Of a stretch of 64,000 nucleotides of DNA, positions 1 to 64,000 are shown piece after piece. A program made the position numbers and the translations under genes. Every line of letters starts with the position of its first letter. The stretch's first letter is position 1. Below the pieces are notes generated by a model. The model searched no databases and had not been told where the DNA came from. It worked only from the letters and a program-made list of their open reading frames with translations. Origin of the DNA: Pseudoclavibacter triregionum (lineage in GTDB: Bacteria; Actinomycetota; Actinomycetes; Actinomycetales; Microbacteriaceae). Location of the stretch: NCBI GenBank assembly GCA_910822395.1, contig OU365335.1:1798001-1862000 (forward strand), read 5' to 3'.

Positions 1-1659
1 GCCCGCGTGCGCTCGAACCCCTTCCTCGAGCCGCGCCTCGATCGCCTCGAACCGGTCATCCCGCGCTACTCGCGTCTGCAGGACTGGGAGCTCCTCGGCC
101 CCCTGCTGCGCGCCTTCGAGACCGGCGCCGGCGGCGGCGCGGCCTCGATGGACCTCCCCGAGCCCCCGAAGCGCGACCGCATCACGCCGAACGGCCTCGA
201 GCTCATGCCGCACCAGGCCCGCCTGCTCGCGGGCGTCCGCGCCGGCCACCGCACCTTCCTCCTCGCCGACGAGCCCGGCCTCGGCAAGACGGCGCAGTCG
301 GTGCTCGCCGCCTCGATCGCCGACGCGTACCCGCTCCTCGTCGTCGTCCCGAACGTCGTGAAGACGAACTGGGCCCGCGAGGTCGCCCGCTGGACGCCGA
401 ACCGCCGCGCCACCGTCATCTCCGGCGACGGCAAGGACATCGACGCCTTCGCCGACGTGTTCATCGTGAACTACGAGATCCTCGACCGGCACCTCGGCTG
501 GCTCTCGAAGCTCGGCCTGCGCGGGATGATCGTCGACGAGGCGCACTTCATCAAGAACCTCCACTCGCAGCGCTCGCGCCTCGTCATGCAGCTCGCCCAC
601 GGCGTCCGCAACCGCATCCCCGGCGCCGACCCGCTGCTCATGGCGCTCACGGGCACCCCGCTCATCAACGACGTCGAGGACTTCAAGGCCATCTGGCAGT
701 TCCTCGGCTGGCTCGACGGCGACCGCCCCTCGCGGGAGCTCCTCGACCGCCTCGACGCGACCGGCCTCGTGCCGAGCGACCAGGGCTTCCTCGCGGCCGC
801 TCGCCAGGCCGTCATCGACATGGGCATCGTGCGCCGCCGCAAGATCGACGTCGCCGCCGACCTGCCCTCGAAGCGCGTCGTCGACCTCCCCGTCGAGCTC
901 GACTCGGACGAGTCGCGGTCCATCCGCGCCGCCGAGCAGGCGCTCGTGACGCGCCTCCTCGCCCGCTACGACCGGATGATCGAGGCCTCGGGCCAGCCCG
1001 CCGGCACGATCGACCTCGAGCGCCTGCGCATGATCGCCCGCCAGGAGGTCGAGGAGTCGAAGGCCACGGCCTCCAGCGAGAGCATCTTCACGATGCTCCA
1101 CCGCCTCGGCATCGCGAAGGCCGAGCTCGCCGCCGAGTACGCGGCGCAGCTCGCCCGCTCGGCCGGCAAGGTCGTCTACTTCGCGAAGCACGTCGAGGCC
1201 ATGGACCGGGCCGAGGCGACCTTCGCGGCGAACGAGATCCGCGCCGTGTCGATCCGCGGCGACCAGACGCCCTCCGCGCGCCAGGCAGCCATCGACGCGT
1301 TCCAGAAGGACCCGTCGGTGCAGGTCGTCGTCTGCTCGCTCATGGCGGCGGGCGTCGGACTCAACCTCCAGGTCGCCTCCGACGTCGTCCTCGCGGAGCT
1401 CAGCTGGACCGCCGCCGAGCAGACGCAGGCGATCGACCGCGTCCACCGGATCGGCCAGGAGGAGCCCGTCACCGCCTGGCGCATCGTCGCCGCGCAGACG
1501 ATCGACTCGCGTATCGCCGAGCTCATCGACGCGAAGCAGGGCCTCGCCGCCCGCGCGCTCGACGGGCTCGAGCACGAGGAGGGCTCGCAGGACTCGGTCC
1601 AGGTCGACGCCCTCGTCGGCATGCTCCGCGACGGACTCCTCGCCCGCCGCGCCGGCTAG
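1..1659 (+). CDS. SNF2-family DEAD/DEAH-box helicase, 5' end cut by window
   Basis: Superfamily 2 ATPase of the SNF2/SMARCAL1-like type, a DNA-dependent ATPase that remodels or anneals DNA or moves nucleoprotein. The frame is open from base 1 and a GTG at 7 gives 550 residues, but the first visible residues already lie in a folded region, so the true start is probably outside the window. Visible motifs are motif I DEPGLGKTAQ (about residue 88), Walker B DEAH (about 178), the LTGTPL motif III, and in the C-terminal helicase lobe GVGLNLQ and the QAIDRVHRIGQ motif VI. Both RecA-like lobes are therefore complete. It is followed by a GC-rich hairpin and the separately promoted aspA. The exact biological role cannot be read from the sequence. 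Confidence 0.9.
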   Translation, partial: ARVRSNPFLEPRLDRLEPVIPRYSRLQDWELLGPLLRAFETGAGGGAASMDLPEPPKRDRITPNGLELMPHQARLLAGVRAGHRTFLLADEPGLGKTAQSVLAASIADAYPLLVVVPNVVKTNWAREVARWTPNRRATVISGDGKDIDAFADVFIVNYEILDRHLGWLSKLGLRGMIVDEAHFIKNLHSQRSRLVMQLAHGVRNRIPGADPLLMALTGTPLINDVEDFKAIWQFLGWLDGDRPSRELLDRLDATGLVPSDQGFLAAARQAVIDMGIVRRRKIDVAADLPSKRVVDLPVELDSDESRSIRAAEQALVTRLLARYDRMIEASGQPAGTIDLERLRMIARQEVEESKATASSESIFTMLHRLGIAKAELAAEYAAQLARSAGKVVYFAKHVEAMDRAEATFAANEIRAVSIRGDQTPSARQAAIDAFQKDPSVQVVVCSLMAAGVGLNLQVASDVVLAELSWTAAEQTQAIDRVHRIGQEEPVTAWRIVAAQTIDSRIAELIDAKQGLAARALDGLEHEEGSQDSVQVDALVGMLRDGLLARRAG

Positions 1660-1734
1660 GCGGCTCCATTCTCGGCGGGCCTCGCCCGAACCGATTCGGC
1701 CCCGCCCGCAGCGCGCCACCCCGAGCGCCACCCC

Positions 1735-1767
1735 GAGCGCCCCCTCCGCAGACCGGACGGGGCGCTC
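1735..1767 (+). terminator. Stem-loop after the helicase gene
   Basis: GAGCGCCCC at 1735-1743 pairs with GGGGCGCTC at 1759-1767 (9 bp, 15-nt loop). It sits 75 nt after the helicase stop and before the aspA promoter. There is no T tract, as is common in high-GC actinobacteria, so termination is inferred from position and structure. Two direct copies of GCGCCACCCCGA lie just upstream. Confidence 0.4.
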
Positions 1768-1808
1768 GCTCGTGCGCCCGCCCAGCGGCGGCCCGCACCT
1801 CGACGGGC

Positions 1809-1814
1809 TAGGCT
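1809..1814 (+). promoter_or_regulatory. Probable -10 element of aspA
   Basis: TAGGCT matches the TANNNT actinobacterial -10 pattern seen repeatedly in this window. Transcription from about 1821 would leave a leader of some 57 nt before aspA. No convincing -35 is visible. Confidence 0.4.
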
Positions 1815-1877
1815 CGGACGCCGACGCTCCCCGTCCGGACAAGGCGCGCGATCCGCGCCGAGCAGCAGGAGGCACCG

Positions 1878-3398
1878 ATGCCCGATCTCCAGAACCCGCT
1901 CATCGACCCCGAGGGGAAGTACCGCGTGGAGCGCGACTCCCTCGGCGAGATGAATATCCCCGCCGGCGCGTACTGGGGCGTGAACACCGCGCGCGCCGTC
2001 GAGAACTTCGCCATCTCGCGCCGCAACGTGAGCGTGTACCCGGACTTCGTCGTCGCCTATGCCCAGGTGAAGCAGGCCGCGGCCCGAGCGAACGCCGAGA
2101 TCGGCGTCCTCGACCAGGAGCTCGCGGACCTCATCGACCGTGCCTGCCAGGACCTCATCGAGGGCCGCCTCCACGAGCAGTTCGTCGTCGGCGTCATCCA
2201 GGGCGGCGCCGGCACCTCGACGAACATGAACGCGAACGAGGTCATCGCGAACCGCGGCCTCGAGCTCGCCGGCCGCGAGTTCGGCGACTACGCCTACCTC
2301 TCGCCGAACGACCACGTGAACCGCTCGCAGTCGACGAACGACACGTACCCCTCGGCCATGAAGATCGCGCTCGTCCACACGGTCACGCGCCTCATCGACG
2401 AGTACACGCTCCTCCAGAACTCCTTCGCCCAGAAGGGCCTCGAGTTCCGCCACATCCTCAAGGTCGGCCGCACGCAGCTCCAGGACGCCGTGCCGATGAC
2501 GCTCGGCCAGGAGTTCAACGGCTTCGCCACGACCCTCGGCGAGGACATCCAGCGCCTCCGCGACGTGCTGCCGCTCCTGCTCGAGCTCAACCTCGGCGCC
2601 ACCGCGATCGGCACGGGCATCGCCGCCGACCCGCGCTACGCGCCGACGGTCATGAAGCACCTCCGCGAGATCACCGGCTACGAGCAGCTCGTCACGGCCG
2701 GCGACCTCATCGAGGCGACGAGCGATACGGGCGTGTTCATGTCGCTGTCGAGCGTCATGAAGCGCACGGCGATGAAGCTCTCGAAGATCTGCAACGACCT
2801 CCGCCTGCTCTCCTCGGGCCCCCAGGCGGGCCTCGGCGAGATCAACCTCCCCGCGCGCCAGGCCGGCTCGAGCATCATGCCGGGCAAGGTGAACCCGGTC
2901 ATCCCGGAGGCCGTGAACCAGGTCGCCTTCGTCATCGCGGGCGCCGACGTCACCGTCTCGATGGCCTCGGAGGCCGGCCAGCTCCAGCTCAACGCCTTCG
3001 AGCCGGTCATCGCCCACACGCTCATGCAGAACTCGACGTGGCTGCGCCGCGCGGCGCGCACGCTCCGCGTGAACTGCATCGACGGGATCACCGCGAACGA
3101 GGCGCACCTGAAGGCGACGGTGCAGGCCTCCGTCGGCATCATCACCGCCCTCATCCCGGTCATCGGCTACGCGACGGCGACGAAGCTCGCGAAGGAGGCC
3201 CTCGCGACGAAGCACTCCGTCTCCGAGCTCATCGTCGAGCGCGGCCTGCTCACGCGCGAGCAGGTCGAGTCGATTCTCGAGCCGCAGAAGCTCTCGGGCG
3301 CGCTGCCGGAGACGAGCGCCATCCAGATCATCACGCCGGAGATGCTCGAGCAGGTCGAGGACCGTCTCGACGACCACGACCGCTTCGAGCTGAGCTAG
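1878..3398 (+). CDS. aspA: Aspartate ammonia-lyase
   Basis: Reversible deamination of L-aspartate to fumarate and ammonia; cytosolic homotetramer of the aspartase/fumarase superfamily. The 506-residue protein carries the family signature GSSIMPGKVNPV and the substrate-loop sequences STNDTYPSAMK and DLIEATSDTGVF. The stretch QLNAFEPVI is typical of aspartases rather than class II fumarases, which is why it is not called fumC. The ATG at 1878 is preceded by a strong AGGAGG (1867-1872) at normal spacing. It appears to be monocistronic: own -10 upstream and a strong 13-bp terminator directly downstream. FumC-like activity cannot be fully excluded from sequence alone. Confidence 0.9.
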   Translation: MPDLQNPLIDPEGKYRVERDSLGEMNIPAGAYWGVNTARAVENFAISRRNVSVYPDFVVAYAQVKQAAARANAEIGVLDQELADLIDRACQDLIEGRLHEQFVVGVIQGGAGTSTNMNANEVIANRGLELAGREFGDYAYLSPNDHVNRSQSTNDTYPSAMKIALVHTVTRLIDEYTLLQNSFAQKGLEFRHILKVGRTQLQDAVPMTLGQEFNGFATTLGEDIQRLRDVLPLLLELNLGATAIGTGIAADPRYAPTVMKHLREITGYEQLVTAGDLIEATSDTGVFMSLSSVMKRTAMKLSKICNDLRLLSSGPQAGLGEINLPARQAGSSIMPGKVNPVIPEAVNQVAFVIAGADVTVSMASEAGQLQLNAFEPVIAHTLMQNSTWLRRAARTLRVNCIDGITANEAHLKATVQASVGIITALIPVIGYATATKLAKEALATKHSVSELIVERGLLTREQVESILEPQKLSGALPETSAIQIITPEMLEQVEDRLDDHDRFELS

Positions 3399-3418
3399 CG
3401 GCGGCGGCCGAAGCGAGA

Positions 3419-3450
3419 GGCGGGCCCGAGGAGATCCTCGGGCCCGCCCT
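3419..3450. terminator. Strong bidirectional terminator after aspA
   Basis: GGCGGGCCCGAGG (3419-3431) and CCTCGGGCCCGCC (3436-3448) form a perfect 13-bp stem with an AGAT loop, followed by CTTCGTT. It lies between the ends of the convergent aspA and the YtxH-like gene and could serve both. Confidence 0.7.
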
Positions 3451-3501
3451 TCGTTCGTCTGGCGAGCGTGCACGGCGTCGCAGGGTCGCCGCGGGGGAGC
3501 G

Positions 3502-4194
3502 CTAGCGGTGCTCGGGCTCCGCCTCGGCGGCGTCGGGCGCCGGGTCGGCCGCGTTCGGCTCCTGGCCCTCGGCGTCGTCATCGTCGTCGTCCCACACGTC
3601 GAGCGCCTCCTCGCGGGCGGCGCCGAGCTTCACGAGCTGGTCGCCGGAGGCCTCGCGGGTGCGCTCGAGCTCGGCGTCGACGCGCGAGCGGAGCTCGTCG
3701 ATCTGCTCCGTGCTCTTGGCGCGCAGCTCCTCGATCTGCTCCGTGCTCTTTGCGCGGAGCTCCTCGCTCTTCGTGCGCAGGCCCTCGATCTGCTCCGTGC
3801 TCTTCGCGCGCAGCTCCTCGCTGCGCTTGCGGAGCTCCTCGGCCGAGAGCGTCACGCGGGTCTGGAGGTCCTCGGCCTGGCTCGTGAAGCGGGTGCGCGC
3901 TGTGTGGGCGGCGCCCGTGACGGCGCCGGCGAGCTTCTGGGCGCCGTCGCCGACGAGGCCCGCCGCGATCTTCGCGACCTGGCCGCCCTCGTCCGCGAGG
4001 CGGCGGGCGCCGACGCGCGCGCGGGGCGTCGCGGTGTCGACGGCGTGCTGCACCTCGGCGACGCCGCGGCGCACCGGCTCGGAGGCGGCCAGCGAGCGGG
4101 CGCCCTCCTGGATCTGCACGTAGCGCTCGCGGCCGGCGCGGGCGCCGAGGACGTATCCGAGGCCGAGGCCCAGGGCGAAGACGACGCGATTCAT
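3502..4194 (-). CDS. YtxH-like membrane-anchored coiled-coil protein
   Basis: 230-residue protein with no assignable enzymatic function. Residues 1-25 form a short hydrophobic segment ending in GYVLGARAGRERY, the N-terminal pattern of YtxH-domain stress proteins. Residues 105-185 form a charged coiled coil built from 11-residue units of the type EELRAKSTEQI, and the C-terminus has a run of six Asp residues and an acidic tail. A TATCCT -10 hexamer (bases 4201-4206, reverse strand) ends 6 nt before the ATG and there is no ribosome binding site, so the mRNA is probably leaderless. It is convergent with aspA and divergent from the first PrsW gene. A structural or envelope-stress role is inference only. 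Confidence 0.75.
   Translation of the reverse strand: MNRVVFALGLGLGYVLGARAGRERYVQIQEGARSLAASEPVRRGVAEVQHAVDTATPRARVGARRLADEGGQVAKIAAGLVGDGAQKLAGAVTGAAHTARTRFTSQAEDLQTRVTLSAEELRKRSEELRAKSTEQIEGLRTKSEELRAKSTEQIEELRAKSTEQIDELRSRVDAELERTREASGDQLVKLGAAREEALDVWDDDDDDAEGQEPNAADPAPDAAEAEPEHR
3685..3840 (-). repeat. In-frame hendecad repeats in the YtxH-like gene
   Basis: Residues 119-170 consist of about four 11-residue units (EELRAKSTEQI three times nearly identical, one shortened unit EGLRTKS, one diverged unit). The 33-nt units are also near-identical in DNA, with repeated CTCCGTGCTCTTNGCGCG on the plus strand. This implies recent unit duplication and possible length variation between strains. 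Confidence 0.8.
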
Positions 4195-4291
4195 GCCCCC
4201 AGGATAGCGTCCGAGGCGGGTCGCCCCCTGTGCCGCTCCCGCCTCCGCGGGCCCCCGCCGCTAGGCTCGCCTCCGATCGAAGGAGCCGCAC

Positions 4292-5473
4292 GTGCGATAC
4301 GCCGACCCCGTGCCGACCACCCGCCGGGACGCGAGCAGCGCCCTCTGGATGGGGATCCTCGGCGTGCTCGTCGTCTTCCTCCTCATCGTCGCCGGATGGC
4401 TGCTCATCACGCTCAAGACGAGCGCCATGGTCATGGCCATCCCGGCCCTCGTGCCGCTCGCGATCGTGCTCTTCGCCGCCTGGTGGCTCGACCGCTGGGA
4501 GCCGGAGCCCCGCGCCCTCCTCGCGCTCGGGATCCTCTACGGCGCCGGCGCCGCCGTGCTCGGCACCCTCTGGGGCGGCAACCTCACGCTGCGGATGGCG
4601 AGCCAGTGGCTCGACCCGAGCCAGCTCGACGTCTTCACCGTCGCCTTCCAGGGCCCCTTCGTCGAGGAGGTCATCAAGGGCCTCGGGCTCCTGCTCATCC
4701 TCGCGATCGCGCGCCGCGAGTTCGACGGCCCCATCGACGGCTTCATCTACGCGGCGATGATCGGCGCCGGGTTCGCCTTCACGGAGAACATCATCTACTT
4801 CGCGAACGCGGGCGCCGGATCGCTCGTGTGGACCCTCGTCGTGCGCGGCATCCTCTCGCCGTTCGCGCACGCGCTCTTCACGGGCATCACGGGGATGATC
4901 CTCGGCGCGGCCGCGCGCCGCGGGGGAGCGGCCCGCATCGGCCTGAGCTGGCTCGTCGGCGTCACGCTCGCCGTGCTCGCGCACGCCTTCTGGAACTCCG
5001 GCTCGGTGCTCCTGCTCCCGCTGCTCGGCCTCGATCCCGCGAACCCGGTCGCGTGGATCGGCTACTACCTCGCCATCGACGTGCCGCTCTTCCTCCTGCT
5101 CTGCTGGGCGCTCTTCCGGCTGCGCTCGCACGACCAGGCCATGACGCGCGCCCGGCTCGAGGAGTACGCCGAGAAGGGCTGGTTCACGGCCAACGAGGTG
5201 ACGATGATCACCGACTGGGACGCCCGCACCCGCGCCCTCAAGTGGGCGAAGGAGGGCGGCCCCCGGCGCCACCGCGCGATGCGCGACTTCATCGAGGACG
5301 CGACGCGCCTCGCCTACGCGCGCGAGCACGCCTCGGTCGACAAGCGCGACCCGGATCGCCGCATCGTCGAGCGCGCGCTCCTGCTCCGCGTGCAGGCCGA
5401 CCGCCAGGCGATCGCCGAGGCGAAGGAGCCGGCCTCGGCCGCCGCCCAGGTCTCCGAGCGCACGGCGGGCTGA
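4292..5473 (+). CDS. PrsW-family intramembrane metalloprotease (copy 1)
   Basis: 393-residue polytopic membrane protein of the PrsW / CAAX-protease-like superfamily. In Bacillus, PrsW performs site-1 cleavage of an anti-sigma factor; the substrate here is unknown. Likely active-site residues are all present: E125-E126 (VEEVIKG), E165 (FAFTEN), H193 (FAHALFTG) and H231 (AHAFWN). About seven hydrophobic segments are seen between residues 18 and 285, followed by a soluble C-terminal tail of some 115 residues. The GTG start is preceded by AAGGAG (4280-4285), with a TAGGCT -10 at 4262-4267. The next gene is a paralogue with the same motifs. Confidence 0.88.
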   Translation: MRYADPVPTTRRDASSALWMGILGVLVVFLLIVAGWLLITLKTSAMVMAIPALVPLAIVLFAAWWLDRWEPEPRALLALGILYGAGAAVLGTLWGGNLTLRMASQWLDPSQLDVFTVAFQGPFVEEVIKGLGLLLILAIARREFDGPIDGFIYAAMIGAGFAFTENIIYFANAGAGSLVWTLVVRGILSPFAHALFTGITGMILGAAARRGGAARIGLSWLVGVTLAVLAHAFWNSGSVLLLPLLGLDPANPVAWIGYYLAIDVPLFLLLCWALFRLRSHDQAMTRARLEEYAEKGWFTANEVTMITDWDARTRALKWAKEGGPRRHRAMRDFIEDATRLAYAREHASVDKRDPDRRIVERALLLRVQADRQAIAEAKEPASAAAQVSERTAG

Positions 5474-5692
5474 TCCATCCCGGGCCCGCGGCCGACCACT
5501 CGACGCGTCGGCCTCCCGGGTGACCGGCCCCGGTTCTCGGTCATCCTCCAGGCCGATCCCATCGCGGTCGAAGGGAAGGTGTCGTAGGCGGGGCCTACCC
5601 TGGACCTTCGTCCGAACGCCCCCGGCGCCCCCGCCGAGTCGGCATCCCGCCGAGGAGACGCGCGCGGACGACTCGCGAAGGAGAGCATCCGC

Positions 5693-7198
5693 GTGACGAC
5701 GCAGTGGCCGCCCCAGGGCGCGCAGCAGCAGCCGGGACGGCCGTACGGCCAGCAGAGCGGCTACGGCCAGACGCCGCAGCAAGGTCAGCCCGCCGGATAC
5801 GGCGCCCCGCAGTTTGGCCAGCAGACCCAGCACGGCCAGCAGACGCAGTACGGCCAGCCGCAGGCCCAGTACCCGCAGCAGGGGCAGTACCCGCAGCAGC
5901 AGGCGCAGTACGGGCACCAGACGCAGTACGGCCAGCAGACCCAGTACGGGGCGCAGGGTCAGTACGCCGGGCCCTACGCCCCGCAGCGGCAGATCGCGCA
6001 GCCCACCGGCGACACGGTGCACCTCCACCAGCAGTTCCTCGGCGCCCCGCCGGCCCCGAAGCGCTCGAACATCGCGATGAACGTCACCTCGATCGTCATG
6101 GGAGTCATCGCCCTCATCACGATCGCGGTCTTCATCGTGCTCTTTGCGATGCAGGGCGCCGGCGCCTACGCGTTCTTTTCGCTCGCGCTCGCGCTCCTGC
6201 CCATCTCGTTCGTCTGGGCGGTGGTGTGGTTCATCGACCGCTGGGAGCCGGAGCCGCCGATGTACCTCCTCGGCGCGGTGTTCTGGGGCGGCGGCGTCGC
6301 CGTCGGGCTCGCGCTCCTGTTCTCCGTCCTCCTCACGGGGGTGTGGGACGCCCTCGGCTGGAACGTCGACGCCGCGGGCGCGGTCGTCGGCGCGCCCCTC
6401 GCGGAGGAGTCGATGAAGGGCCTCGGCCTCCTCGTCATCTACTTCGCGGGCCGCCGCCACCTCAACGGGCCCGTCGACGGCATCGTCTACGGCGCGCTCA
6501 TCGGCGCCGGCTTCGCCTTCACGGAGAACCTCCTCTACTTCACGACGACCTGGGCTGAGCACGGCGTGCAGGGCCTCGGCGTGCAGTTCTTCTTCCGCGG
6601 CATCGCGCTGCCGCTGCTCCACCCGATCTGCGTCTCGCTTACGGGCGCGGCCGTGGGCTGGGCGGCCCGCCGCTACGGCCCCGGCGGGGTGCTCCTCAGC
6701 TGGCTCGTCGGCCTCATCCCGGGCATGCTCCTCCACGGCACGTGGAACGGCATCTCGACGATGGCGGGCAGCGCCCGCACCGGCGGCGAGCAGCTCTCGA
6801 CCTTCGCCATCGGCTTCTTCTGCATCATGTTCCCGATCTTCCTCGCCTGGATCGGGCTCGTGGTGTACCTCCGCCGAGGGGAGGCGCGCATCCTGCGCGA
6901 GCGCCTCTCCGAGTACGCGGCCGTGGGCTGGTACTCGCCGGGCGAGGTCGAGATGCTCACGACGATGCGCGGCCGCACGGGCGCCCGCCGCTGGGCGCGG
7001 AGCATGAGCCCGGAGATGGGCAGGGCGATGCGCGAGTTCATCTCGGAGTCGTCGCACCTCGCCGTCGCCCGCAACCGGCTCCTCCGCAACGCGTCGAGCC
7101 GCGCGCGCCAGGCCGACGAGGCCGAGACGCTCGCCGTGCTCACGGGGCTGCGCCGCCGACTCAACGCCGCCCAGTCGGCGTACGTCCTGCGCCGCTAG
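5693..7198 (+). CDS. PrsW-family intramembrane metalloprotease (copy 2) with Gln/Gly/Tyr-rich N-terminus
   Basis: 501 residues; the second of two adjacent PrsW homologues. The core keeps the predicted catalytic set E238-E239 (AEESMKG), E278 (FAFTEN), H310 and H348 (LLHGTWN), and the C-terminal tail resembles that of copy 1 (RLSEYAAVGWYSPGEVEML against RLEEYAEKGWFTANEVTMI). It differs in having about 120 extra N-terminal residues made of YGQQ/TQYGQ repeats that are predicted to be disordered. GTG start with GAAGGAG upstream; a TACCCT -10 at 5596-5601 would give an 85-nt leader. The 219 nt between the two copies make independent promoters likely. Substrate unknown. Confidence 0.87.
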   Translation: MTTQWPPQGAQQQPGRPYGQQSGYGQTPQQGQPAGYGAPQFGQQTQHGQQTQYGQPQAQYPQQGQYPQQQAQYGHQTQYGQQTQYGAQGQYAGPYAPQRQIAQPTGDTVHLHQQFLGAPPAPKRSNIAMNVTSIVMGVIALITIAVFIVLFAMQGAGAYAFFSLALALLPISFVWAVVWFIDRWEPEPPMYLLGAVFWGGGVAVGLALLFSVLLTGVWDALGWNVDAAGAVVGAPLAEESMKGLGLLVIYFAGRRHLNGPVDGIVYGALIGAGFAFTENLLYFTTTWAEHGVQGLGVQFFFRGIALPLLHPICVSLTGAAVGWAARRYGPGGVLLSWLVGLIPGMLLHGTWNGISTMAGSARTGGEQLSTFAIGFFCIMFPIFLAWIGLVVYLRRGEARILRERLSEYAAVGWYSPGEVEMLTTMRGRTGARRWARSMSPEMGRAMREFISESSHLAVARNRLLRNASSRARQADEAETLAVLTGLRRRLNAAQSAYVLRR

Positions 7199-7264
7199 CA
7201 TTCAGCGCGAACCACACCCGAGGCGCCGGAGCAGCGATCCGGCCACGAACGGAAGGGCGCCCAC

Positions 7265-7636
7265 ATGGACGCGAACCGCACGAAGCCCGAGCTCGACGCC
7301 CCCGAGGGCCCGGCCCCCGAGGAGCTCGTCATCGAGGACCTCTTCGTCGGCGACGGCCCCGAGGCTGAGCGCGGCTCGACCGTCGACGTCCACTACCTCG
7401 GCGTCGAGCACGACTCCGGCGAGCAGTTCGACTCCTCGTGGGACCGCGGCGAGTCGATCGAGTTCCCGCTCGCCATGCTCGTGAAGGGCTGGCAGGAGGG
7501 CATCCCCGGCATGAAGGTCGGCGGCCGCCGCAAGCTCGTCGTCCCGCCTGCCCTCGCGTACGGCCCCGCCGGCGGCGGCCACCGCCTCTCGGGCAAGACG
7601 CTCATCTTCGTCATCGACCTGCTCGGCGTGAAGTAG
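7265..7636 (+). CDS. FKBP-type peptidyl-prolyl cis-trans isomerase
   Basis: 123-residue single-domain cytosolic FKBP that catalyses X-Pro bond isomerisation during folding. Conserved elements are VHYLG, the FDSSW loop, the IEFPLAMLVKGWQEGIPGMK segment and the YGPAG...LIFVIDLL end of the fold. The length is normal for a minimal FKBP plus a short N-terminal extension. The start ATG follows GGAAGGG at suitable spacing. The gene lies 66 nt after the second PrsW gene and before rpsO, with a hairpin terminator in between, so it may be co-transcribed with the PrsW gene. Confidence 0.9.
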   Translation: MDANRTKPELDAPEGPAPEELVIEDLFVGDGPEAERGSTVDVHYLGVEHDSGEQFDSSWDRGESIEFPLAMLVKGWQEGIPGMKVGGRRKLVVPPALAYGPAGGGHRLSGKTLIFVIDLLGVK

Positions 7637-7674
7637 CGCGAGCGGAACGACGGGGCCCGCCCCGAACTCCGAGA

Positions 7675-7700
7675 GGGTCCGGCATCGCGCCGGGCCCTTT
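7675..7700 (+). terminator. Intrinsic-like terminator after the FKBP gene
   Basis: GGGTCCGGC (7675-7683) pairs with GCCGGGCCC (7689-7697) with one G-T wobble and a 5-nt loop, followed by TTT. It separates the FKBP gene from rpsO. Confidence 0.6.
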
Positions 7701-7867
7701 CCGCGTCCGTGCTCGACCCGGATCTCGCGCGTCGCCGCGCCGCGCGGGCGAGCGGTTGGCCCGGCGAGCTGGTAGCATCGTCAGGTTGCCGTCCACCGGC
7801 CGCGGATCCAGAGAGCTCGCGCACCCCGCGTCGAGCGCCGCGCAGCGGACACGAAAGGGAGCACATC

Positions 7868-8137
7868 ATGGCACTGAACGCCGACGCCAAGAAGGCCATC
7901 ATCGAGGAGTACGCCACCCACCCGGGCGACACCGGCTCCCCGGAGGTCCAGATCGCGATCCTCACGACCCGCATCAAGGACCTCACCCAGCACCTCAAGG
8001 CCCACAAGCACGACCACCACTCGCGCCGCGGCCTCCTGCTCCTCGTCGGCCAGCGCCGTCGTCTCCTCGGCTACCTCGCCGACGTCGACATCGAGCGCTA
8101 CCGCTCGCTCATCGAGCGCCTCGGCCTGCGCCGATAG
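7868..8137 (+). CDS. rpsO: 30S ribosomal protein S15
   Basis: 89-residue primary 16S rRNA-binding protein of the small subunit platform. Recognised by the [15 protein letters not shown] start, the [19 protein letters not shown] core, and the [22 protein letters not shown] helix-loop region that contacts 16S rRNA helices 20-22. The ATG at 7868 follows AAAGGGAG and gives exactly the usual family length; an upstream in-frame ATG at 7709 is rejected as it would add 53 non-homologous residues. A strong terminator follows. In most bacteria rpsO is next to pnp; here PPK2 and a PLP enzyme lie between them. Confidence 0.97.
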
Positions 8138-8160
8138 CCCCGGCCGAGCGCCGACCGCTA

Positions 8161-8191
8161 CCGGAGGCCCCGCCAGGTGCGGGGCCTCCGG
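8161..8191 (+). terminator. Terminator of rpsO
   Basis: Perfect 13-bp stem CCGGAGGCCCCGC (8161-8173) / GCGGGGCCTCCGG (8179-8191) with a CAGGT loop, 24 nt after the rpsO stop. No T run. Confidence 0.65.
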
Positions 8192-8284
8192 CGTTCCGAG
8201 ACGGCGTGTGCTCCGCACGGCGTTCCGGAGGTCGGCAGTGAAAGGGGTGGCGGGCCGAGGACCCCTCGGCACTAGGCTCGACAT

Positions 8285-9214
8285 ATGCCTCACGACTCCG
8301 AGTTCACCCTCAATCCGGCCGGGATCCCGGACATGACGCCGGAGGTCGACGAGCTCGCCGACCTTCGCGACGACGAGCCCGACGGCGACGCCTGGCGCCA
8401 CGGGTACCCGTACGACACCAAGCTCTCCCGCCGCGTCTACGAGCGCCAGAAGCGCGCGCTCCAGATCGAGCTGCTCAAGCTCCAGACGCACGTGAAGGAG
8501 TCCGGCAAGAAGGTCGTCATCATCTTCGAGGGCCGCGACGCCGCCGGGAAGGGCGGCGCGATCAAGCGCTTCATGGAGCACCTCAACCCCCGCGGCGCCC
8601 GCACCGTCGCGCTCGAGAAGCCGACCGAGCGCGAGCAGGGCCAGTGGTACTTCCAGCGCTACGTCCAGCACCTGCCCTCCGCCGGCGAGATCGTCCTCTT
8701 CGACCGCTCCTGGTACAATCGCGCCGGCGTCGAGCGCGTCATGGGCTACTGCTCGCCCGAGGAGTACCTCGAGTTCACGCGATCCGCCCCGGAGTTCGAG
8801 CGCATGCTCGTCCACTCGGGCATCACGCTCATCAAGTTCTGGTTCTCGGTCGGCCGCGCCGAGCAGCTCGCCCGCTTCGCCTCGCGCCGCGACGACCCCG
8901 TGCGTCAGTGGAAGCTCAGCCCCACGGACCTCGCCTCGCTCGACAAGTGGGACGACTACACGGCCGCGAAGGAGGCGATGTTCTTCTACACGGACACCGC
9001 CGAGTCGCCGTGGACCGTCGTGAAGTCGAACGACAAGAAGCGCGCCCGCCTCGAGGCGATGCGCTACGTGCTCTCGCGCTTCGACTACCCGCAGAAGAAC
9101 ACGAAGGTCGCCGTGAAGCCCGACAAGAAGATCGTCGGCTCGCCGCGTGACATCTACGACGAGGGCGAGCAGCCCTCGGGCGAGTTCGGCACTCTCAAGA
9201 GCCTGCGCGGCTAG
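8285..9214 (+). CDS. ppk2: Polyphosphate kinase 2
   Basis: 309-residue class I PPK2 that transfers phosphate between polyphosphate and nucleoside diphosphates, usually ADP or GDP. It shows the P-loop GRDAAGKGGAIKRFMEHLNPR (Walker A within FEGRDAAGKGG), the DRSWYNRAGVERVMGYC Walker B/lid region, and the KFWFSVGRAEQ and WDDYTAAKEAMFFYTDT segments. The length is typical for the one-domain class. TAGGCT (8273-8278) ends 6 nt before the ATG and no SD is present, so the mRNA is predicted to be leaderless. It sits between rpsO and pnp, whose product also handles polyphosphate-like phosphorolysis; a functional link is speculative. Confidence 0.93.
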   Translation: MPHDSEFTLNPAGIPDMTPEVDELADLRDDEPDGDAWRHGYPYDTKLSRRVYERQKRALQIELLKLQTHVKESGKKVVIIFEGRDAAGKGGAIKRFMEHLNPRGARTVALEKPTEREQGQWYFQRYVQHLPSAGEIVLFDRSWYNRAGVERVMGYCSPEEYLEFTRSAPEFERMLVHSGITLIKFWFSVGRAEQLARFASRRDDPVRQWKLSPTDLASLDKWDDYTAAKEAMFFYTDTAESPWTVVKSNDKKRARLEAMRYVLSRFDYPQKNTKVAVKPDKKIVGSPRDIYDEGEQPSGEFGTLKSLRG

Positions 9215-9357
9215 CGCCGGACGGCGTCCGACCTGCGCGGTGCCGATCTCGTGCCCCCGCTGTGACCGCGCGCCTCCCGCGGGCCCTGCGGGCGATCATC
9301 ACGAAGCGCGACGATCGAGGCTGCCCGGCGGTCGGATGCCTTCCTACTCTGCCCAGC

Positions 9358-10569
9358 ATGACCGCTGCGCATCCGAACCCCGAGCATCCCTTCTCCGACC
9401 TCGCGCCCGCGGCGCTCTCCGCCGCGCTACGCGTCGGCATCGACTCCGACCCGGCGCACGGCGCCGTGACCCCGCCGATCCACCTCTCCTCGAACTTCAG
9501 CTTCGCTGAGTTCGGGACCCCGCGCCGCTTCGACTACACGCGCAGCGGCAACCCGACCAGGGAGCTCTTCTCCCAGGCGGTCGCAACCCTCGAGGGGGGA
9601 GCGGGAGCGACGACCGTGTCGACGGGGATGGCCGCGATCACGCTCGCGGTGCTCGCCACGACGAAGCCGGGCGACCGCCTTGTCGTCCCGCACGACGCCT
9701 ACGGCGGCTCATGGCGGCTCTTCGACACGCTCGCCGCGAACGGCCACCTCGAGCTCGCGACCTTCGACCTCACGGACACCGCGTCCGCCGTTCGGGTGAT
9801 CGCCGAGGCCCGCCCGGCGCTCGTGTGGATCGAGACGCCCTCGAATCCACTGCTGCGCATCACCGACCTCGCCGCGGTCTCGGCAGCCGGCCACGAGGCC
9901 GGCGCGCTCGTCGCCGTGGACAACACCTTCCTCACCCCCCTCGGCCAGCGTCCGTTCGCCTTCGGCGCCGACCTCGTCGTCCACTCCGCCACGAAGTACC
10001 TCAACGGGCACTCGGACGTGGTCGCGGGCGTCGTCGTCGCGCGGGAGGCCGAGCTCGCCGAGCGGATCGGCTGGTGGGGCAATGTGCTCGGCGTGACCGG
10101 CAGCCCCTTCGACGCCTTCCTCGCGCTTCGCGGCCTGCGCACGCTCGAGCTGCGCTGGGCGCGCCACCAGGCGAGCGCCCAGGCCGTCGCCGAGGCGCTG
10201 GAGTCGCATCCGGCCGTCGCAGCGGTCGTCTACCCGGGCCTTCCGAGCCACCCAGGGCACGAGCTCGCGGCCCGACAGCAGCACGGCTTCGGCGGGATGG
10301 TCTCGCTCGAGCTCGTCGGCGGCGAGGCGAGCGTGCGGGCCTTCATCGAGACCCTCGAGTTCTTCTCGCTCGCCGAGTCGCTCGGCGGCGTCGAGAGCCT
10401 GGTCGCGCATCCGGCGACGATGACCCACGCCTCGATGACCCCCGAGGCGCGCGCCGATGCGGGCGTGACGGACCGCCTCCTCCGCCTCTCGATCGGCGTC
10501 GAGCCGACCGAGGTGCTCGTCGCGGATGTCTGTCGCGCGCTCGATGCGGCGGCTGAGGCGGCCGCATAG
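9358..10569 (+). CDS. Cystathionine gamma-synthase / gamma-lyase family PLP enzyme
   Basis: 403-residue Cys/Met metabolism PLP-dependent enzyme acting in trans-sulfuration, joining cysteine to an activated homoserine or cleaving cystathionine. Features are the RSGNPTRE loop, the VSTGMAAI cofactor-phosphate loop, VDNTFLTP, and the Schiff-base lysine in VHSATKYLNGHSDV. The C-terminus has SLGGVESLVAHPATMTH and the SIGVEPTEVLVAD tail. Synthase and lyase cannot be told apart here, so no symbol is given. The ATG at 9358 is chosen over 9262 because TACTCT (9345-9350) ends 7 nt upstream, fitting a leaderless transcript, and the extra 32 residues look non-coding. Confidence 0.88.
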   Translation: MTAAHPNPEHPFSDLAPAALSAALRVGIDSDPAHGAVTPPIHLSSNFSFAEFGTPRRFDYTRSGNPTRELFSQAVATLEGGAGATTVSTGMAAITLAVLATTKPGDRLVVPHDAYGGSWRLFDTLAANGHLELATFDLTDTASAVRVIAEARPALVWIETPSNPLLRITDLAAVSAAGHEAGALVAVDNTFLTPLGQRPFAFGADLVVHSATKYLNGHSDVVAGVVVAREAELAERIGWWGNVLGVTGSPFDAFLALRGLRTLELRWARHQASAQAVAEALESHPAVAAVVYPGLPSHPGHELAARQQHGFGGMVSLELVGGEASVRAFIETLEFFSLAESLGGVESLVAHPATMTHASMTPEARADAGVTDRLLRLSIGVEPTEVLVADVCRALDAAAEAAA

Positions 10570-10638
10570 CGAGGCTCGGCGAGGCCCGGGCGCGATTCGC
10601 CACGCCCGGGCCTCGACGGGAGGGCCGCATTCGCCTGC

Positions 10639-10818
10639 TACCGTGGCGAGGTAACCATCAGTTCCACTCGCGGTCGGCAGTCGCTGATCTTCGGTAGCGG
10701 GTCCCCGGGCGCCAGACGTCCGGCGTCTCACTTCTGACGATCAGCCGGGCATGCCGGGCCAGATGCTCGTGCATGCGCCGTACCCTGCCTGCCGCGAACG
10801 ACAGGAAGGAGCAGGCCC
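10639..10818 (+). ncRNA. pnp 5' leader, candidate Actino-pnp RNA element
   Basis: The 249 nt before pnp contain an extended -10 (TGCTACCGT, hexamer 10639-10644) followed by a structured leader. The stretch GTCGCTGATCTTCGGTAGCG can fold with a TTCG tetraloop, and AGACG-TCCGG-CGTCT forms a second hairpin near 10720. A conserved structured RNA, Actino-pnp, is known upstream of pnp in Actinobacteria, and in other bacteria pnp leaders are RNase III/PNPase autoregulatory sites. Assignment to that family is inferred from position and folding only, without a covariance-model search. Confidence 0.45.
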
Positions 10819-13071
10819 ATGGAGGGACCTGACGTCAAGTTCTCCGAGGTCGTCCTCGACAACGGCAAGCACGGCACCCGCAAGATCCGGTTCGAGGCCG
10901 GCCGCCTCGCCCAGCAGGCGCAGGGCTCGGCCGTCGCCTACCTCGACGAGGAGACGATGCTCCTCTCGGCGACGAGCATCTCGAAGCAGCCGAAGGACCA
11001 CTTCGACTTCTTCCCGCTCACGATCGACGTCGAGGAGCGCTCGTACGCCGCGGGCAAGATCCCCGGCTCGTTCTTCCGCCGCGAGGGCCGCCCCTCGACC
11101 GAGGCGATCCTCGTCTGCCGCCTCATCGACCGCCCGCTGCGCCCGTCGTTCGTCGACGGCCTCCGCAACGAGGTCCAGATCGTCGTCACCGTGCTCTCGA
11201 TCGCGCCGGGCGAGTTCTACGACGCGCTCGCGATCAACGCGGCCTCGATGTCGTCGCAGATCTCAGGCGTGCCGTTCTCAGGCCCGATCGCGGGCGTGCG
11301 CCTCGCGCTCATCGGCGACCAGTGGGTCGCCTTCCCGAAGCACGAGCAGCTCGCCGAGGCCGTCTTCGACCTCACCGTCGCCGGCCGCCTCGTCACGAAG
11401 GCCGACGGCACCGAGGACATCGCCATCATGATGGTCGAGGCCGAGGCGACCGAGGTCGCCTGGGACCTCATCCAGGGCGGCGCCACGAAGCCGAACGAGG
11501 CCGTCGTCGCGCAGGGCCTCGAGGCCGCGAAGCCGTTCCTCTCGCAGCTCGTCAAGGCGCAGCAGCAGCTCGCCGACCAGATGGGCAAGGCCGTCCGCGA
11601 GTACCCGACGTTCCCGCCGTACTCGCAGGAGGCGTACGACCGCGTCGCCGAGCTCGCCTACGACGACCTCGTCGGCGTCTACCAGATCGCCGACAAGATC
11701 GAGCGCCAGGACGCCGACGACGCCCTCAAGGCGCGCGTCAAGGAGCAGATCGCCGCCAAGGTCGAGGCCGGCGAGCTCGACGAGTCCGTGCTCGGCCAGG
11801 TCTCGGGCGCGTACAAGGCCGTCACGAAGACGGTCGTCCGCGGCCGCATCCTCCGCGAGGGCAAGCGCATCGACGGTCGCGGCGTGGCGGACATCCGCCA
11901 GCTCGACGCCGAGGTCGACGTCATCCCGCGCGTGCACGGCTCGGCGATCTTCCAGCGCGGCGAGACGCAGATCCTCGGCGTCACCACCCTGAACATGCTC
12001 AAGATGGAGCAGCAGATCGACTCGCTCTCGCCGATCGACCACAAGCGCTACCTCCACCACTACAACTTCCCGCCGTACTCGACGGGCGAGACCGGCCGCG
12101 TCGGCTCCCCGAAGCGCCGCGAGATCGGGCACGGCTTCCTCGCCGAGCGCGCCCTCGTGCCGGTGCTCCCGTCGCGCGAGGAGTTCCCCTACGCGATCCG
12201 CCAGGTCTCGGAGGCGCTCGGCTCGAACGGCTCCACCTCGATGGGCTCGGTCTGCGCCTCGACGCTCTCGCTCCTCAATGCGGGCGTGCCGCTGCGCGCC
12301 CCCGTCGCGGGCATCGCCATGGGCCTCGTCTCGGACGAGGTCGACGGCGAGATGCGCTACGCGGCCCTCACCGACATCCTCGGCGCCGAGGACGCGCTCG
12401 GCGACATGGACTTCAAGGTCGCCGGCACGAAGGACTTCGTCACGGCCATCCAGCTCGACACGAAGCTCGACGGCATCCCCTCGTCGGTCCTCGACTCGGC
12501 CCTCAAGCAGGCGTACGACGCCCGCGTCCAGATCCTCGACAAGGCCATCACGGCCGTCATCTCGGAGCCGGACGAGATGGCCGAGACCGCGCCGCGCATC
12601 ATCTCGGTGAAGGTCCCCGTCGACAAGATCGGCGAGGTCATCGGGCCCAAGGGCAAGGTCATCAACCAGATCCAGGACGACACCGGCGCCGAGATCTCGA
12701 TCGAGGACGACGGCACCGTCTACATCGGCGCCACGGACGGCACCTCGGCCGAGGCCGCGCGCGCGGCGATCAACGCGATCGCCAACCCGCAGATGCCCGA
12801 GGTCGGCGAGCAGTACCTCGGCACGGTCGTGAAGCTCGCGACCTTCGGCGCGTTCGTCTCGCTCCTCCCGGGCAAGGACGGCCTCCTCCACGTCTCCGAG
12901 CTCCGCAAGATCTCGGGCGGCAAGCGCGTGGAGAACGTCGAGGACGTCGTCTCGGTCGGCCAGCGCATCCTCGTGGAGATCACCAAGGTGGACGACCGCG
13001 GCAAGCTCTCGCTCGCCCCGGTCGCCGAGGCGGCCGACGGCGCCGCGGGCGTCGACGACGCGGACATCTAG
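10819..13071 (+). CDS. pnp: Polyribonucleotide nucleotidyltransferase (PNPase)
   Basis: 750-residue 3'-5' phosphorolytic exoribonuclease and RNA degradosome core enzyme; forms a trimeric ring. Two RNase PH domains are seen: the first with [25 protein letters not shown], the second with the [10 protein letters not shown] and [14 protein letters not shown] active-site region including [32 protein letters not shown] domain ([15 protein letters not shown]) and an S1 domain ([25 protein letters not shown]) follow. AAGGAG lies upstream of the ATG. A strong terminator follows, separating it from the convergent PEBP gene. Length and domain order are normal. Confidence 0.98.
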
Positions 13072-13096
13072 GACGCAGCGCTCCCAGCGCATAAGG

Positions 13097-13126
13097 AAGG
13101 GCCCCGGCGGATTCGCCGGGGCCCTT
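13097..13126. terminator. Terminator between pnp and the PEBP gene
   Basis: Perfect 13-bp stem AAGGGCCCCGGCG (13097-13109) / CGCCGGGGCCCTT (13114-13126) with a GATT loop. The A and T ends of the stem would allow use in both directions. Confidence 0.7.
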
Positions 13127-13173
13127 GCCCGTGCCTGCGCTGACGGCGTCGAGGGCGGGCAGACGGCGGGGCG

Positions 13174-13689
13174 CTACGCGCACTGGTCGGGGTTCGCCCA
13201 GGTCGCGTGGAGGTGGCCGCGGGCGATGACGTGCTCGCGGGCCATGAAGTGGACGCGCGCGGCCGTGAGGTCGTCCGGCACGTCGAGGCGCTCGACGTCG
13301 AGGGCCTGCACGGTGAAGAAGTAGCGGTGCGGGCCGTGGCCGGCCGGGGGAGCGGCGCCGATGAAGCCGCGCTCGAGCGCCTCGTTGAGGCGGACGGTCG
13401 CGCCCTCGGGCACCTCGCCCTCCGTCGTCGAGGTGACGGAGGCGGGGATGTCGGCGACGACCCAGTGCCAGAAGCCCGACATCGTCGGGGCGTCCGGGTC
13501 GTAGCAGGTGAGCAGGTAGCTCTTCGCGTTCGGGACGCGCTCCCACTCGAGCGCGGGGGAGAGCTCCTGGCCGCCCTGGGCCTTCGAGACCTGGGCGAGG
13601 GGGAGCTCGCCGCCGTCCTGGAAGGCGGCGGTCATGCGGATGAGGGGGACGGGATCGAGCTGGGCGTAGGGGTCGTTGCCGTTCTTCAT
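13174..13689 (-). CDS. YbhB/YbcL-family PEBP (Raf kinase inhibitor-like) protein
   Basis: 171-residue phosphatidylethanolamine-binding-protein fold; bacterial members have no firmly established substrate. Signatures are YDPDAPTMSGFWHWVVADIP (ligand-binding DPDAP and W-H-W elements) and GHGPHRYFFTVQAL. The length is typical and no signal peptide is seen, so it is probably cytosolic. It is divergent from the M16 peptidase gene, with only 77 nt between starts, and convergent with pnp. A weak CACGAT hexamer 6 nt before the ATG would allow a leaderless transcript. Confidence 0.9.
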   Translation of the reverse strand: MKNGNDPYAQLDPVPLIRMTAAFQDGGELPLAQVSKAQGGQELSPALEWERVPNAKSYLLTCYDPDAPTMSGFWHWVVADIPASVTSTTEGEVPEGATVRLNEALERGFIGAAPPAGHGPHRYFFTVQALDVERLDVPDDLTAARVHFMAREHVIARGHLHATWANPDQCA

Positions 13690-13766
13690 GCCGCCATCGT
13701 GGCACGGGCCTCCTGGTCCCTGCGGGGGATTTCCGCGTCCGGGGCATCGCCTAGGGTGGTCGGGTC

Positions 13767-15116
13767 ATGACCGAAGCCATCCCCCTGCCCCTCGACCTTC
13801 CCGAGCTCGACGCCGAGCTCCACGGCGGGACGCGGCTGCGCCGCACGATCCTGCCCAGCGGCGTCCGCATCCTCACCGAGTCGGTGCCCGGCGCGGCCTC
13901 CGCGAGCATCGGCTACTGGGTGCCGGTCGGCTCCCGCGACGAGGCGGCCCACCAGTACGGCTCGACCCACTTCCTCGAGCACCTGCTCTTCAAGGGCACC
14001 GCGACCCGCTCGGCCCTCGACATCGCGCAGGCCTTCGACCGCGTCGGCGGCGACCACAACGCGGCGACCGCGCGCGAGCACACCGTCTACCACGCGAAGA
14101 TCCGTGACGTGGACCTGCCGATGGCGATCGACGTCCTCTCCGACATGCTCTGCGCGAGCGTCATCGACCGCGACGAGTTCGAGACCGAGCGCGGGGTCAT
14201 CCTCGAGGAGCTCGCGATGGCCGACGACGATCCGGTCGACGTGCTCTGGGAGCGCTTCACCGAGCAGGTCTTCCCGGCGCATCCGCTCGGCCGTCCGATC
14301 GGCGGCACGCCCGAGTCGATCAACGCGGCGACGCGCGACGACGTCTGGGCGCACTACCGGGCCCACTACCGCCCCGACGAGCTCGTCGTCGCGATCGCGG
14401 GCGCCGTCGACCACGACCGCGTCGTCGAGCAGGTCGAGCGCGCGCTCCGCGCCGGCGGATGGGATCTCGACGCCGCGGCGCCGCCCGTGGCGCGCCGCTC
14501 GAGCGTGCCCGGCGAGCTCGCGCTCCCGCAGACGCTCCTCGAGATCGACCGCCCGCTCGAGCAGGTGAACCTCATCCTCGGCTGCCGCGGCCTCGTCGCC
14601 GGCGATCCCGACCGGCACGCGAACGGCCTCCTCCAGCGCATCCTCGGCGGCGGGATGTCGTCGCGCCTCTTCCAGGAGATCCGCGAGCAGCGCGGCCTCG
14701 CGTACTCGGCGCACTCCTTCGCCGGCGGCCACTCCGACCTCGGCATGGTCGGAATGACCGCGGGCTGCGCGCCGCAGAAGACCGCCGAGGTTGTCCGCGT
14801 CATGCGCGCCGAGCTCGAGCGGCTGCTCGCCGACGGCGTCACCGAGGCGGAGCTCGCCGATGCGAAGGGCGCTCTCGCCGGCGGCTCCGCCCTCGCCCTC
14901 GAGGACTCCGAGACCCGCATGCACCGCCTCGGCCGCTCGGAGATTCACCTCGGCGAGCTCGCCGACCTCGAGGCCTCGCTCGCCCGCGTCGGCGCCGTGA
15001 CGACGGATGACGTCCTCCGCGTCGGGCGCCGCGTCTTCGGGGGCCCGTTGCAGGCCACGACGATCGGCCGCCTGCCCGAGGACGCCCGCGCCCTCCTCGA
15101 GGAGACGGCGGCATGA
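13767..15116 (+). CDS. M16-family zinc metallopeptidase
   Basis: 449-residue processing-peptidase-like enzyme (pitrilysin/MPP family). The inverted zinc motif HXXEH is HFLEHLLFKGT (about residues 72-76) and the third ligand Glu lies in ERGVILEELAM (about residue 148). Two M16 domains are visible; the second has the inactive-domain pattern GGGMSSRLFQEIREQRGLAYS. Actinobacterial M16 genes commonly follow pnp, as here. TAGGGT (13752-13757) ends 9 nt before the ATG. Its 3' end overlaps the phosphatase gene by ATGA, which implies translational coupling. Substrate unknown. Confidence 0.92.
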   Translation: MTEAIPLPLDLPELDAELHGGTRLRRTILPSGVRILTESVPGAASASIGYWVPVGSRDEAAHQYGSTHFLEHLLFKGTATRSALDIAQAFDRVGGDHNAATAREHTVYHAKIRDVDLPMAIDVLSDMLCASVIDRDEFETERGVILEELAMADDDPVDVLWERFTEQVFPAHPLGRPIGGTPESINAATRDDVWAHYRAHYRPDELVVAIAGAVDHDRVVEQVERALRAGGWDLDAAAPPVARRSSVPGELALPQTLLEIDRPLEQVNLILGCRGLVAGDPDRHANGLLQRILGGGMSSRLFQEIREQRGLAYSAHSFAGGHSDLGMVGMTAGCAPQKTAEVVRVMRAELERLLADGVTEAELADAKGALAGGSALALEDSETRMHRLGRSEIHLGELADLEASLARVGAVTTDDVLRVGRRVFGGPLQATTIGRLPEDARALLEETAA

Positions 15117-15718
15117 GCCACTACGTCTACCTCGTGCGCCACGGCGAGCAGCGCGACGCCGAGCATGGCGTCGTCGACTCGCCGCTCTCGGAGCGCGGCC
15201 GCCGCCAGTCGGAGCTGCTCGCCGAGCGCCTCCGCGGCGTCGAGTTCACGCGCGCGCTCACCTCGCCGCTCGACCGCTCGCGGCAGACGGCGGAGATCCT
15301 CGCCGATCGCCTCGCGATCCCGAGCCTCGAGGAGTCGACGCTGCTCTTCGACTGCATCCCCTCGGGCATGGACGACGACACCCCGGCGATCTACCAGCGC
15401 TTCTTCGCGGGCATCCCCGTCGAGGACGTCGAGGCGGGCGCGGCGCAGATGAGCGACGCGGCGGACGCCTTCCTGGAGCGCACCCGCGGCGACGAGCACA
15501 CGCTCCTCATCACCCACAACTTCGTCATCGGCGCGCTCATCCGCACCGCGCTCGACATGCCGGAGTGGCGCTGGCTCGGCCTCAACTCGCTGAACTGCGC
15601 GATCACGGTGCTCCGCATCCGCTCGACGAAGCCGGCCGAGCTGCTCGTCTTCAACGACGCCTCGCACCTGCCGCTCGAGCTGCGCACCGGCGCGACGCAG
15701 TCGGCCCTGCCGATCTAG
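15113..15718 (+). CDS. Histidine phosphatase (phosphoglycerate mutase-like) family protein
   Basis: 201-residue branch-1 histidine phosphatase. The catalytic RHG motif is at residues 9-11 (YLVRHGEQ), followed by SPLSERGRRQSELLAERL, the second Arg in TSPLDRSRQTAEIL, and the second catalytic His in LLITHNFVIGALIR. The substrate cannot be inferred; the group includes sugar-phosphate and cofactor phosphatases. It overlaps the M16 peptidase by ATGA, so the two are co-translated. Its stop TAG shares three bases with the TfoX gene stop on the other strand (CTAG at 15715-15718). Confidence 0.88.
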   Translation: MSHYVYLVRHGEQRDAEHGVVDSPLSERGRRQSELLAERLRGVEFTRALTSPLDRSRQTAEILADRLAIPSLEESTLLFDCIPSGMDDDTPAIYQRFFAGIPVEDVEAGAAQMSDAADAFLERTRGDEHTLLITHNFVIGALIRTALDMPEWRWLGLNSLNCAITVLRIRSTKPAELLVFNDASHLPLELRTGATQSALPI

Positions 15719-16065
15719 CGGGATCCGCTCGCCGCGTCGTCCGCCGCGTGGAAGCGCAGCGCGGGCTCGAGCCAGGCGTCGAGACCATCGCGTTCGACCG
15801 CGTGGGCGTCCACGGCGATCCAGCTCGCGCCCATGACGCGGCCCTCGCCCATGAGCGCAGGTCCGGCGCCGTGCCGAGCGAGGACGGCATCTCGCTCGGC
15901 CGGGTCGACGCGGAGCAGCAGCTCCCCGCCCGCGCGCGCCGCCGCGACGATCCTTCCGTCGAGAAGGATCGACACCCCGCCGAACATCCGCCGCCGCGTC
16001 GCGGCCTGCCGGGAATGCAGCTCGACCGCGCTCGCGAGCGCCTCGGCGAGCTCGTCGCGCTCCAT
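15715..16065 (-). CDS. TfoX N-terminal domain protein
   Basis: 116-residue protein with the TfoX/Sxy N-terminal domain fold: RRRMFGGVSILLDGRIVAAA, then GELLLRVDPAERD and MGEGRVMGASWIAVDAHAV. Full TfoX is a competence regulator in gamma-proteobacteria, but stand-alone N-domains are widespread and uncharacterised, so a competence role is not claimed. The ATG at 16065 overlaps the GNAT stop by ATGA, making a two-gene operon. An in-frame open stretch continues far upstream but is only a shadow of the opposite strand. Confidence 0.85.
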   Translation of the reverse strand: MERDELAEALASAVELHSRQAATRRRMFGGVSILLDGRIVAAARAGGELLLRVDPAERDAVLARHGAGPALMGEGRVMGASWIAVDAHAVERDGLDAWLEPALRFHAADDAASGSR

Positions 16066-16556
16066 CACGCCTCGAGTCGGCGGGCGAACCAGAGGTTCGC
16101 GTTGCCGTTGTCGTTGTAGGGCGCGACCTCCTCGTAGCCGAGGGCGCGGTAGAGGCCCGAAGCGGCCTCCTGGCTCGTGTGGGTGTCGAGCACGAGCCGG
16201 TCGGCGCCGAGCTCGCGGGCGGCGTCCTCGAGCGCGAGCATGAGCGCCCGGCTGAGCCCGCGGCCGCGCGCGTCCGGGCGGACGAACAGGTGCTTCACCT
16301 CGAGCCAGCGCGAGCCGCCGAGCTCGTGGTCCTCGACGGCGGGCTCGACGCGCACGCCGCCGCAGGCGATCGGGACGCCCTCCTCGACGGCGACCACGAA
16401 GACGCCCTCCGGCGGCACGAAGCGCGACGGGTCGGGATCCTTCCGCACGTACGGGCCCGCGTCGGCGGGGCGCCCTGCCGCGCGCTCGCCGAAGTACTCG
16501 TCGAGGAGGGCCAGGGCCTCGGGGGAGTCCGTGCGGACGCGTCGCATCTCGAGCAT
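16065..16556 (-). CDS. GNAT-family N-acetyltransferase
   Basis: 163-residue acetyl-CoA-dependent acyltransferase. The acetyl-CoA site is VRPDARGRGLSRALMLALEDAA (motif A, R/Q-x-x-G-x-A equivalent RGRGLS), and the C-terminal beta bulge region is TSQEAASGLYRALGYEEVAPY. Substrate unknown. TACGCT (bases 16563-16568, reverse strand) ends 6 nt before the ATG and there is no SD, consistent with a leaderless mRNA. First gene of a two-gene unit with the TfoX-like protein. Confidence 0.9.
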   Translation of the reverse strand: MLEMRRVRTDSPEALALLDEYFGERAAGRPADAGPYVRKDPDPSRFVPPEGVFVVAVEEGVPIACGGVRVEPAVEDHELGGSRWLEVKHLFVRPDARGRGLSRALMLALEDAARELGADRLVLDTHTSQEAASGLYRALGYEEVAPYNDNGNANLWFARRLEA

Positions 16557-16633
16557 GCGCCAAGCGTAGGGCCGGGCGGCGGGCGCGTCCGCGCGTCGCG
16601 GCCGGGCCCGCTCGCCCCTCTACCCTGGAGACC

Positions 16634-17392
16634 ATGACCATCTCCGTCGCCGTCCACGGCGCGACCGGGAGGCTGGGCTCCGCCATCGCCCGCCTCGTCG
16701 CCGACGCCCCCGATCTCGAGCTCGCGGCCGAGCTCTCGAGCGAGACCCCGCTCGAGGCGATGGACGGCGCGGACGTGCTCATCGACGCCTCGCGCCTCGA
16801 GGCCTCCGAGCACGCCGTCGCGCACGCGCTCGAGCGCGGCCTCGACGTCGTCGTCGGCACGAGCGGCTGGGACCGCGCGCGCCTCGAGCGCCTCGAGCCG
16901 ACGATCCCGGCGGGCCGCGGCGTCCTCGTCATCCCGAACTTCTCGCTCGGCTCGGTGCTCGGCACCCACCTCTCGGCGATCGCCGGCCGCTGGTTCGACT
17001 CGATCGAGATCGTCGAGGCCCACCACGCGAAGAAGGCGGACGCCCCCTCCGGCACGGCCGTCCGCACCGCGGAGCGCATCGCCGCCGCGCGCGCCGAGGC
17101 CGGCCTGGATCCCGTCGAGGCGCCCACGCCCGAGCAGCCGGGCCGCGGCGCGATCGTCGACGGCATCGCCGTCCACGCCCTGCGCATGGCCGGCGTCGTC
17201 GCCGACCAGCGGGTCGTGCTCGGCGGGCAGGGGGAGACCCTCGAGATCCGCCACCTCACGATGGACTCGAGCGCCTACGAGCGCGGCATCCTCCTCGCCC
17301 TGCGCACGGCGCCCGAGACGGAGGGCCTCGTCGTGGGCCTCGACGCGCTCCTCGGCCTCGACTCGACCGAGCCGAAGGGGGAGACCCGTTGA
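16634..17392 (+). CDS. dapB: 4-hydroxy-tetrahydrodipicolinate reductase
   Basis: 252 residues; NAD(P)H-dependent step of the diaminopimelate/lysine pathway, needed for peptidoglycan and lysine. The nucleotide-binding motif is VHGATGRLGSAI (residues 8-19) and the substrate site is EAHHAKKADAPSGTA, with the catalytic His-His and Lys. The length is typical. TACCCT (16621-16626) ends 7 nt before the ATG, so it is probably leaderless. It overlaps the next gene by TTGA. In many actinobacteria dapB is near thyX and dapA; thyX is close by but dapA is not in the window. Confidence 0.95.
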   Translation: MTISVAVHGATGRLGSAIARLVADAPDLELAAELSSETPLEAMDGADVLIDASRLEASEHAVAHALERGLDVVVGTSGWDRARLERLEPTIPAGRGVLVIPNFSLGSVLGTHLSAIAGRWFDSIEIVEAHHAKKADAPSGTAVRTAERIAAARAEAGLDPVEAPTPEQPGRGAIVDGIAVHALRMAGVVADQRVVLGGQGETLEIRHLTMDSSAYERGILLALRTAPETEGLVVGLDALLGLDSTEPKGETR

Positions 17393-17847
17393 GCGGCCGC
17401 ACCGGCGCGAAGATCGGCGCCTACCTCATCGCCGCCGTCCTCGTCCTCTACTTCGTCTTCGCGCTCGGCATGGCCTGGGCGCTCGTCACGAGCGGCGACC
17501 TCGTGAGCATCCTCATCGGCGTCGGGATGGTCGTCCTGCCGCTCCTCGGCGCCTGGCTCATCGGCCGCGAGCTCGTCTTCGGAGTCCAGGCCGAGCGCCT
17601 CGTCGACACGATGGCCGCCGAGGGCTCGCTCCCGCCGGACGACCTCCCCAAGCACCCGAGCGGCCAGCCCGTGCGGGAGGCCGCCGACGCCGAGTTCCCG
17701 AAGTGGAAGGAGGCCGTCGAGGCCGCGCCGGGCGACTGGCGCGCGTGGATCCGCCTCGGTCTCGCCTACCGGGCGTCCGGCGACGGCGGGCGCGCCCGGG
17801 CGGCAATCCGCCGGGCGATCGAGCTCGAGCGGGCCAGCCGGGCTTGA
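17389..17847 (+). CDS. Small two-TM membrane protein with C-terminal TPR-like helix pair
   Basis: 152 residues. Two transmembrane helices are predicted at about residues 8-33 and 37-63, followed by a cytosolic region with a helix pair DWRAWIRLGLAYRASGDGGRARAAIRRAIEL that resembles one tetratricopeptide repeat. No enzymatic motif. The TTG start overlaps the dapB stop (TTGA) with GGGGGAG upstream, so it is translationally coupled to dapB. Genes of this kind commonly follow dapB in related genomes (recollection, not verified); role unknown. Confidence 0.75.
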   Translation: MSGRTGAKIGAYLIAAVLVLYFVFALGMAWALVTSGDLVSILIGVGMVVLPLLGAWLIGRELVFGVQAERLVDTMAAEGSLPPDDLPKHPSGQPVREAADAEFPKWKEAVEAAPGDWRAWIRLGLAYRASGDGGRARAAIRRAIELERASRA

Positions 17848-17886
17848 GTCCGGCCATCCTGCGCATGCCCCCGCGGGGCGCGCGGC

Positions 17887-18840
17887 CTACGTCGCGAGCG
17901 ACTCGCCGTCCGCCGGCTCAGGCTGCTTGAGGAGGAGGTCGACGGCCTCGCGCGGCGTCTCCTCGCGGAAGACGAAGCCCGCCTCGCGCAGGCGCGCGGG
18001 CGCGACATCCTGGTCGCTGAGCAGGAGCTCGCGGCCCGCGGCCTGGAGCGTCGCCTCGATGAGCGCGCGCGGCGTCTGGAGCACGAAGGGGCGCTTGAGC
18101 TCCGCGGCGAGGCCGGAGAGGATCTCGTTCGCGCTCGCCGGCGACGGTCCCGTCACGTTGATGACGCCCGACATCTCGCGCTCGAGCACGAAGCGGGTCG
18201 CGCGGACGGCGTCGTCGAGGCTCACCCAGGGCCAGCGCTGCTCGCCCTCGCCGAGCTGGCCGAGCAGGCCGAGCTTCGCGAGGACGCGCAGGAGCGTGAA
18301 GGTGCCGCCGCGGCCGAGCACGATGCCGTAGCGCAGGAGCGCGACCGAGGTGCCCTCGGGCGCCTGCTGGGCGGCGCGCTCCCAGCGGTCGACGACGCGC
18401 GGGAGGAAGCCGTCCGTCGCGACGGGGGAGGACTCGTCGAGCCGCTCGCCCGGACGGTCGCCGTACGCGCCGACCGCCGAGGCGTTCACGAGCAGCGGCG
18501 GCGGCTGCTTCGCCTTCGCGATCGCGGCGGTGATCGTGAGCGTCGCGTTGACGCGCGAGCGGAGGATGTCCTTCTTGATCGGGTACGACCAGGGGAGGCG
18601 GTTGAGCGGCGATCCCGCGAGGTTCACGACCGCGTCGGCGCCGTCGATGAGGCGGTGGTCGAGCTCGCGCTGGGCCGGGTCCCAGGCGCGCTCGCGCTCG
18701 TGCCGGGGCGTGCGGCGGACGAGCTGCGTGACGAGGACGCCGTCGTCCTCGAGATCCTTGATGAGGGCCGAGCCGATCATGCCCGAGGCCCCGGCCACGA
18801 CGACGTGGCGGAGGCGCGATCGGGAGCGCGATGCATCCAT
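17887..18840 (-). CDS. TIGR01777-type NAD-dependent epimerase / SDR39U1 family
   Basis: 317-residue extended short-chain dehydrogenase. The Rossmann motif is VVVAGASGMIGSALIKDLE (GxxGxxG at residues 17-23). NLAGSP, SAVGAYGDRP (the YxxxK tyrosine is replaced by the family-typical YG), and a DUF1731 C-terminal domain (PFVLQTPRALIEATLQAAGRELLLSDQDVAP) define the family; substrate unknown. TACCCT on the reverse strand (18847-18852) ends 6 nt before the ATG: probably leaderless. Divergent from thyX, with about 60 nt between the starts. Confidence 0.9.
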   Translation of the reverse strand: MDASRSRSRLRHVVVAGASGMIGSALIKDLEDDGVLVTQLVRRTPRHERERAWDPAQRELDHRLIDGADAVVNLAGSPLNRLPWSYPIKKDILRSRVNATLTITAAIAKAKQPPPLLVNASAVGAYGDRPGERLDESSPVATDGFLPRVVDRWERAAQQAPEGTSVALLRYGIVLGRGGTFTLLRVLAKLGLLGQLGEGEQRWPWVSLDDAVRATRFVLEREMSGVINVTGPSPASANEILSGLAAELKRPFVLQTPRALIEATLQAAGRELLLSDQDVAPARLREAGFVFREETPREAVDLLLKQPEPADGESLAT

Positions 18841-18900
18841 ACCCCGAGGGTACGCGCGAGTCCCGGCTCGCGCCCGACCCCGCGCCGATAGGGTGTCCGC

Positions 18901-19650
18901 GTGAGCACCGACGAGCAGACCGCGCCCGAGATCGAGTTCCGCAGCGACGTGACCGTGGAGCTCGTGCGAGCCTCTGCGAGCGACCGCGACGTCCTCTTCG
19001 CCGCTCGCGTCTCGACCCAGGGCGAGCAGACCCTCGAGTCGGCGCAGGACGCCGACGCCGAGGCCGCCCCGCGCGACCGCGGTCTCATCAACTACCTCAT
19101 GCGCGACCGCCACGGCTCGCCCTTCGAGCACAACTCGATGACCTTCTACGTGCAGGCGCCGATCTTCGTCTTCCGCGAGTTCCAGCGCCACCGCATGGCG
19201 AGCTACAACGAGGAGTCGGGCCGCTACCGCGAGCTGCGCCCCGTGTTCTACACGCCCGCGCCCGAGCGCAAGCTCGTGCAGGAGGGGAAGCCCGGCAAGT
19301 ACGTCTTCGTCGACGGCACCCCCGAGCAGCACGAGCTCGTCGACCGCGAGATCCGCGCGGCCTCGACGCAGGCGTACGAGGCCTACCAGCGGATGCTCGC
19401 CGCCGGGGTCGCCCGCGAGGTCGCGCGCGCCGTCCTCCCGCTCAACATCTACTCCTCGATGTACGTGACGGTGAACTCCCGCTCGCTCATGAACTTCCTC
19501 TCCCTCCGCACGAAGCGCGAGGACTCGGCCTTCCCCTCCTTCCCGCAGCGTGAGATCGAGATGTGCGCCGAGAAGATGGAGGAGATCTGGCGCGGGCTCA
19601 TGCCGCTCACTGCCGAGGCGTTCGACGCCAACGGCCGCGTCGCCCCGTAG
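18901..19650 (+). CDS. thyX: FAD-dependent thymidylate synthase
   Basis: 249 residues; makes dTMP from dUMP using methylene-tetrahydrofolate, FAD and NADPH. The ThyX motif RHRMASYNEESGRY is complete at residues 96-109. Length and C-terminal region (SLMNFLSLRTKREDSAFPSFPQ) fit actinobacterial ThyX. The GTG start has TAGGGT (18889-18894) ending 6 nt upstream and no SD, so it is predicted to be leaderless. Its stop codon overlaps the GTG of hemW by one base (TAGTG). Confidence 0.97.
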   Translation: MSTDEQTAPEIEFRSDVTVELVRASASDRDVLFAARVSTQGEQTLESAQDADAEAAPRDRGLINYLMRDRHGSPFEHNSMTFYVQAPIFVFREFQRHRMASYNEESGRYRELRPVFYTPAPERKLVQEGKPGKYVFVDGTPEQHELVDREIRAASTQAYEAYQRMLAAGVAREVARAVLPLNIYSSMYVTVNSRSLMNFLSLRTKREDSAFPSFPQREIEMCAEKMEEIWRGLMPLTAEAFDANGRVAP

Positions 19651-20867
19651 TGCCCTCCGCCCTGCCGCTCGGGGAGCCCGTTCCCGAGGACGGCTCCCTG
19701 CCGGCGTCGGCCGCGGAGGGGATGGCCGAGCGCGGCTTCGGCGTCTACCTCCACGTGCCCTTCTGCCGCGTCCGCTGCGGCTACTGCGACTTCAACACCT
19801 ACACGGCGAGCGAGCTGCGGGGCGTCTCGCAGGCGAGCTACCCGGACGAGGTCATCCGCGAGCTCGACCTCGCCGCGCGCGTGCTCGGCGAGCTCGGGCC
19901 GCTCCGCGAGGCCGCGACGATCTTCGTCGGCGGCGGCACGCCGACCCTGCTGCCTCCGGGCGAGCTCGGGCGGATGATCGGCGCCGTGCGCGACCGCTTC
20001 GGCATCGCCCCGGGCGCCGAGGTCACGGTCGAGGCGAATCCCGACTCGATCGACGCGACCGGGCTCGAGGAGCTCGCGGCCGCCGGGGTCACGCGCGTGA
20101 GCTTCGGCATGCAGTCCGCGGCGCCGCACGTGCTCGCCGCGCTCGACCGCACGCACGACCCCGAGCGGATCCCCGTCGTCGTCGCCGCGGCGAAGGCGGC
20201 GGGGCTCGAGACGAGCCTCGACCTCATCTACGGGGCGCCGGGGGAGTCCCTCGAGGACTGGTCGCGCTCGCTCGACATGGCGCTCGCGCAGGAGCCGCAC
20301 CACGTCTCCGCCTACGCGCTCATCGTCGAGGAGGGGACGCGCCTCCACCGGCAGATCGCCCGAGGCGAGGTGCCGGCGCCCGACGACGACCTCCAGGCCG
20401 ACATGTACGAGCTCGCGGACGGGCGCCTCGCCGATGCCGGCTTCGAGTGGTACGAGCTCTCGAACTGGTCGCGCGGGGGACGCCATCCCTCCCGCCACAA
20501 TCTCGCGTACTGGCGCGGGGACGACTGGTGGGGCGCGGGCCCCGGCGCACACAGCCACATCGGCGGGGTGCGCTTCTGGAACGCGAAGCACCCGGCCGCC
20601 TACGCCGAGCGCCTCGCGCGCGGCGTCACGCCCGGCGTCGGCCGGGAGGTGCTCGACGCGGCGACGCGGCGCACCGAGGAGCTCCTCCTGCGGACGCGCC
20701 TGCGCGAGGGCCTCCCGATCGAGCTGCTGCCCGACGGCGGACCCGTCGCGGGCCTCATCGCGGACGGCCTCATCGACGGCCCTTCGGCCATCCGCGGTCG
20801 CATCGTCCCCACCCTCCGCGGGCGCCTCCTCGCCGATGCCCTCGTCCGCCGCCTCGACGTCGCCTAG
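19650..20867 (+). CDS. hemW: Radical SAM family heme chaperone HemW
   Basis: 405-residue cytosolic heme chaperone, formerly misnamed coproporphyrinogen III oxidase HemN. The radical-SAM cluster motif CX3CX2C is C39-C43-C46 in YLHVPFCRVRCGYCDFN, followed by the SAM glycine motif VGGGTPTLLP and EANPDS. HemN-specific N-terminal residues are absent, which supports HemW. The GTG at 19650 overlaps the thyX stop by one base; the upstream open frame runs inside thyX and is rejected. It precedes hrcA-dnaJ as in many actinobacteria, although a DUF4870 gene on the opposite strand is interposed. Confidence 0.93.
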   Translation: MPSALPLGEPVPEDGSLPASAAEGMAERGFGVYLHVPFCRVRCGYCDFNTYTASELRGVSQASYPDEVIRELDLAARVLGELGPLREAATIFVGGGTPTLLPPGELGRMIGAVRDRFGIAPGAEVTVEANPDSIDATGLEELAAAGVTRVSFGMQSAAPHVLAALDRTHDPERIPVVVAAAKAAGLETSLDLIYGAPGESLEDWSRSLDMALAQEPHHVSAYALIVEEGTRLHRQIARGEVPAPDDDLQADMYELADGRLADAGFEWYELSNWSRGGRHPSRHNLAYWRGDDWWGAGPGAHSHIGGVRFWNAKHPAAYAERLARGVTPGVGREVLDAATRRTEELLLRTRLREGLPIELLPDGGPVAGLIADGLIDGPSAIRGRIVPTLRGRLLADALVRRLDVA

Positions 20868-20916
20868 CGCCGCGCGCCCGACCTCGCCCAGTTTTAAGGG
20901 GGGCGCCGCGAACGGC

Positions 20917-20950
20917 GACGGCGCGCCCCGCGGATGCGGAGCGCGCCGTC
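20917..20950. terminator. Bidirectional terminator between hemW and the DUF4870 gene
   Basis: GACGGCGCGC (20917-20926) pairs perfectly with GCGCGCCGTC (20941-20950). The loop itself folds as CCGC-GGAT-GCGG, so the whole element is one long hairpin between the two convergent genes. A second 5-bp hairpin, CGCCG-CGAA-CGGCG, lies just upstream. Confidence 0.6.
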
Positions 20951-20967
20951 GAAGGGCCCGAGGCGGG

Positions 20968-21681
20968 CTACTTGATGAAGCGGAAGTTCACGGGGTAGCG
21001 GTAGCTGCCGCCGTTGTTCACCTTCATGCCGCCCATGATCGAGAAGACGAGGTTCGCGATCCACACGACCCAGCTGAGGAGGCCGATGAGCGAGCCGGTC
21101 ATGCCGAAGTCGGGGATGGCGAAGAACGCGATCATCTGGAGGAGGCCGATGCCGAGCGAGATGATCGCCATCGTGATGCCGAAGTTCAGCGCCTCCTTGC
21201 CCTCCGTGTTCGAGATCGGGCCGCGGTCCTTCGTGACCGCCCAGCCGATGCCCGAGCCGATGGGGCCGAGGATCTCGAGGAAGTGGCAGAGCGCGCCGCC
21301 GGAGCGGTCGTTCGCGTCGCCGCCGGGCTGGCCGTAGCCGGCCTGCGCGTAGGGCTGCTGGCCGTACGCGCCGGGCTGCTGGCCGTACGCCTGGCCGTAG
21401 GGCTGCTGCTGGCCGTAGCCGGCGGGCTGCGGGTAGCCCTGCTCGCCGTAGCCGCCCGGCTGCTGGCCGTAGCCCTGCTGGCCGTACGGCTGCTGCTGGC
21501 CGTAGCCCTGGGGCTGCTGGCCGTAGCCGCCCTGCGCGGGCTGCTGGCCGTAGGGCGGCTGGGCCTGCTCGCCGTACGGCTGCTGGCCGTAGGCGGAGGC
21601 GCCGGGCTGCTCGCCGTGGGACTGGCCGTAGGGCTGCTGGCCGTACGGCTGCTCGCCGCCCGGGTACTGGGGGTTCGACAT
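20968..21681 (-). CDS. DUF4870 membrane protein with PYGQQ-rich N-terminus
   Basis: 237 residues. Residues 1-125 are a low-complexity tail of [11 protein letters not shown] and AYGQQ repeats, predicted to be disordered. Residues 126-232 are a DUF4870-type domain of about three transmembrane helices ([60 protein letters not shown]), a family of unknown function. The N-in-Q start [12 protein letters not shown] is diagnostic. A GAGGAG SD precedes the ATG. Convergent with hemW and divergent from hrcA. It resembles three other low-complexity-tailed membrane proteins in this window. Confidence 0.85.
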
Positions 21682-22054
21682 GTCGTGCTCCTCTGGTCGG
21701 GGAAGGTCCGAGGGATTCGGTGGTCGTGAGCGGGGCAGATCGCCCGCCGGCGGCGACCGGGAGAGCGCCTGGACTCGGTGCGCAAGGCTACTCGCCGACG
21801 CGCCCGCGCAGGAGATCGGCGTCCGGATCGTGTCCAGGAATCCGCCTGTGGTCGCATGTCCGCGCCCCGCCCGCGCCCCGTCCACGAGCCGTCCGCGGCC
21901 CGGCGTTCGCCGCCGGCGGACTCCCGCCCGCCGATCGCCGCGGGCCGCGCCGGTAGGATCGACACCCGGCCCCGCCCCGCGCGGGACCCCTCGCGGGCCC
22001 GGTCCCGGGCGCGCGTCGCAGGGCACGACGAGTAGGTGGACGGGAGGCGATCGC
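21682..22054. other. 373-nt divergent intergenic region (DUF4870 gene / hrcA)
   Basis: No open frame with coding character was found. A TAGGAT hexamer at 21954-21959 is a plausible hrcA -10 (leader of about 90 nt), and GGGAGG at 22042-22047 is the hrcA SD. I searched by eye for a CIRCE element (TTAGCACTC-N9-GAGTGCTAA) and an HspR/HAIR-like repeat (CTTGAGT-N7-ACTCAAG) and saw neither, so autoregulation of hrcA is not supported here. Confidence 0.5.
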
Positions 22055-23146
22055 ATGGCGAGGAGCGCACGCGAGCACGAGCCCGCGCAGCGCGCCGAGG
22101 CCGAGCGCGGCCTCGACGTCACGCCGCGCGGCCTCGAGGTCCTCCGCGTCATCGTGAGCGACTACATCGTGCACCGCGAGCCCGTCGGCTCGAAGTCGAT
22201 CGCCGACCGCCACGCCTTCGGCGTCTCGGCCGCGACGATCCGCAACGACATGGCGCAGCTCGAGGAGGCCGAGCTCATCACGGCCCCGCACACCTCCTCG
22301 GGCCGCATCCCCACCGACAAGGGGTACCGCCTCTTCGTCGACCGGCTCGCCGACCTCCGCCCGCTCACGGCCGCCCAGCGCCGCGCGATCGAGCGCTTCC
22401 TCGAGCCGAGCGGCGACTTCGACGGGACCCTCGAGCGCGCCGTCCGCACCCTCGCGACGCTCACGAGCTCGGTGGCGATCCTCCAGGTGCCCTCGCTCGC
22501 GGTCGCCTCGATCCGCCACGTCGAGTTCGTGAAGCTCGGCGAGCGCCGGCTCCTCACCGTCGTCATCACCGACTCGGGCCGAGTCGAGCAGCGCGTCGGC
22601 GAGCTGGCCGAGCCCATCTCGGACGAGCTCGTGGAGCGGCTCCGGGAGGGCTTCGGCGCGCGGCTCGTCGGGCGCACCGTGGGGGAGGCCGCGGCCGATC
22701 TCCGCGACGTCTCCGGCCTCATCGAGCCCCGGCACGCCGACCTCCTCGCGCCGATCGTCGCGAACCTCCTCGACCAGGCGCTCTCGAACACGCAGGAGCG
22801 GCTCGTCATGGCGGGCGCCTCGAACCTCGCGCACACCGAGCGTGACTTCTCGTCGATCGCGCCCGTGCTCGAGGCCATCGAGGAGCAGGTCGCGCTGCTG
22901 CGGCTCCTGCAGGAGCTCTCGCTCGACGACGGCGTCGCCGTGCGCATCGGCGGCGAGCATCGCGACGCGGCCCTCAGCGAGACCGCGCTCGTCGCCGCCG
23001 GCTACTCGAGCGACGACGGCGAGGCGCGCCTCGGCGTCCTCGGGCCGACGCGCATGGACTACCAGCGGAACCTCGTCGCCGTGCGCGCCGTGGCCCGGTA
23101 CCTCTCGCGCCTCTTCGACGGGCCCGCGGGCGGCGCGGGCGCGTAG
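22055..23146 (+). CDS. hrcA: Heat-inducible transcription repressor HrcA
   Basis: 363-residue DNA-binding repressor of class I heat-shock genes, which in other bacteria binds CIRCE operators upstream of groEL. The winged-helix N-terminus shows [24 protein letters not shown] and [36 protein letters not shown], the most conserved part of the family. The GAF-like and dimerisation part follows and ends with ...[21 protein letters not shown]. The ATG at 22055 has GGGAGG upstream; the longer open frame before it is non-coding. First gene of a long operon reaching to the two-component genes. Confidence 0.96.
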
Positions 23147-23240
23147 CCCGCGCCATCCGCCCGCGCGTCCGCCGACCCCGACCTCACCCATCCCCGCACC
23201 CGAACCCCGCACCCCCGAACCCCCAAGGAGCCCACGCCAC

Positions 23241-24335
23241 GTGGCCGACCACTACGAGACCCTCGGCGTCGCGCGCGACGCGTCGCAGGAGGACATCAAG
23301 AAGGCGTACCGCCGGCTCGCCCGCGAGCTGCACCCCGACGTCAACCCCTCTGAGGAGGCGGCCGAGCGCTTCAAGCTCGTCACGCACGCCTACGAGACGC
23401 TGAGCGACCCGCAGCGGCGCCGCCAGTACGACCTCGGCGACCAGGGCGGCCAGGCCTTCGGCTTCGGCGACCTCTTCGAGACCTTCTTCGGCCAGGCCGG
23501 CGGCCAGCAGCGCGGCCCCCGCTCGCGCGCGGCCCGCGGCGGCGACGCCCTCGTGCGCGTCGAGCTCGACCTCGACGAGGTCATCTTCGGCACCCACCGC
23601 GACGTCGAGGTCCGCACCGCCGTCGTGTGCCCGAGCTGCGACGGCTCCTGCTGCGCGCCCGGCACCTCGCCCGAGACCTGCTCGCACTGCGGCGGCCAGG
23701 GCTCCGTCCAGCGCCAGGTGCGCTCGATCCTCGGCATGGTCGTCACGAGCCAGCCCTGCCAGCACTGCGCCGGTTACGGCACGACCATCCCGAGCCCCTG
23801 CCAGGACTGCCACGGCCAGGGCCGCATCCGCGCCGAGCGGACGATCCCCGTCGACATCCCCGCGGGCGTCGAGTCGGGCATGCGCATCCACCTCGCCGGC
23901 GAGGGGGAGGCGGGCCCCGCGGGCGGCGGCAACGGCGACCTCTACCTCGAGCTCAAGGTGCGCCCCCACGACGCCTTCACGCGCGACGGCGACGACCTCC
24001 AGTGCGTGCTCGAGGTGTCGCTCCCGGATGCCGTGCTCGGCACCTCCACCCGCATCGAGGGCCTCGACGGGGACATCGACCTCGACATCCCCGCCGGCGT
24101 GCAGTCTGGCGAGGTGCTCACGGTGCGCGGCCGCGGCGTCACGCGCCTGCGCTCGACGCACCGCGGCAACCTCGACGTCCACGTGCAGGTCGTCACCCCG
24201 ACGAAGCTCGACGGCAAGTCGAAGGAGCTCGTCGAGCAGCTCGCCGCGCGCATGAAGGCGCCCGGCCCGAAGCTCGCGCGCGAGCGCCAGGCCGGCGTCT
24301 TCTCGCGCTTCCGCGAGCGCTTCGGGAGGAGCTAG
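23241..24335 (+). CDS. dnaJ: Chaperone protein DnaJ (second actinobacterial type)
   Basis: 364-residue Hsp40 co-chaperone that stimulates DnaK ATPase. The J domain has HPD at residues 31-33, followed by a short G/F-rich linker with [12 protein letters not shown]. The zinc-finger region has four CXXC pairs (C129/C132, C146/C149, C172/C175, C186/C189), the first being [12 protein letters not shown], with a Cys where the repeat glycine normally is. C-terminal substrate domains are complete. GTG start with AAGGAG at 23225-23230. Lying next to hrcA is typical of the DnaJ2 paralogue rather than the dnaK-grpE operon copy. Confidence 0.95.
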
Positions 24336-25199
24336 GTGGCCTGGCGCTACCTCGCCGAGTCGCTGCCGGACGGCCTCGCCCCGGGCGATCTCGCCGCGAT
24401 CGGCGGCGAGGAGGCAAGGCACGCGGCCGTCGTCGCGCGCGTCGCGCCGGGGGAGCGCCTGAGCTTCTTCGACGGCCGCGGCCGCGTCGCCGAGGGCGTC
24501 GTGACCCGCGCCGAGCGGGACGCCGTCGAGCTGCGGGTCGAATCGGTGCGCCTCGAGCGGGAGCCCTCGCCCGAGCTCGTGCTCGTGCAGGCCCTCGCGA
24601 AGGGCGACCGCGACGAGCTCGCCGCGCAGGCGGCGACCGAGCTCGGCGCGGCGGCGATCGTGCCCTGGCAGGCCGCGCGGAGCGTCTCGCGCTGGGATGC
24701 GAAGAAGGCGCCGAAGCAGCGCGCCCGCTGGCAGACGATCGTGCGCGAGGCCGCGAAGCAGAGCCTGCGGCCGATCGTGCCCGAGGTCGAGGAGCTCGCG
24801 ACGACGCCGGAGCTCGCGGCGCTCGCCTCGGAGGAAGGCGCGCTCATGCTCGTCCTCGAGCCGAGCGCGGGGCCGCTCCTCGCCGACGTCGCGGGGGAGC
24901 TCGCGGCTGGGGCGGCGGCGATGCCCGCCCGGATCGTCCTCGTCGTCGGCCCCGAGGGCGGCGTCGCCCCCGAGGAGCTCGCGGCCCTCGAGGCGGCCGG
25001 CGCCCGGCTCGTCCGGCTCGGCTCGCCCGTGCTGCGCACCTCGACAGCCGGGCCCGCGGCGATCGCCGCGCTCTCTGCGCTGCTCGGCCGCTGGTCGGAG
25101 GGCGCCGTCGAGCAGGCGGCCAGCAGGCCGGCGAACCGACCCTGGGGCAGGCGGCTCCCGGCCGCGATGCCCACGCCGCCCCGTAGGCTGGGGCCATGA
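24336..25199 (+). CDS. rsmE: 16S rRNA (uracil(1498)-N(3))-methyltransferase
   Basis: 287-residue SPOUT-class methyltransferase that modifies U1498 in the 16S rRNA decoding region. An N-terminal PUA-like domain is followed by the trefoil-knot SAM-binding part: LVVGPEGGVAPEELAAL and LGSPVLRTSTAGPAAIAAL. The GTG start begins immediately after the dnaJ stop with GGGAGGAG as SD. Its last four bases overlap the HIT gene start (ATGA). It has a rather Ala-rich C-terminal tail of about 25 residues beyond the conserved core. Confidence 0.94.
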   Translation: MAWRYLAESLPDGLAPGDLAAIGGEEARHAAVVARVAPGERLSFFDGRGRVAEGVVTRAERDAVELRVESVRLEREPSPELVLVQALAKGDRDELAAQAATELGAAAIVPWQAARSVSRWDAKKAPKQRARWQTIVREAAKQSLRPIVPEVEELATTPELAALASEEGALMLVLEPSAGPLLADVAGELAAGAAAMPARIVLVVGPEGGVAPEELAALEAAGARLVRLGSPVLRTSTAGPAAIAALSALLGRWSEGAVEQAASRPANRPWGRRLPAAMPTPPRRLGP

Positions 25200-25541
25200 G
25201 CGAGCAGAGCAGCAAGAGCGTCTTCAGCCGCATCGTCGACCGCGAGATCCCGGCCGACATCGTCGCCGAGACCGAGACCCTCATCGCCTTCCGCGACATC
25301 GCGCCGCAGGCGCCCGTGCACATCCTCGTCGTCCCGAAGACGGCCGAGTACCGCGACGTCACCGCGCTCGCCGCGGGCGACCCGCAGCTGCTCGCCGAGC
25401 TCGTCGGGCTCGCCCAGGAGATCGCGGACCGCGAGTGCGGCGGCCAGTACCGCCTCATCTTCAACACCGGGGCCGAGGCCGGCCAGACGGTGTTCCACGT
25501 CCACGGCCACGTCCTCGGCGGCGGCCTCGAGGAAGGCGCCC

Positions 25542-25552
<11 letters not shown>
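25196..25552 (+). CDS. HIT-family (histidine triad) nucleotide-binding protein
   Basis: 118-residue Hint-type purine nucleoside phosphoramidase. Recognised by FSRIVDREIPADIV, FRDIAPQAPVHILVVPK and the triad HVHGH (residues 100-104). Length typical. TAGGCT (25184-25189) ends 6 nt before the ATG, giving a possible internal leaderless promoter inside the operon, in addition to coupling with rsmE by ATGA. Its 3' end overlaps the PhoH gene by 11 nt. Confidence 0.93.
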
Positions 25553-26632
<1,080 letters not shown>

Positions 26633-26636
<4 letters not shown>

Positions 26637-27103
26637 GCATCGAGATCACGAACGAGACCGACGCGGAGGTCGACGAGCGGCGCCTGCAGAAGCTCGCGAC
26701 CTACGTGCTCGACCAGCTCCACGTCCACCCGGACGCCGAGCTGGCGATCATCCTCGTCGAGGTCGGCCCCATGGAGGAGCTCCACGTCCAGTGGATGGAC
26801 GAGCCGGGCCCGACCGACGTGCTGAGCTTCCCCATGGACGAGCTGCGCCCCGGCGCCGTCGACCGCCCGAGCGACCCGGGCCTGCTCGGCGACATCGTCA
26901 TCTGCCCGGCCGTCGCGGAGGCGCAGGCGGAGAAGGCCGGCCACTCGACGATGGAGGAGATCCTCCTCCTCGCGACGCACGGCATCCTCCACCTCCTCGG
27001 CTTCGACCATGCGGAGCCCGAGGAGGAGCGCGTCATGTTCGGGCTCCAGCGCGACCTCCTCGTCGGCTTCGGCCTGCGCGAGCGCGCCGAGGGCGGCCGA
27101 TGA
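26633..27103 (+). CDS. ybeY: Endoribonuclease YbeY
   Basis: 156-residue zinc-dependent single-strand endoribonuclease used in 16S rRNA 3' end maturation and ribosome quality control. The metal site H3XH5XGXH is [11 protein letters not shown] at about residues 121-131, and [14 protein letters not shown] is the conserved substrate loop. Length normal. ATG overlaps the PhoH stop by ATGA. A 13-nt gap separates it from the CNNM gene. Confidence 0.96.
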
Positions 27104-27116
27104 GGGCGGACGCCCG

Positions 27117-28565
27117 GTGACGATCGCGCTGCTCGTCCTCGCCGCCGTCGCGCTCGTCGCGGTGAGCGGCCTCATGGCCGCCGCCGAGACGGCCATCACC
27201 TCGACCTCCCGCGCCGAGATCGAGCGGATCGCGGAGACCTCGCGCTCGCGCGCCGCCCTGCGCGCCATCGCCGAGGACCCGAGCGCCCACGTGAACGCGC
27301 TCACCTTCATGCGCGTGCTCCTCGAGACCATGACGGTCGTCCTCGCGACCCTCCTGCTCCACGACGCCCTCGACGAGGCGTGGAAGGTCTTCCTCATCGC
27401 GACGGGGATCATGATCCTCGTCTCGTTCACGATCGCGGGCGCGTCGCCCCGCTCGGTCGCCCGCGCGCGCGCCGAGGGCGTGCTGCGGCTCGCCGCCTGG
27501 CCGATCCGCGTGTGCCGGATCGTCGTCGGCCCGCTCGCCGACCTCCTCGTCGCCATCGGCGACCGCGTCACGCCCGGACGTCCGAGCCGCGCGGGCGCCC
27601 TCACGAGCGAGCACCAGCTGCTCTCGATGGTCGACGAGGCCGCGGAGGCGGACGTCCTCGAGGACGAGGACCGCGAGCTCATCCACTCGGTCATCGACTT
27701 CTCCGACCGGCTCGTGCGCGAGGTCATGGTGGCCCGCACCGACATGGTGACGATCGACGACGACGCGACCGTGCTCGACGCCCTCATGACGCTCCTCGAC
27801 CACGGCTACTCGCGCGCGCCCATCACGGGCCGCGACAGCGACGACGTGCTCGGCGTCGTCTACACGAAGGACCTCGCGCGCGCGGTGCTCGCCTCCGAGC
27901 GCGGCGCCGACGCGGCGCTCGACCACGCGCGCCCGGCCCGCTTCGTGCCCGAGTCGCTGCCGACCGACGAGCTCCTGCGCACGATGCAGCGCGAGCGCCG
28001 CCACTTCGCGCTCGTCGTCGACGAGTACGGCGGCATCGCCGGCCTCGTCACGCTCGAGGACCTCATCGAGGAGCTCGTCGGCGAGATCGCCGACGAGTAC
28101 GACCGCGCCCAGGCCGAGCTCGAGGAGATCGAGCCGGGCCTCTGGCGCGCCCCGAGCCGCCTGGGGCTCGCCGATCTCGGCGAGGAGCTCGACCGCGAAC
28201 TCGAGGACGAGGACGTCGACTCGATCGGAGGCCTCCTCGCGAAGGGGCTCGGCGCGATCCCGGAGCCGGGCGACCGCACGACGATCCGCGGCCTCGAGCT
28301 CACCGCCGAGCGCGCGGGGCGCCGCGGCCGCATCGAGACGGTGCTCGTGCGCCCTCTCGACCCGGACGAGGCCGCCGAGGCCGCGGGCGAGGCGGAGCGG
28401 GACGTCGTCGACGAGGCCCTCGACGCGCGCGCGGCCGCCGTGCGGCGCGAGCGGGGGGAGCCCGGCTCGGCCATCGGCGCAGGGGCGGTCGACGGCGAGC
28501 GGATCGAGGCAGGCGCGCACGCCGTCGGCGACGGAGCGGCGAGCGCGCGTGAGCGCGGACGATGA
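27117..28565 (+). CDS. CNNM/CorC-family (hemolysin-like) transporter-associated protein
   Basis: 482-residue membrane protein of the HlyC/CorC family, implicated in Mg2+/Co2+ efflux or resistance; the old name hemolysin is misleading. Order: N-terminal CNNM transmembrane domain (residues 1-170), two CBS domains around MVARTDMVTIDDDATVLDAL and VPESLPTDELLRTM, the EYGGIAGLVTLEDLIEELVGEI segment, then a CorC C-terminal domain and a long acidic, Ala-rich tail. GTG start 13 nt after ybeY; overlaps era by ATGA. The pairing CNNM-era is conserved in actinobacteria. Confidence 0.9.
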   Translation: MTIALLVLAAVALVAVSGLMAAAETAITSTSRAEIERIAETSRSRAALRAIAEDPSAHVNALTFMRVLLETMTVVLATLLLHDALDEAWKVFLIATGIMILVSFTIAGASPRSVARARAEGVLRLAAWPIRVCRIVVGPLADLLVAIGDRVTPGRPSRAGALTSEHQLLSMVDEAAEADVLEDEDRELIHSVIDFSDRLVREVMVARTDMVTIDDDATVLDALMTLLDHGYSRAPITGRDSDDVLGVVYTKDLARAVLASERGADAALDHARPARFVPESLPTDELLRTMQRERRHFALVVDEYGGIAGLVTLEDLIEELVGEIADEYDRAQAELEEIEPGLWRAPSRLGLADLGEELDRELEDEDVDSIGGLLAKGLGAIPEPGDRTTIRGLELTAERAGRRGRIETVLVRPLDPDEAAEAAGEAERDVVDEALDARAAAVRRERGEPGSAIGAGAVDGERIEAGAHAVGDGAASARERGR

Positions 28566-29590
28566 GCGAGGATCGAGCCATGGACGAGGATCGGGACATG
28601 AGCGACGAGCAGCGGGACGAGGCTCCCGAGCAGCGGGACGGGCCCCCCGAGCGCGACCCCGACTCGCGCGAGCGCGAGGGCGAGGGCTTCCGCGCCGGCT
28701 TCGCGACCTTCGTCGGCCGCCCGAACGTCGGCAAGTCGACCCTCATGAACGCCCTCGTCGGCGAGAAGATCGCGATCACCTCGCCGAAGCCGCAGACGAC
28801 CCGGCGCGCCGTCCGCGGCATCGTCCACCGCCCCGGCGGCCAGCTCGTCATCGTCGACACCCCCGGCATGCACCGCCCGCGCACCCTGCTCGGCGAGCGC
28901 CTCAACGACCTCGTCCACTCGACCCTCTCGGACGTCGACGTCATCGGCTTCTGCATCCCCGCCGACGAGCCCATCGGCCCCGGCGACCGCTTCATCTGCG
29001 AGCAGCTCGAAGAGGCGCCGCGCGCCCGCAAGGTCGCGCTCGTCACGAAGGCCGAGACCGTCCCGAAGTCGGTCGTCGGCGACCAGCTCCTCGCGGTCTC
29101 GCAGCTGCGGGAGTGGGACGCGATCATCCCCGTCTCCGCGCTCGCGGGCATCCACCTCGAGACCCTCGTCGACGAGCTGCTCGGCCTCGTGCCGCTCTCG
29201 CCACCGCTCTACCCCGAGGAGATGCTCACGGAGGAGTCGTTCGAGCAGCGCGCCGCCGAGCTCGTGCGCGAGGCGGCCCTCGACGGGGTCCGCGACGAGC
29301 TGCCGCACTCGATCGCCGTGACGATCGAGGACGTCGTCGAGCGCGACGACGCCGAGGAGTCGCCCACGGGCGAGCCGACGCGGGAGATCTACGCGAACCT
29401 CGTCGTCGAGCGCGAGAGCCAGAAGGGGATCGTCATCGGGCACGGCGGCCAGCGCCTGCGCGAGGTGCGCATCCGGGCCCAGAAGGAGATCCAGGCGATC
29501 TCGAAGGGCCGGATCATCCTCTCTCTCCACGTCAAGGTCGCGAAGGAGTGGCAGCGTGACCCGAAGCAGCTCGGCCGCCTCGGCTTCTAG
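28562..29590 (+). CDS. era: GTPase Era
   Basis: 342-residue GTPase that binds the 3' end of 16S rRNA in 30S assembly. G1 is GRPNVGKST (52-60), G3 DTPG (99-102), and the KH domain has GHGGQRLREVRIRAQKEI. The first 41 residues are an extra, highly charged Asp/Glu/Arg tail. The G4 guanine-specificity motif, normally NKXD or TKXD, reads TKAE at 162-165, with Glu in place of the conserved Asp. The KH domain and switch regions look intact, so the protein is probably functional. Starts by ATGA overlap with the CNNM gene and overlaps the next gene by 35 nt. Confidence 0.95.
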   Translation: MSEDRAMDEDRDMSDEQRDEAPEQRDGPPERDPDSREREGEGFRAGFATFVGRPNVGKSTLMNALVGEKIAITSPKPQTTRRAVRGIVHRPGGQLVIVDTPGMHRPRTLLGERLNDLVHSTLSDVDVIGFCIPADEPIGPGDRFICEQLEEAPRARKVALVTKAETVPKSVVGDQLLAVSQLREWDAIIPVSALAGIHLETLVDELLGLVPLSPPLYPEEMLTEESFEQRAAELVREAALDGVRDELPHSIAVTIEDVVERDDAEESPTGEPTREIYANLVVERESQKGIVIGHGGQRLREVRIRAQKEIQAISKGRIILSLHVKVAKEWQRDPKQLGRLGF

Positions 29591-31361
29591 CGCGGCGCCG
29601 CCCGCCGAGGCCGCCGCGCCGGGCGCCGCGACGTCGGGCGCGGCCTCCTCGGGCTCTGCGCCCTCGCCGCGCCCGCGGCCGCAGAGCGCGGGGGAGCGCG
29701 GCGCCATCGCGCGGCTCCCCGCCCCCGGCCGCACGCGCTTCGGCATCCGGCCGCGGCCGATGACCTGGCTCAACTGGGTCGTCGACATCGCCTTCGCCGT
29801 CGCGTTCGAGGCGATCCTCGGATGGCCGTACCTCGTGCGCGCCGACTTCTCGGTCGTCTTCGCCTGGGCCCTCGTCCCGGCCGTCCTGCTCTACACGGTC
29901 GCCCTCGCCGCGCGACGCTGCCTGCCGGGCCCCATGCTCGCGCTCGGCCTCATCGCCTTCGCGCTGAAGATCGTCCTCGTGCTGCCGCCGCACGGCTGCG
30001 ACCTCGCGCTGTTCATCCTCATCTTCTCGGCGGCCGCCTTCGGCTCGCGCACGAGCCAGACCGCCGCCGCGATCACCGCCGTCGGCGCCCCACTGGCGCT
30101 CATCGTCTACGTCGTCGCCGTCCCGCAGGACGCCGCGCTCTGGCAGCTCCTCGGCCTGTCGATGTCGACCGGCATCCACATCGCGATCATCGTCGGCGCC
30201 GTCGTCGTCTTCCTCTTCGCGATCGTCGGCCTCCTCTTCTGGGCTGCCGGCATCCTCCGGCGCATGCAGCTGCGCTCCCGCGACGCCCAACATCGGCGCG
30301 AGCTCGCCGAGCTCGAGTCGCAGCGCTCGCGCGAGCAGCTCATCGTCGAGCAGGAGCGCAACCGGATCGCCCGCGACATGCACGACGTCGTCGCCCACTC
30401 GCTCGCGGTCGTCGTCGCCCAGGCCGACGGCGGCAGATACATGGTGCGCGCGAACCCTGCCGCCGCCGAGCCGACGCTGCAGACGATCGCGGAGATCGCC
30501 CGCGAGGCGCTCGTGGACGTCCGCGGGCTCCTCGCGCAGCTGCGCCACTCGCAGGGCGAGGGCCCGCAGGCCGGCCTGGACGACGTCGCGACGGTCATGG
30601 AGCGCATGCAGGGCGCGGGGCTGCGCATCGAGCACTCGATCGCCGGCCAGCGGAGGCCGATCGGCCAGACGGCGGAGCTCGCCGTCTACCGGCTCGTGCA
30701 GGAGTCGCTCACGAACGCGCTCCGCCACGGCGACCCCGCCGCTCCGACCCGGCTGCGCGTGACCTGGACGCCCGAGCACCTCGAGGTCCTCATCGAGAAC
30801 CGCGTGAACCCCGTCCCGCCGCCGCCTCGTCCGGGCTCCGGCCACGGCCTCATCGGCATGCGCGAGCGGATCGCGATGATCGGCGGCGAGGTCGAGACCG
30901 GACGTATCGGCGACGTCTTCCGCGTGCGCGCCGTCGTGCCGTGCCAGCCCTCGGCGGCGAGATCGACGGGGCCGATCGCGCTCGTGCCGATGACGGCGCC
31001 GGCCGCGGCCCCGCCGGAGCCGGGGGAGGGCGACACCCGCGAGATCGAGCGGATCCGGCTCGACGAACCGCGGGCGTCCCGCTCCGACACGGCGCCGGTC
31101 CCGGGCCTCCCCGCCGCGTCCGCCGTCGCTTCGGCATCAGCGCCGCCGCCCCCGCCGGCCGGCCTCTCGGGGCCGCCTCCCGCGCCGCCCGCCGAGCCGG
31201 ACGCGCCCCGGACGGCTGCCGAGCCGGGCGCCGCGTCCGCGGACGGCGCCGAGATCGGGCATCCTGATGGGCGACGACGCGACGACGATGCGCCCCGCAC
31301 CGACGATCCCGCGAGCCACCGCGCCGACCCGGCGCCGACCGAACGGAGCCTCGAGCCATGA
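29556..31361 (+). CDS. NarL-type sensor histidine kinase
   Basis: 601-residue membrane kinase (HPK7 / HisKA_3 class). About 68 residues of Ala/Pro-rich N-terminus are followed by five to six transmembrane helices (residues 70-235) and a short coiled coil. The phosphoacceptor H276 lies in ERNRIARDMHDVVAHS. The ATPase domain has ESLTNALRHG (N box) and GHGLIGMRERIAMIGG (G box). The last 135 residues are a Pro/Ala/Asp-rich tail without domain homology. The GTG start lies inside era with AAGGAG (29543-29548) at good spacing. Overlaps the response regulator by ATGA. Signal unknown. Confidence 0.9.
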   Translation: MTRSSSAASASSAAPPAEAAAPGAATSGAASSGSAPSPRPRPQSAGERGAIARLPAPGRTRFGIRPRPMTWLNWVVDIAFAVAFEAILGWPYLVRADFSVVFAWALVPAVLLYTVALAARRCLPGPMLALGLIAFALKIVLVLPPHGCDLALFILIFSAAAFGSRTSQTAAAITAVGAPLALIVYVVAVPQDAALWQLLGLSMSTGIHIAIIVGAVVVFLFAIVGLLFWAAGILRRMQLRSRDAQHRRELAELESQRSREQLIVEQERNRIARDMHDVVAHSLAVVVAQADGGRYMVRANPAAAEPTLQTIAEIAREALVDVRGLLAQLRHSQGEGPQAGLDDVATVMERMQGAGLRIEHSIAGQRRPIGQTAELAVYRLVQESLTNALRHGDPAAPTRLRVTWTPEHLEVLIENRVNPVPPPPRPGSGHGLIGMRERIAMIGGEVETGRIGDVFRVRAVVPCQPSAARSTGPIALVPMTAPAAAPPEPGEGDTREIERIRLDEPRASRSDTAPVPGLPAASAVASASAPPPPPAGLSGPPPAPPAEPDAPRTAAEPGAASADGAEIGHPDGRRRDDDAPRTDDPASHRADPAPTERSLEP

Positions 31362-32032
31362 CCCACGCACCCGCGGCGGGAGCCGCCGCCATCCGCGTCG
31401 CGCTCGTCGACGACCAGCCGCTGTTCCGCGGCGGCATCCGCATGCTCATCGAGAGCCAGCCGGACATGGCCTTCGTCGGCGAGGCGAGCGACGGGCGCCA
31501 GGCCGTCGCCCTCGCCGCGACCATCAAGCCCGACGTCATCCTCATGGACGTCCGGATGCCCGGCATCGACGGCCTCGAGGCCACCCGCGAGATCGTCGCC
31601 CGCGGCATCGACTCGAAGATCCTCGTCCTCACGACCTTCGACCTCGACGAGGCCGTCGCGAAGGCCGTCGCGGCCGGGGCCTCCGGCTTCGTCCTCAAGG
31701 ACGCCGACCCCGAGTTCCTTCTCGCCGCCATCCGCACCGTCCACGCCGGCGCTGAGGTGTTCGCCGCGCAGGCGACGGCCGAGCTCATCCGCCGCTTCTC
31801 GCAGTCGCCCGGCCGCCTCGGCGGCGAGCCCGCCGAGTTCGGCCAGCTCACCGAGCGCGAGCGCGAGATGTTCTTCCTCGCCGCGAAGGGCATGTCGAAC
31901 GGCGAGATCGCGAAGCAGGAGTTCCTCTCCGAGGCGACCGTGAAGACGCACATCTCGCGCGTCCTCGCGAAGCTCGAGCTGCGCGACCGCGTCCAGCTCG
32001 TCGTCTACGCGTACGAGCACGGCCTCATCTAG
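31358..32032 (+). CDS. NarL/LuxR-family response regulator
   Basis: 224-residue partner of the preceding kinase. Receiver domain with VDDQ acidic pair, phosphoacceptor D64 (ILMDVRMPGIDG), and the T/K residues of the LTTF and FVLKD segments. C-terminal LuxR-type HTH: LTEREREMFFLAAKGMSNGEIAKQ and LSEATVKTHISRVLAKLELRDRVQLV. Length and layout are standard. Last gene of the hrcA-era run; 207 nt of apparently empty DNA follow before the degenerate ABC ATPase gene. Confidence 0.93.
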   Translation: MTHAPAAGAAAIRVALVDDQPLFRGGIRMLIESQPDMAFVGEASDGRQAVALAATIKPDVILMDVRMPGIDGLEATREIVARGIDSKILVLTTFDLDEAVAKAVAAGASGFVLKDADPEFLLAAIRTVHAGAEVFAAQATAELIRRFSQSPGRLGGEPAEFGQLTEREREMFFLAAKGMSNGEIAKQEFLSEATVKTHISRVLAKLELRDRVQLVVYAYEHGLI

Positions 32033-32239
32033 GCCCGAGCCCCTCGGTGGCGGCCGCCCGCGTCCCCGGCGCCGGCGCCCGCCGCCGGCCGCGCCATGCT
32101 CGCGCGGCGCCCGCGCCACCTCACCCCCGACCCCTCGGCGCGTCGATCCCTCACGCCCGGCGCGGCTCATCCCCGAGGATGAGCCAGGCTCCGAGCGCGA
32201 GACGACGACCCGCGCCCGATGCCTGCCTAGGATCGCCGC

Positions 32240-33079
32240 ATGACGACCACCGCACCCACCTCGACGTCGACGATCCCGTCGATCCGGGGCGAGCGCGCCC
32301 ACCGGGCCGCCGCGCTCGAGCTCGACGGCGTCGTCATCCGCGAGGACGGCCCCGGCTCGCGCGCCATCGTCGGCCCGGTCTCCGCCCGCATCGAGAGCGG
32401 CAGCGTCGCGGCCGTGCTCCTCGGCGCCCACGAGCAGTCGGTCGCCGCCATGGATCTGCTCGCCGGCCGCCGCCGCGCCGACGAGGGCGAGGTCCGCATC
32501 GGCGGGATCGACGGCCGCTCGCTCGGCCGGATCGACCGCATCCGCCTCCGCCGCGAGCGCATCGGCGTCGTCGACGACGCGCGCCTGCTGCCCGCCTCGC
32601 GCACCGTCCGCGAGGCGCTCGGCCTGCCCTTCGAGCTCGCGGGCCGGCCGCTCACCCAGCACGACGCCGCCTGGATCGACCGCCTCGTCGAGACCCTCGG
32701 CCTCGCCGACAGCCTCGACCTCTACCCGCACGAGCTCTGCGAGGCGCGCGTCCTCCGCGCGAGCCTCGCCGCCGCCCTCGCGCCCCGGCCGGCCCTCCTC
32801 GTCGTCCGGATGCCGTGGGAGTGCGACCGCCTCGCCCACCCCCACCGCTCGCCGACCGGCGCGCCGCAGGCCATCGCCCCGTCGGATCGCGACCGCGCGG
32901 CCCTCCTCGCGATCATCCGCGCCCTCGTCGCCGAGCACGGCCTCACCGCGATCGTGCTCACCGCCCGCGAGCAGGCCGCCGCGCTCGCCGACCAGGTCAT
33001 CGACGTGCGGCCGCAGGCGTCCGCGTCGACGCCCTTCGGCTGGGCCGAGCAGCCCGCGCCGGCGCTCCGCCAGGCTTAG
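32240..33079 (+). CDS. Degenerate ABC-ATPase-like protein lacking catalytic motifs
   Basis: 279 residues that follow the MacB/LolD-type ABC ATPase fold by sequence pattern: GPVSARIESGSVAAVL, then DEGEVRIGGIDGRSLGRIDRIR and RIGVVDDARLLPASRTVREALGLP. Every nucleotide motif is lost: Walker A is LGAHEQSV (62-68, no GKS/T), the Q-loop Gln is replaced by VDD (111-113), the signature is HELCEAR, Walker B is LLVVRMPWE (R190 for Asp), and the H-switch is TAREQ (A242). The frame is intact, codon use is normal, and a leaderless promoter (TAGGAT 32228-32233, 6 nt gap) is present, so it is not an obvious pseudogene. No permease gene is adjacent. Confidence 0.7.
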   Translation: MTTTAPTSTSTIPSIRGERAHRAAALELDGVVIREDGPGSRAIVGPVSARIESGSVAAVLLGAHEQSVAAMDLLAGRRRADEGEVRIGGIDGRSLGRIDRIRLRRERIGVVDDARLLPASRTVREALGLPFELAGRPLTQHDAAWIDRLVETLGLADSLDLYPHELCEARVLRASLAAALAPRPALLVVRMPWECDRLAHPHRSPTGAPQAIAPSDRDRAALLAIIRALVAEHGLTAIVLTAREQAAALADQVIDVRPQASASTPFGWAEQPAPALRQA

Positions 33080-33139
33080 CTCGGGCCGTTCGGGCCGTTC
33101 GCGGTCGCCCGTCCGACGGGGACGGCCCCATCCCGGTGC

Positions 33140-33145
33140 TAGGCT
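33140..33145 (+). promoter_or_regulatory. -10 element of the leuA leader transcript
   Basis: TAGGCT ends 7 nt before the ATG of the leader peptide, which places the transcription start at or next to that ATG. The leuA mRNA would thus begin with the leader ORF. Confidence 0.55.
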
Positions 33146-33152
33146 CGGCCCC

Positions 33153-33184
33153 ATGCAGCGCGTCGGCACCCTCCTCCTTCGTCG

Positions 33185-33200
<16 letters not shown>
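33153..33200 (+). CDS. leuA leader peptide (Leu-codon attenuator ORF)
   Basis: A 16-codon ORF, product MQRVGTLLLRRRGEA, ending 90 nt before leuA. Three consecutive Leu codons (CTC CTC CTT, 33171-33179) sit in the middle, the hallmark of transcription or translation attenuation leaders for leucine genes. There is no SD; a TAGGCT -10 at 33140-33145 predicts leaderless translation. Leu-rich leader peptides before leuA are established for several actinobacteria; its existence here is read directly from the sequence, its function is inferred. Confidence 0.75.
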
Positions 33201-35051
<1,851 letters not shown>

Positions 35052-35060
35052 CGGCCGGAG

Positions 35061-35080
35061 CTGATCTGATCTGATCTGAT
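35061..35080. repeat. (CTGAT)4 pentanucleotide tandem repeat
   Basis: Four exact copies of CTGAT directly after the leuA stop codon, then a partial copy C. It is unusual in such GC-rich DNA and is non-coding, so copy number may vary between strains. Confidence 0.85.
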
Positions 35081-35085
35081 CGTCC

Positions 35086-35126
35086 AAGGGGCCGTCGCCT
35101 CGCCCTCGGGCGGGCCGCGGCCCCTT
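35086..35126 (+). terminator. Terminator-like hairpin after leuA
   Basis: AAGGGGCCG (35086-35094) pairs with CGGCCCCTT (35118-35126); the inner sequence can add a smaller GCCC/GGGC stem. No T run. Confidence 0.55.
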
Positions 35127-35202
35127 CGGCGTGCGGGCGCGGTGACCTCAGGCTCGGCTTCTGTCGGGAGGTCCCTGTCGGCGCGGGCGCCTGACGATCC
35201 GT

Positions 35203-36006
35203 CTAGGCCTCGGCCCCGTCCCGCTCCCGGCGGGCCCGCTGCTCCTCGGCGATGGCGATGAGGTCGACCGGCCGAGTGTCCGGGCCGTGGAGCTGCGCGG
35301 CGTCGACGAACTGCTCCTCGGTGACCTTGCCGGCCGGCTCGCCGCCGCGGCCCCGGCGCGGCCACTGGAGCGCGATCTGCTCCGGCAGGCTCAGCCCGAA
35401 CCACACCGAGGCCATGCGGATGAGGAAGGTCACGACGCCGCAGATCGCCATGGACCAGATCGGGTCGAGCCCGATCGAGAAGGCGCCCACGTAGGCGGCG
35501 GAGCCGCCCATCGCCGCGAAGGCGTAGAGCGAGCCGGCGTAGAGGGCGCCGACGGGCATGCCGACGAGCACGTCGCGGATCATCCCGCCGCCCGCGGCCG
35601 TGCAGGTGCCGATGAAGATCGAGGGGAGCACCGGCAGCCCGGCCTCGACGGCCTTCGCGGTGCCCACGCCGCAGAAGAAGCCGAGCGCGAGCGCGTCGAG
35701 GAGCGTGACGATCGAGTCGCGGCGGGCGAGGAGCGTCTGCAGGAGCATGCCGAGGATCGAGGCGACGGCCGCCGTGAGGAGATACCACTCGTTCGTCATC
35801 GCGACGGGGCGGACGCCGATGAGGAGGTCGCGGATGATGCCGCCGCCGAGGGCGGCCGAGGTGCCGATGATCGCGACGCCGAGCCAGTCGAGGCGCTTCG
35901 AACGGAACTGCTCGGCGACGACGGCCGCGGAGCCGGCGCCGAGGGCGATCGCCGTCGCGTCGAGCCAGGCGGGGATGACGGCGAGCGGGGCGTCCATGCC
36001 GTCCAT
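35203..36006 (-). CDS. TRIC-type (UPF0126/YadS) membrane protein
   Basis: 267-residue protein of the trimeric intracellular cation channel family, probably a homotrimeric K+-type channel; bacterial physiology is unclear. Two tandem UPF0126 halves are visible, each with the glycine-rich GGGxxRD signature ([12 protein letters not shown] at about 53-64 and [11 protein letters not shown] at about 139-149), and seven hydrophobic segments. A cytosolic tail of about 50 residues follows. The ATG at 36006 gives the family-length protein; the much longer open frame upstream is a shadow of recO. Convergent with leuA. Confidence 0.9.
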
Positions 36007-36040
36007 GCTGGCACAGCGCCGGGGCCCGCCCGTCTCGTGA

Positions 36041-36107
36041 GCAGATTGCACGATATGGCTCGGCCGCGGAAAGAGCGGGCCTGCTCCGCGCATATCGTGC
36101 AATCTGC
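36041..36107. repeat. Perfect 17-bp inverted repeat in the TRIC / recO intergenic region
   Basis: GCAGATTGCACGATATG (36041-36057) recurs as its exact reverse complement at 36091-36107. A second pair CGCGGA (36065-36070) / TCCGCG (36085-36090) lies inside, so the 67 nt can form one long cruciform or hairpin. The arms are much less GC-rich than the surroundings. It lies 34 nt before the TRIC start and about 90 nt before recO. Could be a paired operator, a terminator or a small mobile palindrome. Confidence 0.8.
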
Positions 36108-36198
36108 ACATGGATCTCGTCCCGACGGCACCTGCCCCGTCGGCGCGCGCAAAGTGAGTGAGGATCATTCCGCCGTCCGCGCGGGCATACTGGGGGCC

Positions 36199-37062
36199 AT
36201 GCCGAGCTATCGAGACGAGGCGGTGGTCCTCCGCACCCACCGGCTGGGCGAGGCCGACCGCATCGTCACCATGCTCGGCCGCGAGCGGGGCAAGCTCCGC
36301 GCCGTGGCGAAGGGCGTCCGCCGCACCTCCTCGAAGTTCGGGGCGCGCCTCGAGCCCTTCATGGTCGTCGACCTCCAGTGCTGGGAGGGCCGCTCGCTCG
36401 ACACCGTGCAGCAGGCCGTCTCGCTCGCGCAGTACGGCGCCGACATCGCCGCCGACTACGACGCCTATGCCGCCGCGAGCGCCATGGTCGAGACCGCCGA
36501 CCGGATCACCGACGCCGACGCCTCGAGCGACCAGTACTTCCTCCTCATCGGCGCGCTGCGGGCCCTCGCCCGCCGCGACCACCTGCCGGAGCGCGTGCTC
36601 GACTCGTACCTGCTCCGGGCGCTCTCGCTCGCCGGCTGGCGGCCGAGCTTCGACGCCTGCGCGAAGTGCGGGCTGCCGGGCCCGCACGACCGCTTCTCGG
36701 CGCCCCTCGGCGGGGCCGTGTGCCGCAGGTGCGCGAAGGGCGGCGCCGTCCACGTCTCGACCGAGACGCTCGCGCTGATGGAGGCGCTCCTCGCAGGGGA
36801 GTGGGACGCCGTCGACGCCGCCCCCGAGGAGCTCTCGGGCCGCGCCTCCGCGCTCATCGCCGCCTACGCCCAGTTCCACCTCGAGAAGGGCCTGCGCTCG
36901 CTCGACGTCATCGACCGCGAGCGGCACGGGGCCCTCGCGGCGACGGCGCCCGCCCGCGCGGCCGCCGACACGTCCGACGCCGGCCACCCCGCCGGCCCCG
37001 CCGCCGGGCCCCTGCCCGGCCCACCGAGTGCCCCGAGCGCGGAAGGAGCACGCGCGTCATGA
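36199..37062 (+). CDS. recO: DNA repair protein RecO
   Basis: 287-residue recombination mediator that anneals ssDNA and loads RecA with RecR. N-terminal OB fold: [40 protein letters not shown]-terminal helical domain with the zinc-site cysteines CAKCG...CRRCAKG (four Cys). A Pro/Ala-rich tail of about 45 residues ends the protein. The ATG at 36199 follows a CATACT hexamer by 6 nt, suggesting a leaderless start; no SD is seen. Overlaps uppS by ATGA, an arrangement common in actinobacteria. Confidence 0.94.
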
Positions 37063-37868
37063 GCCGCCTCGACGCCGCACCCGAGCCGTACCGTCCCATC
37101 GACTGGACGGGCCAGCGCGCGCCGGAGATGCCGAAGGGCGCCGTGCCGAAGCACGTCGCCGTCGTCATGGACGGCAACGGCCGCTGGGCGAACGAGCGCG
37201 GCCTGCCCCGCACCGAGGGCCACCGGGCGGGCGAGGCGGCCCTGCTCGACGTCGTCGCGGGCGCGCTGCAGATCGGCGTCGAGACGCTCTCCGTCTACGC
37301 CTTCTCGACCGAGAACTGGCGCCGCTCGCCCGCCGAGGTGAGCTTCCTCATGGGCTTCAACCGCGAGGTGCTCCACCGCCGCCGCGACCAGCTCCACGCC
37401 TGGGGCGTCCGCGTGCGCTGGGTGGGCCGGACGCCGCGGCTGTGGAAGTCGGTCATCGACGACCTCCAGGCCGCCGAGCGGATGACCGAGCGCAACACGA
37501 CGATGACGCTGAACATGTGCGTGAACTATGGCGGCCGCCTCGAGATCGCGGACGCCGTGAAGGAGATCGCGGCCCTCGCCGCCGCCCGCAAGCTCGACCC
37601 CTCGCGCATCACCGAGCGCACGATCGAGAAGCACCTCTACCAGCCGGAGATGCCCGACGTCGACCTCTTCGTGCGCTCCTCCGGCGAGCAGCGCACCTCG
37701 AACTTCCTCCTCTGGCAGTCGGCCTACGCCGAGATGGTCTTCCTCGACCGGCTCTGGCCGGACTTCACGCGGGAGGACCTCTGGGAGGCCATCCGCATCT
37801 ACGCCTCCCGCGACCGCCGCTTCGGCGGGGCCGTCGACCAGCCGAAGCCCTCGCCGAGCCGCCCGTAG
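37059..37868 (+). CDS. uppS: Isoprenyl transferase (undecaprenyl/decaprenyl diphosphate synthase)
   Basis: 269-residue cis-prenyltransferase making the polyprenyl diphosphate carrier for peptidoglycan and other envelope glycans. The catalytic motif [14 protein letters not shown] includes D38, with H55 in [17 protein letters not shown] and the [19 protein letters not shown] / W-P-D-F segments complete the family pattern. AAGGAG SD lies inside recO, with ATGA overlap. Chain-length class cannot be read from sequence by eye. Confidence 0.95.
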
Positions 37869-37980
37869 GCTCCCGGGCGCGGCTCTGGACCGCGTCGGCC
37901 CGGCCCTAGACTGGGGGTTCGCCCGGCCGCCCGCGGCCGGCGCCCTCCCCGCACGCCCGAGCCTCAGGAGACCATCCGCC

Positions 37981-39363
37981 ATGGCGCAGTCCACCCTCGA
38001 TCAGGTCATCGCCCTCGCGAAGCGACGCGGCTTCGTCTACCAGGCGGGCGAGATCTACGGCGGATCCCGCTCCGCGTGGGACTACGGCCCCCTCGGCGTC
38101 GAGCTCAAGGAGAACATCAAGCGCGAGTGGTGGCAGACCTTCGTGCGCGGACGCGGCGACATGGTCGGCCTCGACTCCTCGATCATCCTGCCCAAGCGCG
38201 TGTGGGAGGCCTCGGGCCACGTCGCGACCTTCACCGACCCGCTCGTCGAGTCGCTCCACACCCACAAGCGCTACCGCGCCGACCACCTCATCGAGGCGTA
38301 CGTCGCGAAGCACGGCCACGAGCCGGCCAACGGCCTCGCCGACATCCGCGACCCGGAGACGGGCCAGGAGGGCAAGTGGACCGAGCCGCAGATGTTCTCG
38401 GGCCTCATGAAGACCTACCTCGGCCCCGTCGACAACGAGGAGGGCCTCCACTACCTCCGCCCGGAGACGGCGCAGGGCATCTTCGTGAACTTCGCGAACG
38501 TCCTCACGACCTCGCGCAAGAAGCCGCCCTTCGGCATCGGTCAGATCGGCAAGGCGTTCCGCAACGAGATCACGCCCGGCAACTTCATCTTCCGCACGCG
38601 CGAGTTCGAGCAGATGGAGATCGAGTTCTTCACCGCGCCCGACGAGGCGCAGCACTGGTTCGAGCAGTGGGTCGAGGCCTGCTGGTCGTGGTTCACCGAC
38701 CTCGGCATCAAGGAGGAGAACCTCCGCCGCTTCGACGTCCCCGCCGAGGACCGCGCGCACTACTCGGCCGGCACGATCGACGTCGAGTACCGCTTCGGCT
38801 TCCAGGGCTCGGAGTGGGGCGAGCTCATGGGCATCGCGAACCGCACCGACTACGACCTCGGCTCGCACGCGAAGGCCTCGGGCGCCGAGCTGTCGTACTT
38901 CGACCAGGCGACCGGCGAGCGCTTCACGCCGTACGTCATCGAGCCCTCGTTCGGCCTCACGCGCTCGATGATGGCCTTCCTCGTCGACGCTTTCCGCATC
39001 GACGAGGCGCCGAACGCGAAGGGCGGCGTCGACGAGCGCACGGTCCTCTCGCTCGACCCGCGCCTCGCGCCGGTGAAGGCGGCCGTCCTCCCGCTCTCGA
39101 AGAAGCCGGAGCTCTCGGGCCCCTCGAACGAGCTCGCGAATGCCCTGCGCCGTCGCTGGAACATCGAGTACGACGAGGCCGGCGCGATCGGCCGCCGCTA
39201 CCGCCGCCAGGACGAGATCGGCACCCCGTTCTGCATCACCTACGACTTCGACTCGCTCGAGGACCGCGCCGTCACGGTGCGCGAGCGCGACACGATGTCG
39301 CAGGAGCGCGTATCGCTCGACCAGGTCGAGACGTACCTCGCCGAGCGCCTCAAGGGCGCCTAG
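37981..39363 (+). CDS. glyS: Glycine--tRNA ligase (single-chain alpha2 type)
   Basis: 460-residue class II synthetase that charges tRNA-Gly. Class II motifs are visible: motif 1 around [17 protein letters not shown], motif 2 [25 protein letters not shown], and motif 3 [14 protein letters not shown]. The anticodon-binding domain follows ([15 protein letters not shown] onwards). The homodimeric (eukaryote-like) form is the normal one in actinobacteria. A TAGACT -10 at 37907-37912 and CAGGAG SD imply a leader of about 60 nt; no T-box is seen. A hairpin follows the stop. Confidence 0.97.
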
Positions 39364-39370
39364 CTGCCGA

Positions 39371-39400
39371 GGCCGGCCCGGCTCGTCTGCCGGGGCGGCC
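39371..39400 (+). terminator. Terminator-like hairpin after glyS
   Basis: GGCCGGCCCGGC (39371-39382) pairs with GCCGGGGCGGCC (39389-39400) with a single mismatch and a 6-nt loop, 8 nt after the glyS stop. Confidence 0.5.
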
Positions 39401-39433
39401 GTCCTCACCCGCACCACGTCGAGGGAGGCCGCC

Positions 39434-40594
39434 ATGGCCGACGACGACCGCACCGCACGCATCGACGGGGGCGAGCGCCCCGCGCCCGCGCGCTTCGAGC
39501 TCGGCTTGCTCGAGCGGCCGATCATCGGCGCGCCCATGGCGGGCGGACCCTCGACCCCCGCGCTCGCCGCCGCCGTCTCGCGGGCGGGCGGCCTCGGCAT
39601 GCTCGCGGCCGGCTACCTGAAGCCGGACGCCTTCGCCGCGCAGCTCGAGCGCGCCGCCGAGCTCGCCGAGGGGCGCCCGCTCGGCGCGAACCTCTTCGTA
39701 CCGGCCCGCGCGAACCTCGCCGAGCCCGACTGGGAGGCCGACGCCGCCGCCCGCGCCTGGGAGGTCGAGGCCTTCGCGCAGGAGCTCGCCGAGTCGGAGG
39801 AGCTGCCGGACGCGATGTTCGGCCCGCGCCCCATCGAGCGCGACGAGCTCGGCGAGGTCGACGCCCTCGACGACGACGGGTGGGACGGCAAGCTCGCGAC
39901 CGTCGAGGCGCGCGCGGCGGCGGGCCGTCCGCTCGCCCTCGTCTCCTTCACCTTCGGATGCCCGTCGCGCGAGGTGCTCGACCGCGTGAAGGCGGCCGGC
40001 GCCCTCGCGGCCGTCACCGTCACCGACGAGCTCGAGGCGCTGCGGGCGCGCTCGCAGGGCGCCGAGGCGCTCGTCGTGCAGGGCGCCGAGGCCGGCGGCC
40101 ACCGCGGCACGCACCGCCTCGCGAAGCGGCCGAACGAGGCCTCGACGCTCGAGCTGCTCGCGCGGATCGCCCCGATCGCCGGAGACGCCGCGATCATCGC
40201 CGCCGGCGGCATCGCGCGCCGCCGCGACGCCCGCGCCGCGCTCGACGCCGGGGCGGATGCCGTGCAGCTCGGCACGTCGCTCCTGCTCGCCGACGAGGCC
40301 GGCACGAACGCCGTCCACCGCGCCGCGCTGGCCGACGAGGCCTTCACGGAGACGGCGACGACGCGCGCCTACTCGGGCCGCGTCGCCCGCAGCCTCGTCA
40401 CCGCCTACATGGAGCGCCACCCCGAGGCGCCCGCCGCGTACCCGGAGCTCAACCAGCTCACGGGTCCGCTCAAAGCGGCCGCGCGCGAGGCGGGGGACCC
40501 CCAGCGGCTCCACCTCTGGGCCGGCGAGGGCTTCCGCCGGGCCCGCGCGGAGTCGGCGGCGCAGATCGTCGAGCGGATGGACCCGCGGCGCTAG
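39434..40594 (+). CDS. Nitronate monooxygenase-family flavoprotein
   Basis: 386-residue FMN-dependent TIM-barrel enzyme of the NMO/2-nitropropane dioxygenase family, which oxidises alkyl nitronates such as propionate-3-nitronate. Features are PIIGAPMAGGPSTPALAAAVSRAGGLGMLAAGY, the FTFGCPS segment, VVQGAEAGGHRGTHR (catalytic-His region of class I enzymes), IAAGGIARRRD and GADAVQLGTSLL (FMN phosphate site). Start ATG 39434 with GGGAGG. The physiological substrate is uncertain; related enoyl-reductase-like proteins share the fold. Not overlapped with its neighbours. Confidence 0.87.
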   Translation: MADDDRTARIDGGERPAPARFELGLLERPIIGAPMAGGPSTPALAAAVSRAGGLGMLAAGYLKPDAFAAQLERAAELAEGRPLGANLFVPARANLAEPDWEADAAARAWEVEAFAQELAESEELPDAMFGPRPIERDELGEVDALDDDGWDGKLATVEARAAAGRPLALVSFTFGCPSREVLDRVKAAGALAAVTVTDELEALRARSQGAEALVVQGAEAGGHRGTHRLAKRPNEASTLELLARIAPIAGDAAIIAAGGIARRRDARAALDAGADAVQLGTSLLLADEAGTNAVHRAALADEAFTETATTRAYSGRVARSLVTAYMERHPEAPAAYPELNQLTGPLKAAAREAGDPQRLHLWAGEGFRRARAESAAQIVERMDPRR

Positions 40595-40644
40595 GCGCCC
40601 GCCTCCCGCGCGATCGCGGGGCGACCTGCGAGAATGGCCCGGCC

Positions 40645-41877
40645 ATGACCTCAGCCCCCGACACCGCCGCGGCCCCCGACGCCGGCGCCCAGACCTCCGC
40701 CGAGCCGAGCGCCGCCGCGCCGGCTTCCGCCGCGCCCCTCGACGTCCGCCCCCTCAAGATCGGCCCGCTCGAGCTCAGCTCGCCGGTCGTCCTCGCCCCG
40801 ATGGCGGGCATCACGAACACGGCCTTCCGCAGGCTCTGCCGCGAGTACGGCGGAGGTCTCTACGTCTCCGAGATGATCACGAGCCGCGCCCTCGTCGAGC
40901 GCAAGCCCGTCACCATGCGCCTCATCGAGCACCACCCCTCCGAGGAGATCCGCTCGATCCAGCTCTACGGCGTCGACCCGAAGACCGTGCGCGAGGCCGT
41001 CACCGTGCTCGCCGCCGAGGGCCGCGCCGACCACATCGACCTCAACTTCGGCTGCCCCGTGCCGAAGGTCACCCGCAAGGGCGGGGGAGCGGCGCTGCCG
41101 TGGAAGACCGAGCACTTCCGCCAGATCGTCGAGGGCGCCGTGCGCGCGGCGGGCGACATCCCGCTCACGATCAAGATGCGCAAGGGCATCGACCGCGACC
41201 ACCTCACCTACCTCGAGGCCGGCCGGATCGCCGAGGGCGCGGGCGTCGCCGCCGTCGCGCTCCACGGACGCACGGCCTCCGAGTTCTACTCCGGCAAGGC
41301 CGACTGGACGGCGATCGCGAAGCTCAAGGAGACGGTCACGACCGTGCCCGTGCTCGGCAACGGCGACATCTGGTCGGGCGAGGACGGGCCGCGCATGATG
41401 CGCGAGACCGGGTGCGACGGCGTCGTCGTCGGACGCGGCTGCCTCGGCCGCCCGTGGCTCTTCGGCGACCTCGAGGCCGCCTTCCGCGGCGACGACACGC
41501 GCATCCGCCCCCGCCTCGGCGAGGTCGCGGCCGCGCTGCGCCGCCACACGGAGCTGCTCGTCGAGTTCTTCGAGGACGAGGGGCGCGCCTGCCGCGACAT
41601 CCGCAAGCACATCGCCTGGTACTTCAAGGGCTACCCGATCGGCTCCGACATCCGCTCCGGGCTCGCGCTCGTCGGCTCGCTCGAGGAGATGGACGAGCTG
41701 CTCGCCCGCCTCGACGGGGACGCCGCCTACCCGGGCGCCGACGCCGAGGGCCCCCGCGGCCGCGCCGGCCACCCGAAGCGCCCCGCGCTGCCCGACGGCT
41801 GGCTCGACTCGCAGGAGCTCGCAGGCGCCGCCGCCGCCGAGGTCGCCGCCGCCGAGACCGAGAACTCGGGAGGCTAG
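40645..41877 (+). CDS. dusB: tRNA-dihydrouridine synthase
   Basis: 410-residue FMN enzyme reducing uridines in tRNA D-loops. After an Ala/Pro-rich N-terminal tail of about 40 residues come VVLAPMAGITNTAFRRLCREYGGGLYVSEMI, the catalytic-Cys motif LNFGCPVPKVTRKGGG, and GNGDIWSGEDGPRMMRETGCDGVVVGRGCLGRPWLF (FMN phosphate). DusB-like by similarity; exact target position is not predictable. ATG at 40645 lies 9 nt after a GAGAAT -10 (with TGCGAGAAT extension). A GTG for dgt follows two bases after the stop. Confidence 0.92.
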   Translation: MTSAPDTAAAPDAGAQTSAEPSAAAPASAAPLDVRPLKIGPLELSSPVVLAPMAGITNTAFRRLCREYGGGLYVSEMITSRALVERKPVTMRLIEHHPSEEIRSIQLYGVDPKTVREAVTVLAAEGRADHIDLNFGCPVPKVTRKGGGAALPWKTEHFRQIVEGAVRAAGDIPLTIKMRKGIDRDHLTYLEAGRIAEGAGVAAVALHGRTASEFYSGKADWTAIAKLKETVTTVPVLGNGDIWSGEDGPRMMRETGCDGVVVGRGCLGRPWLFGDLEAAFRGDDTRIRPRLGEVAAALRRHTELLVEFFEDEGRACRDIRKHIAWYFKGYPIGSDIRSGLALVGSLEEMDELLARLDGDAAYPGADAEGPRGRAGHPKRPALPDGWLDSQELAGAAAAEVAAAETENSGG

Positions 41878-41879
41878 CG

Positions 41880-43286
41880 GTGACGCAGCAGGGCGCGCCC
41901 TACACCGGCCGAGTAGCAGGGGAGGATGACCGCGACCCCGACGCCCTCCTCGACCCCGAGCTCATCGAGCCGCAGCCGGACGCCCAGGGCTACGAGCCCG
42001 AGGACGCCGAGCGCTTCCTCCCCGAGCGCCACGAGTCGCGCCGCCGCACCGCCTACGCCCGCGACCGCGCGCGCCTGCTCCACTCGAGCGCGCTGCGCCG
42101 GCTCGCCGCGAAGACGCAGGTGCTCTCGCCGGCATCCGGCGTCGACTTCGCCCGCAACCGCCTCACTCACTCCCTCGAGGTCGCCCAGATCGGCCGCGAG
42201 ATCGCGACGAACCTCCGACTCGACCCCGACATCGTCGACACCGCCTGCCTCGCGCACGACCTCGGGCATCCGCCCTTCGGCCACAACGGCGAGAAGGCGC
42301 TCGACGTGTGGGCCGACGACATCGGCGGCTTCGAGGGCAACGCGCAGACGCTCCGCATCGTCACGCGCCTCGAGCCGAAGGTCATCGCGCCCGACGGCCG
42401 CCCGCTCGGCCTCAACCTCACGCGCGCCTGCCTCGACGCCTCGACGAAGTACCCGTGGACGCGCGAGGAGGGCCGCGCCCGCGGCACCCGGAAGTTCGGC
42501 TGCTACGCCGACGACGCCGAGCTCTTCGCCTGGCTGCGCCGCGGCGCGCCGAAGGGCCGCACGCCCGTCGAGGCGCAGGTCATGGACCTCTCCGACGACA
42601 TCGCGTACTCGGTGCACGACCTCGAGGACGCCATCATGGAGGGCTTCATCCCCGTCGAAGAGCTCGCCGATCCCGCCAACCGCCAGGCCATCGTCTACAC
42701 GGCCCACGACTGGTCGGGCGGCCGCTACTCGGAGGACGAGCTCGGCGCCGCCTTCGCGCGGCTGCGCGCCCTGCCCGTGTGGATCGACAGCGCGGATGAC
42801 GATCCCCGCCGCGCCCAGGCCCGCCTCAAGAACCTCACGAGCCAGCTCATCGGCCGCTTCGCCCGCGCCGCGACGGCCGCGACCGAGGAGCGCTTCGGCG
42901 CCGAGCACGGCGGATTCGGGCCCGAGGGCGAGACGACCGCGCCGCTCGCGCGCTACCGCGCCGAGGTCGTCGTGCCGCGCGAGATCGCGGCGGAGATCGC
43001 GCTCCTCAAGGGGCTCGTCGCGGGCTTCATCATGTCGCTCGACTCGCGCCAGCCGATCTACGCGCGCCAGCGCGAGCTCCTCGTCGAGCTCGCGGACGCC
43101 CTCTGGGAGTCGGGCGACGAGCACCTCGACGGAGCCTTGCGCCTCGACTTCGCGGCGGCCGAGGACGACGCGGCCCGCAAGCGCGTCATCGTCGACCAGG
43201 TCGCGAGCCTCACGGACCCCGCAGCGATCGCGTGGCACGCGCGGCTCTGCGAGGGCGGCTCGCGGCTCGACGGCGCGCTCATGTAG
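41880..43286 (+). CDS. dgt: Deoxyguanosinetriphosphate triphosphohydrolase-like protein
   Basis: 468-residue HD-domain dNTP triphosphohydrolase (dNTP to deoxynucleoside + PPPi). The metal site is in RLTHSLEVAQIGREIA and CLAHDLGHPPFGHNGEKALD (HD pair) with a further Asp in MDLSDDIAYSVHDLED. Length fits the actinobacterial dgt family. The GTG start directly follows dusB, suggesting one operon, and dnaG lies next, as often seen in actinobacteria. It may tune dNTP pools or limit phage replication; the latter is only a possibility. Confidence 0.93.
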   Translation: MTQQGAPYTGRVAGEDDRDPDALLDPELIEPQPDAQGYEPEDAERFLPERHESRRRTAYARDRARLLHSSALRRLAAKTQVLSPASGVDFARNRLTHSLEVAQIGREIATNLRLDPDIVDTACLAHDLGHPPFGHNGEKALDVWADDIGGFEGNAQTLRIVTRLEPKVIAPDGRPLGLNLTRACLDASTKYPWTREEGRARGTRKFGCYADDAELFAWLRRGAPKGRTPVEAQVMDLSDDIAYSVHDLEDAIMEGFIPVEELADPANRQAIVYTAHDWSGGRYSEDELGAAFARLRALPVWIDSADDDPRRAQARLKNLTSQLIGRFARAATAATEERFGAEHGGFGPEGETTAPLARYRAEVVVPREIAAEIALLKGLVAGFIMSLDSRQPIYARQRELLVELADALWESGDEHLDGALRLDFAAAEDDAARKRVIVDQVASLTDPAAIAWHARLCEGGSRLDGALM

Positions 43287-43373
43287 CGAGGGGCGGGCGG
43301 CCGTCCGCGCTCGGTCCGCCTCCCTCCGCGCCCTCCCGCTCGGCGCGGCCGAGGCGCTCGGTACACTCCCGCC

Positions 43374-45386
43374 ATGGCCCTCATCTCCAAGCGCGACATC
43401 GATGAGGTCCGCTCGCGCACGAACCTCGCCGACATCGTCGGCGACCACGTCACGCTGAAGTCGGCGGGCGTCGGCTCGATGAAGGGCCTGTGCCCCTTCC
43501 ACGACGAGCGGACGCCCTCCTTCCACGTGCGCCCGCAGCTCGGCTACTTCCACTGCTTCGGCTGCGGCGAGTCCGGCGACGTCTACTCTTTCGTGCAGAA
43601 GATCGACCACGTCACCTTCCAGGAGGCGGTCGAGCGGCTTGCCGGCCGCATCGGCTACGAGCTCACCTACGAGGACGGCGGCTCCGCCCCGGACTACTCG
43701 CGCCGCACGCGCCTGCTCGCCGCGCACACCGCCGCGGAGGCCTTCTTCCGCGCCCAGCTCGCGACGCCCGACGCGGCCCCCGCGCAGGAGTTCCTCGGCG
43801 GCCGCGGCTTCGACCCGGAGGCCGCCGCGCGCTTCGGGGTCGGCTACGCCCCGAAGGGCTGGGACGCCCTCACGACGCACCTGCGCGGCCAGGGCTTCAC
43901 GATGGAGGAGCTCAAGGACTCGGGCCTCGTCTCCACGAACGATCGCGGCTCGAGCTACGACCGCTTCCGCGGCCGCGTCATGTGGCCGATCCGCGATACC
44001 TCCGGCCAGACGATCGGCTTCGGCGCCCGCAAGCTCTTCGACGACGACCAGGGCCCGAAGTACCTCAACACCCCCGAGACCCCGATCTACCGCAAGCAGC
44101 AGGTGCTCTACGGGCTCGACCTCGCCAAGCGCACGATCGCGCGCGAGCATCAGGTCGTCGTCGTCGAGGGCTACACGGACGTCATGGCCGCCCATCTCGC
44201 GGGCGTCGAGTGCGCCGTGGCCACGTGCGGCACGGCGTTCGGCGTCGAGCACATCAAGATCATCCGCCGCATCATGGACGACGAGTCGGGCGCGGGCCGC
44301 GTCGTCTTCACCTTCGACCCCGACGAGGCCGGCCAGAAGGCGGCGCTCCGCGCCTTCGCGGAGGAGCGGCGCTTCACGGCCCAGACCTTCGTCGCGGTCG
44401 CGCCCGCTGAGGCCGACGGCGCCCCGCTCGACCCGTGCGATCTGCGGCTGCGGCACGGCGACCAGGCCGTGCGCGACCTCATCGCCGAGGCGCAGCCGAT
44501 GTACGAGTTCGTCGTGAAGCGCATCCTCGCCGAGCACCGGCTCGACACCGTGGAAGGGCGCGTCGCGGCGCTGCGGCAGGCGGCGCCCGTCGTCGCGACG
44601 ATCCGCGACCCCGCCGTGCGCCCCGGCTACGCGCGCGAGCTCGCGGGATGGCTCGGCATGGACCTCCAGATGGTCGAGCGCGCCGTCGAGCAGGCGCGGC
44701 GGTCGCGGGGGTCCGGGTCCGGCTCCGGGTCCGGCTCGGGATCCGCGTCCGACTCCGGCGCATCCGGCGAGCGGCGCGGATACCGGGGGAGCGGCCCCGA
44801 CCGCCGATCCGGCTCCTCCGCCCCCGAGGGCTTCGAGCCGCCGCCGGATGACGGCTACCCGGCAGCCCCGGGCGGAGGCGGCGACGACGCCTTCGGCGCG
44901 ATGGCGCCCGTCCGCGCGCGCGATCTGCCCCGCGATCCCATCACCCGCCTCGAGCGCGACGCGATCATGGCGATCCTCCAGTACCCGGCCATGCTCGCGC
45001 CGGGCATGCTCGACCGCGTGCTCGCCTGCGAGTTCGCGAACGGCTCGCTCGCGACGGTCCGCGACGCGATCGTCGCCGCGCGTGACGCCCTCGGCAGCGC
45101 CCGCTGGGTCGCCGCCGTCGCCGAGGAGGCGCCCCGCGCCTTCGCGAGCCTCGTGCCCGAGCTCGCCGTCGCGCCGATCCCGGCCGGCCCCGACGAGGCG
45201 CGCGTCTCGGCCTACGTGAACGCGATCGCCGCCTCGCTCGTCGAGCGCGACCTTCTCCGCCGGAAGGCCGCCCTCATGGGGGATCTCCAGCGCACCGACG
45301 CGAAGGCCGATCCGGAGCGCTTCCGCCAGCTGCAGGCGGCGATCGCGACGCTCGAGGCGGAGAAGCGGAAGGTCCGGGGCGAGTAG
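43374..45386 (+). CDS. dnaG: DNA primase
   Basis: 670 residues. Zinc-binding domain: C40-H43 (GLCPFHDERTPSF) and C61-C64 (FHCFGCGESGDV). Catalytic core with the TOPRIM motif VVVEGYTDVMAAH and FTFDPDEAGQ. The linker to the C-terminal DnaB-interaction domain contains a serine-glycine run (about residues 446-466) and a further Gly/Pro-rich stretch. The C-terminal domain is present (PITRLERDAIMAILQYPAML onward). TACACT (43362-43367) ends 6 nt before the ATG with no SD, so leaderless. Makes RNA primers for replication. Confidence 0.97.
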   Translation: MALISKRDIDEVRSRTNLADIVGDHVTLKSAGVGSMKGLCPFHDERTPSFHVRPQLGYFHCFGCGESGDVYSFVQKIDHVTFQEAVERLAGRIGYELTYEDGGSAPDYSRRTRLLAAHTAAEAFFRAQLATPDAAPAQEFLGGRGFDPEAAARFGVGYAPKGWDALTTHLRGQGFTMEELKDSGLVSTNDRGSSYDRFRGRVMWPIRDTSGQTIGFGARKLFDDDQGPKYLNTPETPIYRKQQVLYGLDLAKRTIAREHQVVVVEGYTDVMAAHLAGVECAVATCGTAFGVEHIKIIRRIMDDESGAGRVVFTFDPDEAGQKAALRAFAEERRFTAQTFVAVAPAEADGAPLDPCDLRLRHGDQAVRDLIAEAQPMYEFVVKRILAEHRLDTVEGRVAALRQAAPVVATIRDPAVRPGYARELAGWLGMDLQMVERAVEQARRSRGSGSGSGSGSGSASDSGASGERRGYRGSGPDRRSGSSAPEGFEPPPDDGYPAAPGGGGDDAFGAMAPVRARDLPRDPITRLERDAIMAILQYPAMLAPGMLDRVLACEFANGSLATVRDAIVAARDALGSARWVAAVAEEAPRAFASLVPELAVAPIPAGPDEARVSAYVNAIAASLVERDLLRRKAALMGDLQRTDAKADPERFRQLQAAIATLEAEKRKVRGE

Positions 45387-45565
45387 CTGCGCCGACTTCC
45401 GGGCAGCCCGACTCGACCGCTCGACGGAGGGCGACGACGCTTCGGGCGGCTAGGCTCGTCCCTCACCGAGCCCCACGTCGCCGCGGCCGCCGCCGCGACG
45501 CGCTGGACGGCCGCCGACCCGACTCGGCGCCGCACGGGGCGCACGACGACCGCGGAGGGGCGAGC

Positions 45566-46609
45566 ATGCCGACGAGCCAGACCACGACGTCCGCGCATGA
45601 GGCGGGGCGAGTCTCCGCGAGCGATCCGCACCGCCGCTTCGCGATCGTCGCGAACGACCTCAGCATGAGCTACGTCGACCACGCCGCCGGCCGACCCGAG
45701 CGCGCCCTCTCGGGCGTGAGCTTCGCGCTCGAGCGCGGCCGCATCCTCGGCGTCGTGGGCTCGGCCGGCTCCGGCAAGACCGCGCTCGGCCGCATCCTCT
45801 CGGGCCGCGAGTCGGAGGGCCGACAGGGATGGCCGACGATCACCGGCGGCTCGCTCGAGGTCGCCGGCCTCGACCTCCGCTTCCCCGACCGCGCCGCCCG
45901 CCGCCGCATGGACCTCGACATCGGCTACCTCGCGCAGGACTCGGGCGACCGCCTCCGCAACGACCTCACCGTCGCCGAGAACATCGCCGAGCCGATCCTC
46001 TCCCGCGACCGCAAGTTCGACCGCCGCAAGCTCGGCCGCGCCGCCGCGATGCTCATCGACGCCGTGGACCTCGAGCTCGGCATCCTCAACAAGTTCCCCT
46101 ACGAGTGCTCTCGAGGCCAGCGCCAGCGGATCGCCTTCGCCCAGGCGCTCATCGTCGAGCCGGCCGTCCTCGTCGTCGACGAGCCGGCGCAGGGCGTCGA
46201 CATCATCGCCCGCCCGGCCCTCTTCACGCTCCTCGAGCGCATCAACCGCGCCCGCGAGTGCTCGATGGTCATCATCAGCCACGACCTCGCGACGGTCGAG
46301 CGCCTCACCGACGACATCCTCGTGCTCGACCGCGGCCTCGTCGTAGCCGAGGGCCGCATCGAGGACGTCCTCGCCACGAGCGACTACCCGTACGTGCGCC
46401 AGATGGCCGAGGCCCGCCGCGCCGCCCAGGCCCAGCTGCCCGGCCTCATCGACGCCGAGGCGCTCGCCGCGATGGACCTCGTCGCCGACGGCCTCTTCGG
46501 CGACGCCGCCGAGGAGGCGGAGCGCCGCCATGCCGAGCAGCAGGCGCGACAGCAGCTCGTCGAGCAGCGCGCGGAGTTCGCGCGCTTCCAGAAGGGAGAC
46601 GGCAAGTGA
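45566..46609 (+). CDS. Opp/Dpp-type ABC transporter ATP-binding protein, orphan
   Basis: 347 residues with intact motifs: Walker A GSAGSGKTALG, Q-loop YLAQDSGD, signature CSRGQRQRIAFAQAL (CSRGQ in place of LSGGQ), Walker B VLVVDEPAQGVD, H-switch IISHD. The insert GWPTITGGSLEVAGLDL and C-terminal PYVRQMAEARR resemble peptide/nickel or phosphonate importer ATPases. A charged C-terminal tail of about 60 residues follows. No permease or binding-protein gene is nearby, so its partners are encoded elsewhere. A TAGGCT -10 at 45451-45456 is likely. Overlaps the next gene by GTGA. Confidence 0.88.
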   Translation: MPTSQTTTSAHEAGRVSASDPHRRFAIVANDLSMSYVDHAAGRPERALSGVSFALERGRILGVVGSAGSGKTALGRILSGRESEGRQGWPTITGGSLEVAGLDLRFPDRAARRRMDLDIGYLAQDSGDRLRNDLTVAENIAEPILSRDRKFDRRKLGRAAAMLIDAVDLELGILNKFPYECSRGQRQRIAFAQALIVEPAVLVVDEPAQGVDIIARPALFTLLERINRARECSMVIISHDLATVERLTDDILVLDRGLVVAEGRIEDVLATSDYPYVRQMAEARRAAQAQLPGLIDAEALAAMDLVADGLFGDAAEEAERRHAEQQARQQLVEQRAEFARFQKGDGK

Positions 46610-47628
46610 GCGACGCGGAGCGCCCCGCGCGCGTCCACCGCCCCCGCCTCGCGATCCCGCCCGAGACGCTCGCGCCCGAGGACCGTCCCGAGCCCGGCCC
46701 CATCGCGATCGTGCCGCAGCCCGCGGGCCATCCCATGCGCGGGGCGATCGCCGCGGCCGCGCGCGAGGCCGGCGCCGAGCTCGCCCCGCTCGACGAGGCC
46801 ACCCGCGGCATCGTCTTCCTCGACTACCGCCGCCCGGAGCTGCTCGCCGAGGCGCTCGACGCCCACCCCGGCGTCGGCTGGGTGCAGCTGCCCTACGCCG
46901 GCATCGACGCGATGGCCGAGCTCGTCGCGCCGCACGCCGAGCGCGGCGTCCTCTTCACCTCGGCGAAGGGCGCCTACGCCGAGCCCGTCGCCGAGCACGC
47001 GCTCGCACTCGCGCTCGCCGCCATGCGCCGCTTCCCGCTCCGCGCGCGGGCGACCTCGTGGGGCCCGAGCGAGGGCCGATCCCTCTACGACGCGGACGTC
47101 GTCATCGTCGGCGCCGGCGGCATCGCGCTCGAGCTCCTCGAGCAGCTCCGCCCCTTCCGCGCCTGCACGACGATCGTGCGCCGCAGCCCGGAGCCGGTCG
47201 AGGGGGCCGAGCGCACGATCGGCGCGGACGGCCTCGACGAGGCCCTCGCGAGCGCGGACGTCGTCATCCTCGCCGCCGCCGCGACCGCCGAGACCCGGCA
47301 CCTCATCGACGCCCGCCGCCTCGAGCTCATGCGGCCGAGCGCCGTGCTCGTGAACATCGCGCGCGGCCCGCTCGTCGACACCGAGGCCCTCGCCGACGCG
47401 CTCGCCGCCGGCTCGATCTACGGCGCCGGGCTCGACGTCACAGACCCCGAGCCGCTGCCCGAGGGGCACCCCCTCTGGAGCGAGGACCGCTGCCTCATCA
47501 CGCCCCACACCGCCGATACGGAGGAGATGACGACGCCGCTGCTCGCCGACCGGGTGCGCGCGAACGTCGAGGGGTTCCTCCGCACGGGCACCTTCGTCGG
47601 GCGCTGCGACCCGCGCATCGGCTGCTAG
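46606..47628 (+). CDS. D-isomer-specific 2-hydroxyacid dehydrogenase family protein
   Basis: 340-residue NAD(P)-dependent dehydrogenase. The nucleotide-binding motif is VVIVGAGGIALELLEQL (GxGGIA); catalytic residues appear in NIARGPLVDTEALADAL (Arg), GAGLDVTDPEPLPEGHPLW (Asp/Glu) and LITPHTA (His). The length is near the family norm. The GTG start overlaps the ABC ATPase stop (GTGA), indicating translational coupling. Substrate not predictable. Last gene before tRNA-Asn. Confidence 0.9.
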   Translation: MSDAERPARVHRPRLAIPPETLAPEDRPEPGPIAIVPQPAGHPMRGAIAAAAREAGAELAPLDEATRGIVFLDYRRPELLAEALDAHPGVGWVQLPYAGIDAMAELVAPHAERGVLFTSAKGAYAEPVAEHALALALAAMRRFPLRARATSWGPSEGRSLYDADVVIVGAGGIALELLEQLRPFRACTTIVRRSPEPVEGAERTIGADGLDEALASADVVILAAAATAETRHLIDARRLELMRPSAVLVNIARGPLVDTEALADALAAGSIYGAGLDVTDPEPLPEGHPLWSEDRCLITPHTADTEEMTTPLLADRVRANVEGFLRTGTFVGRCDPRIGC

Positions 47629-47681
47629 CTGGGGCTGGCGACCCGCGCCACGCGGATTCGCAGCGCCCGCTCGGCCTCTGC

Positions 47682-47687
47682 TATGCT
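47682..47687 (+). promoter_or_regulatory. Probable -10 of tRNA-Asn
   Basis: TATGCT, 30 nt before the tRNA. It is the most AT-rich hexamer in this gap. No clear -35. Confidence 0.45.
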
Positions 47688-47717
47688 TTCGTGGCTGTCT
47701 CCGGACGGCCGAGATGA

Positions 47718-47790
47718 TCCTCGATAGCTCAATTGGCAGAGCAGCCGGCTGTTAACCGGCAGGTTGTTGGTTCGAGTCCAACTCGGGGAG
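47718..47790 (+). tRNA. tRNA-Asn (GTT)
   Basis: 73-nt cloverleaf. The acceptor TCCTCGA pairs with TCGGGGA, discriminator G at 47790. D arm AGCTCAATTGGCAGAGC, anticodon stem GCCGG/CCGGC with loop CTGTTAA and anticodon GTT at 47751-47753, T arm GTTGG-TTCGAGT-CCAAC. CCA is not encoded. A 12-bp terminator follows 4 nt later. Confidence 0.97.
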
Positions 47791-47794
47791 CGAC

Positions 47795-47824
47795 AGGCCC
47801 TCATCCTTCGGGGTGGGGGCCTTT
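47795..47824 (+). terminator. Intrinsic terminator of tRNA-Asn
   Basis: AGGCCCTCATCC (47795-47806) pairs with GGGTGGGGGCCT (47811-47822) over 12 bp with two wobbles and a TTCG tetraloop, followed by TTTGCCGTTT. Confidence 0.8.
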
Positions 47825-47952
47825 GCCGTTTCCGGATCCCCTGCCCGAGGTCATCCTCAGGGCCGTTGCCGAATCCAGCTCGCCTTCCTAGGCTGTTCGG
47901 CATCGATGCGCGCCGACGCCGCTGCGCCCGAGCGCCCGCCGCAGGAGGAGCC

Positions 47953-48411
47953 ATGGACGACGACGCCCGCACGACGACGACCGCGCAGCGGGTCTGGCTC
48001 GGCGTCCTCGCCGTCCTCGGCGTCGCGGCCGTCGCCTGGGCCGCGCTCGTCGGCGGTCCGGCCGATCGCGAGCGCGTCGAGGTCCACAACGCGATCGCCG
48101 GCCATTGGGGCGACGAGGGTGCGGACGAGGTGGAGAACCGCCTTGGCCGCCACTGGATCGAGTTCGGCGCCGACGGCGCCGTGCGGGGCCACGACGGCTG
48201 CAACATCTGGCGCAGCGATCCGGCCGACGGACCCTGGCGTGTCGGGGGAGACGGCATCGTCACCTGGGCCGTCGGCCTCCACACGACAGTCGGATGCGAC
48301 GGGCAGATGACGATCCCGTCCGCCGCGAAGCTCGACGGCGACGAGCTCGTCCTCCTCGATGGCAACCGCCAGGAGATCGCCCGCTTCACGCGGACGGGCT
48401 CGAAGGCCTAG
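47953..48411 (+). CDS. META/HslJ-like membrane-anchored protein
   Basis: 152 residues. One N-terminal transmembrane anchor (residues 14-34), then an exported domain with WIEFGADGAVRGHDGCNIW and VGCDGQMTIPSAAKLDGDELVLLD, which matches the DGCN pattern of META (HslJ) domains. Two cysteines (in DGCN and VGCDG) could form a disulfide. No lipobox. Start ATG 47953 with GGAGGAG upstream. Function unknown; META domains occur in heat-shock or secreted proteins. Tail-to-tail with def. Confidence 0.7.
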   Translation: MDDDARTTTTAQRVWLGVLAVLGVAAVAWAALVGGPADRERVEVHNAIAGHWGDEGADEVENRLGRHWIEFGADGAVRGHDGCNIWRSDPADGPWRVGGDGIVTWAVGLHTTVGCDGQMTIPSAAKLDGDELVLLDGNRQEIARFTRTGSKA

Positions 48412-48437
48412 GCAGGCTGGGGAGCGGCGCCCGGCGG

Positions 48438-49016
48438 CTAGCCCTCGAGCCTCTCGATCCCCGGCGTCCAGCTCTTCCCCGGCCCGCCCCACGAGCGCTT
48501 GCGCATCGTCTTGAAGGCGTCCTTTCGCCACGGGTGCGCGAGCCGATCGCAGTAGATGACGCCCTCGAGGTGGTCGTACTCGTGCTGGAGGATGCGCGCG
48601 AGCCAGCCGCGCGCCTCGAGCTCGTACTCCTCGCCGTCGAGGTTCCGGGCGCGCAGCAGGGCCCGCTCGGCCCGGCGCAGGGGGTAGCGCTCGCCGGGGA
48701 AGGAGAGGCAGCCCTCCTCCTCGACGTCCTCGTCGAGCTCCTCGATCGACTCCGGCACGGCCTGGCTGATCCAGAGCACGGGGTCGATCGCGACGTCGCG
48801 GACGTCGACGCCCTCCTCCTCGTCCTGGTAGGCGTAGACGAAGATCCGCTTGCCGACGCCCACCTGCGGACCGGCGAGGCCGACGCCCGGCGCGGCGTCC
48901 ATGGTCTCGAACATGTCGGCGACGAGCGCGCGGATCTCGTCGTCGATCTCGCCGACGGGCTCGGCGACTTCGTGCAGGACCGGCTCGCCGTAGATGCGGA
49001 TGGGGAGGATCGTCAT
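48438..49016 (-). CDS. def: Peptide deformylase
   Basis: 192-residue Fe/Zn metalloenzyme that removes the formyl group from nascent N-termini. All three motifs present: GVGLAGPQ (44-51; family consensus GxGLAAxQ), EGCLS (101-105) and HEYDH (145-149). The inserted acidic segment VPESIEELDEDVEE before motif 2 is a variation. TACCCT (reverse strand, 49023-49028) ends 6 nt before the ATG, so the mRNA may be leaderless. Divergent from the DMT transporter gene. Confidence 0.96.
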   Translation of the reverse strand: MTILPIRIYGEPVLHEVAEPVGEIDDEIRALVADMFETMDAAPGVGLAGPQVGVGKRIFVYAYQDEEEGVDVRDVAIDPVLWISQAVPESIEELDEDVEEEGCLSFPGERYPLRRAERALLRARNLDGEEYELEARGWLARILQHEYDHLEGVIYCDRLAHPWRKDAFKTMRKRSWGGPGKSWTPGIERLEG

Positions 49017-49131
49017 GCCTCCAGGGTAGGGCGCGCCCTCCGGGCGCTCGTGCGCGCCGCCCATAGACTCGCGCCGTGGCCGACGGCTCGACCGCCGGGC
49101 GATCGCGCCGCAGGATCCGGGGGAGCCGAGC

Positions 49132-50253
49132 ATGGACACGATCGCGGACGCCTCCTGGCGTTCGCTCGCCGAGCTCCTCCCGCAGGCCGCCGTGCTCGGC
49201 CTCCAGCCGCATCAGCTCATCGGCATCTCGCTCGCCCTCCTCGGCGCGGTCTTCATGTCGCTCGGCGCGAAGTACCAGCACCAGGGCGTCTCGAAGGTCG
49301 AGCATGCGCGAGAGCAGGGGCGCATCGCCGCGGGCGAGGACGTCGCGGCAGGGGAGACGCTTGGCGCCGGGCAGCTCGCCGCGCTCCTGCGCCGGCCCTC
49401 GTGGCTCATCGGCACCGGCATGCTCGGGCTCGCGATCGCCCTCCAGCTCACGAGCCTCGCCTTCGCGCCGCTCATCGTCGTGCAGCCGCTCGGCGTCGTC
49501 TCGCTCATCCTCACGACCGTCCTCACCGCCCGTGACTCGGGGCACCGGCTCAGCCGCATGAAGGCGATCGCGGTGACGGTCTGCGTGCTCGGCGTGAGCA
49601 TCTTCGTCACCCTCGCCGCGATGAACTCCGTCGAGCGGCACATCTCGAACCTCCGCATCGCCGCGGTGCTCATCATCCTCGGCGTCGTCGTCGTGCTCTT
49701 CGGGCTCGCCTTCGCCTTGCTCCGCACGCGCTTCAAGGCCGTCTTCTACATCGTCGGCGCCGGCGTGCTCTACGGCTTCGTCGCGACCCTCGCGAAGATC
49801 ACGATCAACCGCATCCAGCACGGCGACGTCGAGCTGCTCACCTGGATCTGCATCGCGATGCTCCTGCTCGGCACCGCCGTCGGCGCGTACTTCGTGCAGA
49901 CCGCGTACGCCTCCGGCCCGCCGGACATGGTCGTCGCCGGACTCACCGTCATCGACCCGCTCGTCGCGGTGCTCATCGGCATCGCGGTGCTCGGCGAGAC
50001 CGACGGCGCGTCGATCCTCGCCTACCTCGGCTTCGCCGCGGCGGGCCTCATCGCGATCTCGGGCGTCTTCCTCCTCGAGCGAGGGCAGACGCAGGAGGAG
50101 ATCGCGGCGAGCCGGCAGGCGGCGGTCTCCGGGCGCGTCTCGAAGGCCGAGCAAGCCTCGCAGGCCGAGCAGGCCGCGAGCGTCGAGGGCGCCGAGGACG
50201 CCGATGCCGCCGAGAACCCCGAGGACGCCGCGGACGCGGATCGCCGCGGCTGA
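49132..50253 (+). CDS. DMT-superfamily (NIPA-like) transporter
   Basis: 373-residue membrane protein with about nine to ten transmembrane helices (residues 25-320), including GISLALLGAVFMSLGAKYQHQGV and VVQPLGVVSLILTTVLTAR, the pattern of EamA/NIPA-like DMT proteins. Substrate unknown; NIPA relatives move Mg2+ but that is not assumed here. The last 50 residues are a Glu/Ala-rich tail (KAEQASQAEQAASVEGAED). TAGACT at 49064-49069 gives a leader of about 55 nt and GGGGGAG provides the SD. Confidence 0.85.
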   Translation: MDTIADASWRSLAELLPQAAVLGLQPHQLIGISLALLGAVFMSLGAKYQHQGVSKVEHAREQGRIAAGEDVAAGETLGAGQLAALLRRPSWLIGTGMLGLAIALQLTSLAFAPLIVVQPLGVVSLILTTVLTARDSGHRLSRMKAIAVTVCVLGVSIFVTLAAMNSVERHISNLRIAAVLIILGVVVVLFGLAFALLRTRFKAVFYIVGAGVLYGFVATLAKITINRIQHGDVELLTWICIAMLLLGTAVGAYFVQTAYASGPPDMVVAGLTVIDPLVAVLIGIAVLGETDGASILAYLGFAAAGLIAISGVFLLERGQTQEEIAASRQAAVSGRVSKAEQASQAEQAASVEGAEDADAAENPEDAADADRRG

Positions 50254-50477
50254 GCGCGGCTCGGACGCGCGCCCGGGCTAGCATGGTCCGACGCCGTCTC
50301 CGGCGCCGTCCGACGGCGTCGGCGCCCGAGTCCCGGGCGCCCCGGCTCGGACCCGCCTTCGCCACGGGCGCCGCCGGACCGCGCCGGACGGATCGCGACG
50401 CCCGCAGCGACGGGGCCGATCCGCGGCGAGATCTCCACCGACATGATCTTCCGACCAGCACAGCAAGGACCGTCCTC

Positions 50478-51785
50478 GTGACCGACCATCGCTCGGACCC
50501 GACTGACAGCGCGAGCCGCACCGACGCCGCGAACCAGGCCGAAGGCGCGAACCCGGCCCCCGTCGACCGCCCGCTCTCCATCCTCATCGCCGGCGACACC
50601 TTCAGCCCCGACGTGAACGGCGCCGCGAAGTTCACCGAGCACCTCGCCTCCGGCATGGCCGGCCGCGGCCACGACGTCCACGTGCTCTGCCCGGCCGCGA
50701 GCCGCCGCCACGGCACCTGGACCGAGAGCTACGACGGCGAGAAGATCACCGCCCACCGCGCCCCGTCGTACCGCTGGCTCCCGCACGACTGGCTGCGCTT
50801 CTCGGTGCCGTGGCGCGCGCGGCACTACGCGCGCAAGGCCCTCGACGCCGCGAAGCCGGACGTCGTCCACTTCCAGTCGGCGGTCATCTTCGGGCGCGCG
50901 GTCGCGATCGAGGCCGAGGCCCGCGGCATCCGCGTCATCGGCACGAACCACCTCATGCCGGAGAACATCATGGAGCACTCGCTCCTGCCGAAGGCCCTCC
51001 ACGACCCGGTCGCGAACCTGTGGTGGAAGGACGCCCGCAAGACCTACGCGCGCGCCTCCGCCGTCACGACGCCGACCCGCCGCGCGGCCGGCTTCCTCGA
51101 GCGACACGGACACGTCGACCACGTGCTCGCGATCTCGTGCGGGCTCAAGGGGTCCGACTACACGCCGGACTTCGCCGAGAAGCCCGTCCAGCGCATCCTC
51201 TTCGTCGGCCGCGTGACGGGCGAGAAGCACATCGACGTCCTCCTGCGCGCCGTGAAGCTCCTGCCCGCCGACCTCCCGCACCCGATCGAGCTCGGCATTG
51301 TCGGCGGGGGCGACCAGAAGGCGAACCTCGAGAAGCTCGCACAGGAGCTCGGCATCGCCGACCGCACGCGCTTCTACGGCTACGTCTCCGACCAGGAGCT
51401 GCGCGCCCTCTACACGGGGTCGACGGTGTTCGCGATGCCCTCGATCGCCGAGCTGCAGTCGATCGCGACGATGGAAGCCATGGCTTCAGGCCTCCCGGTC
51501 GTCGCCGCGAACGCGATGGCGCTGCCGCACCTGTGCCACGACGGCGAGAACGGCTTCCTCTTCGAGCCCGGCAACGAGCGCGATCTCGCCGAGAAGCTCG
51601 AGCGCATCCTCCGCCTCCCGCAGGCCGAGCGCGTCGAGATGGCGAAGCGCGGCCTCGAGATGGTGCAGATGCACGACATCGACCGCACGCTCGAGCTCTT
51701 CGAGCGGCTCTACCGCGGCGAGTCCGTCGCGGACGTCGCGAAGGACTCGGTGAACGAGCAGGACCACTCGCTCGACCAGGCCTAG
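50478..51785 (+). CDS. GT4-family glycosyltransferase
   Basis: 435-residue GT-B enzyme. N-lobe with SPDVNGAAKFTEHLASGMAGRGHDVHVLCP, C-lobe GT4 domain with LFVGRVTGEKHIDVLLRAVKLL, GIVGGGDQKANLEKLAQ, YVSDQELRALY and FAMPSIAELQSIATMEAMASGLPVVAA (the E-x7-E nucleotide-sugar motif region). This resembles actinobacterial mannosyl- or glucosyl-transferases of lipid and lipoglycan synthesis, but acceptor and donor are not assignable. GTG 50478 is chosen because the preceding open sequence lacks coding character; about 30 N-terminal residues are disordered. Confidence 0.88.
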   Translation: MTDHRSDPTDSASRTDAANQAEGANPAPVDRPLSILIAGDTFSPDVNGAAKFTEHLASGMAGRGHDVHVLCPAASRRHGTWTESYDGEKITAHRAPSYRWLPHDWLRFSVPWRARHYARKALDAAKPDVVHFQSAVIFGRAVAIEAEARGIRVIGTNHLMPENIMEHSLLPKALHDPVANLWWKDARKTYARASAVTTPTRRAAGFLERHGHVDHVLAISCGLKGSDYTPDFAEKPVQRILFVGRVTGEKHIDVLLRAVKLLPADLPHPIELGIVGGGDQKANLEKLAQELGIADRTRFYGYVSDQELRALYTGSTVFAMPSIAELQSIATMEAMASGLPVVAANAMALPHLCHDGENGFLFEPGNERDLAEKLERILRLPQAERVEMAKRGLEMVQMHDIDRTLELFERLYRGESVADVAKDSVNEQDHSLDQA

Positions 51786-51809
51786 CGCCGAGCGAGCGCT
51801 CCCGCGCCG

Positions 51810-52136
51810 CTAGTCCTGCAGGACGGACTCGAGGCGCTCGAGCTTGCCGTCGAGCTCGCCCGTGCGGCCAGGGCGGATGTCGGCCTTGAGCACGAGCGAG
51901 ATGCGCGAGCCGTAGGGGGCGACGGCGTCGACGGCGCCCTTCACGACGGCCATGACCTCGTCCCACTCGCCCTCGATCTCGGTGAACATCGAGCTCGTGC
52001 GGTTCGGGAGACCCGAGTCGCGGACGACCTTCACGGCCGCGGCGACGGCGCGGTGCACGGAATCGGGCTCGCTGCCCGGGGAGAGGGACGGGTCCTGCGG
52101 GGCGCCCGAGGGGGCGACGGAGAAGGCGACGATCAT
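51810..52136 (-). CDS. MTH1187-family thiamine-binding-type protein
   Basis: 108-residue ferredoxin-like-fold protein of the MTH1187/YkoF family, members of which bind thiamine. Pattern: IVAFSVAPSG, the helix SVHRAVAAAVKVVRDSGLPN, SSMFTEIEGEWDEVMAVVKGAVDAV and SRISLVLKADIRPGR. TACCCT on the reverse strand (52144-52149) ends 7 nt before the ATG: probably leaderless. Convergent with the glycosyltransferase and divergent from proB. Ligand is inferred from the family. Confidence 0.87.
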   Translation of the reverse strand: MIVAFSVAPSGAPQDPSLSPGSEPDSVHRAVAAAVKVVRDSGLPNRTSSMFTEIEGEWDEVMAVVKGAVDAVAPYGSRISLVLKADIRPGRTGELDGKLERLESVLQD

Positions 52137-52217
52137 GCGCCCCAGGGTAGGGGGAGCGCCCGTCCGGGGCCAGCGGCCGCGTTCGGGCCGCCGCCCGCGA
52201 GCTGGGAGAATGGCTCC

Positions 52218-53363
52218 GTGACGACCTCCTCCGCTCCCGCCCCGTCCCAGGCCGGCCGCGCCGCCATCGCGAGCGCGAAGCGGATCGTCGTGAAGATCGG
52301 CTCCTCCTCGCTCACGAACGCGAAGGGCCGCCTCGACGTCGCCGCGCTGCGCCGCTTCGTCGACGTGCTCGCGGAGCGGAAGGTGTCCGGCACCGAGATC
52401 GTCCTCGTCACCTCCGGCGCCGTCGCGGCCGGCATGGGCCCGCTCGAGCTCGGCGACCGCCCCCGCGACGTCGCCACCGTGCAGGCCGTCGCGTCGGTCG
52501 GTCAGGGCATGCTCATCGCCCAGTACGCCGACGCCTTCGCCGCCTACGACCTCCGCGTCGGGCAGCTGCTCCTCACCGCCGAGGACACCGTCCGCCGCTC
52601 CCGCTACCGCAACGCGGGCCGCACGATCGAGCGGCTCCTCGCCCTCGGCGCCGTGCCGATCATCAACGAGAACGACGCGCTCGTCGCCGACGAGCTGCGC
52701 TTCGGCGATAACGACCGGATCGCCGCGCTCATCACGCACCTCGTGCGCGCCGAGGCGCTCGTGCTCCTCACGGACGTCGACGGCCTCTACGACGGCCCGC
52801 CCTCGAGGCCCGGCGCGCGTCGGATCCCCGAGGTGGCCTCGATGTCGGAACTCGGCGAGGTCGAGATCGGCGGGTCGGGCTCGAAGGTCGGCACCGGCGG
52901 CATGGTCACGAAGCTCCAGTCGGCCGCGATCGCGACGGAGTCCGGCGCCCCGGTCGTGCTCACGACGACGGCGAACGCGCGCGCGGCCCTCGCCGGCGAG
53001 CCGGTCGGCACCTGCTTCGCCGCCGCAGGCAAGCGCCGCTCGCGCCGCCAGCTCTGGCTTGCGCATGCCGCGCAGACGCACGGACGGCTCCGCGTGGATG
53101 CCGGCGCCGCCAAGGCGCTCCGGGGAGGGCGGGCCTCCCTCCTCGCGGCCGGCATCGTCGGCGTCGACGGCGAGCTCGTGGCGGGCGATCCCGTGTCGAT
53201 CGTCGGGCCCGATGAGGCGGAGATCGCGCGTGGCATCATCGCGTACGACGCGGCCGAGGTGCGGGAGATGCTCGGCAAGTCGACGAGCGCGATCGTCGAC
53301 GAGCTCGGCGAGGGCTACGGGCGCGCGATCGTCCACCTCGACGACCTCGTGCTCGTCCGCTAG
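52218..53363 (+). CDS. proB: Glutamate 5-kinase
   Basis: 381-residue first enzyme of proline synthesis. Amino-acid-kinase domain: RIVVKIGSSSLTNAKGRLD, TSGAVAAGMGPLEL, PIINENDALVADELRFGDNDRIAALI, and GTGGMVTKLQSAAIATESGAPVVL. A C-terminal PUA domain follows (residues 285-375). GAGAAT (52206-52211) ends 6 nt before the GTG, with no SD: leaderless. proA lies 1.2 kb downstream, separated by the siderophore-interacting gene and repeats instead of being adjacent. Confidence 0.95.
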   Translation: MTTSSAPAPSQAGRAAIASAKRIVVKIGSSSLTNAKGRLDVAALRRFVDVLAERKVSGTEIVLVTSGAVAAGMGPLELGDRPRDVATVQAVASVGQGMLIAQYADAFAAYDLRVGQLLLTAEDTVRRSRYRNAGRTIERLLALGAVPIINENDALVADELRFGDNDRIAALITHLVRAEALVLLTDVDGLYDGPPSRPGARRIPEVASMSELGEVEIGGSGSKVGTGGMVTKLQSAAIATESGAPVVLTTTANARAALAGEPVGTCFAAAGKRRSRRQLWLAHAAQTHGRLRVDAGAAKALRGGRASLLAAGIVGVDGELVAGDPVSIVGPDEAEIARGIIAYDAAEVREMLGKSTSAIVDELGEGYGRAIVHLDDLVLVR

Positions 53364-53380
53364 GGGCGAGCGGCGCGCGC

Positions 53381-53412
53381 TTGCCGCGCGAACTTAGGTA
53401 CACCTAACCTGG
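53381..53412 (+). promoter_or_regulatory. DtxR/IdeR iron box overlapping a leaderless promoter
   Basis: TTAGGTACACCTAACCTGG (53394-53412) matches 13 of 19 positions of the DtxR/IdeR consensus TTAGGTTAGGCTAACCTAA. The -10 TAACCT (53405-53410) lies within it and ends 7 nt before the ATG; a possible -35 TTGCCG (53381-53386) has an 18-nt spacer. Repressor bound with Fe2+ would block the promoter. Confidence 0.75.
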
Positions 53413-53417
53413 TCGGG

Positions 53418-54287
53418 ATGACCGCTCCCACGCCCTCGCGCCCCGCCCGCCCCCAGGCCGTCCTCCACGTCGAGGAGGCGCACGCGCTCCCGAGCGGGCT
53501 GCACCGCGTCGTCGTGGGCGGACCCGGCTTCGCGCAGTACGCCGACAACGGCTTCGCCGACCGCTACGTGAAGCTCCTCTTCGCCGACCCCGAGCACGGG
53601 CTCGAGCCGCCCTACGACCTCGAGCGGCTCCGCGCCGAGCGCCCCGAGGCGCTCCCGACCCGCCGCACCTACACGGTGCGCGCCGCCGACGCCGAGCGCG
53701 GGCGCCTGACGATCGACTTCGTCGTGCACGGCGACGAGGGCGTCGCGGGACCCTGGGCGCGCGCGGCCGCGGCGGGGGACCGGCTCGTCCTCTCCGGCGC
53801 CGGCGGCGCGTACTCGCCGGATCCGGAGGCGCCCTGGCACCTCCTCGTCGGCGACCTCAGCGCGCTGCCCGCGATCTCGCAGGCCGTCGAGCGGCTCCCG
53901 CGCGAGGCCCGCGGCGCGGTCGTGCTCGAGCTGCCGGAGGACGCCGAGCCCGAGCTCGACGCGCCTGCCGGGCTCGAGGTCATCCGCGTCGCGCAGCGCG
54001 ACCACGCGGCGGCGATGCGCGCGGCCGAGGAGGAGGCCGCCGCGGCCGATCCGCTCCTCGCCGCCGTCCGCGAGCTCGCATGGCGCGACGGCGCCCCGCA
54101 CGCCTTCGTCCACGGCGAGCGCGGCTCGATGAAGCGCCTCCGCCGCCACCTCGTCGCCGAGCGCGGCGTCCCCCGCGAGCGGCTGAGCCTCTCCGCCTAC
54201 TGGGCGCTCGGCCGCAGTGAGGACGCCTTCCAGGCCGAGAAGCGCGAGCCCATCGGCCGCCTCGACGACGAGCCCGCGGCAGGCTGA
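53418..54287 (+). CDS. Siderophore-interacting protein (ferric-siderophore reductase family)
   Basis: 289-residue FAD-binding reductase that releases iron from ferric siderophores. FAD-binding signature RRTYTVR (about residue 75), [19 protein letters not shown], and the C-terminal NAD(P)H-side motif [22 protein letters not shown], all typical of the SIP group. The upstream DtxR/IdeR box supports induction under iron limitation. No siderophore transporter is adjacent. The gene splits proB from proA. Confidence 0.92.
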
Positions 54288-54299
54288 CGCGCGCGCTCA

Positions 54300-54340
54300 G
54301 GTGGTCGAGGAGCGGCCGCAGGCCGCGTCTGAAAACCACC
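54300..54340. repeat. 41-bp palindromic repeat GGTGGT...ACCACC
   Basis: GGTGGTCGAGG at 54300-54310 and ACCACC at 54335-54340 flank an inner pair GCGGCC/GGCCGC. The form GGTGGTCGAG...ACCACC resembles short dispersed palindromes familiar from Microbacteriaceae genomes (recollection, not checked by search). It starts 12 nt after the stop of the siderophore-interacting gene and could serve as its terminator. Confidence 0.6.
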
Positions 54341-54384
54341 GTCGCCAAGGGGGCTCAGCGTCTCCATTCCGCACCCGCGCCGTT

Positions 54385-54450
54385 CAGAATCCGCAACCAG
54401 CGGACGATGTGTCCACATACGGGACATCATCCTGCTCTTTGCGCATTCTG
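54385..54450. repeat. 66-nt imperfect palindrome upstream of proA
   Basis: CAGAATCCGCAA (54385-54396) and TTGCGCATTCTG (54439-54450) pair with one mismatch. Nested inside, GGACGATGTGTCC (54402-54414) and GGGACATCATCC (54421-54432) pair imperfectly around ACATAC. The stretch is clearly AT-richer than its surroundings and non-coding. Together with the repeat at 54300 it makes this 262-nt gap the most repeat-like in the window. Confidence 0.7.
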
Positions 54451-54549
54451 GAGGCTGGCGCCGTCGCGGGGCAGTCGCGAGAAGCAGGGCGTCCGATCCA
54501 GGGCATCCGACCCGGCCTCGTCGCCGGCAGCCTCGATAGAATCCGCACC

Positions 54550-55872
54550 ATGACCGACGCGCGCGCCACCGCCGACCACGCCAGCTCCGAGCCCCGCGCC
54601 GAGGCCGCCGCGGCCGCGGCCGTCCGCGGCATCGCCGAGCGCGCGAAGCGCGCCTCCCGCGCCCTCGCGACAGCGAACCGCGCCGAAAAGGATGCCGCCC
54701 TCCGCGCCATCGCCGACGCCCTCGTCGCCCACGCCGAGGAGATCGTCGCCGCGAACGCGACGGACCTCGAGCGCGGCAGCGCGAACGGCACGAGCGACGG
54801 CCTCCTCGACCGCCTCGCGCTCACCGAGGCGCGCATCCAGGCCATCGCCGACGCCCTCCGCGAGGTCGCCGCGCTGCCCGACCCCGTCGGCGAGATCGTC
54901 CGCGGCTCGACCCTCCCGAACGGCCTCCGCCTCAAGCAGGTCCGCGTGCCCATGGGCGTCGTCGGCATGATCTACGAGGCCCGCCCGAACGTCACCGTCG
55001 ATGCCGCCGGGCTCGCGCTGAAGTCGGGGAACGCCGTCATCCTCCGCGGCGGATCGGCCGCCGAGGCCTCGAACGAGGTCATCGTCCGCGTCATCCGCGA
55101 GGCGCTCGAGGCGCAGAGCCTGCCCGCCGACCTCGTGCAGACCATCGACCCGTGGGGCCGGGAGGGCGCCGTGGCCCTCATGCACGCCCGCGGGCTCGTC
55201 GACGTGCTCGTCCCGCGCGGCGGGGCCGGGCTCATCCAGACCGTCGTCACCGAGTCGACGGTGCCCGTCATCGAGACAGGCGTCGGCAACTGCCACGTCT
55301 ACGTCGACGCCTCGGCCGACCTCGACGACGCCCTCGCGATAGCCGTGAACGCGAAGACGCACCGGATCGGCGTGTGCAACGCCGCCGAGTCGCTCCTCGT
55401 GCACGAGGACATCGCGGCCGAGTTCGTGCCGGCCGTCGCCGCCGCGCTCGCGGAGAAGGACGTCGTCCTCCACGCCGAGCCCCGCTTCGCCGCGCTCGTG
55501 AGCGACCCCTCGGCGGTCGTCGAGGAGGCGACTGACGACGACTGGGCCGCCGAGTACCTCGCGCTCGACATGGCCTGCCGCGTCGTGCCGGACCTCGACG
55601 CCGCGATCGACCACATCCGCACCTACACGAGCGGGCACACCGAGGCGATCGTCACGCAGGACCTCGCCGCGAGCGAGCGATTCGCCGCCGAGATCGACGC
55701 GGCCGCGATCATGATCAATGCCTCGACCCGCTTCACCGACGGGGGGGAGTTCGGCCTCGGCGCCGAGCTCGGCATCTCGACCCAGAAGCTCCACGCCCGC
55801 GGACCCATGGGCCTCGCCGAGCTCACGACGACGAAGTGGATCGTCAACGGCGACGGGCACACGCGCGGCTAG
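54550..55872 (+). CDS. proA: Glutamate-5-semialdehyde dehydrogenase (gamma-glutamyl phosphate reductase)
   Basis: 440-residue second enzyme of proline synthesis (NADPH). ALDH-like fold with [53 protein letters not shown], and the catalytic Cys in [16 protein letters not shown]. The C-terminal block [34 protein letters not shown] is diagnostic. TAGAAT (54537-54542) ends 7 nt before the ATG, so it is leaderless with its own promoter. Usually followed by nadD in related genomes; here it is followed by a broken membrane gene on the other strand. Confidence 0.96.
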
Positions 55873-55904
55873 CGCGACGCGCGCCGGCGGGCCCCGCGCC
55901 TCCG

Positions 55905-56595
55905 CTAGGACGCGGCGATCGGCCGCGCGCCGCGGTCGATCAGGAGCGCCTGCAGCTCGTCGGCGTCGTGCGCGAGGAAGCTCGTCGCGTACTTCCGCGT
56001 CCGGCCGCCCACGCGGCGAAGCACGAGCGCCTGGCCGCCCTCCCGGCGGGGCACCTGGAGCTGCGAGAGGAGCGGGGTCTTCGGCCGGCGCCACGGCTCG
56101 AAGCCACCTCGAGCTCCGCGATCGGGATCGTCTCCGCCGGGGCGGCGTACTGCTCTGGGAACCGCAGCTCCGCGCCCACGAGCTCGGCCACATAAGGCGC
56201 GGCGAGCGGCACGGGGTCGCCGGACGCGCGCCGCAGGCCGCGGACGGAGCGGATGCCCGACCAGAGCAGGAGCGCCGCGAACGCGAGCGGGATCGGCCAG
56301 GTGAAGAGCATGGGGAAGTCGCGGCCGAGATCCTCGCCCCGGGTGAGCTTGAGGACGAGCATGACGACGACGAACGGCATGCCGACGATGAGCAGCCCGC
56401 CGCAGCCGAGGCCCGTGATCGCCGCGAAGCGCAGCCGTCCGCGAGGGGCAGTCGGGAGCGGGTGGAGCCCGGGGCCCATTCGATGCGGATCAGCACGGCC
56501 GAGCGGGCGTCCGCGCCGAGCGGGGAGGACGGCGAGACCGGCGAGGAGCCGGAGAGGTGCTCCGAGGATCGCTCCGGCCAGCTCCCGGAGGTCAC
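55905..56595 (-). pseudogene. Frameshifted small membrane protein gene
   Basis: Coding-like sequence is split over three frames. A GTG at 56595 overlaps the DUF4190 stop (GTGA) and reads VTSGSWPERSSEHL...AVLIRIEWAPG. A second frame, with an ATG at 56479, encodes two transmembrane helices (FAAITGLGCGGLLIVGMPFVV and PIPLAFAALLLWSGIRSV) and VAELVGAELRFPEQYAAPAETIPIAELEV. Near 56100 the sensible reading shifts again to PLLSQLQVPRREGGQALVLRR...SFLAHDADELQALL, ending at the TAG at 55905. Each switch fits one lost base. Either a decaying gene or sequencing errors; the central frame alone could still make a 179-residue protein. Confidence 0.55.
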
Positions 56596-57020
56596 CAGAT
56601 CGTCCCGGCGCCGAGGAAGATCGAGAAGCCCGCGAGGGCGCCGAGCACGAGGCCGATGATCGCCATCGCCATGCCGCCGCGGCCCTCGTTCGCCTTCACG
56701 ATGCCGACGATGCCGAAGATGACGGCGAGGAGGTCGGGGAGCGCGCCGAGGAAGATGCCGATGAAGAACGGGATCCACGTCGTGCAGAAGCCCCAGATGC
56801 CGAGGACGAGCGCCGAGACGGCCATCCCGTTGCCGCGCCGCGGCACGGCGACCGCGTAGGGGTTGGCGTAGCCGTAGGGGGAGCCGTAGGGGCCCGGGGC
56901 GTAGCCGCCGGACGCGAAGGGGTTCGCGCCGCCGTAAGGGGACTGCTGGCCGTAGGGCACGATCTCGCCGCCCGGCGGGGTGGCGGGGACGTTGCCGTAA
57001 GGGGGGTACTCGCCGGACAT
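56592..57020 (-). CDS. DUF4190 membrane protein with PYG-rich N-terminus
   Basis: 142 residues. The first 60 are a Pro/Tyr/Gly-rich tail (PYGQQSPYGG, PYGSPYGYANPY). Two transmembrane helices follow, in a DUF4190 domain: AVSALVLGIWGFCTTWIPFFIGIFLGALPDLLAVIFGIVGIVKA and GMAMAIIGLVLGALAGFSIF. Function of DUF4190 is unknown. AGGAGC SD upstream of the ATG. Its stop overlaps the start of the frameshifted gene (GTGA), so the two formed an operon. Confidence 0.85.
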   Translation of the reverse strand: MSGEYPPYGNVPATPPGGEIVPYGQQSPYGGANPFASGGYAPGPYGSPYGYANPYAVAVPRRGNGMAVSALVLGIWGFCTTWIPFFIGIFLGALPDLLAVIFGIVGIVKANEGRGGMAMAIIGLVLGALAGFSIFLGAGTIW

Positions 57021-57162
57021 CGCTGCTCCTGAGGTCGTGCGGGCGGGACTCGCCGGCGCGCGCCTGCTGAGCCGCGCTCGCCTCCCGGAAGCCTAAGGCG
57101 GGAACGCGCCCCGCGGATCCGCTCCGGGGCTACGATTTCCTCGTCGCGGGGTACCGCGGCGC

Positions 57163-57236
57163 GGGGCGGTAGCTCAGCCGGTCAGAGCAGTGGACTCATA
57201 ATCCATCGGTCACGGGTTCAAGTCCCGTCCGCCCCA
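57163..57236 (+). tRNA. tRNA with CAT anticodon (elongator Met or lysidine-modified Ile2)
   Basis: 74-nt cloverleaf: acceptor GGGGCGG/CCGCCCC, discriminator A (57236), D arm GCTCAGCCGGTCAGAGC, anticodon loop CTCATAA with CAT at 57197-57199, T arm ACGGG-TTCAAGT-CCCGT. CCA is not encoded (ACCC follows). Not the initiator, since the anticodon stem lacks the three G-C pairs. Met and Ile2 cannot be separated without comparing identity elements. Confidence 0.95.
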
Positions 57237-57260
57237 CCCATGACGTCGCGGCGGGATTGG

Positions 57261-58523
57261 TCACCGAGCGTCTACCCATGCCTGGATGTCGCGGACGACT
57301 CGCGCATGGTCGTGCTTCCGAGACGGTACCGGCAGCTGCAGGAAGCCATCGTCATGGATTTCCAACATCGGCAAGGGCTCCTCGCGGAGGCGGACGACAA
57401 GCGCGCCCGTGGCGAGGAGGTCGTTTGTCTTCTCGGTGTCGAGCTCGACTTTCGCGCCGTGCCAGTAGGAGCCGTCGTACTCGATGAGGAGCAGCCGTTT
57501 GCTTGGCAGTGTGACGGTGATGTCCGGGTACCAGGTGCCCTGCCGCTTGAATGCCGCGTCGCTAATCGGCTTCCCAGAGACGGCATTGCCGAAGAGGGCT
57601 TCGGCTGCCTTTGCGTACTCGAGTTCGACCCACGACTTGCCGCTTTGCCGGCACATCGGGCACTGGTTGTAACCCGTCGTGCGCTGGCCAATGGTGGCGT
57701 GCCAAAGGTGGCTGGGGTCGTCCGGACATTGCCACTCAGGCTTGTAGGGGGTGGTGCCAGTTGGGCGGACCTGCCAGGCGGTCTGGGGATTGCTCGCCGA
57801 CCACTCCGCGGCGACTTCGGGGAAGTGGTACGCGAGCGAGTCGAGGATGGTTCGGCACTCCGGGCATCGCCAGCGGGGCACCTTCTGGCGGTCATGAACA
57901 GTTTCCGCCCACTCATGGCCGCAGATGGGGTCTCGCCAGAGGACGAGTCGCTTCGAAGACGAGGTGATGGTGTCTGCAGTGACGTTGGACTTGCGGACGG
58001 TCGCGACGAACTGCTCGTGCAGCTCGCGCGAGAGGTTGCGGTCAAGCTCCCCGCGCCGACCTCCGAGCGCGCCGCTGCAGCCGCAGACATCGGGGAAATC
58101 GCCAGGTCGCTCCGGGGTCTGCCGACCGCAGTTCTGGCACCGGTAGAGGTACACGCCTCCGCCGAGGTCGGCGATGACCTCCCGGCCTCGGTCGACGGTG
58201 CCCACTGCGATCCTGCGTGGGCGAGAGACGCCTCCCATCGCCGCGGAGTCGATGTACCACTTCCGCCAGAAGCAGGCTCGGCACGTGGGTTCATGCCATT
58301 GATTGCGGTCGATCGTGTACTCGAGCTTGTAGTGGGCTTCGGCGCCGCAAGTGAGACACCTAGTGAGGCGGTAGACGCCCGGCTTCACGAAAGGCTCGAG
58401 CGGTTGGAGGCCCCCTTCCGCAAGGAGTTCGTCGATGTGGCGGTTGCACCACGCGCGGCGGGTGCGGGTGGGGAAAGCGGCGACCTCGTCGCAGCCATCG
58501 GCTGCGCACATCTTCGGTTCCAT
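57261..58523 (-). CDS. Multi-zinc-ribbon protein with C-terminal Vsr-like (PD-(D/E)XK fold) nuclease
   Basis: 420 residues, lower GC and different codon use from its neighbours. Five Cys clusters look like zinc ribbons: C6/C11/C26, C56-C59/C81-C84, C129-C132/C147-C149, C201/C220-C223 and C266/C288-C291; the last two have the DUF4379 pattern (F-P-E-VAAEW ... W-x-C-P ... H-x-W ... R-T-x-G-x-x-x-CPMC). The C-terminus (297-385) contains WYPDITVTLPSKRLLLIEYDGSYWHG, matching the PDI...DGxxWHG core of Vsr/DUF559-type endonucleases, with candidate metal ligands D334, E348 and D350. AGGAGG precedes the ATG at 58523. It ends 24 nt from the tRNA. Likely acquired and possibly defence-related (inference). 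The equally long open frame on the plus strand is a shadow. Confidence 0.85.
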   Translation of the reverse strand: MEPKMCAADGCDEVAAFPTRTRRAWCNRHIDELLAEGGLQPLEPFVKPGVYRLTRCLTCGAEAHYKLEYTIDRNQWHEPTCRACFWRKWYIDSAAMGGVSRPRRIAVGTVDRGREVIADLGGGVYLYRCQNCGRQTPERPGDFPDVCGCSGALGGRRGELDRNLSRELHEQFVATVRKSNVTADTITSSSKRLVLWRDPICGHEWAETVHDRQKVPRWRCPECRTILDSLAYHFPEVAAEWSASNPQTAWQVRPTGTTPYKPEWQCPDDPSHLWHATIGQRTTGYNQCPMCRQSGKSWVELEYAKAAEALFGNAVSGKPISDAAFKRQGTWYPDITVTLPSKRLLLIEYDGSYWHGAKVELDTEKTNDLLATGALVVRLREEPLPMLEIHDDGFLQLPVPSRKHDHARVVRDIQAWVDAR

Positions 58524-58607
58524 CGGCCTCCTAGCTCGCAATCTTCGTGAGCGTAGCTCGCCACCCAGCACGGCGCGACGTACGGGGCAGCGTCGGGGCG
58601 CCGGCAG

Positions 58608-59048
58608 CTAGCGGTTGAAGTCGTCCGTGATCGTGATCTCGCCGGGCTCGTCGAAGCGGAGGGCGTCGCTGCACTCGAGCGTGACCTGCACGCGCTCGGA
58701 GGAGAGCGTCGGCGTCGCCGCGCCCGCCGGGAGACGGCACTCGAGCGTCGTGCCGTCGTCGTAGACGACCGTGGCCGCGGGGGAGAAGGGCGCGCCGTCC
58801 GCCTTCGTGACGATCGCGGTGAGGGCGAGCGTCTTCGCGCCTTCGGCGTTCGTGTCGGAGATCGCGTTCGCGTCGATCGAGTACGCGGCCGAGTGGGTGG
58901 CGTCGGTGACTGTGAGGCCGGTCTGCATGGTGGGCCCCGTCGTGGCGTCGGCGTCGCCGCCGTCCTTCGTCGAGCAGCCCGCGAGCGAGAGGGCGGCGAG
59001 GACGGCGAGCGAGGCGGCGAGGCCGCGGCGGCGGTGGAGCGTCGGCAT
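58608..59048 (-). CDS. Small secreted lipoprotein, function unknown
   Basis: 146 residues. The signal peptide HRRRGLAASLAVLAALSLAGC has a lipobox LAGC, so it is predicted to be lipid-anchored at Cys25 or so. The mature part is Thr/Asp-rich, ends in EITITDDFNR, and has two further cysteines (LECRL, LECSD) likely to form a disulfide; beta-rich with no recognised domain. TACCCT on the reverse strand (59055-59060) ends 6 nt before the ATG: leaderless. Lies between the nuclease and a small membrane protein. Confidence 0.8.
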   Translation of the reverse strand: MPTLHRRRGLAASLAVLAALSLAGCSTKDGGDADATTGPTMQTGLTVTDATHSAAYSIDANAISDTNAEGAKTLALTAIVTKADGAPFSPAATVVYDDGTTLECRLPAGAATPTLSSERVQVTLECSDALRFDEPGEITITDDFNR

Positions 59049-59184
59049 ACCGGCAGGGTAGGCGGGCGGGCGGATGCCGCGCGCGAGGCGCACCGCGAGG
59101 GCGCGCGGCCGGCGGCCGGGACGCTCGGCGCGGGCGGTTCTCCGGGCGTCGCGATCCTGCCGCCATCGCCACGGAGAGGACGCT

Positions 59185-59577
59185 ATGCACGAGCTCGGAC
59201 ACGCCGGCGCGCAGCAGCCCATCGACATCGGCCCGATCCGCGTGGCCGGAGACTGGATCACGGGCCCGCAGGGGCAGATCCCCGCCGCCGGCTCGCGGAT
59301 CTCCATCTCGAACCAGACCATGACGCGCGAGGCGATCCCCACCTGGGCCATCGTGTGCGCCATCGTGGGCTTCTTCGTGCTCACGGTCTTCTCGCTCCTC
59401 TTCCTCCTCGCGAAGGAGCAGCGTGTCGAGGGCGTCATCCTCGTCCGCGCGCAGGCGGCCGACGGCCGGATGCTCGAGGGCGGGGTCCCCGTCACGCAGC
59501 AGAACTTCGGCTGGGCTTGGAATGACCTCAGCTCGCGCGCGCACGCCGCGAATACGATGCTCGCGACCCGCGGCTAG
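59185..59577 (+). CDS. Small single-TM protein, function unknown
   Basis: 130 residues. A hydrophilic N-terminus with GPIRVAGDWITGPQGQIPAAG, one transmembrane helix (IVCAIVGFFVLTVFSLLFLLA, about residues 56-77), and a C-terminal extracellular or cytosolic part of about 50 residues with VEGVILVRAQAADGRM. GGAGAGG upstream of the ATG acts as SD. Related small proteins with a similar TM-then-beta pattern are common and unnamed in Microbacteriaceae (recollection). No function can be assigned. Confidence 0.7.
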   Translation: MHELGHAGAQQPIDIGPIRVAGDWITGPQGQIPAAGSRISISNQTMTREAIPTWAIVCAIVGFFVLTVFSLLFLLAKEQRVEGVILVRAQAADGRMLEGGVPVTQQNFGWAWNDLSSRAHAANTMLATRG

Positions 59578-59709
59578 CTGGCGGACCCGCCGATCGCCTC
59601 GCCCGGCGTCGCCCGCGCTCCGGGCATCCGGCACGCCGTCTCCGCGGCGCGCCGAGCCCGTCGGCGGACGTTCACGGTCGCGTCGCCCTGAGTCGATACG
59701 GTGGGCACC

Positions 59710-62262
59710 GTGAAGGCCTACGACTCGCTCACCATCGCCGCCGTCCTCCCCGACTCCCTCGCGCCGCTCCGCACGCTCGCCAAGAACCTCCGCTGGTCCT
59801 GGCGCGCCGAGGCGGAGCGGCTCTTCGAGTCGATCGATCCGGAGCTCTGGGAGTCGACGGGCCGCAACCCGATCGTCCTCCTCCAGCGCCTTCCCGCCTC
59901 GCGCATCGCGGAGCTCGAGAGGGACGAGGACTTCCTCCACCGCATGCAGACCGAGCTCGACGACCTCGACGCCTACATGAACGGCGACCGCTGGTTCGAG
60001 AAGGCCGCGCGCGAGCAGGGCGACGGCGACACGGCGATCGCCTACTTCTCGATGGAGTTCGGCATCACGCAGTCGCTCCCGGTGTACTCGGGCGGACTCG
60101 GCGTCCTCGCCGGCGACCACATGAAGTCGGCCTCCGACCTCGGCGTGCCGATCGTCGGCATCGGCCTCCTCTACACCTACGGCTACTTCTCGCAGACGCT
60201 CTCTCGCGAGGGATGGCAGCAGGAGAACTACACCGTCCACCCGCCCTCAGAGCTCCCGGTCGACGCCGTCGTCGACGCGGAGGGGAACCACGTCAAGGTC
60301 GAGGTCGGCTTCCCCGAGGGCCGCACCGTCAAGGTCGCCCTCTACAAGGCGCAGGTCGGCCGCGTTCCGCTGCTGCTCCTCGACACGAACCTCCCTGAGA
60401 ACCCCGAGGACTTCCGCGCCATCACCGACCGCCTCTACGGCGGCGACATCGAGCACCGCATCAAGCAGGAGCTCATCCTCGGCGTCGGCGGCGTCCGCGC
60501 CGTCCAGGCCTTCTGCAAGGTGAAGGGCTGGCGCGAGCCGAACGTCTTCCACATGAACGAGGGCCACGCGGGCTTCTCGGGCGTCGAGCGCATCGGCCAG
60601 ATCATGGCGAAGGGCGAGGGCTTCGAGACCGCCCTCGCGGCCGTCCGCGCCTCGACGCTCTTCACCACCCACACGCCCGTGCCCGCCGGCATCGACCGCT
60701 TCGACGTCCACCTCGCGCACCGCTACCTCGCGGCCGACGCGAGCGGCACCTCGACGCTCGTCGAGCACGTCCCCGTCGAGCGCGTGATCGCCCTCGGCGC
60801 CGAGGACGACCCGAGCCGCTTCAACATGGCGCACCTCGGCCTGCGCCTCGCGCAGTACGCGAACGGCGTCGCGAAGCTCCACGGCAAGGTCTCGCGCGAG
60901 ATGTTCCGCGACCTCTACCCGAACTTCGACGTCGACGAGGTGCCGATCACCTCGATCACGAACGGCGTGCACATCCCGACGTGGACCCGCGGCCCGATGA
61001 AGTCGATCATCCTCGCGATGGCCGGCCAGCGGAACGTCGCCACCGCGAACCACTGGCGCGAGACGAACGCCGTCGGCCTCGAGGAGCTCTGGCGCGTCCG
61101 CAACGAGCTGCGCCGCGACCTCGTCGAGCTCGCCCGCAAGGCCGTCCACGACTCGTGGGTCGCCCGCGGCGCCCAGCCGGTCGAGCTGCGCTGGACGCGC
61201 AACGTCCTCGACCCGGACACGCTCACGATCGGCTTCGCCCGGCGCGTCTCGACGTACAAGCGACTCACGCTCATGCTCCAGGACCCGCAGCGCCTCGCGG
61301 CGATCCTCCGCAGCGAGGACCGCCCCGTCCAGTTCGTCATCGCGGGCAAGGCGCACCCGGCCGACATGGGCGGCAAGCAGCTCCTCCAGGAGCTCGTGCG
61401 CTTCGCCGACGACGCGGGCGTCCGCGACAAGATCGTCTTCCTGCCCGACTACAACGTCACGATGGCCTCGGTGCTCTGCGCCGGCTCCGACGTGTGGCTC
61501 AACAACCCCGTCCGCCCGCAGGAGGCCTCGGGCACGTCGGGCATGAAGGCCGTCTTCAACGGCGCACTCACCTTCTCGATCTCCGACGGATGGTGGGACG
61601 AGATGCGCGACGACCAGGTCGGCTGGACGATCCCGGACGCCGTCCACCCGGACCCGCACGTGCGCGACCAGCTCGAGTCGAACGCCCTCTACGACATTCT
61701 CGAGCACGAGATCGCGCCGAAGTTCTACGACCGCGACGAGCGGGGTCTGCCGATGAAGTGGATCGAGATGGTCCGCGACTCGATCGCGATCGTCGGCCCG
61801 AAGGTCGCCGCCGAGCGCATGGTGCGCGACTACGTCACCGAGCTCTACCTGCCGGCGGGCCGCACGAGCCGCCTCGTCACCGAGCGCGAGGGCGCCGCGC
61901 GCGAGTTCGCCGAGTGGCAGCAGCACGTCGTCCGCGCCTGGCCGGGCGTGCAGGTGAGCGAGGTGGCGAACGAGTCGACCGATGCGATCGCCGGCGGCGA
62001 GGTCTCGATCTCGGCCAGCGTGACGCTCGGCGAGCTCGGCCCGGAGGACGTCGAGGTGCAGGCGCTCCTCGGCGAGAAGGACGCGAACGGCGAGCTCGTG
62101 AGCCCGGAGCCGATCGTCATGGCGCTGGGGGAGGACGGCCGCTACCGCGCGAACATCCACGTCGACCGCCCCGCGACCCTCGGCTACACGGTGCGCGTCG
62201 TGCCGAAGCACGAGCTGCTCCGCTCGCCGGCCCAGCTCGGCCTCGTGCGGACGCCCCACTGA
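59710..62262 (+). CDS. glgP: Alpha-glucan phosphorylase
   Basis: 850-residue PLP enzyme that releases glucose-1-phosphate from glycogen or other alpha-1,4-glucans; the short-N-terminus form typical of actinobacteria (TIGR02094-like). Features are YFSMEFGITQSLPVYSGGLGVLAGDH, NEGHAGF, and the PLP-lysine region RPQEASGTSGMKAVFNGAL. A C-terminal beta domain of about 100 residues is present. GTG at 59710 is chosen over GTG 59701 because TACGGT (59697-59702) would end 7 nt before it, consistent with a leaderless start, and homologues begin near VKAYDSLTIAAVLP. A clear terminator follows. Confidence 0.93.
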   Translation: MKAYDSLTIAAVLPDSLAPLRTLAKNLRWSWRAEAERLFESIDPELWESTGRNPIVLLQRLPASRIAELERDEDFLHRMQTELDDLDAYMNGDRWFEKAAREQGDGDTAIAYFSMEFGITQSLPVYSGGLGVLAGDHMKSASDLGVPIVGIGLLYTYGYFSQTLSREGWQQENYTVHPPSELPVDAVVDAEGNHVKVEVGFPEGRTVKVALYKAQVGRVPLLLLDTNLPENPEDFRAITDRLYGGDIEHRIKQELILGVGGVRAVQAFCKVKGWREPNVFHMNEGHAGFSGVERIGQIMAKGEGFETALAAVRASTLFTTHTPVPAGIDRFDVHLAHRYLAADASGTSTLVEHVPVERVIALGAEDDPSRFNMAHLGLRLAQYANGVAKLHGKVSREMFRDLYPNFDVDEVPITSITNGVHIPTWTRGPMKSIILAMAGQRNVATANHWRETNAVGLEELWRVRNELRRDLVELARKAVHDSWVARGAQPVELRWTRNVLDPDTLTIGFARRVSTYKRLTLMLQDPQRLAAILRSEDRPVQFVIAGKAHPADMGGKQLLQELVRFADDAGVRDKIVFLPDYNVTMASVLCAGSDVWLNNPVRPQEASGTSGMKAVFNGALTFSISDGWWDEMRDDQVGWTIPDAVHPDPHVRDQLESNALYDILEHEIAPKFYDRDERGLPMKWIEMVRDSIAIVGPKVAAERMVRDYVTELYLPAGRTSRLVTEREGAAREFAEWQQHVVRAWPGVQVSEVANESTDAIAGGEVSISASVTLGELGPEDVEVQALLGEKDANGELVSPEPIVMALGEDGRYRANIHVDRPATLGYTVRVVPKHELLRSPAQLGLVRTPH

Positions 62263-62315
62263 TCCGCCAGATGGCATCCGCGCGCGACGATCCCTCGTCG
62301 CCCGGATGCCGGGTG

Positions 62316-62347
62316 AAGGGCGCGGCTCCTCCCGGGGCCGCGCCCTT
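62316..62347 (+). terminator. Terminator of glgP
   Basis: AAGGGCGCGGC (62316-62326) pairs perfectly with GCCGCGCCCTT (62337-62347), 10-nt loop. It occupies the first part of the 324-nt gap before the DUF3145 gene. Confidence 0.65.
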
Positions 62348-62445
62348 CGGCGTCTTCGGCCGTTGCGGGCGGCCTCTGCGCCGCCTCTCCCAGAGGATTC
62401 CCAGGGGTGCGACGCCGAAACCCGCGCGAACACGCCGATCCCGGT

Positions 62446-62486
62446 GAATCACAGGGTTGTGATTCGCCAGTAGCCTCGTGCATAAT
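62446..62486 (+). promoter_or_regulatory. Promoter with palindromic operator upstream of the DUF3145 gene
   Basis: -35 TTGTGA (62457-62462) and -10 CATAAT (62481-62486) with an 18-nt spacer, the best -35/-10 pair in the window. GAATCACA (62446-62453) and TGTGATTC (62458-62465) form a perfect 8-bp inverted repeat around GGGT and cover the -35. A leader of about 95 nt would follow; a short in-frame ATG at 62503 lies inside it. Confidence 0.7.
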
Positions 62487-62586
62487 TCCGGTGTAGGCAG
62501 CCATGCCGAACGTTCTGAATACGAGTGCCGAGGTGCTCCGTTCCACCGGTCGTTGGGGAAGACGAACCACTGGAATGGAGGAGAAC

Positions 62587-63090
62587 ATGTCGGCACACAC
62601 CGCCCGAGGAGTGCTCTACGTGCACTCCTCTCCCAAGGCGCTCTGCTCCCACGTCGAGTGGGGAGTGGGGCGCGCGCTCGGCGAGCCCGCGCAGCTGCCC
62701 TGGATCGACCAGCCGATCATGCCCGGCGCGAAGCGCGCGGAGTACGAGTGGACCGGCCCGGCCGGCTCCGCCGCGGCGATCGCGTCCGATCTGCGCGGAT
62801 GGATGCATCTCCGCTTCGAGGTCACCGAAGAGGCCACGCCCGGCCGCGACGGTGGCCGCTGGATGCACACGCCCGAGCTCGGCATCTTCTACACGCAGAC
62901 CGACTCGGCCGGGAACGCCGTGATCCCCGAGGACCGCCTCCGCTACGCCATGGAGGTGGCCGGCGGCAACGCGGCGGAGCTCCACCGCGAGCTGCGCCTC
63001 GCCCTCGGCCAGGCCTGGGACGACGAGCTCGAGCCGTTCCGCACGGCGGGCGACGACAGCCCGGTCGTGTGGATGCACCGGGTGGGCTAG
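62587..63090 (+). CDS. DUF3145 domain protein
   Basis: 167-residue protein of an actinobacterial family of unknown function. Recognised by the start SAHTARGVLYVHSSPKALCSHVEWGVGRALG and the WMHLRFEVTEEATPGRDGGRWMHTPELGIFYTQTD core. No membrane segment or signal peptide. The ATG at 62587 has GGAGGA (62578-62583) at correct spacing and matches family starts; an in-frame ATG at 62503 is considered part of the leader. It has its own strong promoter and a palindromic operator candidate. Followed by a hairpin. Confidence 0.9.
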   Translation: MSAHTARGVLYVHSSPKALCSHVEWGVGRALGEPAQLPWIDQPIMPGAKRAEYEWTGPAGSAAAIASDLRGWMHLRFEVTEEATPGRDGGRWMHTPELGIFYTQTDSAGNAVIPEDRLRYAMEVAGGNAAELHRELRLALGQAWDDELEPFRTAGDDSPVVWMHRVG

Positions 63091-63135
63091 ACCCGCTTCA
63101 TCGACTTCGGCGCCTTCGCGCCGCGAGGGATCCGC

Positions 63136-63167
63136 CGAGGGGCGCTCTGGAATCAGGGCGCCCCTCG
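63136..63167 (+). terminator. Terminator-like hairpin after the DUF3145 gene
   Basis: CGAGGGGCGC (63136-63145) and GCGCCCCTCG (63158-63167) form a perfect 10-bp stem with a 12-nt loop, 46 nt after the stop. Confidence 0.55.
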
Positions 63168-63283
63168 AGCCGTCTCCGGGCTGACGCAGCCAGGCACGAG
63201 CCTCCGATCTCGGAATGTCCGTGGTGCCGCGCATCATGGAGTCGACCCCGGATCCGGGCCCCTCCTCGCCGGAAGGTGCCGCC

Positions 63284-64000
63284 ATGGCCGCTCCCGATTT
63301 CCCCAAGCCGACCGCCTCGATTCGTCGCGACTCTGCCCAGCTCGACCGCGCCGTCGGCGCCGTCCTCGCCTCCGCCTGCGCCGACGCGCGCGGATCGCAG
63401 TACGAGTTCGGCCCCCAGCTGCCCGACTCCCAGGCCGTCGAGTTCGGCGTCGGCCACTTCGGCCACGCCCGAGGCGAGTGGACCGACGACACCTCGATGG
63501 CGATCCCGATCCTCCGGCAGCTCGCCGAGGGCGCCTCGCCGCTCGACGCCGAGTCGCTCGGACACATCGTCGGGGCCTGGGACGACTGGTCGCACACCTC
63601 GCGCGACGTCGGCATCCAGACGGCGACGGTGTTGCGCTGCCTCGACGGGATGTACACCGAGGAGGCGGCGCGCGCCTGTGCGCAGCGCGAGCACGAGCGC
63701 AGCGGGCGCTCCGCGGGCAACGGATCCCTCATGCGCACGGGGCCGCTCGCCCTCGGCTTCCTCGCGCCCGGCCGAGAGCCGGCCCTCGTCGAGGCCGCGG
63801 GCCGGGTCGCGCAGCTCACGCACTGGGAGGACGACAACCTTGACGCGTGCGCGATCTGGTGCCTGGCCATCCGCCACGCCATCCTCACGGGCGAGCTCGA
63901 CGTGCGCGGACAGCTCGCGTGGATCCCCGAGCCGCGCCGCGAGCGCTGGGCGGGCTTCATCGACGAGGCCCTCGCGCCGGGTCGGCATCCGCGTCACTTC
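63284..64000 (+). CDS. ADP-ribosylglycohydrolase family protein, 3' end cut by window
   Basis: 239 codons are visible before the window ends. The enzyme family removes ADP-ribose from proteins or small molecules using two Mg2+ ions. Seen: AVGAVLASACADARGSQYEFG at the N-terminus (the usual GD of G-x-x-x-GD-x-x-G reads AD), the metal motif EWTDDTSMAI, GNGSLMRTGPLAL and THWEDDNLDACAIW. The second metal motif expected near the C-terminus is outside the window. ATG 63284 follows GGAAGG. No toxin-type ADP-ribosyltransferase gene is adjacent in the visible part. Confidence 0.85.
   Translation, partial: MAAPDFPKPTASIRRDSAQLDRAVGAVLASACADARGSQYEFGPQLPDSQAVEFGVGHFGHARGEWTDDTSMAIPILRQLAEGASPLDAESLGHIVGAWDDWSHTSRDVGIQTATVLRCLDGMYTEEAARACAQREHERSGRSAGNGSLMRTGPLALGFLAPGREPALVEAAGRVAQLTHWEDDNLDACAIWCLAIRHAILTGELDVRGQLAWIPEPRRERWAGFIDEALAPGRHPRHF

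Follow-up and report, generated by a model that had tools for sequence, protein, structure and literature searches.

Within a 64,000-nucleotide stretch of the Pseudoclavibacter triregionum genome (the window), we describe a gene whose 420-residue product, judging from its sequence, is a homing-type endonuclease by design and ancestry. We place at about even the likelihood that it is a mobile endonuclease of homing-enzyme design which mainly cuts foreign DNA. In the mechanism that we propose, an N-terminal row of zinc-ribbon and treble-clef modules would grip a DNA sequence and a C-terminal domain of the Vsr/I-Bth0305I fold would cut the DNA so held, making the protein a free-standing, site-directed DNA endonuclease on the homing-endonuclease plan. 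We infer that the zinc array reads DNA sequence and that the target is foreign (phage or plasmid) DNA, beyond the cognate empty allele alone; the gene would then act as a single-gene defence.

The gene is intergenic, beside a tRNA gene, with its ATG at 58523 on the minus strand (Table 1), and is the single match in the 2.36 Mb host genome. A reading made earlier from the sequence only (the sequence-only reading) had described a zinc-ribbon array fused to a Vsr-like nuclease, and this architecture was borne out by a DUF4379 match, the structure model and the conserved core residues. Pfam DUF4379 (PF14311) was matched in two stretches at 55 bits against a gathering cut-off of 24.5, and the protein has five predicted zinc sites, two of them within DUF4379-type modules. 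Across a 48-row alignment the Cys ligands of these sites are conserved in 45-48 rows, and among the His ligands H272 is present in 48/48, position 29 is H or C in 45/48, and H203 is found in only 34/48. The motif PDI...IEYDGSYWHG is present, and residues E300, D334, E348, D350, W354, H355, K358, D362, K365, R380 and E381 of the nuclease are invariant (48/48 rows). Candidates for the E, D, H, D motif are among them (E300, D334, E348, D350, H355 and D362), the alignment with PDB 3r3p spanning only part of the domain. The span 57163-58523 given earlier for the feature takes in the tRNA gene as well as the ORF; the convergent tRNA(CAT) is there as reported, at 22 nt from the nuclease stop codon to the tRNA 3' end and not at 24 nt.

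Table 1. Features of the nuclease gene and its tRNA neighbour (window positions).
Feature	Position	Strand	Basis
CDS, 420 aa, zinc-ribbon array and Vsr-fold endonuclease	57261..58523	minus	intact ORF; DUF4379 E 9.4e-15; predicted-structure pLDDT 90.5
Shine-Dalgarno-like AGGAGG	58527..58532	minus	read from sequence; 3 nt 5' of ATG
Zinc site 1 (C6, C11, C26, H29)	58437..58508	minus	48-row alignment; predicted zinc binding
Zinc site 2 (C56, C59, C81, C84)	58272..58358	minus	48-row alignment; predicted zinc binding
Zinc site 3 (C129, C132, C147, C149)	58077..58139	minus	48-row alignment; predicted zinc binding
Location, in the window copy, of two missing family zinc modules (about 150 aa)	58029..58076	minus	alignments A1, A2
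DUF4379-type module, site C201, H203, C220, C223	57852..58028	minus	PF14311 best stretch 176-224; alignment
DUF4379-type module, site C266, H272, C288, C291	57642..57842	minus	
Vsr/I-Bth0305I-fold nuclease domain	57264..57641	minus	
tRNA gene, anticodon CAT, intact, convergent neighbour of the nuclease gene	57163..57238	plus	ARAGORN; Rfam RF00005

Of the Pfam families suggested for the protein by the sequence-only reading, DUF4379 was thus matched, DUF559 (PF04480) stayed below its gathering cut-off (16.1 bits vs 20.6, E 0.01), and no Vsr model was found among the Pfam and NCBIfam matches at E up to 1, although both libraries include one; NCBIfam returned one meaningless match (E 0.11). In PHROGs, an 'HNH endonuclease' family was matched with E 1.3e-9. 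The closest solved relative by sequence was I-Bth0305I, a homing endonuclease of group I intron origin (E 2.3e-4). Its entry (PDB 3r3p, 'Mobile intron protein') is the catalytic domain, and the likeness covers the nuclease only. The Vsr/I-Bth0305I nuclease fold and this sequence similarity are those of a candidate EDxHD/Vsr-type homing endonuclease; the Vsr label is correct for the fold, whereas in sequence a homing endonuclease comes closer than Vsr.

This last result makes it unlikely that the protein repairs DNA as Vsr does, DNA repair having been offered earlier as a possible function. Vsr (PDB 1cw0) is not known to carry a zinc-ribbon array and is tied to Dcm methylation. A host repair or mismatch enzyme of this kind is highly improbable for the window protein, given that the Vsr models of Pfam and NCBIfam fail to match it, that no methyltransferase partner recurs across about 70 loci (Type III methyltransferases were verified in three related loci only), and that the gene is rare and patchy, with matches at E up to 1e-10 in 10 of the 398 genomes drawn from the host's bacterial family, the window's own genome among them. 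We also regard it as improbable that the protein is RNA-directed, binding or cutting RNA: DUF4379 modules are present in mitoribosome proteins of kinetoplastids, and FASTKD4 has a RAP module of the same fold, but the nuclease residues are conserved in all rows and the best nuclease sequence match is to a DNA homing endonuclease.

The homing-enzyme design is seen most clearly in phage proteins. The family profile matched three 'homing endonuclease' genes of Bacillus phage AR9, namely gp264 (E 5.1e-11), gp145 (E 1.9e-8) and gp187 (E 4.0e-6). AR9 gp145 lies within gp144, the split gene for the virion RNA polymerase, with a group I intron (Rfam) overlapping its end; group I and II introns were found at the gp145 and gp187 loci, in polymerase genes, and gp187 and gp264 lie beside RNA polymerase genes. 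PMC12350094 (2025) describes proteins of phage introns in which three to five CapR/DUF4379/DUF723-like domains are joined to an EDxHD/Vsr-like nuclease, presents them as a large unrecognised homing-endonuclease outgroup with thousands of UniProt hits, and takes the zinc array as likely DNA-binding. The window protein shares with these enzymes and those of AR9 a series of zinc modules ahead of a Vsr-like nuclease at the C-terminus, and the match of the family profile to the AR9 genes is significant. None of the actinobacterial genes examined lies in an intron; they reside on chromosomes, plasmids and a prophage, and their products usually have seven zinc sites, against five in the window. The sequence-only reading had missed both the match in architecture to this phage group and the loss of two zinc modules.

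Two further systems are partly alike. PMC10448857 reports CapR-type zinc arrays on T5orf172 nucleases (the text names CapR, DUF723 and DUF4397, and a legend 'DUF723/4379') and an in-frame 228-bp deletion in ICP1 gp174, expected to alter specificity. The T5orf172 enzymes share with the window protein a modular zinc DNA-binding array on a nuclease and the in-frame loss of modules; they differ in being phage-encoded and in having a GIY-YIG rather than a Vsr-fold nuclease. Odn of phage ICP1, as PMC8263062 describes it, is a nuclease whose homing-type domain has been put to use in immunity against a satellite; it carries a RepA_N domain in place of the zinc array.

To collect relatives, genome contigs were searched with two peptide patterns, from which 143 stretches were obtained, 101 confirmed and 79 loci kept; 47 of these are on the tree, all with actinobacterial names. 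The family is common and spread through Actinomycetota, most of its members having seven zinc sites and a length of about 580-630 aa. Family members were found in 37 plasmid records, of which those listed were mostly named 'zinc-ribbon domain-containing protein' and some 'DUF559' or unnamed, and in one phage record. A search with the single protein gave no close viral relatives, and a search of viral contigs with alignment A1 gave 8 loci. Lengths as called for the 48 aligned proteins were 579-627 aa in 36, longer in 7 (upstream starts) and shorter in 5, including the window protein. The spacing from C149 to E167 is only 17 residues in the window protein, compared with 106-188 in 46/48 and 42 in L093 (Bifidobacterium), and we conclude from this that two zinc modules were lost in frame, the greatest such loss among the 48 aligned sequences; the deletion would have altered or shortened the site that the window copy reads. 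Three substitutions also set the window copy apart from the family, namely W172F, H173V and N178K, at positions where W is conserved in 45/48, H in 44/48 and N in 47/48. On the tree its branch is long, though not extreme (1.45 vs a median of 0.37), and it clusters with Propionibacteriaceae and Micrococcales MAG proteins at a support of 90/93, below the starred level. The long branch, the two lost modules and the F172/V173/K178 departures together suggest that the window copy may be weakened.

A selfish free-standing homing endonuclease, which would cut the cognate allele lacking the gene, have itself copied in by repair and benefit the host only incidentally, is rather unlikely but is the main alternative. 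The closest relatives in architecture and sequence are homing endonucleases, the gene is patchy and often broken, a single match at E up to 1e-20 is seen in 14 of the 16 genomes checked (the other two have a distant second match), and the loss of zinc modules parallels the deletion in gp174 described in PMC10448857. Against this, Rfam introns were absent from the window, 9 viral loci and 19 bacterial family loci under the same search that detects the AR9 introns. A conserved partner gene was sought among blastp clusters of neighbours and rejected, the commonest neighbour family being present in no more than 6 of about 70 loci; hence no common target locus is visible either. A serine-recombinase prophage accounts for spread in one lineage, and purifying selection spans the protein, though active homing endonucleases are selected too. 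Action on foreign DNA is favoured over purely selfish homing by the lack of an intron or common target locus in the searched loci, by carriage on a prophage and plasmids, and by neighbours of defence type. It has difficulties of its own. No known defence model matches the protein, mobile cargo of any kind has such neighbours, and at least 15 of 71 loci lack a full-length ORF (counted from lengths and motifs; L067, at the end of a contig, and forms that are short yet full-span were left aside), a pattern like the decay of selfish homing endonucleases reported in PMC10448857.

Close relatives are under purifying selection. Whole-gene dN/dS, calculated for 12 chosen close pairs that share members (the window copy was too divergent from its relatives for inclusion), was 0.12-0.41 for 11 of them; the twelfth pair, nearly identical, gave 0.51. 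Values for single regions were mostly <0.42, rising in modules 4-5 to 0.44 (L016/L104) and 0.67 (L063/L070); the nearly identical pair reached 0.9 from very few changes. Between L068:9989-11776 and L091:9989-11800, synonymous divergence was 0.14-0.29 in zinc modules 1-5 but rose to about 1, or to saturation, over the last modules and the nuclease, which suggests a recombined (mosaic) gene.

Movement of the gene was traced in one group of relatives. L069 (Corynebacterium pelargi) and the viral contig L133 share 2,057 nt at 90.3% identity, comprising the gene and about 100-205 nt and no further flank, and L069 and L073 (an Actinomyces MAG) have 2,075 nt in common at 90.8%. The left flanks of the three nuclease genes differ, L073 beginning only 234 nt before its gene so that its left flank is hardly comparable. 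Two tandem large serine recombinases (Pfam Resolvase and Recombinase) adjoin the gene at L073:1988-5016 and L133:4037-7138, and beyond those of L133 lie an amidase and then a phage holin; the nuclease of L073 and L133 is end cargo of a prophage. L069 retains an ORF whose end looks, by eye, like a recombinase C-terminus, and its left flank holds a Type ISP restriction-modification gene (ISP_coupler, 27.9 bits vs a cut-off of 27), the end of which coincides with the start of the shared DNA. In C. pelargi the gene lies between a cut-off Type ISP gene and an apparent serine-recombinase remnant (L069:9598-9942 and L069:11751-12119). Further family members are on Rhodococcus, Mycobacterium and Arthrobacter plasmids.

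Two other lines concerning mobility were abandoned. The flanks of L069 and L073 had pointed to methyltransferase genes as a homing target; the L073 flank is presumably, by eye, a BREX-type methyltransferase and that of L133 a permease, neither flank piece being matched in Pfam. This idea was dropped, the L133 copy interrupting an apparent ABC-transporter permease and the vehicle being the prophage. Recombinases were counted at 13 within 3 kb (or overlapping) vs 5 at 3-9 kb, but 7/18 were seeds chosen for nearness and one seed, labelled 'tyrosine integrase', was probably an antisense ORF, and the count was not used as evidence. In an empty-site comparison in Kitasatospora the flank proved divergent in all three genomes compared.

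The most frequent neighbours of the family, named by eye, are IS3 transposases, ABC transporters and resolvases. The expectation that zinc-ribbon nucleases are carried in defence loci held for some relatives, which have restriction genes or others of a defence type next to them: by Pfam, L068 adjoins Type III mod and res genes, with blastp homologues beside L085 and L091, the three loci representing one related site; an nSTAND gene adjoins L060, and AlbA and DUF4062 are near L103 (Pfam). After eight near-duplicate loci were removed, neighbours were drawn at random. The 110 of 231 genes drawn within 3 kb matched 201 PADLOC models and 93 Pfam families, and the 110 of 221 drawn at 6-10 kb matched 60 and 148, respectively. 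Among the matches listed, the near set included Type III and Type II methyltransferases, AbiLi and AriA, and the far set also had BrxL (1 gene) and Mrr_cat (2); as the models are redundant and the far set has these genes too, the PADLOC contrast is only suggestive. The defence-database check proposed for the protein itself was negative (0 PADLOC-DB families at E up to 1), and among open-licence PMC papers none treating it as a defence system was found by title or start of abstract.

In its own genome the gene apparently came from another species. The lower GC and different codon use noted from the sequence were confirmed, at GC 0.655 and GC3 0.81; across a baseline of 31 plausible window ORFs the mean GC is 0.725 (sd 0.024) and the mean GC3 0.94 (sd 0.07), and at least one of these ORFs, probably a spurious antisense ORF, is lower in GC3 (0.735). 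The gene's GC is the lowest among 47 ORFs listed. Low GC as a family trait was rejected: gene minus flank is -0.072 in the window and averages -0.003 across 41 loci including the window (Wilcoxon p 0.80), these being the loci that passed an intactness pattern too strict at the N-terminus, used solely for this comparison. The offset here, with almost none across the 41 loci, is consistent with a recent transfer out of a host whose GC is about 65%. Searches of the genus agree with acquisition, since none of the 9 other genomes (one only 83% complete) has a match at E up to 0.001.

The comparison of this locus among relatives, suggested earlier, yielded an arrangement without the nuclease gene in congener G001: proA, the tRNA and glgP are adjacent there, and about 80 nt separate the tRNA from the point where the aligned part of glgP begins. 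In the window the tRNA-glgP interval is occupied by the nuclease gene, by a lipoprotein-like ORF and by a gene for a small membrane protein. Other genes separate proA from the tRNA by 4.5-6.5 kb in G008, G003 and G002, the tRNA being inverted in G003 and G002, and in the other five congeners the tRNA matches are only 72% identical. The proA-glgP interval (window 55940-59577), empty in G001 and holding other genes in G002, G003 and G008, is a variable site in the genus rather than a clean single-gene insertion. Integration borne by the tRNA, raised by the sequence-only reading as a mode of arrival, was rejected: exact tRNA stretches of >=12 nt do not recur in the window on either strand, no att repeat was found, and related loci have a tRNA within 300 nt in 1 of 70 and within 1000 nt in 2 of 70, about as density predicts (about 0.5 loci expected within 300 nt by hand calculation from 15 tRNAs in 1.19 Mb). 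Adjacency to a tRNA is not a family trait.

We tentatively suggest, with rather less than even confidence, that these genes form a large actinobacterial family of solitary, protein-only immune nucleases domesticated from homing endonucleases. Specificity would depend on how many zinc modules a protein has and of which kind; single genes would reach defence islands on prophages and plasmids, sometimes paired with or fused to an exonuclease, and the window protein would be a natural five-module specificity variant of a seven-module norm. The interest of the window copy is that it represents a natural two-module deletion. If the array reads DNA in register, a nuclease could be re-aimed in nature, by protein alone, through the gain or loss of modules, and relatives with five and seven sites would allow a direct test of module-wise reading. 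The family would also test whether homing endonucleases serve in general as the origin of immune nucleases in bacteria, a possibility that Odn suggests.

Exonuclease genes were observed at several loci. In L055, an RNase_T exonuclease gene (L055:9046-9981) lies 10 nt upstream of the zinc-array gene, and in L052:8063-9670 RNase_T is fused to zinc modules 1-3 without the Vsr-fold nuclease. RNase_T genes that also encode BRCT stand upstream of zinc-array genes at L122:1394-3136 and L097:1381-3123. In L097 the exonuclease gene is followed on the same strand by a second zinc-array protein with five DUF4379 stretches (L097:3-1271), beside which the family member lies on the opposite strand.
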